Positions 1 to 64,000 of a DNA stretch of 64,000 nucleotides are shown here, in pieces (the stretch's first letter is position 1; every line of letters starts with the position of its first letter). The notes under the pieces were generated by a model. That model had not been told where the DNA came from and made no database searches. It saw only the letters and a program-made list of their open reading frames with translations. Location of the stretch: NCBI GenBank assembly GCA_009841225.1, contig VXMF01000009.1:1-64000 (forward strand), read 5' to 3'. Position numbers and translations under genes: made by a program. Source of the stretch: Terriglobia bacterium (GTDB lineage Bacteria; Acidobacteriota; Terriglobia; Bryobacterales; UBA6623).

Positions 1-40
1 TGTTTCTTGCCTTCTGCGTTGGTTTGTGGGTTGGGGCCTG

Positions 41-117
41 CCCCCCCCGCCCCCCCCGGCGGGGCTGGCGGGGCGGGGGGCGGGGGGGCCCCGCCCCCCC
101 CCCCCCCCCCCCCCCCG
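41..117. repeat. Low-complexity G/C homopolymer tract, probable contig-end artefact
   Basis: Runs of C and G including >20 consecutive C immediately before dnaJ. Confidence 0.8.
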
Positions 118-133
118 CCACCGTCTAGGCTAG

Positions 134-1270
134 ATGGGCATGGCGGCCAACCGCAGCAAAGATTACTACGCGACGCTGGGAGTGCCCCGCAACGCGAAGG
201 CAGACGCGATCCGCACAGCCTACCGGCACCTGGCGCGCAAGCTGCACCCCGACGTCAACCCCGGCGACAAGGCCGCCGAGGAGCGCTTCAAGGATGTCCA
301 GGAGGCTTACGACATCCTCAGCGATGAGGAGAAGCGGGGCATCTACGACCGTTACGGATTCTATTCCGAGCAGGCCCGCCAGCAGGCCTCCGCCGGCCAA
401 GGCCACGGTTTCGGATTCGATGGCTTTGACTTCAGCGACCTAGGGCGCCAAGCCGCCGGGACGAATCTCGGCGACCTGTTCGAGGGAATGTTCGGCGGCC
501 GGGGACGCGGTCGCGGCCAGGCCACGCGCCGGCAGGGCGAGGATCTCGAGTACGAGATGGAGATCGGCTTTGACGGAGCGATTCGAGGCGCGACCGAACG
601 CCTCAAGATCAGCCGGCAGGTCCCGTGCGCGCCTTGCTCCGGATCGGGCAACGCAAAGGGAGAGCCGCCAAGCGTCTGCAAGGCCTGCGGCGGCAGCGGC
701 CAGTCACAGCGCATGGCCGGCAACATGCGCTTCAGCGTTCCCTGCGCGGAATGCGGACAGACCGGGCAGGCCCGTACGCCGTGCCCGCAGTGTGCTGGCG
801 AGGGGCGAGTGCTGGCCACCAACACCATCGACGTGCGGATCCCGCCGGGCACGCGAGAGAACGCTAGGCTCCGCCTGCAAGGCAAGGGCAACGCCGGGAT
901 CCTCGGCGGCCCGGCCGGCGACTTGTACATCCTCGTGCACGTGGGCAAGCACCCGTTCTTCGAGCGCGACAACTTCGACATTCGCATCGAGGTGCCGATC
1001 ACGCCGGCCGAGGCCGTGCTGGGCGCAAAGATCGAAGTGCCGACGATCGATGGCACCGCCTTGATGCGGATTCCGCCGGCGACAAGTTCGGGAAAGACTT
1101 TCCGCATGCGCGGGCGGGGCGTCACCGACCCGCGGAGCGACAAGCGCGGGGACCAGTTCGTTAGAATCTCGATTGTCGTGCCCAAGGTCCCGGACGAATC
1201 GACCAAGGATCTGATGCGGCGCTACGCGGAGCGCAATCCCGAGAACCCGCGCGACTCACTCGGCGTCTGA
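134..1270 (+). CDS. dnaJ: Chaperone protein DnaJ
   Basis: N-terminal J-domain ([12 protein letters not shown]...HPDVNPGD), four CxxCxGxG-like zinc motifs, C-terminal substrate-binding region. Confidence 0.95.
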
Positions 1271-1272
1271 CC

Positions 1273-1713
1273 ATGGCAAGACAGCACAAGACCAAGGGCA
1301 GCTACACGATCTCGGTGGTGGCGGAACGTTTCGACGTGCATCCGCAGACGCTGCGCATGTACGAGCGCGAGGGCCTCTTGCAGCCATCCCGGACCGACGG
1401 CAACACGCGCCTCTACACCGACGAGGATATCGACCGGCTCGATGTAATCCTGTCGCTGACGCGCGACCTCGGCGTCAATCTCGCGGGCGTGGAGATCATC
1501 TTGAACATGCGCAGCAAGATGGACGCCATGCAGCGGCAGATGCGCGAGTTCGTCAGCTACGTCAACCGGTCCATGGATCTTGCGGAAGACAGCGAGGACC
1601 CGATCTCCAACGCGCTGATCCCTATCAGGACCCGCATGCCGATGCGAGCTAGGCGCGAGGACGAGGAGGCCCCGGCCGCGGCACCTCCCGGGTCGAAGAT
1701 CGTCGACCTATAG
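1273..1713 (+). CDS. hspR: MerR-family heat shock regulator HspR-like
   Basis: MerR HTH (YTISVVAERFDVHPQTLRMYEREGLLQPSRTDGNTRLY), 2 nt downstream of dnaJ. Confidence 0.85.
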   Translation: MARQHKTKGSYTISVVAERFDVHPQTLRMYEREGLLQPSRTDGNTRLYTDEDIDRLDVILSLTRDLGVNLAGVEIILNMRSKMDAMQRQMREFVSYVNRSMDLAEDSEDPISNALIPIRTRMPMRARREDEEAPAAAPPGSKIVDL

Positions 1714-1728
1714 CGCGCTCGCCCGCTT

Positions 1729-3078
1729 CTAGGCCAAGAGCCCGCCGATCCACCTAAGCGCGCCAATGGCGTGCAGGAAGACGATGAGGATGCAGACCGG
1801 CACGGGATACTTAAGAATCCACAGCCACGAGCCGTAGAACTTGGCCAAGGCGCTGCCGGACTCGAACTCCTTGCGCCTGAGGGCGCCGTCCATGCGCCAA
1901 GCGACGAACAAGGCGATGCCGAGGCCGCCGAGCGGCAAGGCCCAGTTCGACACGAAATGATCCACGGCGTTGAACCAACTGCCGCTCGTCGTGGCCGGCA
2001 CGCCGAAGAGCGCCACCAAGACCGTGCCGGACACGCATGCCTTGACTCGGGAGATTCCGTGGTTGTCTAGCAGATACGCCGCAATGACTTCGAGAATCGC
2101 AATGGCGCTGGTCAGAGCGGCGAAAACGAGCATCACGAAGAACACCACTGACAAGACCGCCCCGCCTGTCATCTGGGCGAGCGCCGTGGGCAGGGTCACG
2201 AAGAGCAATCCCGGCCCTGCTCCCGGCTCCATGCCGAACGTGAACACGATGGGGAAGATCACCAATGACGCGGCCAAGGCGACCAGCGTGTCTGCACCCG
2301 CAGTGGCGAGCGAGGCAGATGCGAGGTCATCCTGCGACCGCAAGTAGCTGCCGTAGGCGATCATGCTGCCCATGCCCAGGCTGAGCGTGAAGAACGAATG
2401 ACCAAGAGCCTCGAGCACGCCGGCAGCAGTCAGCTTCTCCCAGTTCATGCCAAACAGGAAGTCCATCGCCTCGCCCCAGCCGGACATCGTCATTGCCTTG
2501 CCCAGCAGAATCAGGATCATCACGAACAGCCCGGGCATCATGATCCGCGCCCAGCGCTCGATGCCGTGCGACACACCCGCCGCCACGACACACATGGTGA
2601 ATACCAAGAAGGCGAACTGCCAGCCGACGCCGATTAGCGGCGAGCCGGTCAATTGGCCGAAGAGGCCCTCCGCCTGACCGGCGTCAATGCCGGCGATGGC
2701 ATTGGTCAGCGAGAGGTAAGTGTAGTGCAGGGCCCAGCCCGCAACGGTGGAATAGTACGACAGCAGGAGGAAGGCGGCCACAACTGCCAGAATCCCGAAT
2801 ACCACCCACTTGGACTTCGGGTCCGACAGCGTGCGGTAGGCAGTGACCGACGACGACCGCGAGGCCCGTCCAAGCATGACCTCGGCCATCATCACGGGCA
2901 CGCCTACGACTAGGATGCAAGCCAAGTAGACCAAGACGAACGCCCCGCCGCCGTTCTCGCCCGTGATGTACGGGAACTTCCATATGTTGCCCAAGCCGAC
3001 GGCGGAGCCGGCGGCAGCGAGAATGAACCCGGTCCTCGAGTTCCACTGGGCTCTAGGAGAATCGGAATGATCCGGCAT
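1729..3078 (-). CDS. Sodium-dependent neurotransmitter:sodium symporter (NSS/SNF) family transporter
   Basis: W-x-SRTGFILAAAGSAVGLGNIWKFPYITGENGGGAF signature; multiple hydrophobic helices. Confidence 0.92.
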   Translation of the reverse strand: MPDHSDSPRAQWNSRTGFILAAAGSAVGLGNIWKFPYITGENGGGAFVLVYLACILVVGVPVMMAEVMLGRASRSSSVTAYRTLSDPKSKWVVFGILAVVAAFLLLSYYSTVAGWALHYTYLSLTNAIAGIDAGQAEGLFGQLTGSPLIGVGWQFAFLVFTMCVVAAGVSHGIERWARIMMPGLFVMILILLGKAMTMSGWGEAMDFLFGMNWEKLTAAGVLEALGHSFFTLSLGMGSMIAYGSYLRSQDDLASASLATAGADTLVALAASLVIFPIVFTFGMEPGAGPGLLFVTLPTALAQMTGGAVLSVVFFVMLVFAALTSAIAILEVIAAYLLDNHGISRVKACVSGTVLVALFGVPATTSGSWFNAVDHFVSNWALPLGGLGIALFVAWRMDGALRRKEFESGSALAKFYGSWLWILKYPVPVCILIVFLHAIGALRWIGGLLA

Positions 3079-3340
3079 GCCCTGCATGGTACCCGAACGA
3101 TGGCTAGGTGATTCAGGACGGACCGAGAAACAGCGCGCCCAATGTCTTCGGCAGCGCCAGTGCCCGGTCGATGAGGGGGGACGCATGCTTGTCCGGTCGC
3201 GCCGAGCTCGATCGAACTGAGCTCATCTGCAGGATCAACGCCAGCCCGGCACATCCCCGCTGGATGGGGCGCGTCACCACGCGGCCTACGCAATGCAGAA
3301 CGGCGAGCCGGAAAGAAATCCCAGCGCCAGGCTATGCAGC

Positions 3341-4600
3341 CTAGACGTCCTCGTCGATGCTCTCCTCGCCCTCTGACTTGGCGATGATCGCCGCGCCGCA
3401 AGAGTCGCTGAAGACATTGATGACGGTGCGGTACATGTCCAGCGGACGATCGACCGCTAGCATCGCGCCGACGATCAGCTCCACCTGTGGCCCGGTTAGG
3501 TTGACGGCCTCGAGCACGATGAAGATCACAACAAGTCCCGCTGACGGAACGGCCGCAGCGCCGATGGATGCCAGCAAGGCAGTGAATACCACCAAGAGCT
3601 GCTGCTCGAAGCCAAGCTGGACGCCTAGCACTTGTGCGATGAACATCACCCCAGCACACTCGTAAAGAGCCGTTCCGTCCATGTTGACGGTCGCCCCCAT
3701 CGGCAACACGAACGAAGTGACGCGGTTGGAGGCACCGACCTTGTTTTCCACAGCATCGATCGTGACCGGCAGGGTCGCGCCAGAAGAACTCGTGGAAAAG
3801 GCCATCACGATAGGCTGCATCATGTTGCGGAAGTGCGTAACCGGGTTGATGCGGCCCAAGAAGCGCAAGATCAGCGGCAGCGTCACCAGCAGGTGAACAG
3901 TCAGACCCGCGACCAGCATCAGGGCGTACAGGCCCAGCGCCTTGAACGCTCCGAGACCGGTCGTGCCCATCAGCTTGGCAATCAGGGCGAACACCCCGAT
4001 GGGCGCGACCAGGCGGATGATGCCGCCGGTCAGGCGCATCATCGTCTCGAACGCCGCTTCGAAGAAGCCCAGCAGCGGCTCGCGATGCGCCTTCTGCAGC
4101 GTGCTGATGGTGATGCCCAGAACGATAGAGAAGAAGATGATCGCCAGCATGTCCGCCCCTGCCGCCGCCGCGAAGACATTCTCCGGCACGATGTCGAGAA
4201 TCAGATCCACCGGTGATTGAATCACGGTCAGGTTCGGCAGCTCCTCGGTCTCGGCCGTGCCGAGATCGGCGCCTACGCCGGGCTGGATCAGGTTGACCAT
4301 CACCAGCCCCACGATGCACGCGCAGGCACTCGTGAGCATGTAGTAGCCCATCGTCTTGCCGAACAGACGTCCCAGCCCAGCTCCCGCGCCCACCGATGCA
4401 ACGCCGGTGACGATCGAGGTCAACACCAAGGGCACGATGATCATCTTGAGCATCTTGATGAACAGTGTCCCGAGCCAGCCGACTGCGTCGGCGAACGGTT
4501 CTCCTCCGATCAAGCCGGCGATCACGCCGAGCGCCATCGCAATGGCGATGCGCCAATGCAGCTGCTGGTGCCACTTGGCCCCTGGGATGGTTTCACTCAT
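3341..4600 (-). CDS. Dicarboxylate/amino acid:cation symporter (DAACS, GltP/DctA-like)
   Basis: FSTSSSGATLPVTIDAVENKVG and NMDGTALYECAGVMFIAQ motifs. Confidence 0.93.
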   Translation of the reverse strand: MSETIPGAKWHQQLHWRIAIAMALGVIAGLIGGEPFADAVGWLGTLFIKMLKMIIVPLVLTSIVTGVASVGAGAGLGRLFGKTMGYYMLTSACACIVGLVMVNLIQPGVGADLGTAETEELPNLTVIQSPVDLILDIVPENVFAAAAGADMLAIIFFSIVLGITISTLQKAHREPLLGFFEAAFETMMRLTGGIIRLVAPIGVFALIAKLMGTTGLGAFKALGLYALMLVAGLTVHLLVTLPLILRFLGRINPVTHFRNMMQPIVMAFSTSSSGATLPVTIDAVENKVGASNRVTSFVLPMGATVNMDGTALYECAGVMFIAQVLGVQLGFEQQLLVVFTALLASIGAAAVPSAGLVVIFIVLEAVNLTGPQVELIVGAMLAVDRPLDMYRTVINVFSDSCGAAIIAKSEGEESIDEDV

Positions 4601-4652
4601 TTCGTTCCTTCTTTTCGGCCCGCTTCCAGCCGTTCCTGATATTGTCATCAAA

Positions 4653-4677
4653 CCCGCGGCTGCTCGTCAGCCGCGGG
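4653..4677 (-). promoter_or_regulatory. Perfect 10-bp stem/5-nt loop hairpin followed by a short T tract in the leader of the DAACS gene
   Basis: CCCGCGGCTG-CTCGT-CAGCCGCGGG; minus strand reads into GTTTGATG. Confidence 0.5.
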
Positions 4678-4885
4678 ACTGCACCGAAGGTTAACAGAAT
4701 TGCCCAGCCATGGTGCGGCAGCGAAGAAGTCCGCATGCGAGGGGAGGCGGTGCGCGGACGCGTGCCTGCAAGCCATAGGATCGTGACCGGGCAGGCTCCT
4801 CAGCCCGTGTCCGCAGCCCGCTATGACCGAAACAGCGCCGGCTTCCACAGTGCCGGGGCAGTCGGAGGCCGCCGCCCGAGACCGT

Positions 4886-4911
4886 CCACATTCGGTGGCC
4901 ACATTCGGTGG
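4886..4911. repeat. Perfect tandem 13-bp direct repeat CCACATTCGGTGG x2 in an intergenic region
   Basis: Two adjacent identical copies, each with CCAC/GTGG half-palindrome arms. Confidence 0.85.
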
Positions 4912-5168
4912 CTGAGCGCGAAACCCACTACGTGCTACGCTAATTTGGTATATTTCTCACAGCTATTCTTCTAGAAATGCAGAAGTTTCGGAAGTGAGCC
5001 GACGTACAGTCCCCGCAAGTCGCCCAAGCACGTGATTAGGGCCGATGGCGGACAAGCGTCGCTTCGGGCGCAGCCGGGTGCGCTTGGACGTGGCGGCGAG
5101 AACGGTATCCCGGGAACGCCCGCTCTGGAGGCGGGCGAAAAGAACAGTCCTGGAATCAAGAGCGAGCT

Positions 5169-6614
5169 ATGCTACACCACGATAAACCAACCTACGACGA
5201 GAGCCGGACGAAAGTAGCGCCTCGGACGCGCGAGATCCTGCGCATCGCGGCTCATCTGGACAAGACCGACACCGCCCGTGAGATCACCTTGGAGTGGCTG
5301 GAGAGCGCGTCCAAGACCGAGCTGCCGGACGAGGCTTGGTCCGGCAATGCCTTCCACCATGAAGCTGAGAAGCGGGCATTCACGGCCGTCCGCGCGAAAG
5401 AGGACGATGTACAAACGTGGGCGCTACGCTTCGTTGAGCCCGAAGAGGGTGACATCCAGCGAGAGTGGACCACCGAGGTCGCGATCCGTGAGCGTCCCGG
5501 GGAGGACGCCGAGTTCTGCCTCCGCACGCTGGCGAAATCCACGGAAACGAAGATGCGGGTGCAGCCGAGGGTGCCAGGATTCCTCGAGCACGTCGTTAAG
5601 GAATGCACCATGGAACAAGGTGCCGCCAAGATCGAGAAGGAGCCGTGGGTCGTCGAGTCCGAGTACGACGCGGCGAACCTGGCGGAGTTCTTGGTCGATC
5701 CCGACCGGCGCACGCCAGCCTTCGTGCTGACGGTGCCGGAAGAATCGGAGGATCCCGTCCGCCCGCTGCTGGACCCGATGCCGCTTACGGCGGACACGCT
5801 GGGCATCGCCAAGGTGATCGTGCTGCCTGCCGAGTACACATGGAAGCTCACGAACCGCTTCGGGAAGCGTCTGTCGGTCTACCGCGGAGCCATGCGGGTG
5901 TACCTGTCTGGCTTCAACGACAGGGCCGATCCGGAAGGCGGCCACGACCTGTTCATGCCGCATCGCATGGATACCCCCGAGACGGCGGCCAAGCTGGGCT
6001 CGCTGCTGCGCTGGATGGCAGCGCGCGAAAGCATGCGGGGCTGGCGGCTGGGTCACGACGTGATCCCGTTCGTTTCGGCCATGCTTCCCAGCATTGATCT
6101 CGAGAGCGCAACTCTGGCCGAAAACGGCGCCAGCGCAGCCGATCAGCTGGCTGCTTCGGCGCGGCACGTGGCGATGCTGCGCGACGAGCTCAAACTGGCG
6201 CTAGAGATCCAGCAATCCCTCACCGAGGAGAACCAATCCATCGAGGGGCGCATGCGCGAGTCGGAGTCCAAGCTGCGCAAGACGCAAATGCGTCCGCGGC
6301 CAACATTCGACCGCGGCCCCCGCCCATCCTACGAGGATCGAGGCCGTCCACAGTTCGACCGAGGGTCGCGCCCGCCGTATGGCGACAGGGGTCGCCCGGC
6401 GTTCGACCGGCCTCCTCGGCAATACGAGGACCGCGGGCAGCGCCCGTTCGAAGGGCGCGGCCGTTCGTTCGAGGACAGGGGCCGTCCGGCGTTCGGCAAC
6501 CGCGGTCGCGGGCCGTACGACCGCGACCGGGACCGCAGCTTCGAACGGGATCGTCCCAGGCCCAGATACTCACAGTACGGCGATGAGGATGACGACAGTG
6601 GCTACGGAGAATAG
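5169..6614 (+). CDS. Uncharacterised protein with coiled-coil region and RG/RP-rich disordered C-terminal tail
   Basis: Long ORF; C-terminus DRGPRPSYEDRGRPQFDRGSRPPYGDRGRPAFDR... repeats; hairpin (CGCCCGC-N7-GCGGGCG, 5117-5137) upstream of start. Confidence 0.85.
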   Translation: MLHHDKPTYDESRTKVAPRTREILRIAAHLDKTDTAREITLEWLESASKTELPDEAWSGNAFHHEAEKRAFTAVRAKEDDVQTWALRFVEPEEGDIQREWTTEVAIRERPGEDAEFCLRTLAKSTETKMRVQPRVPGFLEHVVKECTMEQGAAKIEKEPWVVESEYDAANLAEFLVDPDRRTPAFVLTVPEESEDPVRPLLDPMPLTADTLGIAKVIVLPAEYTWKLTNRFGKRLSVYRGAMRVYLSGFNDRADPEGGHDLFMPHRMDTPETAAKLGSLLRWMAARESMRGWRLGHDVIPFVSAMLPSIDLESATLAENGASAADQLAASARHVAMLRDELKLALEIQQSLTEENQSIEGRMRESESKLRKTQMRPRPTFDRGPRPSYEDRGRPQFDRGSRPPYGDRGRPAFDRPPRQYEDRGQRPFEGRGRSFEDRGRPAFGNRGRGPYDRDRDRSFERDRPRPRYSQYGDEDDDSGYGE

Positions 6615-6682
6615 GGGGTCGTAGACCACGCCTCTGGACATTCGAGGGCCGCGACTCGCACGGCTTGGCTGGGCCGATACGC

Positions 6683-7462
6683 ATGCAAGATTTGGGGGGC
6701 AAGACCGCTCTAGTTACCGGCGGGTCACGGGGGATCGGCCGTGCGATCTGCCTAGAGCTGGCCGCTCGCGGAGCCCGTGTGGCGGTGAATTACCGAAGCC
6801 GCGCGGCGGAGGCGGAGGCAACAGCAGCTGCGGTGCGCGACCTTGGGGTGTCCGCCTTGACGATCCAAGCCGATGTCTCTAGGCGCCCGGAAGTCAGCGC
6901 GATGGCGAAACAGGTAGAGGCCGAATTGGGCGCGCCCGACATCTTGGTCAATAACGCCGGGCTCCTGCATCGCGGAGAGCTGCTGGACTACAGCGAGGAC
7001 GAGTTCGACGGGATGTGGCGGACCAACGTCAAGGGAGTCATGTACTGCTCCGAGGCTGTGGCGCCCGAAATGATTCGGCGGGGCTGGGGTCGGATCGTGA
7101 ACCTGGCTTCCAACGCGGCCATTGGGACGGCGATGGCAGGCACCACGCTGTACGCGGTGACCAAGGGAGCGGTGCTCACGCTCACCAAGCGCATGGCCTT
7201 CGAGCTGTCTCCAAAGGGCATCACGGTGAACGCCGTGCTGCCGGGATTCACGAAGACCGACATGGTCATGTCCGGCAAGTCGCGGGACGAGCTAGACCGG
7301 CTGCTTCAAAGCGTCGCCGAGCGCTCTCTGGTCGGACGGACAGGAGAACCGGAGGACATCGCACACCTGACGGGATTTCTGTGCTCCCCGGCGAGCGGGT
7401 TCATCACCGGACAATTCATGATGGCCGATGGCGGCCGCCAAGACTACCTCACCAGGGTGTAG
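6683..7462 (+). CDS. SDR-family 3-oxoacyl-ACP reductase-like protein
   Basis: TGGSRGIG, NNAG, YxxxK (YAVTKGAV) SDR motifs. Confidence 0.9.
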   Translation: MQDLGGKTALVTGGSRGIGRAICLELAARGARVAVNYRSRAAEAEATAAAVRDLGVSALTIQADVSRRPEVSAMAKQVEAELGAPDILVNNAGLLHRGELLDYSEDEFDGMWRTNVKGVMYCSEAVAPEMIRRGWGRIVNLASNAAIGTAMAGTTLYAVTKGAVLTLTKRMAFELSPKGITVNAVLPGFTKTDMVMSGKSRDELDRLLQSVAERSLVGRTGEPEDIAHLTGFLCSPASGFITGQFMMADGGRQDYLTRV

Positions 7463-7653
7463 CAGCATTCTGGCAAGCACGGTTCATCGCTAGAAAACCG
7501 GCGATCGATTGCCGGCGCAAGCCGCGTCCAGCGGGCGAGCTGGAGCATCGAACCTGCCGGCTGAATCGCTGCGTCAGGCTTCCCCCTGCAGTCCGAGCAA
7601 CCAAGGCGAGGGAATCCACCTCAGGCCTGTCCCGGCCCAGCGCGGACGCGCGG

Positions 7654-9051
7654 CTAGCCGAGTTCCACGCGATACGGGAAGCGGTCCCCAGCCTGCCGGA
7701 GATAGTCCAATATCTCGCCATCGAGCTCGCTCATCAGGCCAGCCCTAGAGGCGTCATCGGCCAGATTGCGCAGCTGGTAAGGGTCTTCTCGGTTGTCGTA
7801 CAGGCACCAGCGTCCGATCTCGCCGCACGCGTAGGTGTAGCGATTGGTGCGGATCCCGCGAAAGATCGGGGATGTATGGTTGACTCCGGCGCTGGCATGC
7901 GACTTGGAGATGTGCATCAGGAATTGGTGCTCCGGGCCGTCCACGGCCGCGCCGCGCGCCAGCGCTGACAAGTCCCGGCCGACGCAAGCGTCGGGCACGG
8001 AAATCCCTGCCATGCCGCACAGCGTCGGATATAGGTCGATCGCTCCAAGCAGCGCGCTGCTGCGATGGCCCTCCGACACGCCTGGGCCGCGCACCACGAA
8101 CGGCACCCGGCACGACTCCTCGTGCGGCAGTCGCTTGCCAGTGCGGTTGTGAGCGCCGAGCATCTCGCCGTGGTCCGAGGTGTAGACCACGATCGAACTG
8201 TCGGCCAGGCCGGTGCGGTCCAAGCATTCCATCAGCCGTCCGATTTCGATGTCCACGCCTTCCACGTGGGCGCAATAGCCGGCGGTGTCCCTTTGCACGT
8301 CGCGACCGCGTCCCCCGACGCCGCGGGTCACGGTGTCTACGGTGTTCGGGCGCAAACGCAGACCGCCGCCACTGTATTTCCGCATCAGCTCGGGCGGAGC
8401 GTCGTCGAAGGGCGGATGCGGGGGATTCAGCGAAAGCACTAGCATCCACGGGCGGTCTTTGTTGCGCTCGATAAAGCTGATGGCGTCGTCCGTCATCAGG
8501 GTCGCGTTATACCCGGCCGGCACCTGCTGCCGGCCGGTGGCCTGGTCATACGTGTGGGAGCGGTCGAAGTGCGGATTCGTGTTGTACCATGCTCGCCACT
8601 CCGCAAACCCGTGGCGCGCCTCCCCCTGCGGCTTGAGCGCGTGCCCTTCCGCACCACGCGCGTCCAAGTGCCACTTCCCGACATAGCCGGTGTGATAGCC
8701 GGCGTCGCGGAAGGCCTCGCCGAGGCTGTATTCGGACCTTCGCAGCGGATACGCGTTGTCGATGACGCCAGTCTGGTACGGCCAGCGGCCGGTCATGAGA
8801 ATGCCCCGGTAGGGCGAGCAGACAGGATAGTTCGAGACGCAATGGGTAAACGTCGTACCCTGCGATGCGAGGCGGGCGAGAGCGGGGGTCTCAGCATCGT
8901 TGTAAGGCTCGCCCGGCATCGTACAGGCCCTGTGCTGGTCGCTGAACACGAAGAGCACGTTGGGTTTGCGCGGCTGTTGCGCGCCGGCCGAGGACGCGCC
9001 TGCCACGGTCAATGCCCGGATGACGTCTCTGCGAGAGGGGTGCGCTACCAT
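7654..9051 (-). CDS. Sulfatase
   Basis: CxPxR formylglycine motif (CSPYRGILMTGRWP), N-terminal FSDQHR, twin-Arg-like leader. Confidence 0.92.
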   Translation of the reverse strand: MVAHPSRRDVIRALTVAGASSAGAQQPRKPNVLFVFSDQHRACTMPGEPYNDAETPALARLASQGTTFTHCVSNYPVCSPYRGILMTGRWPYQTGVIDNAYPLRRSEYSLGEAFRDAGYHTGYVGKWHLDARGAEGHALKPQGEARHGFAEWRAWYNTNPHFDRSHTYDQATGRQQVPAGYNATLMTDDAISFIERNKDRPWMLVLSLNPPHPPFDDAPPELMRKYSGGGLRLRPNTVDTVTRGVGGRGRDVQRDTAGYCAHVEGVDIEIGRLMECLDRTGLADSSIVVYTSDHGEMLGAHNRTGKRLPHEESCRVPFVVRGPGVSEGHRSSALLGAIDLYPTLCGMAGISVPDACVGRDLSALARGAAVDGPEHQFLMHISKSHASAGVNHTSPIFRGIRTNRYTYACGEIGRWCLYDNREDPYQLRNLADDASRAGLMSELDGEILDYLRQAGDRFPYRVELG

Positions 9052-9141
9052 GACGCTGGTATTCTAGCAACGCACCCGGCTAGGCGATGCCGGGCAGCAC
9101 CAGCGCGTATCACCGTGTCTCGGCAGCAGATCTCTTAGTTC

Positions 9142-9948
9142 ATGCCATCCAGGGACAGCGAGGCATTGATACTGCGCAATTACCCGTACCGCGAAGCCGA
9201 CCTCATCGTGAGCTTCTTCACACGCGAGCGAGGCAAGCTTCGCGGCGTGGCGAGCGGAGTGCGCCGGCCCAAGAACAACAAGTTCGGCATCGGATTGGAG
9301 CGCTTGGCGCTCTCCCATGTCTACTACCTGCAGAAGGAGAACCGAGATCTCGTCACGGTCCAGCGCGCCGAACTGGCCGGCCCGTCGAACCTGTGGAAGG
9401 CGACTTACCCGACGAGCATCGTGTTAGACGTGATCGCCGAGACCACGGACCTGCTACTGCCAGAGCAACAGCCCAACGACGCCCACTTCCGCTTGCTGCG
9501 GCTGGTCGTCGAGGAATTCCGCCGGGGCATTGCGGAGGGGGACTCCAGCGATTCGGTCCAGCCCTGGGCGCACCGGGCCTTGGTGTACTACCTGCTGTGG
9601 TCGGCGCGGCTGGGCGGCTGGCTTCCGCCCCTGGGCCACTGTATCGAGTCGAATCAAGCCTTCGCCGAAGATGAACCGGCCTATTTCGGGGCCGATCGGG
9701 AAGGGCTGTTTCGCGCCGAGTTCAAGGATTCCAACTCCTGGGCGCTCCCGCGCGAGGCGCGCGCGCTGGCCGCGGCCATGCTCAAGCAGAGGCTGGACAA
9801 GTTGGATGTCTCCCTGTGGCAAGAGCGATCGGGCTTCGCGCTGCAGCGGTTCCTGCTACAGCGCACCCAAGCCCAGATCGAAGCGCAGCTCCGCGGAGTC
9901 CAAGCCCTGCGCGAACTCTGGCGTGACGCACCTGCCGGGCAGGCCTAG
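9142..9948 (+). CDS. recO: DNA repair protein RecO
   Basis: N-terminal LILRNYPYREADLIVSFFTRERGKLRGVASGVRRPKN typical of RecO. Confidence 0.88.
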   Translation: MPSRDSEALILRNYPYREADLIVSFFTRERGKLRGVASGVRRPKNNKFGIGLERLALSHVYYLQKENRDLVTVQRAELAGPSNLWKATYPTSIVLDVIAETTDLLLPEQQPNDAHFRLLRLVVEEFRRGIAEGDSSDSVQPWAHRALVYYLLWSARLGGWLPPLGHCIESNQAFAEDEPAYFGADREGLFRAEFKDSNSWALPREARALAAAMLKQRLDKLDVSLWQERSGFALQRFLLQRTQAQIEAQLRGVQALRELWRDAPAGQA

Positions 9949-10844
9949 TTCGGATCCGAAACCGAATTAGCGGGATGCGGCGCCGCTTCCGACGCGACAT
10001 CGAAGCGAAGCGTTTTTCGATCCCGGTCGCGGACGATCTCCACATCTACCAGGCGATCATCTGAGGCCACCGCCAGCTTGCCTACTTCCACCGGACGGTC
10101 TACGGGCTCCCCGTCAACCGAGACGATCACGTCACCGGCCCGCAGGTCAGCCATCTCTGCAACGGACCCAGATCGCACATTGCGCACGAGCACACCGCGT
10201 TCAACCCCGAAGAACTCCGCAAGCTGTCCGTCCAAGCCCTCCAGTTCCGTGCCCAAACGCCGGTTCCTGGCGATCATTTGGACCTGCGGGACATCGAAGT
10301 CCCACGTGAACTCCGAACGCCAAGGAGGTCCGTCCGCCTCAAGACGCAGGCGGGCAGAGCCGATTCTATCCTTGACCGACTCCAGTTGCTGCTTGACCGC
10401 CTCGATCGTCTCTTTCGTGGCACTCAATGCCTCCCGCTCTCCGATCTCCACTGTCAGCGTAGTGCGCTGGCCGTCCCGTACGACGCCCAGTTCCACGGCG
10501 CGGCCGGCCGGAGTCTCGCGGACCAGCCGTGCGAAGTGCTGGTAGCCGTGCACACGCTCGCCGCGGTAGGTGAGGATAAAGTCGCCCTCGCGCAGGCCGG
10601 CACGCTCGGCGGGGCTGTCAGCGGTGACGCTGCTGATCTCGATCCCGTGTGCCTCGACCAGACCAATCTCGCGGGCAGTCTCGTCGTTGATATCCATCAC
10701 TCCAACGCCGATGTAGCTGGCCGGAGCGAACGCGAAGTGTCCGTGCACGCCCGGTGCCGCGCCGACAGGCGCTGCGCACGCGAGAGCGGCGCAGACGATC
10801 AGGGTCTTCTGGATTTGCGTATGCACGATCATTCCTCCTGTCAC
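9945..10844 (-). CDS. PDZ-domain periplasmic protein (two PDZ-like repeats)
   Basis: YIGVGVMDI...SPAERAGLREGDFILTYRGERV; VRNVRSGSVAEMADLRAGDVIVSVDGEPV; signal peptide. Confidence 0.85.
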   Translation of the reverse strand: MTGGMIVHTQIQKTLIVCAALACAAPVGAAPGVHGHFAFAPASYIGVGVMDINDETAREIGLVEAHGIEISSVTADSPAERAGLREGDFILTYRGERVHGYQHFARLVRETPAGRAVELGVVRDGQRTTLTVEIGEREALSATKETIEAVKQQLESVKDRIGSARLRLEADGPPWRSEFTWDFDVPQVQMIARNRRLGTELEGLDGQLAEFFGVERGVLVRNVRSGSVAEMADLRAGDVIVSVDGEPVDRPVEVGKLAVASDDRLVDVEIVRDRDRKTLRFDVASEAAPHPANSVSDPN

Positions 10845-10854
10845 ACAGTGGCCT

Positions 10855-11997
10855 CTAGCGGCTCTTCCTGATTTCGATCCGTCCCAAGCCGTTGCGGATC
10901 CTCACCACCGATCCGCCGCCGTTGATCTCGCCGGCGGCCTGCTCGCTAACGGGTCCGAACAGGCGCGACGAACGCTGGACTTGGATGGAGGGGAAATCGC
11001 TGACGATCCCGTGCCGGCCCCGGGCCAGGTCGATGCTCGCCTCCAGCGTGAGTGCCAGCGATTCCGGCAGCGACAGCATGATCGTGCCTACCGACGTAGA
11101 GATCTCGGAGTGGCTTAGACTCGCACCCTCCTGCAGCGCGGCCACAATGTCGCCGGCTCCACTGGTCAATACCAGAGTCCCGCGCACCTTGCCGATGCGG
11201 ATGTCCCCGGCTCCCGCTTCAGCCCGCATGCCCTTTCGCACGTCAGCCGCGCGGATCACTCCGCCGCCCGTCCTAGCCTGAACTGTCCCATCCACGCGCC
11301 CGATCTCGATGCTGCCGGCGCCCGTCTCCGCTCTGAGGTCGCCCGCCACCGCGGCGGCTTGGATCATGCCGCCACGAGTGACGAGGCGCGCTTGCCCGCC
11401 GGCGCGGGCCAGCACGATGCTGCCCCCGGCAGTCTCGCAATTCACCGGGCCTCCGATGCTGCCCAACCGCACGCTGCCGCCCTCGGTGGTCGCGGTCACG
11501 CCGCCCTGCACCTGGTCGACTGCGATCGAGCCCCCAACGGTGTGGGCGGTGACCGAGCCGGCAATGCCTTGGACGACAATGCCGCCCGCTCGCGTCACCA
11601 AGTCGATCTCGGCAGTCGCCTTGGGGACTTCGATATCGAGCCGGAACCCAACCCTGCAATTGCCGCAGACCGGATCCCGGAGATTGATAGCCAGCGTGCG
11701 GTCTGCGCGATGCTCGAAGACTACCCCGGACTCCCGAAACACAACCGGCACCCATGTGCCGCCGCGCTCGGACCTCGCGCGGGTAGTCAGGGTGTAGCGC
11801 ACGTCGTCGCGGTCCGTGCCGCGCACCACGACCTGACCGCTGGCGCGCACTTCAATCCGCTCTGCCGCCGCCGCCTCACCGGTCCACTCCTGAGTCCAAT
11901 GCCGCCCGTCCCTCTGCGGCTGCGCCGCAAGGACGGCGGCCAAAGCCAGGGCCGCGCAAACGGCGCTGAAGACCGGCCTGCACCTTCGAATGGGCAT
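10855..11997 (-). CDS. DUF4097-like beta-helical adhesin-type protein
   Basis: Repeated GGxxxxxxxxG beta-strand repeats (AHTVGGSIAVDQVQGGVTATTEGGSVRLG...), signal peptide MPIRRCRPVFSAVCAALALAAVLA. Confidence 0.75.
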   Translation of the reverse strand: MPIRRCRPVFSAVCAALALAAVLAAQPQRDGRHWTQEWTGEAAAAERIEVRASGQVVVRGTDRDDVRYTLTTRARSERGGTWVPVVFRESGVVFEHRADRTLAINLRDPVCGNCRVGFRLDIEVPKATAEIDLVTRAGGIVVQGIAGSVTAHTVGGSIAVDQVQGGVTATTEGGSVRLGSIGGPVNCETAGGSIVLARAGGQARLVTRGGMIQAAAVAGDLRAETGAGSIEIGRVDGTVQARTGGGVIRAADVRKGMRAEAGAGDIRIGKVRGTLVLTSGAGDIVAALQEGASLSHSEISTSVGTIMLSLPESLALTLEASIDLARGRHGIVSDFPSIQVQRSSRLFGPVSEQAAGEINGGGSVVRIRNGLGRIEIRKSR

Positions 11998-12001
11998 GGC
12001 C

Positions 12002-12977
12002 TCAGAAACGCTCCATTGACGCGTCGAGCACGTCCAAGATGCGCTCGCTCTCGTGCAGCACGAAGGGGTTTTGCTCGCGCTCGACCAACTCCTGCAGCGC
12101 ACCTGCCAAGTCCCGGCCGGGACGCTGGCCGAGCAGCTGAATCGCATGGATCCGCATGCCGTCGAGCGGATCCGAGCGCAACGTCTCGACAAGAGCCGCC
12201 CGCACGTCCGGTTCCTCAACTTGCCCTCTGACCGCTTCCAGCGCCTGGAGCCTGATGCCGGGGTTCTGGTCCTCCAGCATCGAGCGCAGCAAGATGCGGC
12301 GCACTTCGCGGTCGGATGCGTGCCCCTGCAGGGCTTCGAGCGACGACAGGCGCGCTCCGGGGTGCGATTCCCGCACCGTGTCCATGAGCATCGCTCGGAT
12401 CAATGGATCGGACGACTCGCCGCTGACGACCCTGCGCTCTTCCAACACTATCTGCACTTGGCCCCTGACAGGGTCGAGCTGGACGGTCTCGATCCCTGTC
12501 AGGGTGCGGTTGGCGTCAAGGGAGAATGACTCGATCAGGCTGGCTCCGTCCACAGGCTCCGGAGCGAGAAATCTGGCCGGACGGACGTCGCGGCCGGCCA
12601 AGAAACCAACAAACAGCAGGGCAGCCGCCGCGGCAGGCTGCCAGACCAACGGGCGGGCAGCGAGTGCCGAGCTCACGTCGCGCATGCGCCGGCCCAGCCG
12701 GCGCCAGGGCGAAGCGGTCCGGCCCAAGCCTCCTTCGGCGGCAACCGCCAGCGCTAGATCTTGGCGGCAATCGTCCAATAGCGATTCGGCCTCGGCGTCG
12801 ACGTCGGAATCGCTGAGCGAGAGCAAGAACGCCTGTTCCTCCTCGAACAAGGCCCGGAATTCGGGCATCTCGTCGCGGAAGCGCTCGACCTCCTTGCGCT
12901 CGGCCAAGCCCAGCTCGCCGTAGAGGTACAGGCGGATGCGCTGCCGCAACAGCTCGCTCTCGAGGGCGGCGCGATCG

Positions 12978-12991
<14 letters not shown>
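12002..12991 (-). CDS. Putative anti-sigma factor with transmembrane segment and C-terminal HEAT-like repeats
   Basis: Overlaps the upstream ECF sigma gene by 14 nt; TM segment; HEAT-like helices (HPGARLSSLEALQG.../NPGIRLQALEAVRGQ...). Confidence 0.75.
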
Positions 12992-13640
<649 letters not shown>

Positions 13641-13681
13641 CGAACGGCCGAAGCGTTAGCCAACTGGGTCGACACTCCGTG

Positions 13682-14794
13682 TCACACGATCCAGCCGCCT
13701 CCCAATACGTAGTCATCGGCATAGAAGACCGCGGCCTGGCCGGGCGTGACTGCGCATTGCGGCTCATCAAAAACGACGTCGGCCTGATCTGGCATGCCAG
13801 CTACCGGTCGGACCTCGGCCCAAGCCAAGGGTGCGCGATAGCGGATCTTGGCTTGCGCCCGCACTGGCTCTCGCAGAGCATCGAAACGGATCCAATTGGG
13901 ATCGCGAATCCTACAGGCCTCGCGCAGCAGGGACTCCTTGGGCCCAACCACGACCTTGCGATCGGCGGCTCGGATTTCGGTCACGTAGACCGGCCGGCCG
14001 ACGGCGACGCCGAGTCCGCGGCGCTGGCCCACCGTGAAGTTGTGGACGCCCCCGTGCTCTCCCAGGACCGCGCCATCCTCGGACACTACCTCGCCAGGCT
14101 CGGCCGCGCCCAGTTCGGCGCTCTGCTCGCGGTACGCTTCGACGAAACTAGCGTAGTCGCCGTTAGGCACGAAGCAGATCTCGCGGCTCTCCGCCTTGCC
14201 GGCGACATCGAGGCCGAGGTCCCGGGCCAGCTCGCGCACCTCGGCCTTGCCCATGGATCCAAGCGGAAACATCGTGCGCGCGAGCTGCTGTTGTGTCAGG
14301 CCGAAGAGGAAATAGGACTGGTCGCGCGACTCGTCAACGCCGGCGAGCAGGAGATATCGTCCGGATTCGCGGTCAAACTCGATCCGCGCGTAGTGTCCCG
14401 TGGCTACCGTGCCTGCCCCGACCTGGCTGGCGGTCTCCAAGAAGCGGTCGAACTTCAGGAAGTTGTTGCACAGCGTGCAGGGAATCGGCGTCCGCCCGGC
14501 CAGGTAGTCCGCCACGAACGGCCGCACGACCTGCCTTTCGAAACTCTCCTCGAAATTGACGACGTAATAGGGAATCCCCAGCTGCTGCGCGACCCAGCGG
14601 GCGTCGTAGACGTCGTCCAGAGAGCAGCACCTGCCAGACGAGCCATCCTCGGGAACCAGCTGCGGCATGCGCTGCTGGTCCCACAGCTGCATGGTCATGC
14701 CCACGATGGGCTGACGCTTGCTGTGCAACAACGCGGCTACGGCGGAGGAATCCACCCCGCCGCTCATCGCCACCGCCACGAGAGAGTCCGGCAC
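13682..14794 (-). CDS. mnmA: tRNA-specific 2-thiouridylase MnmA
   Basis: [17 protein letters not shown]-loop, [15 protein letters not shown](N)GDY motifs. Confidence 0.95.
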
Positions 14795-14832
14795 TCCTCT
14801 CAGCGTAGCGCCTCGCGCCGGGAGCCGGGCTC

Positions 14833-16638
14833 CTACCAGCCGATCTGCCTGCCCTCGTTCGCCTGCTCCAAGTAATCCACCAGCGGGGCGAAGTAATCCA
14901 GCATCGCCTTAGTGGAGACCTCGCTGCCAGTTTTCTCGAGCATCACTTCGCGCCAATCACGCGTCGCGCCAAGACTGAGCAGATCCCAGAGGAAGTCGCC
15001 GACCTCCTCGTTGCCGTAGTAGTTGCAGTTTCGCGGATCCTGCTTGAGGATGTTGTTGGCGATGTAGGTGTGCAGCTGGTACTTGATCACGAACGCCATT
15101 GCGTAGTCGTAGTACTGTGCCGGATCGTCGGTGATGTGGGTCTTGGTGCAAGCGTCGCAATACTCCTCGCCCCGCGAACCGGGTGGCTTGATCCCTTGGA
15201 ACCGCCCGGCGTGCTCCCACCAGCGCTGGTTGAACTCGCCGACCGGCAGATCTTCCTCGTAGAGATCGTGCTCGAAGAACGACATCGTCCCGGCAGCGAA
15301 GGGAATGAACACTACGGCCTGATCCAGCGCCTCGTCCAGCAGCCAAGCAATCTCGTCGATTTCCGCATCTTCCTCAAGCAGTCCGATCTCCTTCAGGTAC
15401 GCAGGCTGGCGGGCGGCGATCCCGATCAGGTCGCCGACCGCTTCGTGAAAGGCCCGGTTGGCACCTTCCCGCAGCGCCAAGGGCACGTCGCCGCTGCTAT
15501 ACGCCATGTAGTAGTAAACGTGCCCCAACTCGTGGTGCGAGGTCTCGAACCAGCGCCAGTTGTTCTCGACGCTCATCAGAGAGCGCACGTCTGTCTTCAG
15601 GTCCATGTGCCAAGCCGATGCGTGGGTGTTCTTCTTGCGCTCGGCCCCGTGCGGCAAGGGGTAGAGGTCTGACCGTTCGTAGAACGACTGCGGCAGCGAG
15701 GGCATCCCCAGCGATGTGTAGAACGCCTCAGCCTGGCGGACGATCCACTCCGGATCCTGCTCCTTGACCAGCTCGTTGAGATCAATGCCGCTGGCGAGCC
15801 CCGGCCAGGCCTGCGCCCAGCGATTGCCGATCCAATGGGCCGGAATCTTGTCCGGGACCGGCTGGCCGTAGCGTCCTGCCAGCTCGTGCTTGGCCCAGGT
15901 GTGGAGTTGCTCGTAGAGCGGCCTGAGGTCTTCGTTGAAACGCTCCATCATGGCCATCATTTCGTCCACGGTCATGCCGTAGTCGTCCACCTGCAGCGCA
16001 AAGAATGAGTCGTAGCCCATCTCTTGGGCGACATCGTTGCGAAGGTCGCGCAGCTTGCCGATGCCCTGCTTCAAGGCTGGCCCAGTCTGTTTCGCGACCT
16101 CCCATATCTTGCGCCGCTCGGCTTCGTTCTCGGAGGTGACCAGCACTTGGTCGATCTGATTCGGCGTCACGACCTCGATGCAGCGCTCGCCAGAGCGCTC
16201 GGCGCAGAATTCGAACGAGTCTAGGATCGCGCTCTGCTCGGCTTCTGCCGACACGCGCGCAGCGACGACCTCCGGTATCGTGCCAGGATACTCGGCGGCC
16301 GCCATCAGCACCTTGCGCAGCTGGCGTTTGGTCGCGTCGTCAAGCTGGTCCTCGCGCCCGAGCAACCGCTTGACCGTCTCGATCACCCACGGATTGCCAG
16401 TGATGGACGCCATGACCTGCTCCGCACCGATGCGCTCGCCCACGTGAAGGTCCGTCACGTCGGTGGACGACTTCCAAAACGACTCGGCCACGATGGGATA
16501 CATTCCTCCGAGGATCTGTTCGTAGGTAGCCAGGAACTTGTCGGCCTCCGATTGCGGACTCGGGGAGCAGGCCCCGACAAGCGCAAGGGCGAGGGCACCG
16601 ACGCAAGCCTGCCACGTTGTTCGAGAATGTGAGGTCAT
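14833..16638 (-). CDS. M2-family peptidyl-dipeptidase (ACE-like) lipoprotein
   Basis: [13 protein letters not shown] zinc motif, LVGACSPSP lipobox. Confidence 0.93.
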
Positions 16639-16964
16639 CACTTGCCATTCTAAGCGCCAGCGGCGCTGGCCCACAGCCTGGGCAGGCCGCTTGCTTGAGC
16701 GGACGCACTGGGGTCTGCCGGAAGTCGCGGTCTCGGTCTCTGCCCGTGTGCCGCCGAGCCAAACAACACGCTCGGAATCGGCCAACCGAGCGGACATGCG
16801 TTGCGTCTAGCCGCTGCGGTTTCTTATGCTGAAAGAGGGGGTCTGTCGCTCAGCAGGCGTCTCCGAATGGCGCTGGCGCAACGTCTGATCATTGCGTGGC
16901 TAGCGCAATCATTCCAGGCTTGACTGCGTTCGCACGCCGGCGAGTCCAAGGAGCACCTAGGAAC

Positions 16965-18104
16965 ATGAAGAATCTGTGTCGCCAGGCACTGCTGCCGGTC
17001 GCAGTCTTGGCCGTGGCCGGCTGTAGCGGGCCGGAACCGCCCAGCGGGCCGATCATGCCGGTGGGCGAGAGCCAGGCGATCGAGCCGCCGCTGGGGCTGC
17101 CGGAAGTGGCCGTCCCGGCGGATAACCCGCCGACCGCCGAGACCGTCGCCCTCGGACGCCAGCTGTACTACGACAAGACCCTCTCGGTGGACAACTCGAT
17201 CGCGTGTGCGAGCTGTCACGACCCGGGGGCCGGATTCGCAGACCCGAACCAGTTCTCGGAGGGTGTCGGCGGCGAGCTCGGCGGACGGCAGGCGCCGCCG
17301 GTCATGAACGCCGCATACTTCACCGCGCAGTTTTGGGACGGCCGTGCAGCGAGCTTGGAAGAGCAGGCCGGCGGACCGGTCGAGAACCCCATCGAAATGG
17401 CGTTCACGCATGAGGGCGTCATCGAGCGCCTGTCCGAGGACCCGGTATACACGGAATTGTTCAAGGAAGCGTGGGGCGAAGGACCGATCGCCTTCGAAAT
17501 GGTGGCCAAGTCCATCGCCAGCTTCGAGCGCACCGTGCTGGTTGGCAATTCCCCGTTCGACCGCTACATGTTCGGCGACGACAAGGAGGCTATGAGCGAA
17601 GACGCCATTCGCGGCCTCGATGTCTTCACCGACCCGGAGAAGGGTAATTGCGAAGTCTGCCACGAGATCAACGAAGAGGAGGGCTATGCCCTGTTCACGG
17701 ACAACAAGTTCCACAATCTCGGCGTTGGGGCGGAACTCGACGGTTCGATGGCAGATATCGGGCGCTTCGAAGTTAGCCAAGTCGAGACTGACAAGGGCGC
17801 ATTCAAGACACCACACCTGCGCAACATCGCCGACAGCGCGCCGTACATGCACGACGGGCACCTGAAGACACTGAAGGAGGTGGTGGACTTCTATGTGGGC
17901 GCGGGGAACTCGAACGATTTTCGCGACGAGGAAATCCACGAACTGGACCATCTCAGCGCGCAAGAACGAGCCGACCTGATTGCATTCATGGAGGCCCTCA
18001 GCGGCGAATATCCCGAGGATGTCGGCCCGCCGCACGGTGAAACGGCGTACCGGGACGTGCCTGCGGAGTCGCTGGCGCGCGGTTGCTTCCGGGCCGATAT
18101 CTGA
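16965..18104 (+). CDS. Di-haem cytochrome c peroxidase (MauG/CcpA family) lipoprotein
   Basis: Two CxxCH motifs (CASCH, CEVCH), LAVAGCSGP lipobox. Confidence 0.92.
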   Translation: MKNLCRQALLPVAVLAVAGCSGPEPPSGPIMPVGESQAIEPPLGLPEVAVPADNPPTAETVALGRQLYYDKTLSVDNSIACASCHDPGAGFADPNQFSEGVGGELGGRQAPPVMNAAYFTAQFWDGRAASLEEQAGGPVENPIEMAFTHEGVIERLSEDPVYTELFKEAWGEGPIAFEMVAKSIASFERTVLVGNSPFDRYMFGDDKEAMSEDAIRGLDVFTDPEKGNCEVCHEINEEEGYALFTDNKFHNLGVGAELDGSMADIGRFEVSQVETDKGAFKTPHLRNIADSAPYMHDGHLKTLKEVVDFYVGAGNSNDFRDEEIHELDHLSAQERADLIAFMEALSGEYPEDVGPPHGETAYRDVPAESLARGCFRADI

Positions 18105-18237
18105 TCTGAGTTCGGGCAGGAGTGACAGCTAGGCCGTCAGCCCGCCGCTCCCGCGCACCCTTTGATACTGGGGGGCCACAGCGGCGATCAAGCGCGACCG
18201 CGGTCGTGCGACTTCAGCCGCCTGGATTGGTCGTCTT

Positions 18238-19059
18238 GTGAATCCCCGCTCGCTCATCCTAGCCTCGATGGTAGGCGTCGGAGCCGTGGGATTCTCCATG
18301 CACGGCCAGGGCGGCGGCGTGCTGTACACCCCGCTCCAGCTTGTTTTCGGCGTCCCGTTCCATGTAGCGGCCGTACAGAGTCTGTGGCTGACGATCCTCA
18401 CCGCTCTATCGGCGGTGCTGCTGTTCCGCAAGGAGCAGCAGGTGGACTGGAAGCTATCGGTGGTGCTGGAGTCTTCCAGCTTTCTCGGAGCATTCGGCAG
18501 CGGGTACTTCGCGCGGCTGTTCTCTTCGACAACGCTGTCCATAGGGCTTGCCGTTCTGCTAGTCGCATCGGGAATCGTCATGCTGGCGGACCTGAGCCCG
18601 CGGGCGGCCAGCTCCGGCCCCCGCTCGCGCCTTGAGTGGGTCCGGTTTCGCGCCGGGCAGACCTATCGCATCCATCTCGGCAAGGGGCTGCCCCTGTCGT
18701 TTCTGATCGGCATCATGTCGGGCCTTACCGGTGCGGCCGGCGGTTTCCTGAAGATCCCCATGCTGGTGCGCCTGTTCGGCGTTCCGATCAAGGTTGCCTT
18801 CGGCTCGTCGGCGTTCATGGTGAGCCTGACCGCGGCAGGCGGGCTGCTCGGCCACGTCGCGACGGGAGCTGTGCAGTGGCATCATCCGCTGCTGCTTGGA
18901 GCGTTCGTCCTAGCGGGCTCCCAGATCGGGCCTAGGATCGCGCTGCGTTCCAAGCCGGAGACGATGCGCAAGCGATTCTCGGCATACCTGTTCGCGATCG
19001 CATTGCTAGTCCTGGCCACGCTATGGTTTTCGACCGCCCCCACCGAACCTGTCAGCTGA
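18238..19059 (+). CDS. TauE/SafE-family sulfite exporter-like membrane protein
   Basis: Hydrophobic repeats with GFSMHGQGGGVLYTPLQLVFG and GIMSGLTGAAGGFLKIPML; GTG start. Confidence 0.85.
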   Translation: MNPRSLILASMVGVGAVGFSMHGQGGGVLYTPLQLVFGVPFHVAAVQSLWLTILTALSAVLLFRKEQQVDWKLSVVLESSSFLGAFGSGYFARLFSSTTLSIGLAVLLVASGIVMLADLSPRAASSGPRSRLEWVRFRAGQTYRIHLGKGLPLSFLIGIMSGLTGAAGGFLKIPMLVRLFGVPIKVAFGSSAFMVSLTAAGGLLGHVATGAVQWHHPLLLGAFVLAGSQIGPRIALRSKPETMRKRFSAYLFAIALLVLATLWFSTAPTEPVS

Positions 19060-19161
19060 GGCAGCCTCGCGCAGGCACGCCGCCCGCGCCAGATCTGGTC
19101 CGCGCAACCGACTCGGCCTCACCGAAACAGCCGTCGCCCGGCCCTCGGCAGAGGCGCGTGC

Positions 19162-20043
19162 CTACAAGACCACCAGGGGGTGGAAGCATCCCGGGGCGAT
19201 GGCCTCGCCTACGCAGAGAAGGTGGCCCTGTGGATCGACAGCCTTCACCAGCTGCGCTGTTGCGCACTCGCCAAACGCGCTCACGCTGAAGTCTTGGCCA
19301 TGCCTGATCCTGGCGGCGGTCACGGAGTCGACCCGCTCGACCGGAAGGCTCGGAACCAGAGCCGCAGGAGGCCGGACGGCCTCTGCGAGTCGATCGTCTG
19401 CCCAAAACTCTTCCAGACGCTGTAGAGAGTGCGCATCGTCTAGCTCGAATTCCCCCACCTTCGTGCGGTTCAGCCCGTAGACGTGCGCCCCGCAGCCCAA
19501 GACAGCGCCCAAGTCGTGGGCCAAGGATCGGATGTACGTCCCGGCGGAGCAAAGACACCGAACCGTGGCAAAAGGACCATCCACCTCCTGCAACTCGAGT
19601 GCGTGGATTTCGATCGCCGCCGGTTCTAACGCTACAGGCTGGTCCTGGCGTGCCAGCTTGTACGCCCGGACGCCATCGACCTTCTTGGCAGAGACCGGCG
19701 GCGGCACCTGCCTGACGCGGCCGCGAAACGCCTCGAACGCCGCCTCCAGCGCCGACTCGTCCAGCTCGACCTGCTGGGCTTCGCCGACTTGGACGCCTTC
19801 GGCGTCGTACGTGGACGTCGACCAGCCAAACCGGATGCGGGCCACATATTCACGACGGTGGCCCAGATAGAAGCGCGCCAGCCGCGTCGCACGGCCCACC
19901 ACGATGGGCAGGACGCCGGTGGCTGCAGGATCCAAGGTGCCCAGGTGGCCGACTTTCGCCCCGCCGACAAGCCGACGGATCTTGCGCACGGCCGCAAAGG
20001 AGGTCATCCCTGCGGGCTTGTCCAAGACGATGGCACCGTCCAT
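19162..20043 (-). CDS. truB: tRNA pseudouridine synthase TruB
   Basis: GHLGTLDPAATGVLPIVVGRATR motif, LDKPAGMTS. Confidence 0.95.
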   Translation of the reverse strand: MDGAIVLDKPAGMTSFAAVRKIRRLVGGAKVGHLGTLDPAATGVLPIVVGRATRLARFYLGHRREYVARIRFGWSTSTYDAEGVQVGEAQQVELDESALEAAFEAFRGRVRQVPPPVSAKKVDGVRAYKLARQDQPVALEPAAIEIHALELQEVDGPFATVRCLCSAGTYIRSLAHDLGAVLGCGAHVYGLNRTKVGEFELDDAHSLQRLEEFWADDRLAEAVRPPAALVPSLPVERVDSVTAARIRHGQDFSVSAFGECATAQLVKAVDPQGHLLCVGEAIAPGCFHPLVVL

Positions 20044-20133
20044 CTAGCTCATTCTAGATACGGCCCGGCACGAGCGGTCTTGCCAGAACAGGACACCCGG
20101 CCACGGACCGGCGACGGCTACGACGCGAACCCG

Positions 20134-21180
20134 CTACGCGGGGTCCCCCAAGCCGACCAGCAAAGACCGTGCCTCGGAGACGACCATGCTCGCCTCGACT
20201 CCGGCCATGCACGGATGCCCCTCGATGGGACACTCTCGCAGCAGGCACGGGGAACAATCGACGGGGTGCCGCACAATCCGTGCCCACGGCGAGGCGGGAC
20301 CAGTGGCATCAGCGTTGGTGGCACCGAAGACGGCCACGGTGGGAACACCCAGCGCGGCAGCCACGTGCATCGAACCCGAATCATTGGTCAGGAAGAGTTG
20401 GCATGTCGAGGCAAGCTCCAAGAACTCCGGCAGGCTTGTCTGGCCAGCCAAGCAGACGGATCGTTTCCCGGCCCTGGCGGCGACTTCTGCGGCCAGCGGC
20501 AGTTCAGCATCCGATCCGAACACGGCGATGCCTGTGCCAAGCTCCTCTGCTAGATCCGTAGCCGCGCTGGCGAAGCGCTCGGCTGGCCAGCGCTTGGCTG
20601 AGCCAAACGCGGCCCCGGGGCTGACTCCGATCCACGGCCCTGAAGACAGGCCGCGGCCCTCCCAGCGTGCCGCACCGTTGCGGCGCAACTCATCGATCCG
20701 GTCAAAGCAGGCGGCGGTGTCGGCCGGCACGCGCTCGATCAGCCGCGCCCTGCGCAGCAATTCCAAGTAGTAGAAGCGCTGGTGCTCTGGTATTTCCCCG
20801 AAAGAGGGCACTGGCACCCTGCCGGTTAGCAACAGCCCGCGACCGTCCCTGTCGTATCCGATCCGCTCGGGCACTCGCGCCCGCCAGGCCAGCCAAGCCG
20901 CGTCGAACGCGTTCTGCAGCAGAATGGCGCGGTCAAAGCGGCGGGATCGCAGCTCTTTCGCAAGCCTTTCCCTGCCCCAAAGCCCGCTGTGGTCCCCATC
21001 GCTCTGGTAGATCAAGACCTCGTCGCAGAACCCCTCACCCTCGTAGAGGCCCGCCACCCACGGCAGAGCCAGGATCGTGATCCGCCAGCCTGCGTGCGCG
21101 CGCCGGATCGCCCTCAGAGCTGGGATCGACATGATGGCATCGCCGATCCAGTTCGTGGCGCGTACAAGCAGACGTTGCAT
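20134..21180 (-). CDS. waaF: ADP-heptose:LPS heptosyltransferase (GT9, WaaF-like)
   Basis: NWIGDAIMSIPALRAIR, LTNDSGSMHVAAALGVPTVAVFGATN. Confidence 0.9.
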   Translation of the reverse strand: MQRLLVRATNWIGDAIMSIPALRAIRRAHAGWRITILALPWVAGLYEGEGFCDEVLIYQSDGDHSGLWGRERLAKELRSRRFDRAILLQNAFDAAWLAWRARVPERIGYDRDGRGLLLTGRVPVPSFGEIPEHQRFYYLELLRRARLIERVPADTAACFDRIDELRRNGAARWEGRGLSSGPWIGVSPGAAFGSAKRWPAERFASAATDLAEELGTGIAVFGSDAELPLAAEVAARAGKRSVCLAGQTSLPEFLELASTCQLFLTNDSGSMHVAAALGVPTVAVFGATNADATGPASPWARIVRHPVDCSPCLLRECPIEGHPCMAGVEASMVVSEARSLLVGLGDPA

Positions 21181-21278
21181 GCCCGACCCTTTCTTAGCGT
21201 AGTGATAAAGCTCGCGTCCCGGTTCAGCGGTCCCGGCAAGCACGCGAACGCTTGCTGGCGAGACCTTAGAATCTTCAT

Positions 21279-22583
21279 ATGCTTCGAAGCTTGCTTCTCA
21301 GCGCGCTGCTCGTGGCGGCAGCGGGCGCGCAGGAGACGCCACAGGCATTTGTTGGCGCGTCCCTGTACCCGATCACCGGGCCTCCCATCGAAAGCGGCAC
21401 GCTCGTCATCCATGACGGCAAGATCGTCGCCTTGGGTCCGGCGCCCGCAGTCCAGATTCCCGCCGATGCCGTGCAGCACGACGTTAGCGGCTCCGTGGTC
21501 TTGCCGGGTTTCGTGGACACGCACAGCCACGCCGGCAGCGTGGAAGGCGGAGACGGCAGCGGTCCCATGCACCCCGACGCGCGCGCTCTCGACTCGATCA
21601 ACGTGCGCGATGCACGGATTCAGAAGGCCCAAGCCGGAGGCATCACCACGGCCAACATCATGCCAGGCTCGGGGCACTTGCTGAGCGGACAGACGCTCTA
21701 TGTCAAGCACCGCGACAGCAAGGTCATCGACGACCTGCTGATCCGCCAAGCAGACGGGTCGCTCGCGTACGGAGTCAAGATGGCCAACGGAACCAACTCC
21801 CGCAAGGATCCGCCGTTCCCCGGCTCGCGAGCGAAGTCTGCCGCAATCGTCCGCGAGAGGTTCCTAGAGGCCATCGCGTATCGCGACAAGGTCACGCAGG
21901 CGGCGGGCGAGGCAGACGAGCTGCCGCCGCGCGACCTGGGCCTGGAGACCTTGGGAGAAATCCTGGCGGGCGAGCGCGTAGTGCATTTCCATACCCACAG
22001 GCACGATGACATTCTCACCGTCCTCCGACTCGCCGACGAGTTTGATTTCAAGGTCGTCTTGCAGCACGTGAGCGACGGCTGGGCGGTGGCGGACGAGATC
22101 GCCGCATCCCCGCAGGTGCTCGGCGCCTCGCTCATTCTGATCGACAGTCCCGGCGGAAAGCTCGAAGCCAAGGACAACCAACTCCCTACCGGGGCGATCT
22201 TGGAGCAAGCCGGCGTGGTGACGGGATTCCACACCGACGATCCGATCACGGATTCAAGGCTGTTCAACAGGATGGCAGCGCTGGCAGTGCGGGCCGGAAT
22301 GTCACGGGAGGGCGCGCTGTACGGCCTCACAATGGCCGGCGCCCGGATGCTCGGCCTAGAAGAACGCATCGGCTCCCTGCAGGTGGGCAAGGATGCAGAC
22401 CTCGTGGTGCTTTCCGGAGACCCGCTCAGTGTGTATACGCAGGTGCTGCAGACATGGGTGGACGGCACGAAAGTGTTCGACCGGAGCGATCCTCAAGACC
22501 GACTCTATGCAGAAGGCGGTTTCGGGGCTAGCCACGACCAAGGCCACATCCTTCACGGAATCGCCCAAGGAGAACACGAATGA
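21279..22583 (+). CDS. Amidohydrolase (imidazolonepropionase-like, metal-binding)
   Basis: VLPGFVDTHSHAGS HxH motif, HFHTHRHDD, LQHVSDG; signal peptide. Confidence 0.9.
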   Translation: MLRSLLLSALLVAAAGAQETPQAFVGASLYPITGPPIESGTLVIHDGKIVALGPAPAVQIPADAVQHDVSGSVVLPGFVDTHSHAGSVEGGDGSGPMHPDARALDSINVRDARIQKAQAGGITTANIMPGSGHLLSGQTLYVKHRDSKVIDDLLIRQADGSLAYGVKMANGTNSRKDPPFPGSRAKSAAIVRERFLEAIAYRDKVTQAAGEADELPPRDLGLETLGEILAGERVVHFHTHRHDDILTVLRLADEFDFKVVLQHVSDGWAVADEIAASPQVLGASLILIDSPGGKLEAKDNQLPTGAILEQAGVVTGFHTDDPITDSRLFNRMAALAVRAGMSREGALYGLTMAGARMLGLEERIGSLQVGKDADLVVLSGDPLSVYTQVLQTWVDGTKVFDRSDPQDRLYAEGGFGASHDQGHILHGIAQGEHE

Positions 22584-23797
22584 CCCGCCGGCAGAGACTC
22601 GCGGCACTGGTCGCGGGCATCGCCTCGTCCGGTGCCGCGTTCGGCCAGATCGCCGTGACCGGCGCGACCGTTCACACGGCCGCGGGCGAGCCGCTCGAGA
22701 ACGCCGTGGTGGTTATCGAGGACGGCAAGATCAGCCAAGTGGGGCCGGCCAGCGAGATCGAGATTCCAGATGGCTTTCGTACCATGACTGCCGCCGTGGT
22801 GACGCCCGGGCTGATCGATGCTCGCTCGACGATCGGGCTCAGCGGGTACCTCAACCAAGAGCACGATCAAGACCAGATCGAGGCGTCCGCTCCGATGCAG
22901 CCCGAGCTGCGCGCCATCGACGCCTACAATCCGCGCGAAGCGTTGGTGGAGTGGGTACGCGGATACGGCGTGACGACCGTCCACACGGGCCATGCACCGC
23001 GCTCACTCGTGAGCGGCCAGACAGCAGTGATAAAGACGCGCGGGCTGACCGTCGAAGAGGCTGTCGTAAAGCCCTTGGCCATGATCGCGGCGACTGTCGG
23101 CGATGGGGCGCGAGAGCGTGGGAACAAGGCCCCGGGGACACGGGCGAAGATGGCCGCCATGCTGCGTGCGGAACTGATCAAGACGCGCGAATACCTTGAC
23201 CGGCGCTCGGCGGAAGACGAAGACGAGCACCCGGATCGCGACCTGCGGCTCGAAGCCCTCGGCGAAGTCTTAGAGGGCAACGTTCCGTTGCTCGTCACCG
23301 CGCAACGAACCCAAGACATCCTCACTGTGCTGCGCATTCGCGAAGAGTTCGACATCCCGGTCGTGCTCGACGGGGTCGCGGAAGCGTACGATGTCCTGGA
23401 CCAAATCCGTGATGCCGGTGTCTCGGTCATCGTGCACCCGACCATGATGCGGGCCCAAGGCGAGACGGAGAACCTGAGTTTCGAGACCGCCGCAAGGCTG
23501 CGCGACGCAGGGATTCCGATGGCGCTGCAGGGCGGCTACGAGTCGTACGTGCCGAAGAGCCGTTTGGTCCTGTTCGAGGCCGGCGTGGCTGCCGCCCACG
23601 GCCTTGGATTCGACGACGCGCTGCGCAGTATCACGATCAACGCCGCGCGCGTGCTCGGAGTCGACGATCGGATTGGGTCCATCGAAGTCGGCAAGGACGG
23701 AGACATCGCCCTGTACGACGGGGATCCGTTCGAGTATTCGACCCATTGCGTGGCCGTGATTATCGAAGGGGAAGTGGTCAGCGAGGAAGTCCGATGA
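22580..23797 (+). CDS. Amidohydrolase-fold paralogue lacking the HxH metal ligands
   Basis: Collinear with the preceding ORF but TPGLIDARSTIG, VTAQRTQD, LDGVAEA replace the His positions; ATGA overlap. Confidence 0.85.
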   Translation: MTRRQRLAALVAGIASSGAAFGQIAVTGATVHTAAGEPLENAVVVIEDGKISQVGPASEIEIPDGFRTMTAAVVTPGLIDARSTIGLSGYLNQEHDQDQIEASAPMQPELRAIDAYNPREALVEWVRGYGVTTVHTGHAPRSLVSGQTAVIKTRGLTVEEAVVKPLAMIAATVGDGARERGNKAPGTRAKMAAMLRAELIKTREYLDRRSAEDEDEHPDRDLRLEALGEVLEGNVPLLVTAQRTQDILTVLRIREEFDIPVVLDGVAEAYDVLDQIRDAGVSVIVHPTMMRAQGETENLSFETAARLRDAGIPMALQGGYESYVPKSRLVLFEAGVAAAHGLGFDDALRSITINAARVLGVDDRIGSIEVGKDGDIALYDGDPFEYSTHCVAVIIEGEVVSEEVR

Positions 23798-24795
23798 AGC
23801 TGGTGCTCCATCCCGAGGTGGAGACTCCGCGGCTCGGGCGAATAGCGGCGGCCGCTGCACCCATGCGGGTCGTAAACTGCACGAGCGAGGCCGAGGCCAT
23901 TGCCGAGATCGCCGATGCCGACGGATTCTTCGGCAAGCTCACCCCTGCGATGCTAGCTGCGGCACGGCAGCTGAGGTGGGTGCAATCGCCGACCGCCAGT
24001 CTCGAACACTATATATTTCCGGCGCTGGCCGCGCATCCCCTGAAACTGACCAACATGCGTGGCCTGTTCCACGACAACATCGCAGACCACGTGTTCGGTT
24101 GCATGCTCTGCTTCGCACGCAACTTGCACATCTACATCCGTCAACAGCAGCGAAGGGAATGGAAGCCCTATGGCGGGAGCAAGCAGGGACAGTCGTTCCG
24201 CAGCGGCCCGGCAGTGACAACAGGCGTCGATCTCGCCCACACGACGCTGGCCGGGTCGACACTGGGAGTGGTAGGACTGGGATCGATCGGCGGCGAGATC
24301 GCTCGCAGAGGCGTGTGCTTCGGGATGCGAGTCGTGGCAGTCGACTCCGACCCCCGCGATGCGCCTGCTGGTGTCATCGGTCCTTGGGGCACGGACCGGT
24401 TGGACAACCTGCTGGCCGAGAGCGACTATGTCGTGATCGCCGCCCCTCACACTCCTGACACCGAGGGCTTGTTTCGCGGGGACAAGTTCGCCCTGATGAA
24501 GTCCAGCGGCGTGCTGATCAACATCGGGCGCGGCGTGATCGTCAATCTAGACGATCTGTGTAGCGCGTTGGACGGGGGCGAGATCGGGGGTGCGGCGCTC
24601 GACGTATACGAGGTTGAGCCGCTGCCACCCGAGCATCCCCTCTGGAACCAAGAGAACGTCATCCTCACGCCGCATATCGCAGGACACTCCCCAGCCATCG
24701 CCGAGAGGCACCTCGAAGTCTTGCTCGACAACGCGGGCAGGTTCGTCCGGGGAGAGCCGTTGCGCAACGTGGTTGACAAACAGCGGTGGTTCTAA
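23794..24795 (+). CDS. D-2-hydroxyacid dehydrogenase, NAD-binding
   Basis: LGVVGLGSIGGEIARRG, LINIGRGVIVNLDDL, HIAGHSP. Confidence 0.9.
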   Translation: MKLVLHPEVETPRLGRIAAAAAPMRVVNCTSEAEAIAEIADADGFFGKLTPAMLAAARQLRWVQSPTASLEHYIFPALAAHPLKLTNMRGLFHDNIADHVFGCMLCFARNLHIYIRQQQRREWKPYGGSKQGQSFRSGPAVTTGVDLAHTTLAGSTLGVVGLGSIGGEIARRGVCFGMRVVAVDSDPRDAPAGVIGPWGTDRLDNLLAESDYVVIAAPHTPDTEGLFRGDKFALMKSSGVLINIGRGVIVNLDDLCSALDGGEIGGAALDVYEVEPLPPEHPLWNQENVILTPHIAGHSPAIAERHLEVLLDNAGRFVRGEPLRNVVDKQRWF

Positions 24796-25031
24796 CGAGA
24801 CGGATGGAACGCCCGCCCTAGGCGCCGGACATCGCCGATCCGGGAACACGAGCACGTCGGGAATCGGCACACGGTCGCCGATCCTGACATCTGGAGACGA
24901 TCAGCTCTTGGCGCGCGAGCAAGTCTGTGCCGACGCGTCCGGCTTCGCCCCGGGCCGGGCGAAGCTCTTTGTGCTCGCGGCGGAAGCACCGCGGATCCTC
25001 GTCTACATGGACGTAGGATCATAATGATGAT

Positions 25032-25442
25032 ATGCAAGCGCAGTTTAGCTTGGCGTCCTACAGTCGGACGATCGCGGCCGACTTGGACGACATGGACCGC
25101 TACTGCGCTCTGATGCACCAGCTCCCTCGGCAGTTCCATAAGCTAACAGCAGCCGATCAGGCCGCCGCGCTCTCGGATCGGCCGCCATTGACGGGAACCC
25201 GCTGGGATGCGCTGTTAGCCGCCGTCGTGGAACACATCGCGAGGCTGCACAGCCACAATGTGCCGGATTGGGTAAACGAGCCGGACCGCTTCCTGACCGT
25301 CCCGTGGGTGATCTCGACAAATCCGGTGATCGCGGCGGATTCCGTTCTCTACGCGCCGGCTTCGTTCATCCGACACAGCGTATTTCCTGATCCCCTCGAC
25401 CTCGACGCTAGGGGGGGCGAGAAACATGCCTGGGTCCCCTGA
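25032..25442 (+). CDS. Uncharacterised small protein, possible antitoxin-type partner of the downstream nucleotidyltransferase
   Basis: Overlaps downstream ORF by 17 nt; RWDALLAAVVEHIA...PDWVNEPDRFLTVPWVIS. Confidence 0.55.
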   Translation: MQAQFSLASYSRTIAADLDDMDRYCALMHQLPRQFHKLTAADQAAALSDRPPLTGTRWDALLAAVVEHIARLHSHNVPDWVNEPDRFLTVPWVISTNPVIAADSVLYAPASFIRHSVFPDPLDLDARGGEKHAWVP

Positions 25443-26040
25443 TCCGGGTCGCCCCCTCGATCACGAGGCACTGACACGCGCTTTCAAGGCCCTTGAAAAA
25501 CAGCTCGCGTCACAGGGCGTCAGGGCACACGTCTACATCGTTGGCAGCGCGGCTCTCATGATGGCGCACCGTCGCAGCCAGACCACTATGGATGTTGACG
25601 CGCTGTCGATCGACCACCGCGAAGTGGTGTTGGCGAGCGCGCGAGTTGTTGCCAGAGAGCACGGGCTGCCGGACGATTGGCTGAACGACGACGTACGATG
25701 GGTTCCGATCTTGCCGCCGCAGCCGGACCCACGGGCAGAGGTCCTGTTCGATTCCCCCAACCTCGTTGTCACCGGCGCGTCCGCCCGTCACATCCTTGCG
25801 ATGAAAGTGCGCGCTGCGCGAACGCGCGATCTGGAGGACATCAAGCTGCTGATGCGGCAGATCGGCATTGCCACGATGCAAGAGGTGCGCGACCTCCATC
25901 GCGCGGTGTACCCGCACGATGAAATTCCCTGGCGCAGCGAAGAGCGGATCAAAGCCTGTCTTCGCGAACTTGGCGAAGAACACGAGCGCGACGCCCGGCC
26001 GCCGGACAAGCCTGCCCGCGACGTCGGCGACGAGCGCTGA
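25426..26040 (+). CDS. DUF6036-like nucleotidyltransferase
   Basis: VGSAALMMAHRRSQTTMDVDAL (GS...DxD) and ILAMKVRAARTRDLEDIKLL. Confidence 0.75.
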   Translation: MPGSPDPGRPLDHEALTRAFKALEKQLASQGVRAHVYIVGSAALMMAHRRSQTTMDVDALSIDHREVVLASARVVAREHGLPDDWLNDDVRWVPILPPQPDPRAEVLFDSPNLVVTGASARHILAMKVRAARTRDLEDIKLLMRQIGIATMQEVRDLHRAVYPHDEIPWRSEERIKACLRELGEEHERDARPPDKPARDVGDER

Positions 26041-26193
26041 TCCCGCCTCGGCCGGACCTGTTCCCAAAGGGGCCTGGAGAGGGATCGGTCGCAGGCGCAC
26101 CCCCACCGGTACGGCCGACGCGAGCGTGCCCGGATAGCTCATGGCATTGGCAGAGCGAGCGCCCCTCCATGAATCACCCGACAGCTCGGCGAA

Positions 26194-27585
26194 TCACCGC
26201 AGAGCACTCAACACGGATTCGGCATCCACCACAAAGCCGAGTTCGTTCTGACGGGGCAGATCGTCCGCCTGAGGAACGAAGAGCACGGGAATGATGTCGC
26301 AATCCCTCGTGCCCGGCAGGGCACCGTTGGTAAGCCCCGCCAGCAATCTTCCGACATTCTTGCAGCCCAACGAACGCTTCGCTTCGCCGACCAAGACCCG
26401 GCTTCCGTCAATGGAACGCGCGACGATGTCTCGCTCGGGGGCGCTTCCGTGCCAGAACCGCTGCGCAGGCTCGAAGGGGCCGAATCGAGCGAGAGGATGG
26501 TCAGATTCATGCAGCTTCGGCACGGCAGCGCTACACAGTTCCTGCCAAGCTACGGCTTCCAGGTCGCGCCTGTAACGATGCCAGTAGCGGAGGCGCGATT
26601 CGGGCGGGGAGGCGGTAAGCGCGGCGCGGTGCGGGGCGACCACGCGAAACCACATCCGCAAGAATGGATCATCAATGCGGTAGAGACTGCGCTTGCCCGA
26701 ATGCGGATCGCTGCCGAATGGGAGTTCTCGGCGAACGAAACCCATTTCCATGAGCGCGGCGATCGGCCTGGCGAGGCTCGTTGCCGGACGGCCGAGTCTC
26801 CCGGCGATCTCGCCGAGGCGGCGCGCGCCTGAGCCGACGACGTCGAGAAGCGGACGCAGAGAGGTCGCCGGGGGAGTCTCCTCGTAGAGCAGGTGCTCCG
26901 GTTCGTGATGGAGCGGGCCACAAGGATCGAGAACAAGAGAATCGACCGCTTCATCGAGATCCTCGCCGAAGGGGACTGCCAATTCCCAATAGCGCGGCAT
27001 CCCTCCCCAGAGAGCGTAGATTCCTACCAAGTCGCTAAACCGACGAAACTCGAAGGCGTCCGCAAGAGAGCCGGCTCTGAGGGGGCGCAAGGCGAAAGAT
27101 TCGACTGCCCGGCCGAGCGGCGGGGCACTGGCATCTACGACTACCCGATGCATCATGCTCTGGCTCCATCCGCTGACTGCGACGCACAGGTTCCTGCCCG
27201 GCTGGCCGAGCCAGTCTTGGAACCGGCCGGCAAAGAAAGGATCAGCAGCCATCAAGTGCTGCAGTTCGTCCACGATGAACGGCCCCCGCCACCCAGCCTG
27301 ATCGGCCTCCACCGAAAGCCGGGTCAACAGCGCCCGCCAGGTTGGGTACTCGATATCCGCAAAGCCGGGAAACCGCTCCGCGACAGCGGAAGCCAAGTAG
27401 CGACGTTGCACCTCAGGCGCAGAATTCTCCGCAACGGTATACAGTCCTTCGCAGTGCCTGCACCCCTCGATGAGGAGACGCGACTTTCCGACGCGCCGTC
27501 TGCCCCAGATCACGGAGAACGAGCCCGTTCGGGCCAATTCCCTGTTCAAGCGCCGGACCTCGCTGTCGCGGCCGAGGAATTCCAT
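26194..27585 (-). CDS. Archaeal-type AAA ATPase with DUF234-like PD-(D/E)XK C-terminal domain
   Basis: Walker A WGRRRVGKSRLLIE, Walker B FIVDELQHL, C-terminal RDIVARSIDGSRVLVGEAK. Confidence 0.82.
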   Translation of the reverse strand: MEFLGRDSEVRRLNRELARTGSFSVIWGRRRVGKSRLLIEGCRHCEGLYTVAENSAPEVQRRYLASAVAERFPGFADIEYPTWRALLTRLSVEADQAGWRGPFIVDELQHLMAADPFFAGRFQDWLGQPGRNLCVAVSGWSQSMMHRVVVDASAPPLGRAVESFALRPLRAGSLADAFEFRRFSDLVGIYALWGGMPRYWELAVPFGEDLDEAVDSLVLDPCGPLHHEPEHLLYEETPPATSLRPLLDVVGSGARRLGEIAGRLGRPATSLARPIAALMEMGFVRRELPFGSDPHSGKRSLYRIDDPFLRMWFRVVAPHRAALTASPPESRLRYWHRYRRDLEAVAWQELCSAAVPKLHESDHPLARFGPFEPAQRFWHGSAPERDIVARSIDGSRVLVGEAKRSLGCKNVGRLLAGLTNGALPGTRDCDIIPVLFVPQADDLPRQNELGFVVDAESVLSALR

Positions 27586-27591
27586 GGCTTA

Positions 27592-27650
27592 ATTATGCAT
27601 AATAACATTATTTAGTCAAAAATAATTATGGTCAAGATAATCCTAGCCTC
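27592..27650. promoter_or_regulatory. AT-rich promoter patch with 12-bp perfect palindrome ATTATGCATAAT
   Basis: Abrupt AT-rich segment upstream of the ATPase start; palindrome at 27592-27603. Confidence 0.55.
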
Positions 27651-27723
27651 GACAAGCTGGCCTCCGCAACTTGCTCGCTTAGGCCCGAAGCTCTGAAGCT
27701 GCAAACGTCAGCGGCCCGCAATC

Positions 27724-28752
27724 TCACGCGGACGGCAGCTCGCCCCGTTGGGAGTGGTTCAGTTCGTGCAAGTTCTGGCACTCTCCCGAGCGCACCCGCG
27801 CAAACCACTGCGGGTTGTCGCGGAACCATTGCACCGTTTCCCGCAATCCAGAATCGAAGTCTATGCTAGGCTCCCAGCCCGTGTCGCTCTTGATCTTCAT
27901 TGAGTCGAGCGCGTAGCGACGGTCGTGGCCAGGGCGGTCCAGAACATATTCGACCAAGGACTCTGGCTTGCGGCAGCAGTCCAGCACGAGCCGAACAACC
28001 TCGATGTTCTGCATCGAGCACTCGCCACCGATGTTGTACGTCTCACCGGTGCGACCCGCGGCGAGGACCGCTTCGATCGCTCGGCAGTGGTCGTGGACGT
28101 GCAACCAGTCCCTCACCTGAAGCCCATCGCCATATACAGGCAGCGGCTTGTCGGCGAGGGCATTGGTGATCATCAGCGGTATGAGCTTTTCGGGAAATTG
28201 ATACGGGCCATAGTTGTTGGACGCTCGCGTGATGAGCACCGGAAGAGAATGCGTCTTCGCGTATGCCAACACCAACAGGTCGGCGCTGGCCTTGGACGCC
28301 GAGTAAGGATTCGACGGACTTAGCGGCCGTTCCTCATCGGCGGCATGCGGTGCTGGGATGCTCCCGTAGACCTCATCCGTGGAAACGTGAAGGAATCGCT
28401 CTACCGGCCACTCGCGCGCCGCCTCGAGGAGCACGCCAGTGCCCGTTACGTTCGTCGAGACAAACTCCGCCGGGGAGTGAATGCTGCGATCCACGTGGGA
28501 CTCGGCCGCGAAATGCACGACCGCCTCGGGACGAAAGCTCCTGAAGGCGTCGCGAACGGCCGCCGCATCGCGGATGTCGACCCGGCTGAACCCAAAGGTC
28601 GGCAGGTCAGCAACCGCTGCCAGGTTTTCCAGGTTGCCAGCATAAGTGAGCAGATCCAAGACGAGAATCTCCACCTGCCGGCCGCGTTGCAAGGCCTGGC
28701 GGACAAAGTTCGAGCCGATGAAGCCGGCGCCGCCGGTGACCAGCAACTTCAC
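27724..28752 (-). CDS. rfbB: dTDP-glucose 4,6-dehydratase
   Basis: TGGAGFIGSNF, HFAAESHVDRS, STDEVYG, YSASKASAD. Confidence 0.95.
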   Translation of the reverse strand: MKLLVTGGAGFIGSNFVRQALQRGRQVEILVLDLLTYAGNLENLAAVADLPTFGFSRVDIRDAAAVRDAFRSFRPEAVVHFAAESHVDRSIHSPAEFVSTNVTGTGVLLEAAREWPVERFLHVSTDEVYGSIPAPHAADEERPLSPSNPYSASKASADLLVLAYAKTHSLPVLITRASNNYGPYQFPEKLIPLMITNALADKPLPVYGDGLQVRDWLHVHDHCRAIEAVLAAGRTGETYNIGGECSMQNIEVVRLVLDCCRKPESLVEYVLDRPGHDRRYALDSMKIKSDTGWEPSIDFDSGLRETVQWFRDNPQWFARVRSGECQNLHELNHSQRGELPSA

Positions 28753-29321
28753 TTGCGCTGAGTCTCCCAGTCGTACGCGATCTCCGGGCTGTCGTGGGGC
28801 AAGCGGCCCTCGTCGGACGGGTCGTACTGCCGGTCGGTGAGGTACACCAGCACAGCCTCCGAGTCGCCGATCACCTTGTACCCGTGTGCAACTCCCGGGG
28901 GAATCAGCAGCTGCCAGGGACGGAGTTGCCCGACATAGAGCGTGTTGCGCGCCCCCTGCGTCGGAGAGCCTTCACGCAAGTCACAGAGGGCGACCTGCAG
29001 CATGCCACGGCACGGTACCCACAGGTCGCTTTGCCGGGTGTGATAGTGAAACGCCTTGACGGTGCCCGGATAGCTGAGCGCCGCCGACACTTGCGTGGTG
29101 TCGCCGGGAAACCCAGCGGGCAGTCCCTGCCCTAACCGCGCTACCTCAAGGAAATACCCCCGGTCGTCCGGCCAGAGCGGAAATTCCGCGACCCGGACGC
29201 CGTCGATCAGCTCAGGCGCATCCGGGCGAGTGATCACGTCGCCCAGCCCGGGCTGGCACTGAGGCAGAGTCAGCTTGATTGAGCCGACCTTGCCGACGGT
29301 TCGGCCGCTCTCGCCCGGCAC
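28749..29321 (-). CDS. rfbC: dTDP-4-dehydrorhamnose 3,5-epimerase-like protein
   Basis: [35 protein letters not shown]. Confidence 0.85.
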
Positions 29322-29334
29322 GGAACCGGCGTCC

Positions 29335-30378
29335 TTACGCGGGTACGCAAGCCGGCTGCAGCCGCGTAGCCTTCCAAAGCTCCACGTACGGCTCGATTTC
29401 CCGCATCATCTCGCTGAACGAGCTGAACGTCATCGACTGCGCCCCGTCGCTCCAAGCCCGCTCCGGATCAGGATGGATCTCAACCATGGCACCATCGGCG
29501 CCGACCGCTACGGAGGCACGCATCAGCGGCGGAATCAGGGCGCGCTTGCCCGTTGCGTGCGCCGGATCGAGGATCACCGGCAGGTGCGTGAGCTGGTTCA
29601 GCACCGGCACCGCGTTGATATCTAGGGTGTTGCGGGTGGCCGACTCGAAGGTGCGAATGCCGCGCTCGCAGAGAAAGACATTCGGGTTGCCGTTCGTGAC
29701 GATGTATTCGGCCGAGAGCAGGAATTCCTCGATGGTTGCGCTTTGCCCCCGCTTGAGCATGACCGGACAGCTGGTCGTGGCCCCAATTTCCTTGAGAAGG
29801 GGGAAGTTCTGCACGTTGCGAGCGCCGATCTGGAGCACGTCGGCATAGTCGGCTACGAGCTGGACGTTCGTCACGGTCATGACTTCCGTGACCACCTTCA
29901 GCCCGTGACTGTCGCCCGCCTTGCGCAGCAGACGGAGCCCCTCTTCCTCCAAGCCTTGGAAACTGTACGGGCTGGTGCGTGGCTTGTAAGCGCCTCCTCG
30001 CAGGAAGCGTCCTCCGGCAGAGGCAACGGCTTCTGCGCAAGCCATGATCTGCCCTTCGGTTTCGACCGAGCAGGGACCGGCGATGATGGCGAACTCGCCG
30101 CCGCCGATCGAAGCCTCGCCGACTTGCACCACTGTGCGATCGCTCTTGACCTGCTTGCTCACGAGTTTGTAGGGCGCACTGATCGGCACACCGTTTTCGA
30201 CACCTTCGACGGATCGCAGTACCTCGATCGCGTGGGTTACGTCCCCCAAGCCCACCGCTGCGATCACGACGCGTTCGTCGCCTTGGATGGAACGGACCGC
30301 GAAGTCCATCTCCTGGATTCGGCTGCAGACGCGGTCAACCTGCTCGCGCGTCGCGCCCGGCTTCATCGAAATGATCAT
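29335..30378 (-). CDS. aroF: 3-deoxy-7-phosphoheptulonate synthase (AroF/type Ib)
   Basis: [34 protein letters not shown], ferredoxin-like N-terminal domain. Confidence 0.94.
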
Positions 30379-30867
30379 GAACCTTCCCTTGGATAGAAAA
30401 TCCTAACAGAACCGCATCACGAAGAGCGTGACTATACGGAATACGCTGGTCGATCACGGAAGGCTTCTGCCGGACACGCTGCGGATTGGAGTGCGGTTGT
30501 CCAACAACTGCGCAGAACCCGGCTGATGGCCGGGATCAAAGCTTAGCCGTAGCTTCAAGTTAACACGCCTTGACCGGTTCGTCCAACAGTGGAGAACCTC
30601 AGCCCTCGAACTTGCCGGAAAACTCCCCGGGCCCCGCTCGGAATGACGCCGTCGAGCGCCCGGAATCGCACCGCCCTGCGGCGCGAAGCCGGAGAACGGC
30701 GGCCGACGGACGCACTCGAGCGACGTCGATGTCGGGATTGACGGGCGATCCCGCCCTACCATGAAGGAAGCCCGGCAATATTCGCCCGGCCGCGAGGGTC
30801 CCGACCAAGTTCAGGATGGGGCCGGCGAGTCCGGCGCGGGTGCCGCGCGGGATGGCGGGACGGTCCA

Positions 30868-33375
30868 TTGAGCCACGCAGGTGTCGAGACGACGACAGTA
30901 GGGCTTGCAGGCATGACGTGCGACCATTGCGTCGCAACTGTCGAGAAGGCCCTGTTGGGCGTTGAGGGGGTGCGTGCCGCGCGTGCGGCGTTGGCTACCC
31001 AGACAGCCGAGGTCGCATTCGACCCCCTCTTGACCGATCTTCCGGCGATCCGGCAAGCCGTCAAAGAAGTGGGGTACCTGCCGGGCCCGCCCGATGAGCT
31101 CCTGTCCATTGCCGCCTCACCGGCCGCCGCGGCAACGGCTACGCCGGTGGCTCCGCAGCAGCCAGAAGTCCGCGAATCGAGGTCAATCTGGCTGAGCATC
31201 GAGGGCATGACGTGCGCGAGCTGCGTACAGTCGGTTGAGCAGGCTGTCCTGAAGACTCCGGGAGTTGAGACATGCGAGGTCAGCCTTGCCGAAGCGAGCG
31301 CGCACGTGACCCTCGATCCAGCACTTGCCAGCACCGCGGACCTGCTGCGAAGCGTCGAAAGCGCGGGCTACGGAGCAGCTGTCGACCGGGACGACTCTGA
31401 CAGGCTCCGCGGCGAGCGGCCAGAGCGTGGGTTGCGGCGTAGACTGGTCGTTTCGGCGATCTTCACTATTCCGCTGCTCGTGCTCGCCATGTCCCATGGA
31501 AGGCTCGGCGGCGACTCGGCCTGGGTACAGCTTGCACTGGCGCTGCCCGTTGTCGCCTACGGCGGCGCGCCATTCTATTCGGCTGCTTGGACCGCCGCAA
31601 GGCACCTTCGCAGCGACATGAACACCCTGATCGCGGTAGGAACGGGCACTGCCTTCGCGTACAGCCTGGTGGCGACTGTCATGCCCGGGTGGGTCGCGCG
31701 ACACAGCTCGGCCCCGGTGTACTTCGAGACAGCCGCCGCGATTCTGACGTTGGTCTTGCTGGGGAGGATGCTCGAAGCGCGAGCGCGGCGCAAGACATCG
31801 AACGCTATCCGAAGTCTGATGGAGCTGCGACCGGAAACAGTTCGAGTCTTGCGCGGAGGAGACGAAACTGAGATACCCACAGACGAACTTGCGCTCGGCG
31901 ATGCCGTAATCGTACGCGCAGGCGAACGAGTGCCGGTTGATGGCGAGGTGATCGAAGGCGCAGGCGCTATAGACGAATCGCCGCTTACCGGGGAGAGCCT
32001 GCCGACCGACAAGTCTCCCGGCAGCGCGGTGCTCAGCGGCTCTCTGGCCAAGGAAGGATTCCTGGTGGTCCGGGCTGAGAGCGTCGGAAGCGAGACGTCG
32101 TTGTCCAGGATGATCGCATTCGTGCGCCGCGCGCAGAACTCGAAGTCGCCGGCCGCGCGCCTGGCCGACCGGATCGCCGCTGTATTCGTGCCGGCGATCC
32201 TAGTCCTGGCGGTATTGACGTTTGTGGCGTGGCTCCTGCTCGCACCGTCTGAGGACCGTTTGCGCCTAGCTGCGAACAGTGCTGTAAGCGTGTTGATCAT
32301 CGCATGCCCGTGCGCGTTAGGCCTAGCCACGCCCGCAGCTCTGGCGGTAGGAATCGGCAGGGCCGCCGAGCACGGCATCTTGGTGCGTGATGGAGAGGCT
32401 CTGGAAGCCGCGCGAGATCTCGATACCGTCGTTTTCGACAAGACCGGGACCCTGACGCTCGGAAACTTCGAGGTAACGGACATCGAGACCTACGGAAGCG
32501 TCGACAAGGGCGACTTGCTGCGGGCGGCCTGCGCGATCGAGCGTCGCAGCGAGCACCCCATCGCGCAGGCCATCGCGGCCCTCGATCCGAGTGCTGACGA
32601 AGCCGTCAGCAACTTCAAGACCCTGCCCGGGGCGGGCGCCAGTGCTGAGTCTGCCGGCCAAGAGTGGCTCATCGGCAAGCCGGAGCTGCTGGCAGACAGG
32701 GGAATCGCCATCACGGAGGCCCGGGCGAAGCTGGATCGTCTTTCCGAAGAGGGCAAGACTACCGTCCTGGTGGCGCGAGGCCAAGCCCTAGCGGGCGCGT
32801 TCGCATTGCGCGACACGCTTCACCACGATGCCGTGGACGCGACGTCAGCTCTGCGGAGGCGTGGGGTCAAGACCCTGATGATCAGCGGCGACAGTGCCAG
32901 AGTTGCGCGGGCCACGGCGACGCTGGCAGGCATCGACCGCGTGCTGGCACCCGTGCTGCCGGTGGACAAGGCCTCCGCAATCGAGCGGCTTCAATCCGAC
33001 GGAGAAAGAGTCGCAATGGTGGGAGACGGTATCAACGACGCTCCGGCCCTGGCGCAGGCCGATCTGGGCATCGCGATAGGCGCTGGCAGCGACGTCGCGG
33101 TGGAGTCGGCGGACATCATCCTCGTCCGCAACAACCCGGCAGACGTGGACCGAGCGATTGATCTGGCTAGGCGCACGCAGCGCGCAATCGCTCAAAATTA
33201 CGTTTGGGCTTTCGGCTATAACTTGCTGGGAGTTCCTATCGCAGCCGGCGTCCTGTACCCGTGGACAGGCCTGCTGCTGTCACCGGTACTCGCTTCAGCA
33301 GCCATGGCCCTTTCAAGCCTATCCGTGCTAGCAAACAGTCTTCGCCTTGGCAGGGCGCTAGCAACGGCCCGCTGA
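30868..33375 (+). CDS. copA: Heavy-metal (copper) P1B-type ATPase with two HMA domains
   Basis: GMTCDHC and GMTCASC HMA motifs, CPC (IIACPCALGLATP), DKTGTLT, GDGINDAP; TTG start. Confidence 0.95.
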   Translation: MSHAGVETTTVGLAGMTCDHCVATVEKALLGVEGVRAARAALATQTAEVAFDPLLTDLPAIRQAVKEVGYLPGPPDELLSIAASPAAAATATPVAPQQPEVRESRSIWLSIEGMTCASCVQSVEQAVLKTPGVETCEVSLAEASAHVTLDPALASTADLLRSVESAGYGAAVDRDDSDRLRGERPERGLRRRLVVSAIFTIPLLVLAMSHGRLGGDSAWVQLALALPVVAYGGAPFYSAAWTAARHLRSDMNTLIAVGTGTAFAYSLVATVMPGWVARHSSAPVYFETAAAILTLVLLGRMLEARARRKTSNAIRSLMELRPETVRVLRGGDETEIPTDELALGDAVIVRAGERVPVDGEVIEGAGAIDESPLTGESLPTDKSPGSAVLSGSLAKEGFLVVRAESVGSETSLSRMIAFVRRAQNSKSPAARLADRIAAVFVPAILVLAVLTFVAWLLLAPSEDRLRLAANSAVSVLIIACPCALGLATPAALAVGIGRAAEHGILVRDGEALEAARDLDTVVFDKTGTLTLGNFEVTDIETYGSVDKGDLLRAACAIERRSEHPIAQAIAALDPSADEAVSNFKTLPGAGASAESAGQEWLIGKPELLADRGIAITEARAKLDRLSEEGKTTVLVARGQALAGAFALRDTLHHDAVDATSALRRRGVKTLMISGDSARVARATATLAGIDRVLAPVLPVDKASAIERLQSDGERVAMVGDGINDAPALAQADLGIAIGAGSDVAVESADIILVRNNPADVDRAIDLARRTQRAIAQNYVWAFGYNLLGVPIAAGVLYPWTGLLLSPVLASAAMALSSLSVLANSLRLGRALATAR

Positions 33376-33621
33376 ACGGCGGCGGCCGCTCGCTGGCCGA
33401 TGCGGTATGCGGCCTGACTGAGCTAAGCCGCGGCGGCCAGCTTTGGCACCCGGCGGTGAACTGCTGGCAGCAGAACAAGATTCACAGAAACCGGGCACGC
33501 AGGTGTGCTCGCGGCTGTCGATTCCAACGAACTGCTGAGCACTGCTGACCATTCCGATCGCCTCGCATCGGTGTGTAGTCACGCCCCGCAGCCGCTAAGC
33601 CTATGCAAGCTAGAATAATGC

Positions 33622-35079
33622 ATGGTCTTGGAATCGCCGCCGCTAGCCCTTACCTTCGACGACGTACTCCTGCTCCCTGCCTACAGCGAGATCCTGCCGT
33701 CGGAGGTATCAACGGTTACGCGCGTCACGCGCGCCATTTCGATCAATATCCCAATCCTCAGCGCCGCGATGGACACGGTGACTGAGTCTAGGCTGGCAAT
33801 CGCGCTCGCCCGCCAAGGGGGCATGGGCATTATCCACCGCAACATGTCCATCGAGCGGCAGGCCGAGGAAGTGGATCGGGTCAAGCGCAGCGAATCCGGC
33901 ATGATCGTCGATCCGATCACGATCTCTCCCGACGACCGGATCCGTGACGCCCTAGAGCTGATGTCGAGCTACCGGATCTCGGGCGTGCCGGTGACGCAGG
34001 ACTCGAAGCTGGTCGGCATACTCACCAACCGAGATCTGCGCTTCGAGAAACGCCTCGACTTGCAGGTCAGGGAAGTGATGACCAAGGACGAACTCGTCAC
34101 CGTCCCTGTCGGTACGACACTGGACGACGCCGAGCGTCTGCTGCACAAGCATCGGATCGAGAAACTGCTCGTAGTCGATGAAGAAGGCGTCCTCAAGGGG
34201 CTAATCACCGTCAAGGACATTCAGAAGAAGCGGAAGTTCCCCAACGCAACGAAAGACGACCAAGGGCGTCTGCGCGTCGGGGCAGCGGTGGGCGCAAAGG
34301 GAGACTATCTTGAGCGTGCGCAGCAGCTCTTCGCCAAGAAGGTCGACGTAATCGTCGTCGACACGGCCCACGGACATACCAAGAGCGTCGCCGATGCGGT
34401 GAAGAACCTGCGTCGCACCCTACCAGACGTCCAACTGGTTGCGGGCAACGTCGCCACCGGCGAAGCGACTCGCGACCTGGTCAAGCTGGACGTCGATGGT
34501 GTCAAGGTCGGCATCGGACCCGGTTCCATTTGCACCACGCGCATCGTGTCAGGGGCGGGCGTCCCGCAGATCACGGCCGTCGCAGAGTGCGTCGCCGCTG
34601 CGAGCGCTAGCGGGGTCCCGATTATCTCCGATGGAGGGATCAAGTATTCCGGCGATATTTCGAAGGCCATCGCCGCCGGTGCGCACAGCGTAATGCTGGG
34701 CAGCCTTTTGGCGGGCACGGAAGAGAGCCCCGGCCAAACCGTGCTGTATCAGGGCCGCACGTACAAGACCTACCGGGGAATGGGGTCTTTGGGCGCGATG
34801 AACCAGGGTAGCGACCGGTACGATCAAGCCTCCAGCGATGGCAAGTTGGTGCCGGAGGGCGTAGAAGGCCGGGTTCCGCACAAAGGGATGCTGGGAGATC
34901 TCGTCCATCAGCTCGTCGGCGGCCTGCAGGCAGGCATGGGCTACTGCGGATGCCCCACGATCGAGGCCATGCGCAGCCAGACGCGGTTCGTGCGCATATC
35001 GCCAGCCGGGCTCCGCGAGGCGCATGTGCACGATGTGCTGATCACGACCGAGGCCCCTAACTACCAAGTCGAGACCTGA
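33622..35079 (+). CDS. guaB: IMP dehydrogenase
   Basis: [16 protein letters not shown] domains, [24 protein letters not shown]. Confidence 0.97.
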
Positions 35080-35213
35080 CGCTGGCATTGGCACGTGTCC
35101 GCCAACGCGGGCGCAACGTCCGTGCTTGTCGCCGGCTAGCCGGGATCCTAGGGGCTCAGCACGGACGCTTTACCGGGCGCTATGTTGAACTAAGTACGAT
35201 CCGAGGTACCGCA

Positions 35214-37967
35214 ATGGAATTCGCACTTCAATGCAAACTCCCAATGCTCCAGATCCTGGGGCTTGCCTGCTTGGCGGGCGCGCTGGCCATGCCGATCAAG
35301 GCCAACGTCGATATCCCTTATACGAAGTATGTCTTGGACAACGGGCTGACGCTGCTAGTCCATGAGGACCGCAAGGCGCCGATCGTCTCGGTCAACGTCT
35401 GGTACCACGTGGGATCGAAGAACGAGAAGCCGGGCAAGACGGGCTTCGCCCACCTGTTCGAGCACTTGATGTTCAACGGTTCGGAGAACTTCAACGACGA
35501 CTACTTCCAGGCCATGGAGCGCGTCGGCGCGACCAATCTTAACGGCACGACCAACGAAGACCGCACCAACTACTTCCAAGACGTGCCGCAGCCGGCGCTG
35601 GAAGTGGCCCTGTGGATGGAATCCGACCGCATGGGGCACATGCTCGGCGCGGTGGACCAAGCCAAGCTGGACGAACAGCGCGGCGTGGTCCAGAACGAGA
35701 AGCGCCAAGGCGAGAACCAGCCCTACGCTGTCTCCTACGAACTGATCACCAAGAACACATTCCCGCAGGGGCATCCGTACTCGTGGACCGTGATCGGAGA
35801 GATGGAAGACCTCGATGCCGCTTCGCTAGAGGATGTCCACGAGTGGTTCCGAACCTACTACGGCGCGGCCAACGCGGTGATCTCGATCGCCGGCGACATC
35901 GCGCCGGAAGAGGCGCGCGAATTGGTGGAGCGGTACTTCGGCAGCATCCCCAGCGGGCCGCCCGTCGCCAGGCAGCAGTCCTGGATCGCCCGCCGTACCG
36001 GCGAGCACAGGCAGAAGGTGGAAGACCGCGTGCCGCAGGCACGTGTCATGAAGGTCTGGAACGTGCCGGAGTGGGGCACTCGCGAAGCCGTGCTGCTCGA
36101 TCTGGCCACGGACGTGCTGGCCGCTGGCAAGAGCTCGCGGCTGTACAAGCGCTTGGTCTACGAGGACCAGATCGCCACCAGCGCCACAGCCTATATCCAA
36201 GCCCAAGAAATCGCCGGACAGGTCGTCCTCCAAGCCACCGCTCATCGTGACGGCAACCTTGCCGAGGTCGAGGCCACCCTAGACGAGGAACTCCGGGGAT
36301 TCCTGCAGTCCGGGCCCACCGACGCCGAGTTGGCACGGGCCAAGATGGACCACAAGGCGCGCTTCATTCGCGGCGCCGAGCGGATCGGCGGATTCGGCGG
36401 CAAGTCCGACATCCTCGCACGGAACGAGGTGTACACGGGCGATCCGTCCCACTACAAGAAGATGCTGGCCTGGGCCGAGGATGCCACCGCCAAGGACATT
36501 CGCGAGACCGCTGCGGAATACCTATCCGACGGTGTCTACGTGCTGGAGATTCACCCGGCCCCCGAACGTCGCATTTCCGAGAGCAAGGTGGATCGCTCCA
36601 AGCTGCCGTCGGCCTCCGGTTTTCCGGAATTCGCGTTTCCCGACACAAACGAGACCGAGCTTTCTAACGGATTGAAGGTAGTGCACGCCACCGTGCGCTC
36701 TATTCCCACGGTCGAGATGGCGCTCGTCTTCGACGCTGGATTTGCGGCCGACCGGCTCAGCAAGCTAGGTCTTGCCAGGATGACCGCGGAGATGCTGGAT
36801 GAGGGCACTGACGGTATGTCATCGCTGGAAATCAGCGATGAGGCGACCCGCATCGGTGCGAGAATTTCCTCGTCCGCTTCATTGGACACGGCGAGCGTTT
36901 CCCTCTCCGCGTTGTCGGAGCGCTTGGAGGAATCGCTCGATCTGTTGGCCGAGGTTGTGCTGCGCCCGTCGTTTCCGCAGCAAGAGCTCGATCGGTTGAA
37001 GCGACTGCGGGTAGCTGGCATCCAGCAAGAACTCGCGCAGCCGTTCACGGTCGGCCTGCGTCTCTTGCCCGGCTTGATCTTCGGCGACGATCACGCCTAC
37101 GCGGCCCCAATGACCGGCAGCGGCACTGTCGAATCCGTCACCTCCTTGACCCGCGACGATGTGGTCTCGTTTCACCGCACGTGGTATCGCCCCAGCAACG
37201 CCACTCTCGTCGTAGTGGGCGATGTACCGCTGGCGACGCTGCAGCCAATGCTGGAGGAACGCTTCGGCGGCTGGACGGGTGACGGAGAGCTGCCGAAGTT
37301 GGAGATAGCGAAGGTGGCGGCCGCCGACGGGCGGAGCGTGTACCTGGTCGACAAGCCTGGCGCGCTGCAGTCGGTGATCCTAGCTGGCCTGCCGGCGCCG
37401 CCGACCAACAATCCTGACGAGATCTCCATCGAGGCAATGAATTCGATTCTCGGAGGGAGCTTCACCTCTCGGATCAATATGAACCTCCGCGAGGACAAGC
37501 ACTGGGCCTACGGCGCCAGGAGCACTCTGATCGACGCTGTCGGACCGAGGCTGTTCATGGCGTACGCTCCAGTTCAGACCGACAAGACCAAGGAATCGAT
37601 GGTCGAAATGGACCGGGAGCTGCGGGACATCTTAGGACCGCGCCCTCCCGAATCCGAAGAGCTGGAAAAGGCGCAGAGAAACCGGACGCTGCGGCTGCCC
37701 GGACAGTACGAGACGAAGCGCGCGGTGTTGGGCGCGTTAGTCAAGATCCTCAAGCATGACCTGCCTGAAGACTACTTCGAGACTTATGCCGATCGCATGC
37801 GCGCGCTGAGCTTGAAGGATGTCGAGACCGCCGCCAAGCAGATCGTACAACCCGATAGCGTTGTCTGGGTAGTAGTCGGAGACCTGGCCGAGATCGAAGC
37901 CGGCGTGCGCGAGCTGGGTTTCGCCGACATCCGCAGGCTCAGCCCAGAGGGGACGCTATTGGATTGA
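35214..37967 (+). CDS. M16-family zinc metallopeptidase (fused two-domain, exported)
   Basis: HLFEHLMFNG (HxxEH) motif, signal-like N-terminus, second M16 half. Confidence 0.93.
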   Translation: MEFALQCKLPMLQILGLACLAGALAMPIKANVDIPYTKYVLDNGLTLLVHEDRKAPIVSVNVWYHVGSKNEKPGKTGFAHLFEHLMFNGSENFNDDYFQAMERVGATNLNGTTNEDRTNYFQDVPQPALEVALWMESDRMGHMLGAVDQAKLDEQRGVVQNEKRQGENQPYAVSYELITKNTFPQGHPYSWTVIGEMEDLDAASLEDVHEWFRTYYGAANAVISIAGDIAPEEARELVERYFGSIPSGPPVARQQSWIARRTGEHRQKVEDRVPQARVMKVWNVPEWGTREAVLLDLATDVLAAGKSSRLYKRLVYEDQIATSATAYIQAQEIAGQVVLQATAHRDGNLAEVEATLDEELRGFLQSGPTDAELARAKMDHKARFIRGAERIGGFGGKSDILARNEVYTGDPSHYKKMLAWAEDATAKDIRETAAEYLSDGVYVLEIHPAPERRISESKVDRSKLPSASGFPEFAFPDTNETELSNGLKVVHATVRSIPTVEMALVFDAGFAADRLSKLGLARMTAEMLDEGTDGMSSLEISDEATRIGARISSSASLDTASVSLSALSERLEESLDLLAEVVLRPSFPQQELDRLKRLRVAGIQQELAQPFTVGLRLLPGLIFGDDHAYAAPMTGSGTVESVTSLTRDDVVSFHRTWYRPSNATLVVVGDVPLATLQPMLEERFGGWTGDGELPKLEIAKVAAADGRSVYLVDKPGALQSVILAGLPAPPTNNPDEISIEAMNSILGGSFTSRINMNLREDKHWAYGARSTLIDAVGPRLFMAYAPVQTDKTKESMVEMDRELRDILGPRPPESEELEKAQRNRTLRLPGQYETKRAVLGALVKILKHDLPEDYFETYADRMRALSLKDVETAAKQIVQPDSVVWVVVGDLAEIEAGVRELGFADIRRLSPEGTLLD

Positions 37968-37970
37968 GAG

Positions 37971-38564
37971 TCACCTGCCGGTGGTTTGGCTCGACAGCTC
38001 TTGGATTTCAGTCGTAGCCACGTTCATCACGGGCAGGCCGAGGCCGCTGCCGATTTCCGAGAGGGCCTCGAAGTCTACCGGTCCGATGATTTTCAGGACC
38101 GTTACTTCGTCAGAATCGGTTGAGACCACGGTCATGCCCGCAACTTGGTCATTGTCGTAGTACGAGTAGACGGACAGCGATTGCGGCTTGTCGCGGTCAG
38201 CGGCCTCGATCAAGGGCACCCAGCCGTCTTCGGCTAGTTGCTGGTGCACGGGCCTAACGTCGTCCTCGCTGGCGCCGCCCTTGCGAAATCGGTACGTTCG
38301 CCGGTACACGGCAGTCAGGCCGCTCATGAAGCTGCGCACTGATGCGGTGACGTTCTTGCGCAATCCGAGCAGCTTCTTGGCTTGCTCGAGCGGGCGTCCC
38401 CAAAGATTCACCTTGACGACTTCGTCAGCCTTCGCCTCTAGGTCGGAAAATTCCAACGCGGCGTCATCGGACTGGCCCTGCGCCTGCAGCGAGGCTGGGG
38501 CAGCGAGCGCCAACAGCGTGACAACGATGCCCACGACGACTTGGAGTGGATAAGTCTTAGTCAT
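37971..38564 (-). CDS. DUF4252-like secreted protein
   Basis: Signal peptide; YRRTYRFRKGGASEDDVRPVHQQLAEDGWVPLIEAADRDKPQSLSVYSYYDNDQVAGMTVVSTD. Confidence 0.65.
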   Translation of the reverse strand: MTKTYPLQVVVGIVVTLLALAAPASLQAQGQSDDAALEFSDLEAKADEVVKVNLWGRPLEQAKKLLGLRKNVTASVRSFMSGLTAVYRRTYRFRKGGASEDDVRPVHQQLAEDGWVPLIEAADRDKPQSLSVYSYYDNDQVAGMTVVSTDSDEVTVLKIIGPVDFEALSEIGSGLGLPVMNVATTEIQELSSQTTGR

Positions 38565-38940
38565 GTTTCTTTTCCTGTTCGATCGGAAACGCCAGCTCTT
38601 GCGCCCGGTTCCACTGGCTGCCCGCCAGTTGCAAGACCTCTACGAGTTCTCGTTCGACCTCTGCCATCTCCGCCGCATGGGCCTGCAATCCCTCTTCTTC
38701 TCTAGGCCAAGCGTAGATGGTCACTAGCAAGGCGACGCAGGCGCACGCGGCCAGCGCCCATCCGCCACGGAACCAGGGCTTGCCGGAAGAGGGCGCCTGT
38801 AGCGGGTCCGCCGCTGGCCGACGGACCTCGTCGCGAATCCGCGCCATCACGCGGAGGCCAAGCCCGGACGGCGCTTGCGAGCGCGCCATCACGCGACGGA
38901 GCTCTTCCTCGAGATGACGGCTATCGTCCCACAGGGACAT
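38557..38940 (-). CDS. Small single-TM protein, putative anti-sigma partner
   Basis: TM segment GGWALAACACVALLVTIYAW; overlaps upstream sigma gene by 20 nt. Confidence 0.65.
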   Translation of the reverse strand: MSLWDDSRHLEEELRRVMARSQAPSGLGLRVMARIRDEVRRPAADPLQAPSSGKPWFRGGWALAACACVALLVTIYAWPREEEGLQAHAAEMAEVERELVEVLQLAGSQWNRAQELAFPIEQEKKHD

Positions 38941-39475
38941 AGGAAACCTCCTGTCGTAGGTGGGCGACCTTGGGCCTGAGCCGAATAAGCGCTCGTCGCA
39001 GCAGGGTCTTGACGGTGTTAACCGGGATGTCCAACGCCTCCGCGATCTCGTGGAGCTTGAGGTCTTCCTGAAAGCGCAGCACAATCACCATCCGCATCTT
39101 CGTGGGAAGGTCGGCTACCTTGCGGCCAAGCTCGGCGGACAGGCGTGGGTCAGGCTCGACCGGGTCGACCGAGCGTTCCGGAATGGAATCCAGACTCGCG
39201 TGCGGGGCATGCTTCTTGCGCCGCGAGTAGTCGATGCACTTGCGCGCCGTGGTCTGCCGCAGCCAGTTGACGAGATGCATGTCCGATTGCAGCTTGCCGA
39301 GGTTACGGAACAGCTCCAAGTACGCTTCTTGCGCCAAGTCTTCTGCGATGGCACGGTTGGAGAAGAACCCGAAGGCCACCCCGTACACCATCGCCTGCGT
39401 GTGGTCGACGATGCGTGCGAACGCTTCCGAATCAGCGAGCGCAGCATCGAGCAATTTGCGCGGGGCAATGTCCAT
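38921..39475 (-). CDS. RNA polymerase ECF-type sigma factor
   Basis: Region 2 (AIAEDLAQEAYLELFRNLGKL) and region 4 (EDLKLHEIAEALDIPVNTVKTLLRRALIRLR). Confidence 0.92.
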   Translation of the reverse strand: MDIAPRKLLDAALADSEAFARIVDHTQAMVYGVAFGFFSNRAIAEDLAQEAYLELFRNLGKLQSDMHLVNWLRQTTARKCIDYSRRKKHAPHASLDSIPERSVDPVEPDPRLSAELGRKVADLPTKMRMVIVLRFQEDLKLHEIAEALDIPVNTVKTLLRRALIRLRPKVAHLRQEVSYVPVGR

Positions 39476-39908
39476 CCGTGCAGCAGGCGAAGAGATGTAA
39501 CCGACCGAGCGGTCGCCCTCCCTGTAGTCGTTTACGCCTGCCTAAGTGTAAAGGGTTCAATGCATGGGACTGGTGTGCCCTTACGAGTTGGCCGCTGTTA
39601 GGAATCCCAACTCGGCTTAGCAGGGGCTACGGCATGTCCGTCGGACAGCATCACTGCTTCAGAGCTGACGGGCGGCCAGCACCCGTCGCACGCTTCGGCC
39701 AGCCCTTCCCGCGGGCTTGAACTGCGGCCCTGAGCACTCCGTGCACACGTCTTGCGAGTTGAGCCCCATAGGACGGATCAATCACTGGATGGCGCTACCC
39801 CATGAATCCTCGGCGAATGCACCAATGCCCTTCGCCTCGGCCAGAGCCCGAGCATGTCCTCCAGCACCTAATGCGCGGGCGCGCCGCCAAGCTCAGCTGG
39901 CACTCAGC

Positions 39909-41141
39909 TCAGTCGGTTGGCCAGACCACACCCTGTTGCTTCTTCGTGACCGGGGCCAGCCCTTTGTACAAGAACCTCTGAACGCGCTGCCCGCGGTAGG
40001 TCTCGGTGGTGTAGAGGTTGCCCATCGAGTCGGTCGCCACGCTGTGGACGGCGTAGAACTGGCCGGGCTGCCGCCCGCCATCGCCGAAGCTCGTCAGCGT
40101 TTCCAGGGACTCGCGGTCGAGGATGTGGATGCGCTGGTTCGCGCCGTCGGCGACGTACAGGTACTTCTGCTCTGGGTCGCGCGAGAGTGCGACATCGAAA
40201 GTCGATCCGTCGCCGAGCGTGTCGGGTTCGATCCACGTCTCTTTCACGAACTCTCCGTCTGCTGTAAACGCTTGGATGCGGTCATTGGTGCGGTCGCACA
40301 CGTAGACCATGCCGTCGTCCGCAAGCGCGATCCCATGCACGGGGGTACGGAACTGATCCGGCTTGTCGCCGGGCTTGTAGGCCGGCAGCTGCGTGTCGTC
40401 CGGCTCATTGCCGTAGGCACCCCAGTGCCGCTTGTACTCGCCGGTGTCCGCGTCAAGCACGATCACCCGCCGGTTGCCGTAGCCATCGGCAATGTATAGC
40501 TCGTTCGTATTCGGGTCAACCAGTGTCTTGGCGGGCAGTTTGAAGTTCTTCAGGTCGTGGCTGCCCTCGCCCATGAACGGCTTGCCGATCTGCATCAGGA
40601 ACTCACCCGTGCGCGTGAATTTCAGCACCATGCTGTCGTGGACGCGTCCCTTGCCCATCGCGTCTTCGTGGTGCGGCAGAGCCGCGGCCTCCTTGGATGG
40701 GCCGCGGCCGTTGCCACCGATCCAGACGTTGCCCTTGTGGTCGACGTCAACGCCGTGATTGGAGGTCGGCCAGTCATAGCCGTCGCCGGGGCCGCCCCAG
40801 TGCTCGATCAGCTCCCCCGCCTGGTTGAAAGCGAGCACCGGCGGCGCGGCGAAGCAGCAGTACGACGCCGGCGGATCCCAAGTCGCGTAGAGTTCCTTGC
40901 GTTCCAGCGAACTGCCGCGATGGACGATCCAGACATTGTCTTGGTCGTCGACGTCCACCCCGATGACGGTTCCAAGCAACCAGTGGTTGGGGAGCGGCTT
41001 GGGCCACAGAGGATCGACCTCAAAGACGGGAGCCATTGGGCCGTCCGCGGCAGCCATCGGCTCTTCGGATGGAGTGGTGCAGGCTACCAGCAGGGCGAGA
41101 AGGGCCACTGCGGCAAGTGCCGAGCGAAGTGCAGTTGTCAT
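39909..41141 (-). CDS. NHL-repeat/peptidylglycine-lyase-like beta-propeller lipoprotein
   Basis: LLVACTTPS lipobox; repeated GY(G)N/RV propeller strands (LYIADGYGNRRVIVLDADTGEYKRHWG). Confidence 0.8.
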   Translation of the reverse strand: MTTALRSALAAVALLALLVACTTPSEEPMAAADGPMAPVFEVDPLWPKPLPNHWLLGTVIGVDVDDQDNVWIVHRGSSLERKELYATWDPPASYCCFAAPPVLAFNQAGELIEHWGGPGDGYDWPTSNHGVDVDHKGNVWIGGNGRGPSKEAAALPHHEDAMGKGRVHDSMVLKFTRTGEFLMQIGKPFMGEGSHDLKNFKLPAKTLVDPNTNELYIADGYGNRRVIVLDADTGEYKRHWGAYGNEPDDTQLPAYKPGDKPDQFRTPVHGIALADDGMVYVCDRTNDRIQAFTADGEFVKETWIEPDTLGDGSTFDVALSRDPEQKYLYVADGANQRIHILDRESLETLTSFGDGGRQPGQFYAVHSVATDSMGNLYTTETYRGQRVQRFLYKGLAPVTKKQQGVVWPTD

Positions 41142-41212
41142 TGGTCTTGTCCGGCCCGTTTCGGCCTAGGCCATCATACTTGCTTAAGTAGAGGTAGGGC
41201 AAGCAGAACTCC

Positions 41213-42520
41213 ATGATTCGCGCGAAATTTGTCCTCTGCAGTCTTGGCCTGCTGCTCGCCAGTCCTGTCGCGGCCCACGAAATCCCCAGCGAAGTGGTCG
41301 CGCGGACGCTGGTCAGGGCGGATGGCGACAGCTTCCAACTCGTGATGCGCTTGCCGCTGAACTCGATGCGGGATGTGGAAGTGCCGGAGTTCGGGCCTGG
41401 CTACCTAGACATCGCTGCGCTAGAGCCGCGTTTGGCCGATCTGGCCGCACAGTGGATCGTGCCGTTCGTGGAAGTCCACGAAAACGGCGAGCGGCTGCCG
41501 CCGCCCGTCGTGTCGGGAACCCAGATTTCCCTGCCGTCCGACCAGTCTTTCACACACATCGACCGCGCGCTCGCGCACGTTGCCCAAGCCAAGCCCGCCA
41601 ACACCGAAATGCTGGTCTGGGATCAGGTGATGTTCGATGTGCATCTGGACTTTCCCATCCAGTCCGAGGAGTCGGAATTCTCGCTTCGGGCCGGACTGGG
41701 CCACCTCGCGGAGCGGGTCTTGCTCACCCTGCAGTTCTATCTGGCCGATGGCACGACCCGGGCCTATCAGTTTTCGGAAGACCCCGGCCGAGTGGTCCTA
41801 GATCCTAGTTGGTTCCAAGCTGCCTGGCACTTCGTCCAGCTGGGCTTTGTCCACATCCTAGACGGCCCAGATCACCTGCTGTTCCTGTTCTGCTTGGTCA
41901 TTCCGCTGCGCCGCTTCAAGCCCTTGGTCCTGATCGTGACTGCCTTCACCGTCGCGCACTCGATCACTCTGATCGGCAGCGCGCTGGACTTCGCGCCCGA
42001 CGCGCTGTGGTTCCCGCCTATGGTCGAAGCCCTGATCGCCGTCTCGATTGTCTACATGGCCTTGGAGAACATCGTCGGCACCGCGCGACATCGCTGGCTG
42101 GTCGCGCTCGGGTTCGGCCTGATCCACGGTTTCGGCTTCTCCTTTGCTCTGCGAGAGACCCTGCAATTCGCCGGAGGGCACTTGATCACGTCCCTGGTCT
42201 CGTTCAACGTCGGGGTTGAATTGGGGCAGTTGTTCGCACTGGCTCTGCTGGTGCCCGCGTTGGCGCTGCTCTTCCGGTACGTGGTCGCCGAGAGGCTCGG
42301 CACGATCATCCTGTCAGCGTTCGCGGCGCACGAGGCATGGCACTGGACGATGGAGAGAGGGGACGTCCTGGGGCAGTACGACGTTGGCTGGGCGGAGTGG
42401 CTGCCCGCAGTGCTAGCGTGGGCCGGGCTGATCGTGGCCGGGCTGGCTGGTGCCCGTCTCTATCGAGGTCGGCGGGCCATGCAGGCAGCGGACGAATCAG
42501 TGAAATCGGACTCTGACTGA
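41213..42520 (+). CDS. HupE/UreJ-like membrane protein
   Basis: HILDGPDHLLFLFCLVIPLRRFKPLVLIVTAFTVAHSITL and LGFGLIHGFGFSFAL motifs, signal peptide. Confidence 0.85.
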   Translation: MIRAKFVLCSLGLLLASPVAAHEIPSEVVARTLVRADGDSFQLVMRLPLNSMRDVEVPEFGPGYLDIAALEPRLADLAAQWIVPFVEVHENGERLPPPVVSGTQISLPSDQSFTHIDRALAHVAQAKPANTEMLVWDQVMFDVHLDFPIQSEESEFSLRAGLGHLAERVLLTLQFYLADGTTRAYQFSEDPGRVVLDPSWFQAAWHFVQLGFVHILDGPDHLLFLFCLVIPLRRFKPLVLIVTAFTVAHSITLIGSALDFAPDALWFPPMVEALIAVSIVYMALENIVGTARHRWLVALGFGLIHGFGFSFALRETLQFAGGHLITSLVSFNVGVELGQLFALALLVPALALLFRYVVAERLGTIILSAFAAHEAWHWTMERGDVLGQYDVGWAEWLPAVLAWAGLIVAGLAGARLYRGRRAMQAADESVKSDSD

Positions 42521-42566
42521 ATCGCCGAGGGCCAGCAGTGTGCCAACAGCTCCCATATTATGAGCT

Positions 42567-45209
42567 TTGGCCCGGGCTTGCCTTAGCGGTGCATTCATCC
42601 GATCTGTCGGCCTGATCGCCGCCTCGTGCTTGGTTGCAGGGGCGCAACCGCGCGAGGGCACTTCAAAGCTGCCCGGCCCGGTTCGATCACAAGCGGTTCC
42701 CTTCGCTGCTCCGGATAACCCAGTGTCGGAAGTGTCCGGGATCGCGAATTTCCGAGGGATGGCGCTTCCCTACACGGTGATCGACGGCATGGCCGTCCAT
42801 GCTGGTGACATTGTGCTCGGCAGAGTCAACGAGTTGGGGCCGAGAGCAGTCACTCAGAGATCGGATAAGAGCCGCGAGCTGCCGGGTCTGCGGCGGCGCG
42901 ATCTCTCCGCAAGAAGCTCGAGATACCTTTGGCCCGGTGGTGTCGTTCCGTATGTGATCGACGAGCTTGTCTCCGACGAGCAGCGCCAAGACATCCTTGA
43001 AGCGATTGGGGAATGGAACGACAAGACGGCGGTTTCGTTGACCGCGCGGACGACGGAAGAAGACTATGTGCAGTTCTCGAGCGTTTCGTCAGGGAACTGC
43101 CGGTCGAAGGTTGGGATGGTCGGCGGGGAACAACGAATTTCTATACCGCCACACGGCTGCGACGCTGATACCGTTGCACATGAGATTGGCCATGCCGTCG
43201 GACTGTGGCACGAGCACCAACGCGAGGATCGTGACGCATACGTGACAGTGTTATATGAAAACCTCGACAAGCGTGGCCGAGCCGCGTATCCAGCAGTGCA
43301 TCCGGCCTCCGGACCCTACAACTACTCCTCGGTGATGCACTACGGACTTGGCGGCTACTCTTCGAACGGCGGTCGCGTGCTGGAGACCCTGCCGCCCGGG
43401 ATGAACATTCCCTCGGCGGGACTTTCCCCGGGGGATATCGATGGCGTAGCAAGACTGTACGGGCAACCGCCGACTACGACAGTGATCTCGACGAATCCGC
43501 CCGGCTTGGAAATTGTCGTTGATGGCTTGCGCGTGACCACACCGGCGAGCTTCAACTGGACGGACGGAAGCAACCATTCTGTCGAGGCTCCGGTGTCCCA
43601 AACAAACGGAGAAAGCCGGTACCTGTTCGGACGTTGGAGCGATGGGAGTGCCCGCTCGCGCAGCGTGACCGCTAAAGCCGACCGGACGTGGCTGGAGGCG
43701 AACTTCATCGTGCAGCACCGGGTCGGGACAGCGGTCAATCCAGCGAATCGAGGGAGTGTCGAGCTGCGCCCTCACTCACCGGATGGCTACTACACGGAGC
43801 GTACGGAGGTCCAAGCCCTAGCAGTTCCCGGAACGGACCTCAGCTATCAGTTCTTGTATTGGCGCGGTGTGCTGTGGGGTCACTACGGAGTGTCCTCAAA
43901 CCCGGCGACGTGGACTGTTGACCGGCCAGGGAAGGTGTTCGATGCCTACTTCACGAATCGTCCGATCTTCCGGATCGGTGCAAACTTCGAGCCGTTCTTC
44001 GTCAGCATCCATGGCTACTACGACTCGAATCCCGAGTACTGGACCTATGGTCCGGCGGCGATCCTGGCCGATGCAAGGAACAATCTGATCAGACTCGCCA
44101 CAGATGAAGTCCGGTCCGTTCCACACGGGGGGCAGCGGCGCTACCGGTTCGAGAGCTGGAGCAACGGCAAGGCACGCACTCACAACCTAGCCCTGCCGCG
44201 ATGGGGCGGCCGGATCGTCGCCAATTTCGTGTCTGAGCATCCCCTGTCAACCGGTGTCGCAAGATCCGAGGGCGGCTCGATTAACATCCAGCCTTCATCA
44301 GGCGACGGGTACTACAGCGAAGGGGCGTCCGTCCGCCTGACGGCGGTTCCCAAGCCGGATTGGGAGTTTGTGCGCTGGTCGGGCGACATCGAGAGCCGGG
44401 AGTCGGATCTAACGATCGCGATGGAGCAACCGACCCACGCCGCAGCACTCTTCTCGCAAGCCCAGCGGATTCAGGCTGGCGAACCTGTCGCGGTAGATCT
44501 CGCTGAGAACAATTACAGGCTGTATGTCCATGACGAAGAGGAGTCGTTTCGCTTCGACCCTCCATCTGGCGCCGGTGAAGTGCGGTTCAGTTTCGAGGCG
44601 TCTACGCCAGCTGTGGAAGTCGACCTATTGGTCCATGCTGACCGGGATCGCGTTCACTGGGAGTATGGCGCAGACGGCCAGCCTGCTAGGTTCTATGCCG
44701 AATTCCGATCGAATAGTGAGGGCAGCACCAAGACGGTCGTCATCAACCGCGACTCGAATCCGCCGCTGGACCCATCCAGCACCTATTTCGTCAGCCTTGT
44801 CGGCTATTCGCCCCGGACCAGGATCCAAGGCACACTGACTGCCGAAGTCGAGACAGAGGCGTCCCCCCGCTTGTCAGCCGCCGCGAGCCCGCAGGCGCTC
44901 ACGTTCGTGGCGCCGCCCGGTTCGGACCCCGCAGCCCAAGTCGTTCGAGTCACGAATTCCGGGAACAGCACTGCATCCTTCGCTTTCGTCGGGGACAGGG
45001 TCTGGCTCTTCACGAATCCGCCGCAGCGGAGTATTGCGAGCGGGGCCACGGCCGAGATCAGGGTCAGCGCTCTCGGCGCAGGCATGGACCCTGACACCCA
45101 CAACGGCCACCTGAAGGTCCTATACTCCGCGACCAATGATCTGACTCATGACACGCTTGCCTCCATCCCGGTCACATTTGTAGTCGTGCCAGCAAGCGAG
45201 AGCGAATAA
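42567..45209 (+). CDS. Secreted astacin-like (M12A) metalloprotease with tandem repeat, PPC-like and BACON-like C-terminal regions
   Basis: HEIGHAVGLWHEHQRED zinc motif, SVMHY Met-turn; TTG start. Confidence 0.85.
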   Translation: MARACLSGAFIRSVGLIAASCLVAGAQPREGTSKLPGPVRSQAVPFAAPDNPVSEVSGIANFRGMALPYTVIDGMAVHAGDIVLGRVNELGPRAVTQRSDKSRELPGLRRRDLSARSSRYLWPGGVVPYVIDELVSDEQRQDILEAIGEWNDKTAVSLTARTTEEDYVQFSSVSSGNCRSKVGMVGGEQRISIPPHGCDADTVAHEIGHAVGLWHEHQREDRDAYVTVLYENLDKRGRAAYPAVHPASGPYNYSSVMHYGLGGYSSNGGRVLETLPPGMNIPSAGLSPGDIDGVARLYGQPPTTTVISTNPPGLEIVVDGLRVTTPASFNWTDGSNHSVEAPVSQTNGESRYLFGRWSDGSARSRSVTAKADRTWLEANFIVQHRVGTAVNPANRGSVELRPHSPDGYYTERTEVQALAVPGTDLSYQFLYWRGVLWGHYGVSSNPATWTVDRPGKVFDAYFTNRPIFRIGANFEPFFVSIHGYYDSNPEYWTYGPAAILADARNNLIRLATDEVRSVPHGGQRRYRFESWSNGKARTHNLALPRWGGRIVANFVSEHPLSTGVARSEGGSINIQPSSGDGYYSEGASVRLTAVPKPDWEFVRWSGDIESRESDLTIAMEQPTHAAALFSQAQRIQAGEPVAVDLAENNYRLYVHDEEESFRFDPPSGAGEVRFSFEASTPAVEVDLLVHADRDRVHWEYGADGQPARFYAEFRSNSEGSTKTVVINRDSNPPLDPSSTYFVSLVGYSPRTRIQGTLTAEVETEASPRLSAAASPQALTFVAPPGSDPAAQVVRVTNSGNSTASFAFVGDRVWLFTNPPQRSIASGATAEIRVSALGAGMDPDTHNGHLKVLYSATNDLTHDTLASIPVTFVVVPASESE

Positions 45210-45443
45210 TCGCTCGCCGCGTGTTGCTCAGCAACGGCGTGGCGCGAGTCGGCGGTCGTCTGTTCATAATGGACTTCTGATAGCGACGACGTCAGATCGG
45301 AGCACCCACTGGCCGCATCGCCGGGCCGCGCCGGCCTGCACGGCAACGCCGTAGCACACCCACTAACGCCTCCGCGCGACTGCCTGCGATCCACAGCTCC
45401 GCTACGCCGGTTGCACTCAGAGCGGTATCCGACGGAAATCCAG

Positions 45444-46241
45444 ATGATTGAAGCAGCGCCAGATCCGCCGCTCCTCGAGTTCCGCAACATTACCGTCTAC
45501 CGCGGCGAGACATTGGCCCTAGACGGCGTGTCGCTCTCGATCCCGTGCGGCCAGCATCTGGCCATCATCGGCCCGAACGGCTCGGGCAAGTCCACCCTGA
45601 TTCGCACGATGATGCGCTACGACCATCCTGTCCGGCGCTACGGTCCGGTGATGAAGGTGTTCGGCCGCTCCGACTGGCATGTCCACGACATGCGCAAACT
45701 GATCGCGGTCGTGTCCAACGAGATGGTCCAGGCGTGTTCCAAGAGCGCCACCGGCCGCAGCGTAGTCTTGTCCGGCTACTATTCCAGCTTCGAGCTATGG
45801 CCCCAGCATCCCGTCACCGACGCCATGGAAGCCCGCGGAGAGGAAGTGCTGCGGCTGATGCATGCCGAGCATTTAAAGGACAAGCCGGTCAACGCCATGT
45901 CCACGGGCGAGGCCAAGCGCGTGGTGATTGGCCGTGCGCTCGTCAACGAGCCGCGCGCCCTGCTGCTCGACGAACCCTCCAACGGTCTGGACCTCCGTGC
46001 TGCCATCGAGCTGCGCGATACGTTGCGTCACATTGCAGCCCTGGGCACCAGCCTCATCTATGTGACCCACCACCTTCCCGACATCATTCCGGAGGTGTCG
46101 CGAGTCGTTCTGTTGAAGAACGGGCGTCTCCACGCCGATGGCCCGAAAGAGCGATTGCTGGCCAACGATGTCCTGTCGGAGGTATACGGCACTGCGATCG
46201 AAGTCGAAACCAAGGACGGCTACTACAATTGCTGGGCCTGA
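45444..46241 (+). CDS. Orphan ABC transporter ATP-binding protein
   Basis: Walker A GPNGSGKST, Walker B LLLDEPSNGLD, signature MSTGEAKR. Confidence 0.88.
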   Translation: MIEAAPDPPLLEFRNITVYRGETLALDGVSLSIPCGQHLAIIGPNGSGKSTLIRTMMRYDHPVRRYGPVMKVFGRSDWHVHDMRKLIAVVSNEMVQACSKSATGRSVVLSGYYSSFELWPQHPVTDAMEARGEEVLRLMHAEHLKDKPVNAMSTGEAKRVVIGRALVNEPRALLLDEPSNGLDLRAAIELRDTLRHIAALGTSLIYVTHHLPDIIPEVSRVVLLKNGRLHADGPKERLLANDVLSEVYGTAIEVETKDGYYNCWA

Positions 46242-48079
46242 CCCTCGGCCGCTCCGGCGAAGTGAGCGCGGATGGCGGCGGCGCGCTGGCGGCCGACGGC
46301 AGCCGATAGATCTTCGAAACCGCTCTCGCGGATTCCGGCGACGCTGCCGAACTGCGTCAGCAGCTTGCGGGCGGTGGTTTCGCCGACACCAGGAATGTCG
46401 AGGAGCTCGGAGTGCAGCGCCCGCTTGGAGCGGCGCTGCCGATGGAACGTGATCGCGAAGCGATGGGCTTCGTCGCGGATCTGTTGGACGGCGTGCAGTA
46501 TCGGGCTGAAGCGGTCGAGGATTAGCGGTTCGTCTTCCTGCCCGAACACGTAGAGAACCTCCTCCCGCTTGGCGATCGCAGCGAGCGGCAGCGCCGCGGC
46601 ACCGAGTTCTTCGAGCGCCTCAGCCGCCGCGTGTAGCTGGCCGATGCCGCCATCGACCAGTACGAACAGCGGAAATCCCTTCCCCTCCGCCTGGAGTCGG
46701 GAGTAGCGCCGGCGGACAACCTCCCTCATCGCGGCGAAGTCATCGTTGGCTTGCCGGCCGACGATGAACTTCCGATAGGCGCTCTTCTTCATGCGCCCGT
46801 TTTCCCACACAACCATCGAGGCGACCACTTCGGTGCCTTGCGTGTGCGAAATGTCGAAGCATTCGATGCGGTTGTTGGACTTCTCGCCCTCCTCGGCGGG
46901 CGGCAAGTTCAGGGCGTCGCGCCATGCCTCTGCCATCTGGACGGCGGTCGGCTTGCGCACCCTGAAGCGTTGCTCGAAACAGCTGCGGGCATTGGTAACG
47001 ACAAGATCCAATAGTGCGCGGTTAGAGCCCCGCAGGGGCACGGCAATCTCCACCTTGGCCCCGCGGTTCTCCGCCAGAAGCTCCGCCAAGGCCGCCATCC
47101 CCTCGAATTCCCGCTGCACCCTGACCAAGGCGGGCACATGCCGCTGCCCTAGATAGACCTGTGGAAGCAGACTCGCGAGGAACTCGGCCTCGTCGTAATC
47201 GGCCGCGTCCTCCCAATAGAACTCGCGGCGATCGACTACCCGGCCGTTACGGACATGGAAGATGTTGGCAGCGACCAGCGGCGGCTCCGCGTGGACCCCG
47301 AATATGTCGATGTCTCGCCCTTCGGCGGCCGCCATGCGCTGGCGCTCGGTGATCTCTTCCACGGTGGTGATCAGGTTGCGCAGGCTGGCAGCCTTCTCGA
47401 ACTCCAGATCCTCGGACGCCCGAAGCATCCTCTCTCTCAGGTCGCGCACCAACTGGTGCCGCCGCCCGCCCAAGAACGCCCTCACGTCCTCGGCGGCCCG
47501 CTGGTAGGTATCGTCCGACACCAGGCCTTTCACGCACGGCCCCCAGCAGCGGTGAATGTGGTACTCGAGGCAGGGCCGCGGGTGGGCTCGCGTCAGGTCG
47601 ATGCTGCACGACGGCAGCTTGAAATGGCGGTGGATAAAGTGCACAAGACGGTGGGCGAGATTGCCGGGGAAGTACGGCCCGAAATAGGTCGAGCCATCCT
47701 TCCTTAGCCGGCGCGTGACGTAAACGCGCGGATACTTCTCCTTGGTCAGCTTGATGTAGGGATAGGTCTTGTCGTCGCGCAGCAGGATGTTGTACTTCGG
47801 CTTGTGCTGCTTGATCAAGTTGTTCTCTAGGGCAAGCGCCTCCTTCTCGTTGCTGACGAGAATGTTGCTGATGGAGCGGGACTCGGACAGCAGACCGCCG
47901 CGCTTGGCATCGGCCAGGGCTTCGTTCGAGAAATAATTGCGGACCCGGTCGCGCAGGCTCTTGGCCTTGCCGATATACAGGACCTTGCCGTCCCGGCCGA
48001 CGAACTGGTAGATGCCGGGCGCGGCAGGCAACTCCCAGGCTGCCGCCTTGAGTTCATCCCAATGTGGCGGGAGAGGCAT
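46223..48079 (-). CDS. uvrC: Excinuclease ABC subunit C
   Basis: GIYQFVGRDGKVLYIGKAKSLRDRVRNYF GIY-YIG, ECFDISHTQGTEVVASMVV, HhH near C-terminus. Confidence 0.96.
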   Translation of the reverse strand: MPLPPHWDELKAAAWELPAAPGIYQFVGRDGKVLYIGKAKSLRDRVRNYFSNEALADAKRGGLLSESRSISNILVSNEKEALALENNLIKQHKPKYNILLRDDKTYPYIKLTKEKYPRVYVTRRLRKDGSTYFGPYFPGNLAHRLVHFIHRHFKLPSCSIDLTRAHPRPCLEYHIHRCWGPCVKGLVSDDTYQRAAEDVRAFLGGRRHQLVRDLRERMLRASEDLEFEKAASLRNLITTVEEITERQRMAAAEGRDIDIFGVHAEPPLVAANIFHVRNGRVVDRREFYWEDAADYDEAEFLASLLPQVYLGQRHVPALVRVQREFEGMAALAELLAENRGAKVEIAVPLRGSNRALLDLVVTNARSCFEQRFRVRKPTAVQMAEAWRDALNLPPAEEGEKSNNRIECFDISHTQGTEVVASMVVWENGRMKKSAYRKFIVGRQANDDFAAMREVVRRRYSRLQAEGKGFPLFVLVDGGIGQLHAAAEALEELGAAALPLAAIAKREEVLYVFGQEDEPLILDRFSPILHAVQQIRDEAHRFAITFHRQRRSKRALHSELLDIPGVGETTARKLLTQFGSVAGIRESGFEDLSAAVGRQRAAAIRAHFAGAAEGQAQQL

Positions 48080-48326
48080 GGCGCGTTCGCGACGGAGCCT
48101 GGCCGCGTACCGTCAAGTATAAGAATCCTCTGTCGCATGAGCGACTCCTCGGCCCGCAGTCTCGTCCGCTACGTCGGCCGGCACTACCCTGTTAAGGGCG
48201 CGGCCGCGCCGCTGCCAGCGGCTAGCCTCCGCTGCCACCAAGGTGTCGAGCGAGCCGATCCATTCCCGCCACCGGACAGAGAACTCGGCCGCCCAGGCGC
48301 AACCGTTCGCGCCGCGAACAGGCACC

Positions 48327-48758
48327 TCATTGGGCATTCACGAAGGGATTCCGCACCATGACACTTCCGTATAGCCGTCCGTGAGCGAAGTCCTCGGAGA
48401 TTATCTCAGTCAAGCCGAAGACCTCCGCGTAGGCCCACAAATGCGCGTCAAACCACGACAGGCCGTAGGCCGCGAAGCCCCGCAGAGCGGTTCGTAACAC
48501 GGCCTCGTTCGGATAAATGATCGGAAACTGGGCCAGAATGTCATCCGCCTCGCGCAGGGCCTCTTGAGCGCTGAGCATCCGGGTGCCCGGTGTTCCCCGC
48601 GTCGTCGCCGCCACGAATTCGACGACGACCTGATGCGGCACCCTAGCGTCACCTGCGTCGATCGCCGAGCGGAGAATGTCGTTGGCTATCTCTTGCTTCC
48701 GGCGGAAGCGAGCGTCGTAGCGGTAAACGAAGACATTGGTATCAATCAGTACTGCCAC
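48327..48758 (-). CDS. PIN-domain toxin (VapC-like)
   Basis: VAVLIDTNVFVYRYD; conserved acidic residues; GTG start overlaps antitoxin stop. Confidence 0.85.
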   Translation of the reverse strand: MAVLIDTNVFVYRYDARFRRKQEIANDILRSAIDAGDARVPHQVVVEFVAATTRGTPGTRMLSAQEALREADDILAQFPIIYPNEAVLRTALRGFAAYGLSWFDAHLWAYAEVFGLTEIISEDFAHGRLYGSVMVRNPFVNAQ

Positions 48759-49029
48759 GCTGGTACAGCTCCTCGCGCGTCCATCCTCGCCTCTTGGCTG
48801 CTGGTCGCTTTGCGCGGGACTCGCGGGCGCGCTGCCGTTCCGTTCCCGCATCGAACAACGCTAGGCGCTTGAGGCGGCCAAGCTGGGGACGAGTGACCGC
48901 ATTCGGAGGCAGCACTCGGATGATGTCGCCAGCCGCTTCGAACGAAATCGAATCTCCCGGCTGGATCGAGTATTGCAGAGCAAGCGATTTTGGGATCGTG
49001 ACCTGCAGTTTGCTCGTGACCTTCGACAT
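48742..49029 (-). CDS. AbrB/SpoVT-type antitoxin
   Basis: SKVTSKLQVTIPKSLALQYSIQPGDSISFEAAGDIIRVLP swapped-hairpin motif. Confidence 0.88.
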   Translation of the reverse strand: MSKVTSKLQVTIPKSLALQYSIQPGDSISFEAAGDIIRVLPPNAVTRPQLGRLKRLALFDAGTERQRARESRAKRPAAKRRGWTREELYQRGSTD

Positions 49030-49059
49030 ATCCTTATTCTAGCAAGGATAAGATCCTTG
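49029..49059. promoter_or_regulatory. Candidate antitoxin operator: overlapping inverted repeats TATCCTT-N8-AAGGATA and CAAGGAT-AAG-ATCCTTG
   Basis: Three alternating half-sites directly at the antitoxin start. Confidence 0.6.
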
Positions 49060-49277
49060 TATTGCCCTCGCCGGTCAGTGCACGAGGCGGTACGACACCC
49101 GTAGATCGGTGCCCGGATAGCGCGTTCGGAAAGCGTTGCAATGACGACAATTGGGGTCGCCCTAGGCGTCGGTCTGGCCCAGCCACGCGCCAGACCGCGG
49201 TCAAAGGGGTTTAGGCTCATTGGCTCAGTCTCCGAATGAATGGGGTATCGAGAGCTTTAGAATCGTGGGATACAGGG

Positions 49278-49721
49278 ATGCCGCGAATTAAGAAAGCAAC
49301 CGAGCCGCCTCCGAATCCCGCGAGCGAAGCTTCAGGAGTGGATCAGAATGACGGCCGCTCCCAAGAGGGTGGTCCCGTTCAACAGCAACGCGACGCCGGC
49401 ACTCCAGCCATAAGCTCGAATGTCCACATCCCGCCTGACGAGCTCGCTGCTTTTTGCAGACGTTGGAGTGTCAGGGAAATGGCACTGTTCGGTTCGGTGC
49501 TCAGAGATGACTTCGGGCCGGAGAGCGACGTGGATGTGCTTGTGCAGTTCGAGGACGAGGCCCAGCACACGCTATTCGAACTCGACGAAATGGAACTCGA
49601 ACTACGAGAGATCTTCAGGCGCGAGGTCGATCTGGTCAGTCGCCGCGGGGTCGAGGCGAGCCACAACTATCTGCGCAGGAACAGCATCCTTGCGTCCGCT
49701 CAGGTGATCTATGGATCGTGA
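49278..49721 (+). CDS. MNT-type minimal nucleotidyltransferase (antitoxin of MNT-HEPN pair)
   Basis: GSVLRDDFGPESDVDVLV = GSx10DxD. Confidence 0.9.
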   Translation: MPRIKKATEPPPNPASEASGVDQNDGRSQEGGPVQQQRDAGTPAISSNVHIPPDELAAFCRRWSVREMALFGSVLRDDFGPESDVDVLVQFEDEAQHTLFELDEMELELREIFRREVDLVSRRGVEASHNYLRRNSILASAQVIYGS

Positions 49722-50031
49722 CGTACCGCACCTCGTGGACATCGTGAGATCCGCACGAATAGTTCAGAGCTACCTAGACGGGGTCGCGAAAAGCGCATTC
49801 ATTCGGAACGTGCAATTGCAGGATTCGGTCATCAGGCGATTGGAGATCATCGGCGAAGCGGCGGGTCGGGTCTCGTCATCCTTCCGCAGGACGCATCCGG
49901 CGATTCCATGGAGCCGGATGATCGGCATGCGCAATCGCGTGATCCATGTCTACGGCGCAGTCGATTTGGACATCGTCTGGTTGACTGTCCAACAGAGAAT
50001 CCCGGAACTGGAGTTGCCGTCGGATCGCTAG
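49711..50031 (+). CDS. HEPN/DUF86 RNase-type toxin
   Basis: RNRVIHVY = Rx4HxY motif; overlaps MNT by 11 nt. Confidence 0.9.
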   Translation: MDRDVPHLVDIVRSARIVQSYLDGVAKSAFIRNVQLQDSVIRRLEIIGEAAGRVSSSFRRTHPAIPWSRMIGMRNRVIHVYGAVDLDIVWLTVQQRIPELELPSDR

Positions 50032-50116
50032 GAACGGCCAGCGTAAAGTTCAGCGCCCACCGCAGTTTGGCGCCGATCTTCAAGTCGGATTAGGCCCGAC
50101 ACATGTAACTGAACTT

Positions 50117-50143
50117 GGTCATGTTCATGTCAGGAACATGATC
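50117..50143. promoter_or_regulatory. Candidate Phd operator: GGTCATGTTC-N7-GAACATGATC inverted repeat
   Basis: 9/10 matched arms, 13 nt upstream of antitoxin ATG. Confidence 0.6.
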
Positions 50144-50155
50144 CATTATTGGCGT

Positions 50156-50404
50156 ATGACGAAGGTCAACATTACCGAGGCGAAGGCCCAGCTTTCGTCT
50201 CTACTGGACCGAGCGCAGAGCGGCGAGACAGTTGTGATCTGCAGGCGCAACATTCCAGTCGCCGAACTGCGGCCTGTTCCCTTGGAACGGACGTCCCCGC
50301 GCCGGATCGGAATCGATCGTGGAATGAAGATTCCCGACAGCTTGTTCGAACCACTGCCCATCGAACTGATTGAGGCTTTCGAGGGTGGTGCCGCACCGGA
50401 ATGA
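50156..50404 (+). CDS. Phd/YefM-family antitoxin
   Basis: MTKVNITEAKAQLSSLLDRAQSGETVVICRRNIPVAELRP. Confidence 0.9.
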   Translation: MTKVNITEAKAQLSSLLDRAQSGETVVICRRNIPVAELRPVPLERTSPRRIGIDRGMKIPDSLFEPLPIELIEAFEGGAAPE

Positions 50405-50553
50405 GACTATTGCTGGACACCTGCATCTTCCATTGGCTGGTGACGGATGACTTCAAACTGTCGACCGCGGAGCGAGGGGCCTGCGCCGACCCGGCCAACA
50501 CGGTCTATCTCAGCGCGCGCTCTGGCGGAATCCGTTCCTCGCGCGGCACGTAG
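50401..50553 (+). pseudogene. Truncated PIN-domain (VapC-like) toxin remnant
   Basis: MRLLLDTCIFHWLVTDDFKLSTAERGACADPANTVYLSARSGGIRSSRGT*: PIN N-terminus with stop after 50 aa; ATGA overlap with antitoxin. Confidence 0.75.
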
Positions 50554-50683
50554 CTTGCCTTGATACCCTGCGCGCGCTAGCGGGAGAACCGCGTATTCGC
50601 AAAGACTCTGGGCGTGAATTCCCCAGTGTCAAGCGGGCGCGCCGCGATCCGCTGTCGAGGCAGCACCCGCTTGTGCCAGTGAC

Positions 50684-52372
<1,689 letters not shown>

Positions 52373-52663
52373 CTAGCCCTCGACCACGCCGAGGACATCG
52401 TCTTCGGTCAGGATCAAGTACTCCGTACCATCAACGCTGACCTCGTTGCCCGCATACTTGCCGATCATGACCGTGTCGCCGGCCTTCACGTCGAGCGGCA
52501 CGATGCTCCCGTCATCCTTCTTGGTGCCCGGCCCGGCAGCGATGACCTTGGCAGTCTGACCCTTCTCCTTGGCAGAGTCGGGAATGATGATTCCGCCGAC
52601 GACCTGCTCTTCCGCTGAAATGCGCTCAGCAACGAGGCGGTTGCCTAGGGGTTGGATTGTCAC
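52373..52663 (-). CDS. groS: Co-chaperonin GroES
   Basis: IQPLGNRLVAERI...GGIIIPDSAKEK...VMIGKYAGNEV; GTG start preceded by GGAGGA. Confidence 0.96.
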   Translation of the reverse strand: MTIQPLGNRLVAERISAEEQVVGGIIIPDSAKEKGQTAKVIAAGPGTKKDDGSIVPLDVKAGDTVMIGKYAGNEVSVDGTEYLILTEDDVLGVVEG

Positions 52664-52907
52664 GGTGTTATGGTTCCTCCGTCTTTCGTAGGTGGCGCGA
52701 TCCGGTGTCTGCGCACAGATCCCGCCCAGTAAGCGATGCGATTCCCTGTTCGTGTGAAAAGGGGGTAGCGCCAGCGGAGCCATGCGCTCGGCCGACGCGA
52801 CCAAGGCACATCGGAGCATGTGCCCCGATGGCCCTATGATAACGGAATCGGCACCAGCCGTGCAACGCCTGAGCCCGGCACGCGGGCTGCACGGAAGGCC
52901 GGTCAAC

Positions 52908-54356
52908 ATGCTGCGCGCCCGCCGAGGAGCCCCCAAGCACTGGCCAGCGATCGCAGTGCTCGTCGGCTGCGCGCTGCCGCCGGCCGCGGCAGCCGGCGCT
53001 GCCGGTTCCCCAGTTGCCCCCGCACCGCTCAACGTAGTGCTGGTGTTGGTCGACGATCTAGGCTGGCGAGACCTTGGCTGCCAAGGGTCCGACCTCTATG
53101 AGACGCCTCGAATCGACGCGCTGGCGGCTGAAGCCGTGCGCTTCACGCAGGCGTATTCGAACTGCCCGGTCTGCTCTCCCAGCCGAGCCGCGCTGCTGAC
53201 CGGCCAATACCCCGGACGCGTCGGCTTCACCGGGCATATCACCGCGATCGGACGCCATCGCCATCCCGCCGATAGCGCCATTTTGCCGCCTGCGGATTTC
53301 ATGTACCTCAGACACGAGCTCGTCACTATCGCCGAAGCGCTCGGAACTGCCGGATACGTATCGGCTAGCATCGGCAAGTGGCACCTAGGCGCCGAGTCTC
53401 ATTGGCCGCTCTCGCACGGCTTCGACTTGAACGTCGCCGGGCACACCCATGGCAGCCCGGCCAGCTACTTCTTCCCGTACCGGAGGCCCAGCCAGACGTG
53501 GAATCCTGACATGCCGAACCTCGATCTGTCGGCTAGCAGCGAGGGCGAATACCTGACCAGCCGGCTTACCGACGAAGCGTTGCAGTTCGTCGACAGGAAT
53601 CGCGACCGGCCCTTCTTCCTGTACCTCTCCCACTACGCGGTCCACACCCCCCTGCAAGCACCGGACGACTTGGTGCGCAAGTACCGCAGGAAGATCGCCG
53701 CGTCCGCATCCGGCGGAAGTCCCGTGTACGCTGCCATGGTCGAGTCGGTCGATACAAGTGTCGGTCGGATCCTCGACGGGCTCGAGGCGGCAGGCGTCGC
53801 GAACCGCACGGTAATCATCTTGGCGTCCGACAACGGCGGCCTCGCTTCCGTCACCTCGAATGCACCCTTGCGCGCAGGCAAGGGGCATCTGTACGAGGGC
53901 GGGATTCGCGTGCCGCTGATCGTGCGCTGGCCCGGGCACGGAAGTCCGGGCAGTGCAGTGCGCACCCCTGTCACCAACGCGGATATCTTCCCGTTCATAG
54001 CGGAAGTTGCCGGGCTCGCTCCGAGCAGCTTCGGCCATCTTGACGGCCGCAGCCTCGGCCCTCTGGTTGACGGCGGCCCGTGGGCTGCGCGCGAGTTGGT
54101 CTGGTATTACCCGCACTACAGCCCGCAGGCGCAAGCGCCCGGCGCGGCGATTCTCTCAGGAGCCTACAAGTTGCTCGAGTTCTATGACCCACCCCGCGTG
54201 GAGCTCTACAGACTCGAGGACGACCTTGGCGAGAGCGAAGACATAGCGGGCCGAGAGGCCGCGACTGCAGAGAGCCTGCGCGTCAAGCTGAACGCTTGGA
54301 TCGAAGCCAACGTGCCGCTCCGGCATCGCCCCAACCCCACCGGCAAGCATCGCTGA
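52908..54356 (+). CDS. Arylsulfatase-type sulfatase
   Basis: VLVDDLGWRDLGCQGSDLYETPRID, CSPSRAALLTGQYPGR. Confidence 0.94.
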   Translation: MLRARRGAPKHWPAIAVLVGCALPPAAAAGAAGSPVAPAPLNVVLVLVDDLGWRDLGCQGSDLYETPRIDALAAEAVRFTQAYSNCPVCSPSRAALLTGQYPGRVGFTGHITAIGRHRHPADSAILPPADFMYLRHELVTIAEALGTAGYVSASIGKWHLGAESHWPLSHGFDLNVAGHTHGSPASYFFPYRRPSQTWNPDMPNLDLSASSEGEYLTSRLTDEALQFVDRNRDRPFFLYLSHYAVHTPLQAPDDLVRKYRRKIAASASGGSPVYAAMVESVDTSVGRILDGLEAAGVANRTVIILASDNGGLASVTSNAPLRAGKGHLYEGGIRVPLIVRWPGHGSPGSAVRTPVTNADIFPFIAEVAGLAPSSFGHLDGRSLGPLVDGGPWAARELVWYYPHYSPQAQAPGAAILSGAYKLLEFYDPPRVELYRLEDDLGESEDIAGREAATAESLRVKLNAWIEANVPLRHRPNPTGKHR

Positions 54357-54460
54357 CGGCGATGGCCGCGACGGGCGTCGCAGCCAGGGGTGCAACAATG
54401 GACTCTTGGGGTCGACCCGTCCCGGGAAGTGACACTAGCGGGCCGGTGACGCTACGGAAG

Positions 54461-56254
54461 ATGGGGCGAATTGCAGTCCTTGACTCGGGCGGGCAGTACT
54501 GCCACCTAATCGCGCGCAAGGTGCGGGAGCTTGGCGTCTATGCCGAGATCTTCCCAGTAGGCGTAGATCCCGATTTGTTGGGCGACCACGCCGGGATCAT
54601 TCTCTCTGGCGGCCCATCCAGCGTGTTTGACGAGGCCAGCCCGCAGCCCCAGGCAGGGTTGTTCGCGCTGGGCAAGCCGATGCTCGGCATCTGCTATGGC
54701 CATCAACTGATCGCCCGCTATCTCGGCGGCACGGTCGAGCGCGGCGATACGCACGAATTCGGCAGCGCGACGCTGCAACTCCGGGTCGATGGCTCGCTGT
54801 TCGAGGGGATGCGCCCTGAGCAGCAGGTGTGGATGAGCCATGGCGACCACGTCGCCCGTCCACCGGACGGCTTCGCCATCTTGGCCGCCACCGACGAATG
54901 CGAGGTCGCTGCGATGGGACATGAAGCGCTTCGCGTCTTTGGGTTGCAGTTCCATCCCGAAGTCGTCCACACACACAACGGCTCCGCGATGCTCCGCAAC
55001 TTCTTGCGCAACGCCTGCGATTGCGCGTTGGACTGGCAGCCTCAGAACCGCGTGCAAGCGCTGCTGGAGAAGATCAAGGAAACGGCCGGGGACCGACGGG
55101 TCCTGCTATTTCTCAGCGGCGGGGTGGACTCCACGGTCGCCTACGCCCTCGTCGTTCGGTCCTTGGGCCCTGAGCGAGTCGAAGCGGTGTACGTCGACAC
55201 CGGCTTCATGCGCGACCGCGAGACAGACGAGATCGAGGGTGCCTTCCGGGATCTGGAGCTAGGAGAGCTGCGGGTGTTTCGTGCCGGGGACCTGTTCATG
55301 GGGCGACTTCAGGGCGTCACCGACCCCGAGACCAAGCGGGCGATCATTGGACAGGCATTCGTGGATGTCCAGGACCAGATCCTCAGAGACGACCGCTATG
55401 CCAGCCAAGACTGGATGCTCGGGCAAGGCACCATTTATCCCGACACCATCGAGTCCGGGGGCACGCAGGCCGCCGACGTGATCAAGACGCATCACAACCG
55501 CGTGGAGCGCATTCAAGAGCTGCTCCTGCAAGGGCGCGTGCTCGAGCCGTTGAGCGAATTCTACAAGGACGAAGTTCGGGAGATCGGACGCGCCCTAGGC
55601 CTGCCGAACAGGCTGCTCGACCGGCACCCCTTCCCGGGCCCCGGCTTGGCGATCCGCTGCCTATGCGCTTCCGCCGCGGGGGGAGCAATGCCCGATACGG
55701 GCATCGCAGCGGTTGCAGAGCAAGCGGGCTACTCGGCCTTCCTACTTCCGATTCGGAGCGTGGGAGTCCAAGGCGACAGCCGGAGCTACGCACAGCTCAC
55801 CGTCCTGCACGGAGGCGAGATTGACTTCGCGCGGCTGCTGCCGCTGTCCACCGCCATCACGAACGAGTTTCGCCACACCAACCGTGTCGTAGCCTGCTTG
55901 GCGCCGCGCGAGATCGAGCCCTCGCAGTGGGGCATTCGGCCGGCGACGTTGACGCGCGAGCGGGTCAGGCTGCTGCAGGCCGCGGATCGCGCCGTCACGG
56001 ATTACCTGCGTAGCGATAGTCTCTACGACCAGGTCTGGCAGTGCCCGGTCGTACTCTTGCCTTGGGGTCAAGGCGACGGGGAGACGGTGGTCGTGCGACC
56101 AGTCGTGTCGGTCGACGGCATGACCGCGTCGGTCGCCGAACTTCCTATCGGCGGCCTGTTGGCCCTGGCCGACCGCCTAGCGTCGATCGACGGAATCCAC
56201 GCCGTCGTGTACGACGTGTCGCACAAGCCGCCGTCGACGATCGAGTGGGAATGA
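54461..56254 (+). CDS. guaA: GMP synthase (glutamine-hydrolysing), extended C-terminal form
   Basis: GICYGHQLIARYLGG, FLSGGVDSTVAYALV, RHPFPGPGLAIR, AFLLPIRSVGVQGDSRSY, C-terminal PPSTIEWE; ~598 aa. Confidence 0.95.
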   Translation: MGRIAVLDSGGQYCHLIARKVRELGVYAEIFPVGVDPDLLGDHAGIILSGGPSSVFDEASPQPQAGLFALGKPMLGICYGHQLIARYLGGTVERGDTHEFGSATLQLRVDGSLFEGMRPEQQVWMSHGDHVARPPDGFAILAATDECEVAAMGHEALRVFGLQFHPEVVHTHNGSAMLRNFLRNACDCALDWQPQNRVQALLEKIKETAGDRRVLLFLSGGVDSTVAYALVVRSLGPERVEAVYVDTGFMRDRETDEIEGAFRDLELGELRVFRAGDLFMGRLQGVTDPETKRAIIGQAFVDVQDQILRDDRYASQDWMLGQGTIYPDTIESGGTQAADVIKTHHNRVERIQELLLQGRVLEPLSEFYKDEVREIGRALGLPNRLLDRHPFPGPGLAIRCLCASAAGGAMPDTGIAAVAEQAGYSAFLLPIRSVGVQGDSRSYAQLTVLHGGEIDFARLLPLSTAITNEFRHTNRVVACLAPREIEPSQWGIRPATLTRERVRLLQAADRAVTDYLRSDSLYDQVWQCPVVLLPWGQGDGETVVVRPVVSVDGMTASVAELPIGGLLALADRLASIDGIHAVVYDVSHKPPSTIEWE

Positions 56255-56269
56255 ACTGCCGAGCCGCAT

Positions 56270-58345
56270 TCAGCCAGCCAGCGAACTGAGCCAATCCCCG
56301 ACCAAAGAGCGCACTTCCGTGCGGCCGAGGCCGGATTCAATGCGCAGCGATTCGATCGACTCTAGCGCGTCGTACATATCGGTCACCCAAGCGTACTCGG
56401 CCTGCGCCTGCCCGCGCGCGATCGTTCGACGGCGCGGATCCTGAGGATTCACGAGCAGCAGCGGGCGTGGCGCGACCGCGGCATAGACATCGCGCACCTC
56501 GTACTGTCCCAATACCCCCGGCAGCAGGCTGCTTACCGGCAGGGTCGACTCGGGGTCGTCCAGCATGGACCGATACGAGATCGGCGCCTGAACGCTGACC
56601 ACGCCCGAGATGCGCGGGTCAAGAACCGCAGCGTGCGCTGCGACAAGGCCTCCGATTCCGACCCCGACGACGATCCACTCGCGCCGCTTGGTCAGCCTCG
56701 GCGCGGTAGCCAGCAGGTCTTTCAGGCGCTGCCCGAACAGCGGACGGCCCAGTTCCAAGCTCCGGTAGGCGAGGAAGTCGTCCCATTCGAAGCCTACTTC
56801 CAATTCCGGCATGACTGGCTTGGTGGCGCCCCAGCCACGCAAGTCTAAGCCGTACAGGCTGTGGTCTGCGGCTACCACGGCATCGACCAGGTACCGTTGC
56901 ACGATCGGGTGGTCCTTGCCCTGCTCCGCGACCAGAAACACCGCTCCCTTGGCATAAACGCCGGCGTCAAGGAACCGCGTCGGCACTTCGATCCCGAACT
57001 CGGCCTTGAACGAGCCCACCCGGGTCACATCCTTGATGCGATTGGCGATGAGGCTCTGGTAGACGGCGAACTCGCTCTCGCTGCGCGGCAGTTCGAAACT
57101 TGGCTCGATCGCCTTCGCCTTGGCTGCGCAGAGATCGGCCACGCTCTTCGACTGCAGGGAGACCGCGACCTGCCCCGATGCCGTGCAGGCCAATTCGCCC
57201 GGCTGCCGAGGCCGGGCGTCTCCCTCGGAGACGGCCCGATCCTCTCCCGCCAAGCTTCGGAGGAAGAACGAGGCGGCCGCTTCGCGCAACTCGCGGTTCA
57301 TTCCATGCGTGTCATCGGTCTCCACCAAGTGCAGGCGCTCCGGAGCAGCGAGCTTTTCGTACACGCTCGTCAACTCGGCATGCGTGCGCCGCGCGCCCTC
57401 GATGGGCACGTAGTCCCGCTTGGCGGCCCCGATCATCAGCGGTCTCGGAGCGAACGCCGCCAGCAGCTCGGGATGGTCAATGCCGGCCCGCAGGGTCCCG
57501 TACAGCACCTGTTCGGGATCCGCAATCAACAAGGCCTCGCTCTTGGCTCTGAAGCTCGCGACCGCGCAACTGACGAACGCCGCCTTGAGGCGGTCGTCGT
57601 AACCGGCAAATTGCAGGGTCACCATCCCCCCGCCGGACTGGCCGGCGATGCCAATGCGCCGTGGATCGATCTCTTGGCGCGACTCAAGATAGTCCAACGC
57701 ACGGATGCAGTCCCACGCCCTGTACTGCATCAGATTCTCGCCGACCAAGTAGCAGCGGTCTCCCAAGATCCGGTGCTCCCCGCTGCCCGGGCGGAAGCGT
57801 GTCCGGCCAGTGCCGGCGTCCACGTACTGGTGGCGCTCTCCCTGGCCGAGCGGATCCCAAGTGAGCACAGCGATGCCATTCCGCGCCATCAGAGCAGAAA
57901 AGAGCTGGTACGTCTCGGACGCCTTGCCGGCGCTGCCATGACCGCACGGAAAGACGATCGCGGGCGTCTTCACGTCCCGCCCTTGCGGGAGGTACAGGTT
58001 CGCCGTCACGTGAAAGCCCGGACGGCTCTCGAAGACAATTCGTTCGATTAGGTGGTCGTCGGCATCGATGGTTCCGATCTGCTTGGCGTTCAGAGGTGTG
58101 CGAGCGGGAAACGGCCCCCACATCCGTCCCAGCTCAGTGCGCACCTTGCCGCGCAGCGCGGCGAATTCTTCCGCAGATTCCAAGCGGGCCAGTTGGTCCG
58201 ACCGGCGCTCGTCTAGCAGCCGCAGGTACTCCCTGACAAACTCCCACAGCATCCAACCGAACTGCGATTGGCCCGCTGCCGGGACGAGCCAGCCGGAGGC
58301 CGCCAATGCAGCCAGTTCGCGTCGGCTTAGAAGGCTTGCTGGCAC
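56270..58345 (-). CDS. Exported protein with two tandem alpha/beta-hydrolase domains, acetyl-xylan-esterase-like
   Basis: GIAGQSGGGMV nucleophile elbow in domain 1; VVGVGIGGLVAAH in domain 2. Confidence 0.85.
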   Translation of the reverse strand: MPASLLSRRELAALAASGWLVPAAGQSQFGWMLWEFVREYLRLLDERRSDQLARLESAEEFAALRGKVRTELGRMWGPFPARTPLNAKQIGTIDADDHLIERIVFESRPGFHVTANLYLPQGRDVKTPAIVFPCGHGSAGKASETYQLFSALMARNGIAVLTWDPLGQGERHQYVDAGTGRTRFRPGSGEHRILGDRCYLVGENLMQYRAWDCIRALDYLESRQEIDPRRIGIAGQSGGGMVTLQFAGYDDRLKAAFVSCAVASFRAKSEALLIADPEQVLYGTLRAGIDHPELLAAFAPRPLMIGAAKRDYVPIEGARRTHAELTSVYEKLAAPERLHLVETDDTHGMNRELREAAASFFLRSLAGEDRAVSEGDARPRQPGELACTASGQVAVSLQSKSVADLCAAKAKAIEPSFELPRSESEFAVYQSLIANRIKDVTRVGSFKAEFGIEVPTRFLDAGVYAKGAVFLVAEQGKDHPIVQRYLVDAVVAADHSLYGLDLRGWGATKPVMPELEVGFEWDDFLAYRSLELGRPLFGQRLKDLLATAPRLTKRREWIVVGVGIGGLVAAHAAVLDPRISGVVSVQAPISYRSMLDDPESTLPVSSLLPGVLGQYEVRDVYAAVAPRPLLLVNPQDPRRRTIARGQAQAEYAWVTDMYDALESIESLRIESGLGRTEVRSLVGDWLSSLAG

Positions 58346-58390
58346 GATTCGAGATTCTAGCGCCCGCCGGCCGGCGGGTCGCCAATGTCA

Positions 58391-59188
58391 TTATTCCGCG
58401 TGCACGAGGCCCGCGACCGCGGCGACGGCCGCCGCAGGATCGGCATACTGCCAGATCTGTCGCCCGAATATGACACCTGACGCACCCGCTTCCATGACTT
58501 CGGAGACCGTTTCCAGAGTGCCGTCCAACCCCGGCCCGCGGCGAGGCCCGCCAGCCACCAGCACGGGCACACCGCAAGCGTCAATGCTCTTGCGGAAGCC
58601 GCTGACGCTGCCCGAGTAGCGCGTCTTGATCACGTCCGAGCCGAGCTCCGCTCCGATGCGGCATGCCAGCGTGACGTCGTCGTCGATGTCGGGGGGCAGA
58701 ACGTCGCCGCCCCGGCCGGACATGTCCATGTGGTTGGCCATCATGCCTTGGCTGAGCATCTCCGCAACCAAGGGCATGCCCCAGCAACGACTCTCGCTGG
58801 CGATCGTACCGACCTTTTCGAGCTCATCGCTCTCAAAGTCCGCCCCAAGCGTGGCATTCACCACCACAGCATCGGCCCCGAGCGAAACGGCTTGCTCGAC
58901 ATCCACGTAGAGGAGCATCGGCCCGCCGCCTAGCGAGCTCACGCAGCCATCGATGCGCAGCAGGATGGCCAGGTCGCCGACATGTTCGCAGACCTGCTCC
59001 AGCACGCCCGGCGTCACCAAGATGGCGTCCGCTCCGGCAGACGCAAGCTGCCCCACAAGCTCGGCCGGCCGTTCGAGGCCACGTACGGCACCCGCAGCGT
59101 TGCCGTGGTCCATCGCGACAACGACGGCGCGCCCGCGCCGTAGGATGCGCCTCAGGCGCAGGCTCTTTCCGATAGATCTTGTGGGCAT
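58391..59188 (-). CDS. Class I aldolase (DeoC/LacD/LsrF-like)
   Basis: VVAMDHGNAAG, DVIKTRYSG Schiff-base Lys region, VLVAGGPRRGP. Confidence 0.82.
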   Translation of the reverse strand: MPTRSIGKSLRLRRILRRGRAVVVAMDHGNAAGAVRGLERPAELVGQLASAGADAILVTPGVLEQVCEHVGDLAILLRIDGCVSSLGGGPMLLYVDVEQAVSLGADAVVVNATLGADFESDELEKVGTIASESRCWGMPLVAEMLSQGMMANHMDMSGRGGDVLPPDIDDDVTLACRIGAELGSDVIKTRYSGSVSGFRKSIDACGVPVLVAGGPRRGPGLDGTLETVSEVMEAGASGVIFGRQIWQYADPAAAVAAVAGLVHAE

Positions 59189-59258
59189 GATTCCTCGTCT
59201 CCCGCCTTCGAGCGGTTCAGGCGGCGATGGGCGCAGTCATGAATGGACGAAAGCCCGT

Positions 59259-60650
59259 TCAGGCCGCCGCCAAGGTTGGCTCCAGAGGCAGCGCGAGTGG
59301 CTCGTCCACCAAGAAATCCAATCCCTTGATTGTCTCGACCGCCTTCTCGACTGCCGCCCGCCTCGCCGGTTCCAAGGTCGCAACGAAGGGGAGGTCTTGC
59401 TTGTCAAAGTAGGGTTCCTGTAACACTGCCTCGATGCCGACGCCTTGCTCGGCCAGCTTGGATGCCAGCGCTGCGAGGATTCCGGGCCGGTCGCGAACGC
59501 GGAAGCGCAGGTAGAACTGGCGCTCCTCCGTGCCGCTCGAGACAGGGCGATGGGGTGACAGCCTAGTGCGCCCGAATGGCTGAACGCGCTGGACCGAGCC
59601 TCCCGCCTGGCGCAGATCCCGAGCGGCCGCCATCAAATCGCTTACCACGGCCACGCCGGTCGGATCGGGTCCCGCGCCCTTGCCGTAGTAGAACGTGTCG
59701 CCGCCCCGACCGTGCACCCACAGGGCGTTGTAGGAGCCAGTGACGCCCGCCAGAACGGTGTTTCGCTCGACCAGCGCGGGACGTACCGCCAGGCGCAATC
59801 CGCTTGGTTCCCGGCGGGCGGTTGCCAGCAAGCGGATCGTGTGCCCGAGCCGCCCTGCATAGGCGAAGTCGATGGTGCGGATACGCCGGATCCCTTGTAG
59901 CGGGATATCGCTTGGGGACACCTGCTCGCCGAACGCCAATGCTGCCAAGATTGCCAGCTTGGACCGCGCGTCATAGCCGTCAATGTCGGCGCTGGGGTCG
60001 GCTTCGGCGTAGCCGAGGGCCTGGGCCTCCTTGAGCACCTTGTCGAAGGCGGCGCCGGTCCGCTCGATCTCGGTGAGGATGAAATTCGACGTGCCGTTCA
60101 AGATTCCGATCAGGGAGTCGATGCCGTCGCCGGCAATACCTTCTCGCAACACGTTCAAGACGGGAATTCCGCCCGCCACTGCAGCTTCCATGCCGAGCGT
60201 AGCGCCGTTGCCGGCCGAGCGCCGCCAAATCTCCGGACCCTCCTCCGCCAGCAGCTCCTTGTTCGCCGTGACCACGGGCTTGCCACCTGCTAGGGCGGTC
60301 TCGACGATTTGCTTGGCAACTTCCGTGCCACCAATCAACTCGGCGACGACATCGACTTGAGGACTCTCCACGACCTCCCTCCAGTCGGGAGTCCGCAGCG
60401 CCTGCGGATGCAGACTGACAGCTTCACTCGGACTCGTCAGCACGCTGCGGGAGCACACCGCCGAGACTTCCAATGCAAAGCCGAGCTTGTCCTCGATCTC
60501 CGAGGCATTGTTGCGCAGCAGACGCAGGGTACCGCCGCCCACGTTACCCAGCCCTATGATTCCCACGCGGACGGCTGACACAGAATTCCATTCTACTTGG
60601 GCATCGTGCTGGTCAGATTTGGTGCTTGCCCCAATGGGCAACTGAGACAT
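59259..60650 (-). CDS. hom: Homoserine dehydrogenase with C-terminal ACT domain
   Basis: VGIIGLGNVGGGTLRLL, GILNGTSNFILTEIE, ADPSADIDGYDARSKLAILA. Confidence 0.96.
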   Translation of the reverse strand: MSQLPIGASTKSDQHDAQVEWNSVSAVRVGIIGLGNVGGGTLRLLRNNASEIEDKLGFALEVSAVCSRSVLTSPSEAVSLHPQALRTPDWREVVESPQVDVVAELIGGTEVAKQIVETALAGGKPVVTANKELLAEEGPEIWRRSAGNGATLGMEAAVAGGIPVLNVLREGIAGDGIDSLIGILNGTSNFILTEIERTGAAFDKVLKEAQALGYAEADPSADIDGYDARSKLAILAALAFGEQVSPSDIPLQGIRRIRTIDFAYAGRLGHTIRLLATARREPSGLRLAVRPALVERNTVLAGVTGSYNALWVHGRGGDTFYYGKGAGPDPTGVAVVSDLMAAARDLRQAGGSVQRVQPFGRTRLSPHRPVSSGTEERQFYLRFRVRDRPGILAALASKLAEQGVGIEAVLQEPYFDKQDLPFVATLEPARRAAVEKAVETIKGLDFLVDEPLALPLEPTLAAA

Positions 60651-60744
60651 CGTCTTGGCTATTGGAGCGCCAGATCCGTCTGGCGGATCCCGCCACGCGC
60701 TGTGCGGAAGAGATTTGTGGGTACAAGTGTGCTAATGTGATCCC

Positions 60745-60873
60745 GCACCAGTCGCGCAGGTACTCGATACGTCGGGTCTCCTGCCGAATACAACAGCCAG
60801 TCATCGGTACGGAGTAGCTTCCCGCGCCTTGGCGAATAAGCAGGACGGCCACGCTCTCTTGCGCGACTGGTGC
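60745..60873. repeat. Perfect 14-bp inverted repeat spaced by ~100 nt (potential long hairpin)
   Basis: GCACCAGTCGCGCA (60745-60758) vs TGCGCGACTGGTGC (60860-60873). Confidence 0.8.
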
Positions 60874-60912
60874 AGGGCCCGGCACCCCTTGTGCCGACAA
60901 AGGGGGAAATCA

Positions 60913-61884
60913 ATGCACAAACAGATCGTCGTGCTCACTTCTCTAGCGATGACGGTGGCCCTGCATGCTCAAACGCAGAAGGCCGTAGTCGCTATCGACG
61001 AGATACAGACAGCAGCGCAGAACATATCATGTCAAGGATGGGACAGGCATGCAGGATTCAACTGCAATGCCGACCTCTCCGAGGGATTTCGCGTCATGGT
61101 CGAAACGGCCATTGTGAAGTCGGGCAAGATAACCGTACTGGAACGCGACCAGTGGGACGCAATTATGAGGGAGCGTCTCTTGGGAGAGGCTGGTATCACC
61201 ACAAGCGGGGGGACCATCGAGGGTCTCACCGGAGTAGATTATGTGATCTACGGAACGATCACTAAATTCGGTGCTCGCGCTGGGGGATTCGGGCTGAATC
61301 TCCTGTCTCGGAATCAATCCCGCAACAGTCAATCTGCACATTCCAAGCTCACCGTGCAGATGGCGGTCGATCTCAAGATCACCGCTGTGGAAGATGCTCG
61401 AATCGTCTTTGCCGATACCGTGGAGGGAGAGGTCGTTCAGGGCAAGTCATTCTCATTCGGATCCATCGAAAGCAGCAACAAGACAGCAGATCCCTTCGCG
61501 GATGTGCTACGCGTGGTTGCGAACAAGATCTCGGAAGTAATCGCAACAGACCATATCCCCATCAAGATCATTCAGGCCCAGAGTGACGGCACGCTGATCC
61601 TGAACTATGGCAATGTGTTCTTCCAGCCGGGCGACGAGCTGGTTCTGATGGAGTTGGGTGAGCCGTTCAAAGATCCAGATACTGGCGAAGTGCTTGGCTC
61701 CGAGGAGCGCGAGATCGGACGCATTGAAGTGACCGATGCCACAAGCCGATTCTCCAAGGCGCGGTTCCTCAGCGAGCCGGTCCGCTTCGAGCGCGGAACC
61801 GTACTCAAGAGGCCACATGTGCCCGCAGAGTCCAAGAAGACCCAAAATCAGCGCAAACGGTCTGGAGCGAAGCTAGGCCGATAG
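60913..61884 (+). CDS. CsgG/HfaB-like exported protein
   Basis: Signal peptide; VETAIVKSGKITVLERDQWDAIMRE...GVDYVIYGTITKFG. Confidence 0.75.
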   Translation: MHKQIVVLTSLAMTVALHAQTQKAVVAIDEIQTAAQNISCQGWDRHAGFNCNADLSEGFRVMVETAIVKSGKITVLERDQWDAIMRERLLGEAGITTSGGTIEGLTGVDYVIYGTITKFGARAGGFGLNLLSRNQSRNSQSAHSKLTVQMAVDLKITAVEDARIVFADTVEGEVVQGKSFSFGSIESSNKTADPFADVLRVVANKISEVIATDHIPIKIIQAQSDGTLILNYGNVFFQPGDELVLMELGEPFKDPDTGEVLGSEEREIGRIEVTDATSRFSKARFLSEPVRFERGTVLKRPHVPAESKKTQNQRKRSGAKLGR

Positions 61885-62107
61885 CTGGAGAATAGCTTCG
61901 TTCGGTACGAACAGCAGTTTCGACTGTCCAGAACCGCATAGGTCGCTGAGGAACCTGAGCGCTTTCAGGAACTGGGCTTGATATTGCGTTTCGAGCCGAC
62001 TCCATTCCCTAGGATCCCCGTTGGGCTCCGAACTCGGGCTCGCTGCCTTGGCGCTTGCGTGAGTTTCGGCAATAATCGCACAGCAGCAATACCAGAGGAG
62101 GGTACCC

Positions 62108-63217
62108 GTGCCCTTAACGCAACCAACTACTCGCAGACCAAACGGACTGGCATTCAAAGCGACCTACAACGATGGCGGTGCCCTCGGCGGCTTGATCGGC
62201 TACCGGGGCGTCTGCTCGGACCGCATCATCGTCCAGAACGTGGAAGTCGACAGAAGAGCATGGTGCAGCGATCCAGACAACAAATGTCTTCAATATTGCG
62301 ACCGAGGCCGGAACGGTCCGCGACCGAAGGTGCCACCCCCGGATGGACAGGTCTATGACGGTGTGTGCTACGAGAGCCAGCTACTCGCAAGGAGGCCGTT
62401 CAAGTTCTGGGCAGGCACTTATCAGTCGGGCCCGCACAGGGGTGAACCGATCCCCATAGATTTTGGGAAAGTCGTGGCGGGAGACATCGTGCTGCTGACG
62501 ACGTTGGCTCCGCAGCGCATGGAGCGAGACCGCATTGTCTTCGCGTGCTACAGAGTGGGAAACGTCGGCAAGGACAAATGGGGCAACTACATCGAATCGG
62601 ACGGCACCATGGACTTGGTGCTGCCGGAGAGAATCGCGATGTCCTGTCGGTATTGGGATTACCAATCTCCGAACAAGGACGGTTCAGTCTTCTGGGGCAG
62701 CGGCTTGTTTCGGTATCTAGACACGGACAATACGAAACGCTTTGTCGATGAATTGGTGTTTCGGCTTGGAGACACCTCGGAGAGAGACATGCTGGTACGC
62801 ACGCTGGGAAATGCCATCGAGATCAAACCCCCGCAAGGTGGACGCGGGAGACCGAGTGGCACTAGCGAGGGTGACGAGCACCGGCTGCTCAAGGAATTGG
62901 TCGCTGCGAAGCCGGAATTGATCGGGCTGCCCGCAGGATCAGAGCCCGAGATCGAGCACAGCTTCTTGAGTGGAGATAGGGTAGACGTGAAGTTCGACCT
63001 GCCGAACGGCGACGCAGCAGTTGTGGAGGTGGAGACGATTGTCCCTGAGCCTGGAGCACATCAGGCGATAAAGTACCGGGCGCTGTTGGAGGTTCAAAGG
63101 TCGGAGGCCCTAGGTTCAGGTCACGTTGAAGCAATCTTGGTCGCGCACGAATTCGATGGCGAAACTCGGAAGCTAGCGGAGAAATACCAGATCAGGCTCG
63201 TGAAGTTGAGAGCTTGA
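62108..63217 (+). CDS. Uncharacterised protein with Cys-rich N-terminus, possible PUA/EVE-like domain and PD-(D/E)XK-like C-terminus
   Basis: FKFWAGTY...KVVAGDIVLLTT...DRIVFACYRVG; DVKFDLPNGDAAVVEVET...HQAIKYRALLE. Confidence 0.65.
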   Translation: MPLTQPTTRRPNGLAFKATYNDGGALGGLIGYRGVCSDRIIVQNVEVDRRAWCSDPDNKCLQYCDRGRNGPRPKVPPPDGQVYDGVCYESQLLARRPFKFWAGTYQSGPHRGEPIPIDFGKVVAGDIVLLTTLAPQRMERDRIVFACYRVGNVGKDKWGNYIESDGTMDLVLPERIAMSCRYWDYQSPNKDGSVFWGSGLFRYLDTDNTKRFVDELVFRLGDTSERDMLVRTLGNAIEIKPPQGGRGRPSGTSEGDEHRLLKELVAAKPELIGLPAGSEPEIEHSFLSGDRVDVKFDLPNGDAAVVEVETIVPEPGAHQAIKYRALLEVQRSEALGSGHVEAILVAHEFDGETRKLAEKYQIRLVKLRA

Positions 63218-63580
63218 GCGCCCGTTGTCCGGCAGGGGCGGAGCTGTTCATGCAGTTCCACCGCGCCCCACCCTAAGGGAAGCGGCCTCGCCGCTTGCCT
63301 GGGACCTGCGCGGAGACGCTGACGCACCGGACAATCTGCATTCGGCTGATGCCCTCAACGCTGGCCAGGATCATCTCGCCACGCAGCCGAAGCTGTGTGG
63401 CAACGTGGTCGACTCCGCTACGTCCATGGATCGCGCGCGGCCTCCTCGTTGAGCGCGAGCGGAGCTTGTTGGGGTCCTTGTGACACCGCTGCTCCCACCC
63501 GGGTGAATGGAGCCATTACCTTCCACGCATCTATGACTCGCTGAACTAGGAGAGGACTGTAGTTTCGCTTTCCGGAGAGC

Positions 63581-64000
63581 CTACAAGCTAGCCCGTCGAA
63601 GCTTCGATTCATCCATGTCGCTTCCGAGGCCGATCATTGCAGGGATCATCTCAATATCCAGCCCTTCATTCCGCACTCGAATGTCAAAATACAACAAGGT
63701 GATCGCAACATCCACGACTGGAGCCAACAGTGAATGTATGAAGGTGGCTGTCAGAAACGTAACGCCCTCTTCTAAATCGATTATCTGGAAGCGATCTGCA
63801 AGAAGTTCGAACCCGAGAAGGACGATTAAGGGAAGAGTAAGCCCTACCCAACGCCAGAAGTTGTAGCTCATCAATTCCGTGCTGCGTCGCAAGGCGTCTC
63901 TGTAGACCCTTCGTTCGAGCACGACAACATGGACAGAAAGTGCCCATCTGACTGTATAGATCAGACCGGGGACGACCAGAGCCAAGTACAGGAAAATGAG
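63581..64000 (-). CDS. Multi-pass membrane protein, C-terminal part (truncated by window edge)
   Basis: Hydrophobic segments and TLLYFDIRVRNEGLDIE; frame open to window edge. Confidence 0.65.
   Translation of the reverse strand, partial: LIFLYLALVVPGLIYTVRWALSVHVVVLERRVYRDALRRSTELMSYNFWRWVGLTLPLIVLLGFELLADRFQIIDLEEGVTFLTATFIHSLLAPVVDVAITLLYFDIRVRNEGLDIEMIPAMIGLGSDMDESKLRRASL

Follow-up and report, generated by a model that had tools for sequence, protein, structure and literature searches.

HEC-07 (Hma-embedded candidate 7) is a candidate single-gene anti-phage protein in PADLOC-DB 2.0.0. The HECs were defined in a preprint (doi 10.1101/2024.01.29.577857) cited in PMC12988326, where several HECs, HEC-06 among them, are reported to be antiviral. 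Our literature search found neither a paper naming HEC-07 nor a published test of it.

By a scan of genome contigs, we obtained 30 named loci of the HEC-07 family, which span Acidobacteriota, Pseudomonadota, Nitrospirota, Thermodesulfobacteriota and others, while further proteins with the family's C-terminal domain (C-domain) came from a search of the phylum. Of the named relatives outside the Bryobacterales group, 17 have an intact C-terminus, and each of these carries a conserved C-domain of ~150 aa. In a Defluviicoccus bin (L066) and a Rhodobacteraceae bin (L080), the HEC-07 gene is located after HmaA and before HmaB, and HmaC follows further downstream; at L069, type I methylase and specificity genes precede it. 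The Hma operon of L066 (5444-20000) consists of HmaA, an unknown 274-aa protein, HEC-07, HmaB, a PDC-M07A/HEC-01A-like ATPase, an unknown 187-aa protein and HmaC. A sequence-only reading of the gene studied here had the weak impression that proteins of this kind are found close to defence genes. The Hma operons and type I restriction-modification neighbours bear this out for the canonical relatives; however, these relatives carry the toxin-like C-domain and not the tail described below, and the gene itself is fixed, syntenic and outside defence islands.

The invariant positions of the C-domain include D, H-x-K, R, Y, W and P-x-H, and its AlphaFold2 model (15 sequences) has a pLDDT of 84. In a Foldseek search of this model against the PDB, the seven best matches were all RelE/HigB proteins, with E 0.046 or worse, and an hhalign comparison of the C-domain profile with 25 ParE-type proteins taken from related genomes gave no match. 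The likeness of the canonical C-domain to RelE/HigB mRNA interferases is, in other words, one of best PDB folds that lies below usual significance and is unsupported by profile comparison, and “RelE-like” is therefore used here as a working hypothesis and not as a statement of membership. The C-domain also resembles NsnC of Menshen (the Menshen genes being NsnA-C) in that the NsnC model PDLC03912 marginally matches seven of 15 C-domain members (best E 3e-4) and matches L105, another C-domain protein, with E 1.1e-4. Moreover, the C-domain is found on other N-terminal regions (L032, L039, L105) and apparently alone (L103, L104, L106). As a working hypothesis, we regard it as a modular RelE-like effector domain that is common to several defence systems and has no Pfam family. 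Pfam matches in HEC-07 relatives were rejected as family assignments because they are echoes of the coiled coil.

A HEC-07 core with a different C-terminus

The protein studied here is encoded in the window, i.e. the whole stretch of 64,000 nucleotides that was analysed. The gene, its parts and its immediate surroundings are as follows:

5045..5138, + strand: conserved 5′ leader including the hairpin at 5117-5137 (near-invariance, location of matches, slight covariation)
5169..6614, + strand: coding sequence of the tailed HEC-07-family protein, 481 aa (open frame; orthologues in 11/11 genomes of the genus; dN/dS about 0.1)
5202..6068, + strand: folded N-terminal core, residues 12-300 (HEC-07 profile; AlphaFold2 pLDDT mostly 84-96)
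6069..6290, + strand: helical and coiled-coil region, residues 301-374 (modelled helices 301-318 and 323-373)
6291..6611, + strand: disordered Arg/Gly/Pro/Asp tail with F/Y every 7-9 residues, residues 375-481 (composition, shuffles, dN/dS, pLDDT)
6665..7462 (ATG at 6683), + strand: short-chain dehydrogenase (SDR, FabG-like), next gene downstream (PF13561, E 1.1e-60)

The open reading frame at 5169-6614 is exactly as the sequence-only reading had described it. By contrast, the label “orphan” was wrong, since residues 12-375 match the PADLOC HEC-07 profile PDLC04161 with E 9.3e-89; three other HEC-07 models match as well, more weakly. The match extends no further than position 387 of 553 in the profile, and the family C-domain (positions about 388-553) is entirely absent, which sets the window protein apart from RelE/HigB and NsnC. 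The stretch that had been singled out as a conserved core is indeed kept in the alignment columns across the HEC-07 family, and the impression that the protein belongs to no characterised enzyme family is in line with the Pfam and NCBIfam searches, which, together with PHROGs, returned no family. PDB sequence searches with the family profiles gave coiled coils or chance matches only, the viral fold library nothing convincing, and neither a single-sequence query of viral contigs nor plasmid and phage records any match to the window protein.

AlphaFold2, run on an alignment of 23 sequences, models residues 14-377 with good confidence. The core consists of a beta-rich half (~19-124) and an alpha/beta half (~136-291), for which Foldseek found weak YwmB/START-like and thioredoxin matches with target TM-scores ≤0.68, none with E <1e-3. 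The coiled coil that had been predicted to precede the tail corresponds to a long helix (323-373) in the model and is common to all family members. Residues 378-481 have a pLDDT <50 and are predicted to be disordered. We presume that the N-terminal core is a sensor and the coiled-coil region an oligomerisation module.

All 11 genomes of the genus carry the tailed gene, and 89 other genomes searched from the same family and order yielded no orthologue. In every genus orthologue with a visible C-terminus, the C-domain is absent and an Arg-rich tail is present; the orthologue in G006 is cut by a contig end and that in G002 is divided between two contigs. We inferred a tree from the core columns only, i.e. 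with the C-terminal columns set aside, and used divergent HEC-07 proteins as the root. All tailed proteins fall into one clade (99/97) in this tree; the groups within which the clade is nested have support of 96/97 and 99/99, and their other members have the C-domain. As a single tailed clade nested among C-domain proteins can be explained by one exchange of effector for tail, the swap very probably took place once, in one Bryobacterales genus, and was followed by fixation under purifying selection. Thus, the window protein resembles HEC-07 in its N-terminal core, coiled coil, conserved columns and nested position in the core tree, but differs from canonical HEC-07 in that an Arg-rich disordered tail replaces the RelE-like C-domain. 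The family is known; what is new is a HEC-07 with this exchange of effector for tail.

The named orthologues come from metagenome-assembled genomes (MAGs) of Bryobacterales or Terriglobia (Acidobacteriota); judging by isolate names like SB0664 and RHO3, their source may be sponges. One member, the tailed HEC-07 of L064 (VXPS01000130.1), is on a contig labelled “Chloroflexi”. Horizontal transfer was considered and rejected because L064 nests inside the Bryobacterales clade. A further gene on its contig is 54-69% identical to copies in the genus and has no comparable match outside the genus (26 related genomes). Based on this nesting and this genus-specific gene, L064 is most likely a misbinned Bryobacterales contig.

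The arginine-rich tail

Disordered RNA-binding tails of the RG/RGG and DRYG types are found, for instance, in bacterial DEAD-box helicases and in the DRYG region of eIF4B. The tail of the window protein (375-481) is 25% R, with G, P and D at 14% each. The sequence-only reading had called it dense in RG/RP-type repeats, and this stands up to comparison with shuffles of the same residues: RG occurs 9 times vs 3.8 (a fraction of 0.002 reach 9), [DE]RG 6 times vs 0.8 (0/5000 reach 6) and RP 11 times vs 3.7 (0/5000 reach 11). Moreover, 12 of the 13 intervals between tail F/Y residues are 7-9 residues long, a number that none of 100,000 shuffles reached (best 10), and this regular spacing is confined to the tails of the window's subgroup. 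Across the orthologues of the genus, the tails are 42-112 aa long, R-rich and nearly lysine-free, while their length and motif order differ between subgroups.

The tail is no accident of GC-rich coding. Its six DRG units are encoded by six different codon combinations (gac-cgc-ggc, gat-cga-ggc, gac-cga-ggg, gac-agg-ggt, gac-cgc-ggg and gac-agg-ggc), and the array is therefore not a recent DNA repeat. Among four close orthologues, dN/dS is 0.10-0.13 in the tail vs 0.08-0.09 in the core, with many synonymous changes in the tail; judged by these substitution patterns, the tail is under purifying selection.

The comparison with aromatic RGG-type tails made in the sequence-only reading is right in part. 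The tail is predicted to be disordered, is rich in Arg, Gly and D/E-R-G units and has spaced aromatics, as in RG/RGG- and DRYG-type tails; however, it has no RGG triplet (the units present are RGR, RGP, RGS and RGQ), is near-neutral and sits on a defence-family core rather than on an RNA enzyme. With 27 R and 1 K vs 22 D+E, its net charge is +6, and other orthologues reach up to +15. Because of this near charge balance and the absence of RGG, the window tail is not a typical RGG tail. With charges so nearly balanced, any binding that does occur may depend less on charge than on contacts between Arg and aromatic residues. RNA binding or condensate formation by the tail is plausible.

The locus and possible functions of the tailed protein

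In orthologous loci with enough flank, the gene order is dnaK, dnaJ, an hspR-like MerR gene, SNF and SDF transporters, the tailed HEC-07 gene, the SDR gene, a sulfatase gene and recO. The tailed gene is mostly at this one site across the genus and has no defence genes adjacent to it; in this, it is unlike canonical HEC-07 genes, as it occupies a fixed syntenic chromosomal site and not an Hma or other defence locus. In nine further orthologous loci where it is visible, the SDR is 71-95% identical and encoded on the same strand 9-69 bp downstream, suggesting that the tailed gene and the SDR gene are probably co-transcribed. Some genomes of the genus also have an intact HEC-07 at another site (L025 in G006 and L027 in G007) or matches to the C-domain alone at other sites. 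In most genomes of the genus, among them that of the window, the tailed gene is unaccompanied by an intact HEC-07, and HmaB is patchy in the genus, with no match in G005 and G009 and a short interrupted fragment in G000. Since the tailed gene is kept without HmaB or intact HEC-07, it does not depend on Hma or on intact HEC-07.

With a toxin-like domain swapped for a tail and a fixed chromosomal gene, the window protein looks like a defence protein put to another use. We tentatively favor, at slightly short of an even chance, a model in which the window gene is a domesticated HEC-07 that probably encodes an RNA-binding, multivalent scaffold keeping the sensor core and coiled coil; its biochemistry we infer. 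In this model, canonical HEC-07 would be built as sensor, coiled coil and effector, with a core that would perceive infection or Hma failure and, once triggered, would release the RelE-like domain, which would cleave mRNA. The tailed form would retain ligand or partner binding by the core and oligomerisation through the coiled coil, but the output would no longer be killing. Instead, the multivalent Arg/aromatic tails could bind RNA or ribosomes, and one another, resulting in a non-toxic RNA-binding and possibly condensate-forming scaffold that would be co-expressed with the downstream SDR. The more specific proposal, in which a single exchange put an RNA-binding, condensate-forming tail in place of the toxic effector and what had been a killer triggered by infection became a housekeeping RNA scaffold with the original sensor, is more doubtful, and we put it forward as a rather speculative possibility.

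A somewhat less probable reading is that the protein is still immune and has a new output, i.e. that the core would sense phage and the tail would execute or recruit the response, for instance by clustering on phage nucleic acid or ribosomes, so that the gene would be a defence gene of the core genome and no longer a mobile one. That the core retains the conserved residues of the family and that the relatives are defence-associated would fit this reading; however, the presumed effector is gone, the gene evolves slowly (dN/dS about 0.09), unlike typical arms-race genes, and it is fixed in 11/11 genomes at one site among metabolic and transport genes, with an SDR as neighbour and no adjacent defence genes. 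We therefore regard this reading as unlikely.

The co-occurrence of the tailed gene with the intact copies in G006 and G007, and the C-domain-only matches in other genomes, would be expected if the tailed protein were a toxin-less antidote that mixes into oligomers of intact HEC-07 acquired on mobile DNA, or competes with it, and so restrains its toxic domain. But intact copies are missing from most genomes, that of the window among them, and L025 and L027 are only 27% and about 25% identical to the tailed protein, making mixed oligomers doubtful; the selection on the tail would also be left unexplained. We consider this function decidedly improbable. Finally, the tailed protein could be a product of decay that has lost its effector and bears a low-complexity tail as neutral filler. 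While the variation in tail length (42-112 aa) and motif order among subgroups speaks for decay, it is at odds with the tail dN/dS of 0.10-0.13 with many synonymous changes, the different codons of each DRG unit, an aromatic spacing that exceeds that of 100,000 shuffles and the R-rich, nearly lysine-free make-up in all orthologues. Decay is already disfavoured and has, in our judgement, very little chance of being correct.

The tailed gene suggests that domestication of bacterial defence proteins can proceed by way of a disordered tail that replaces a toxic effector. The exchange also provides a natural experiment on a little-understood candidate defence family, as the sensor core is retained and the output module swapped, making sensing separable from killing and both accessible to experiment. 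For annotation, profiles may count the fixed tailed gene as a HEC-07 defence system although the presumed effector is missing.

The 5′ leader and a further gene pair in the window

Six close genomes share a leader run of ~60 bases (about 5050-5116) almost without change; it is more conserved than the synonymous sites of the gene. Parts of the leader are recognisable in diverged orthologues, including, in part, the GCGCA/GGGTGCGC stem, and its strong matches in related genomes are all found upstream of the tailed gene. The hairpin that had been proposed to allow autoregulation does exist, with 7 bp at the end of this run (5117-5137), but by itself it is nothing special: the sequence around it folds no more stably than shuffled controls (z=-0.46) and an Rfam search of the leader returned no family, for which reasons it was rejected as an autoregulatory element. 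Covariation support for the leader is slight (-0.47 kcal/mol). The leader as a whole is a possible structured leader or regulatory site.

Elsewhere in the window, at 25426-27585, a DUF6036 nucleotidyltransferase-like reading frame (+) lies beside an oppositely oriented ATPase_2-like reading frame (below the Pfam cut-off); the two are possibly a mobile or defence-type pair.
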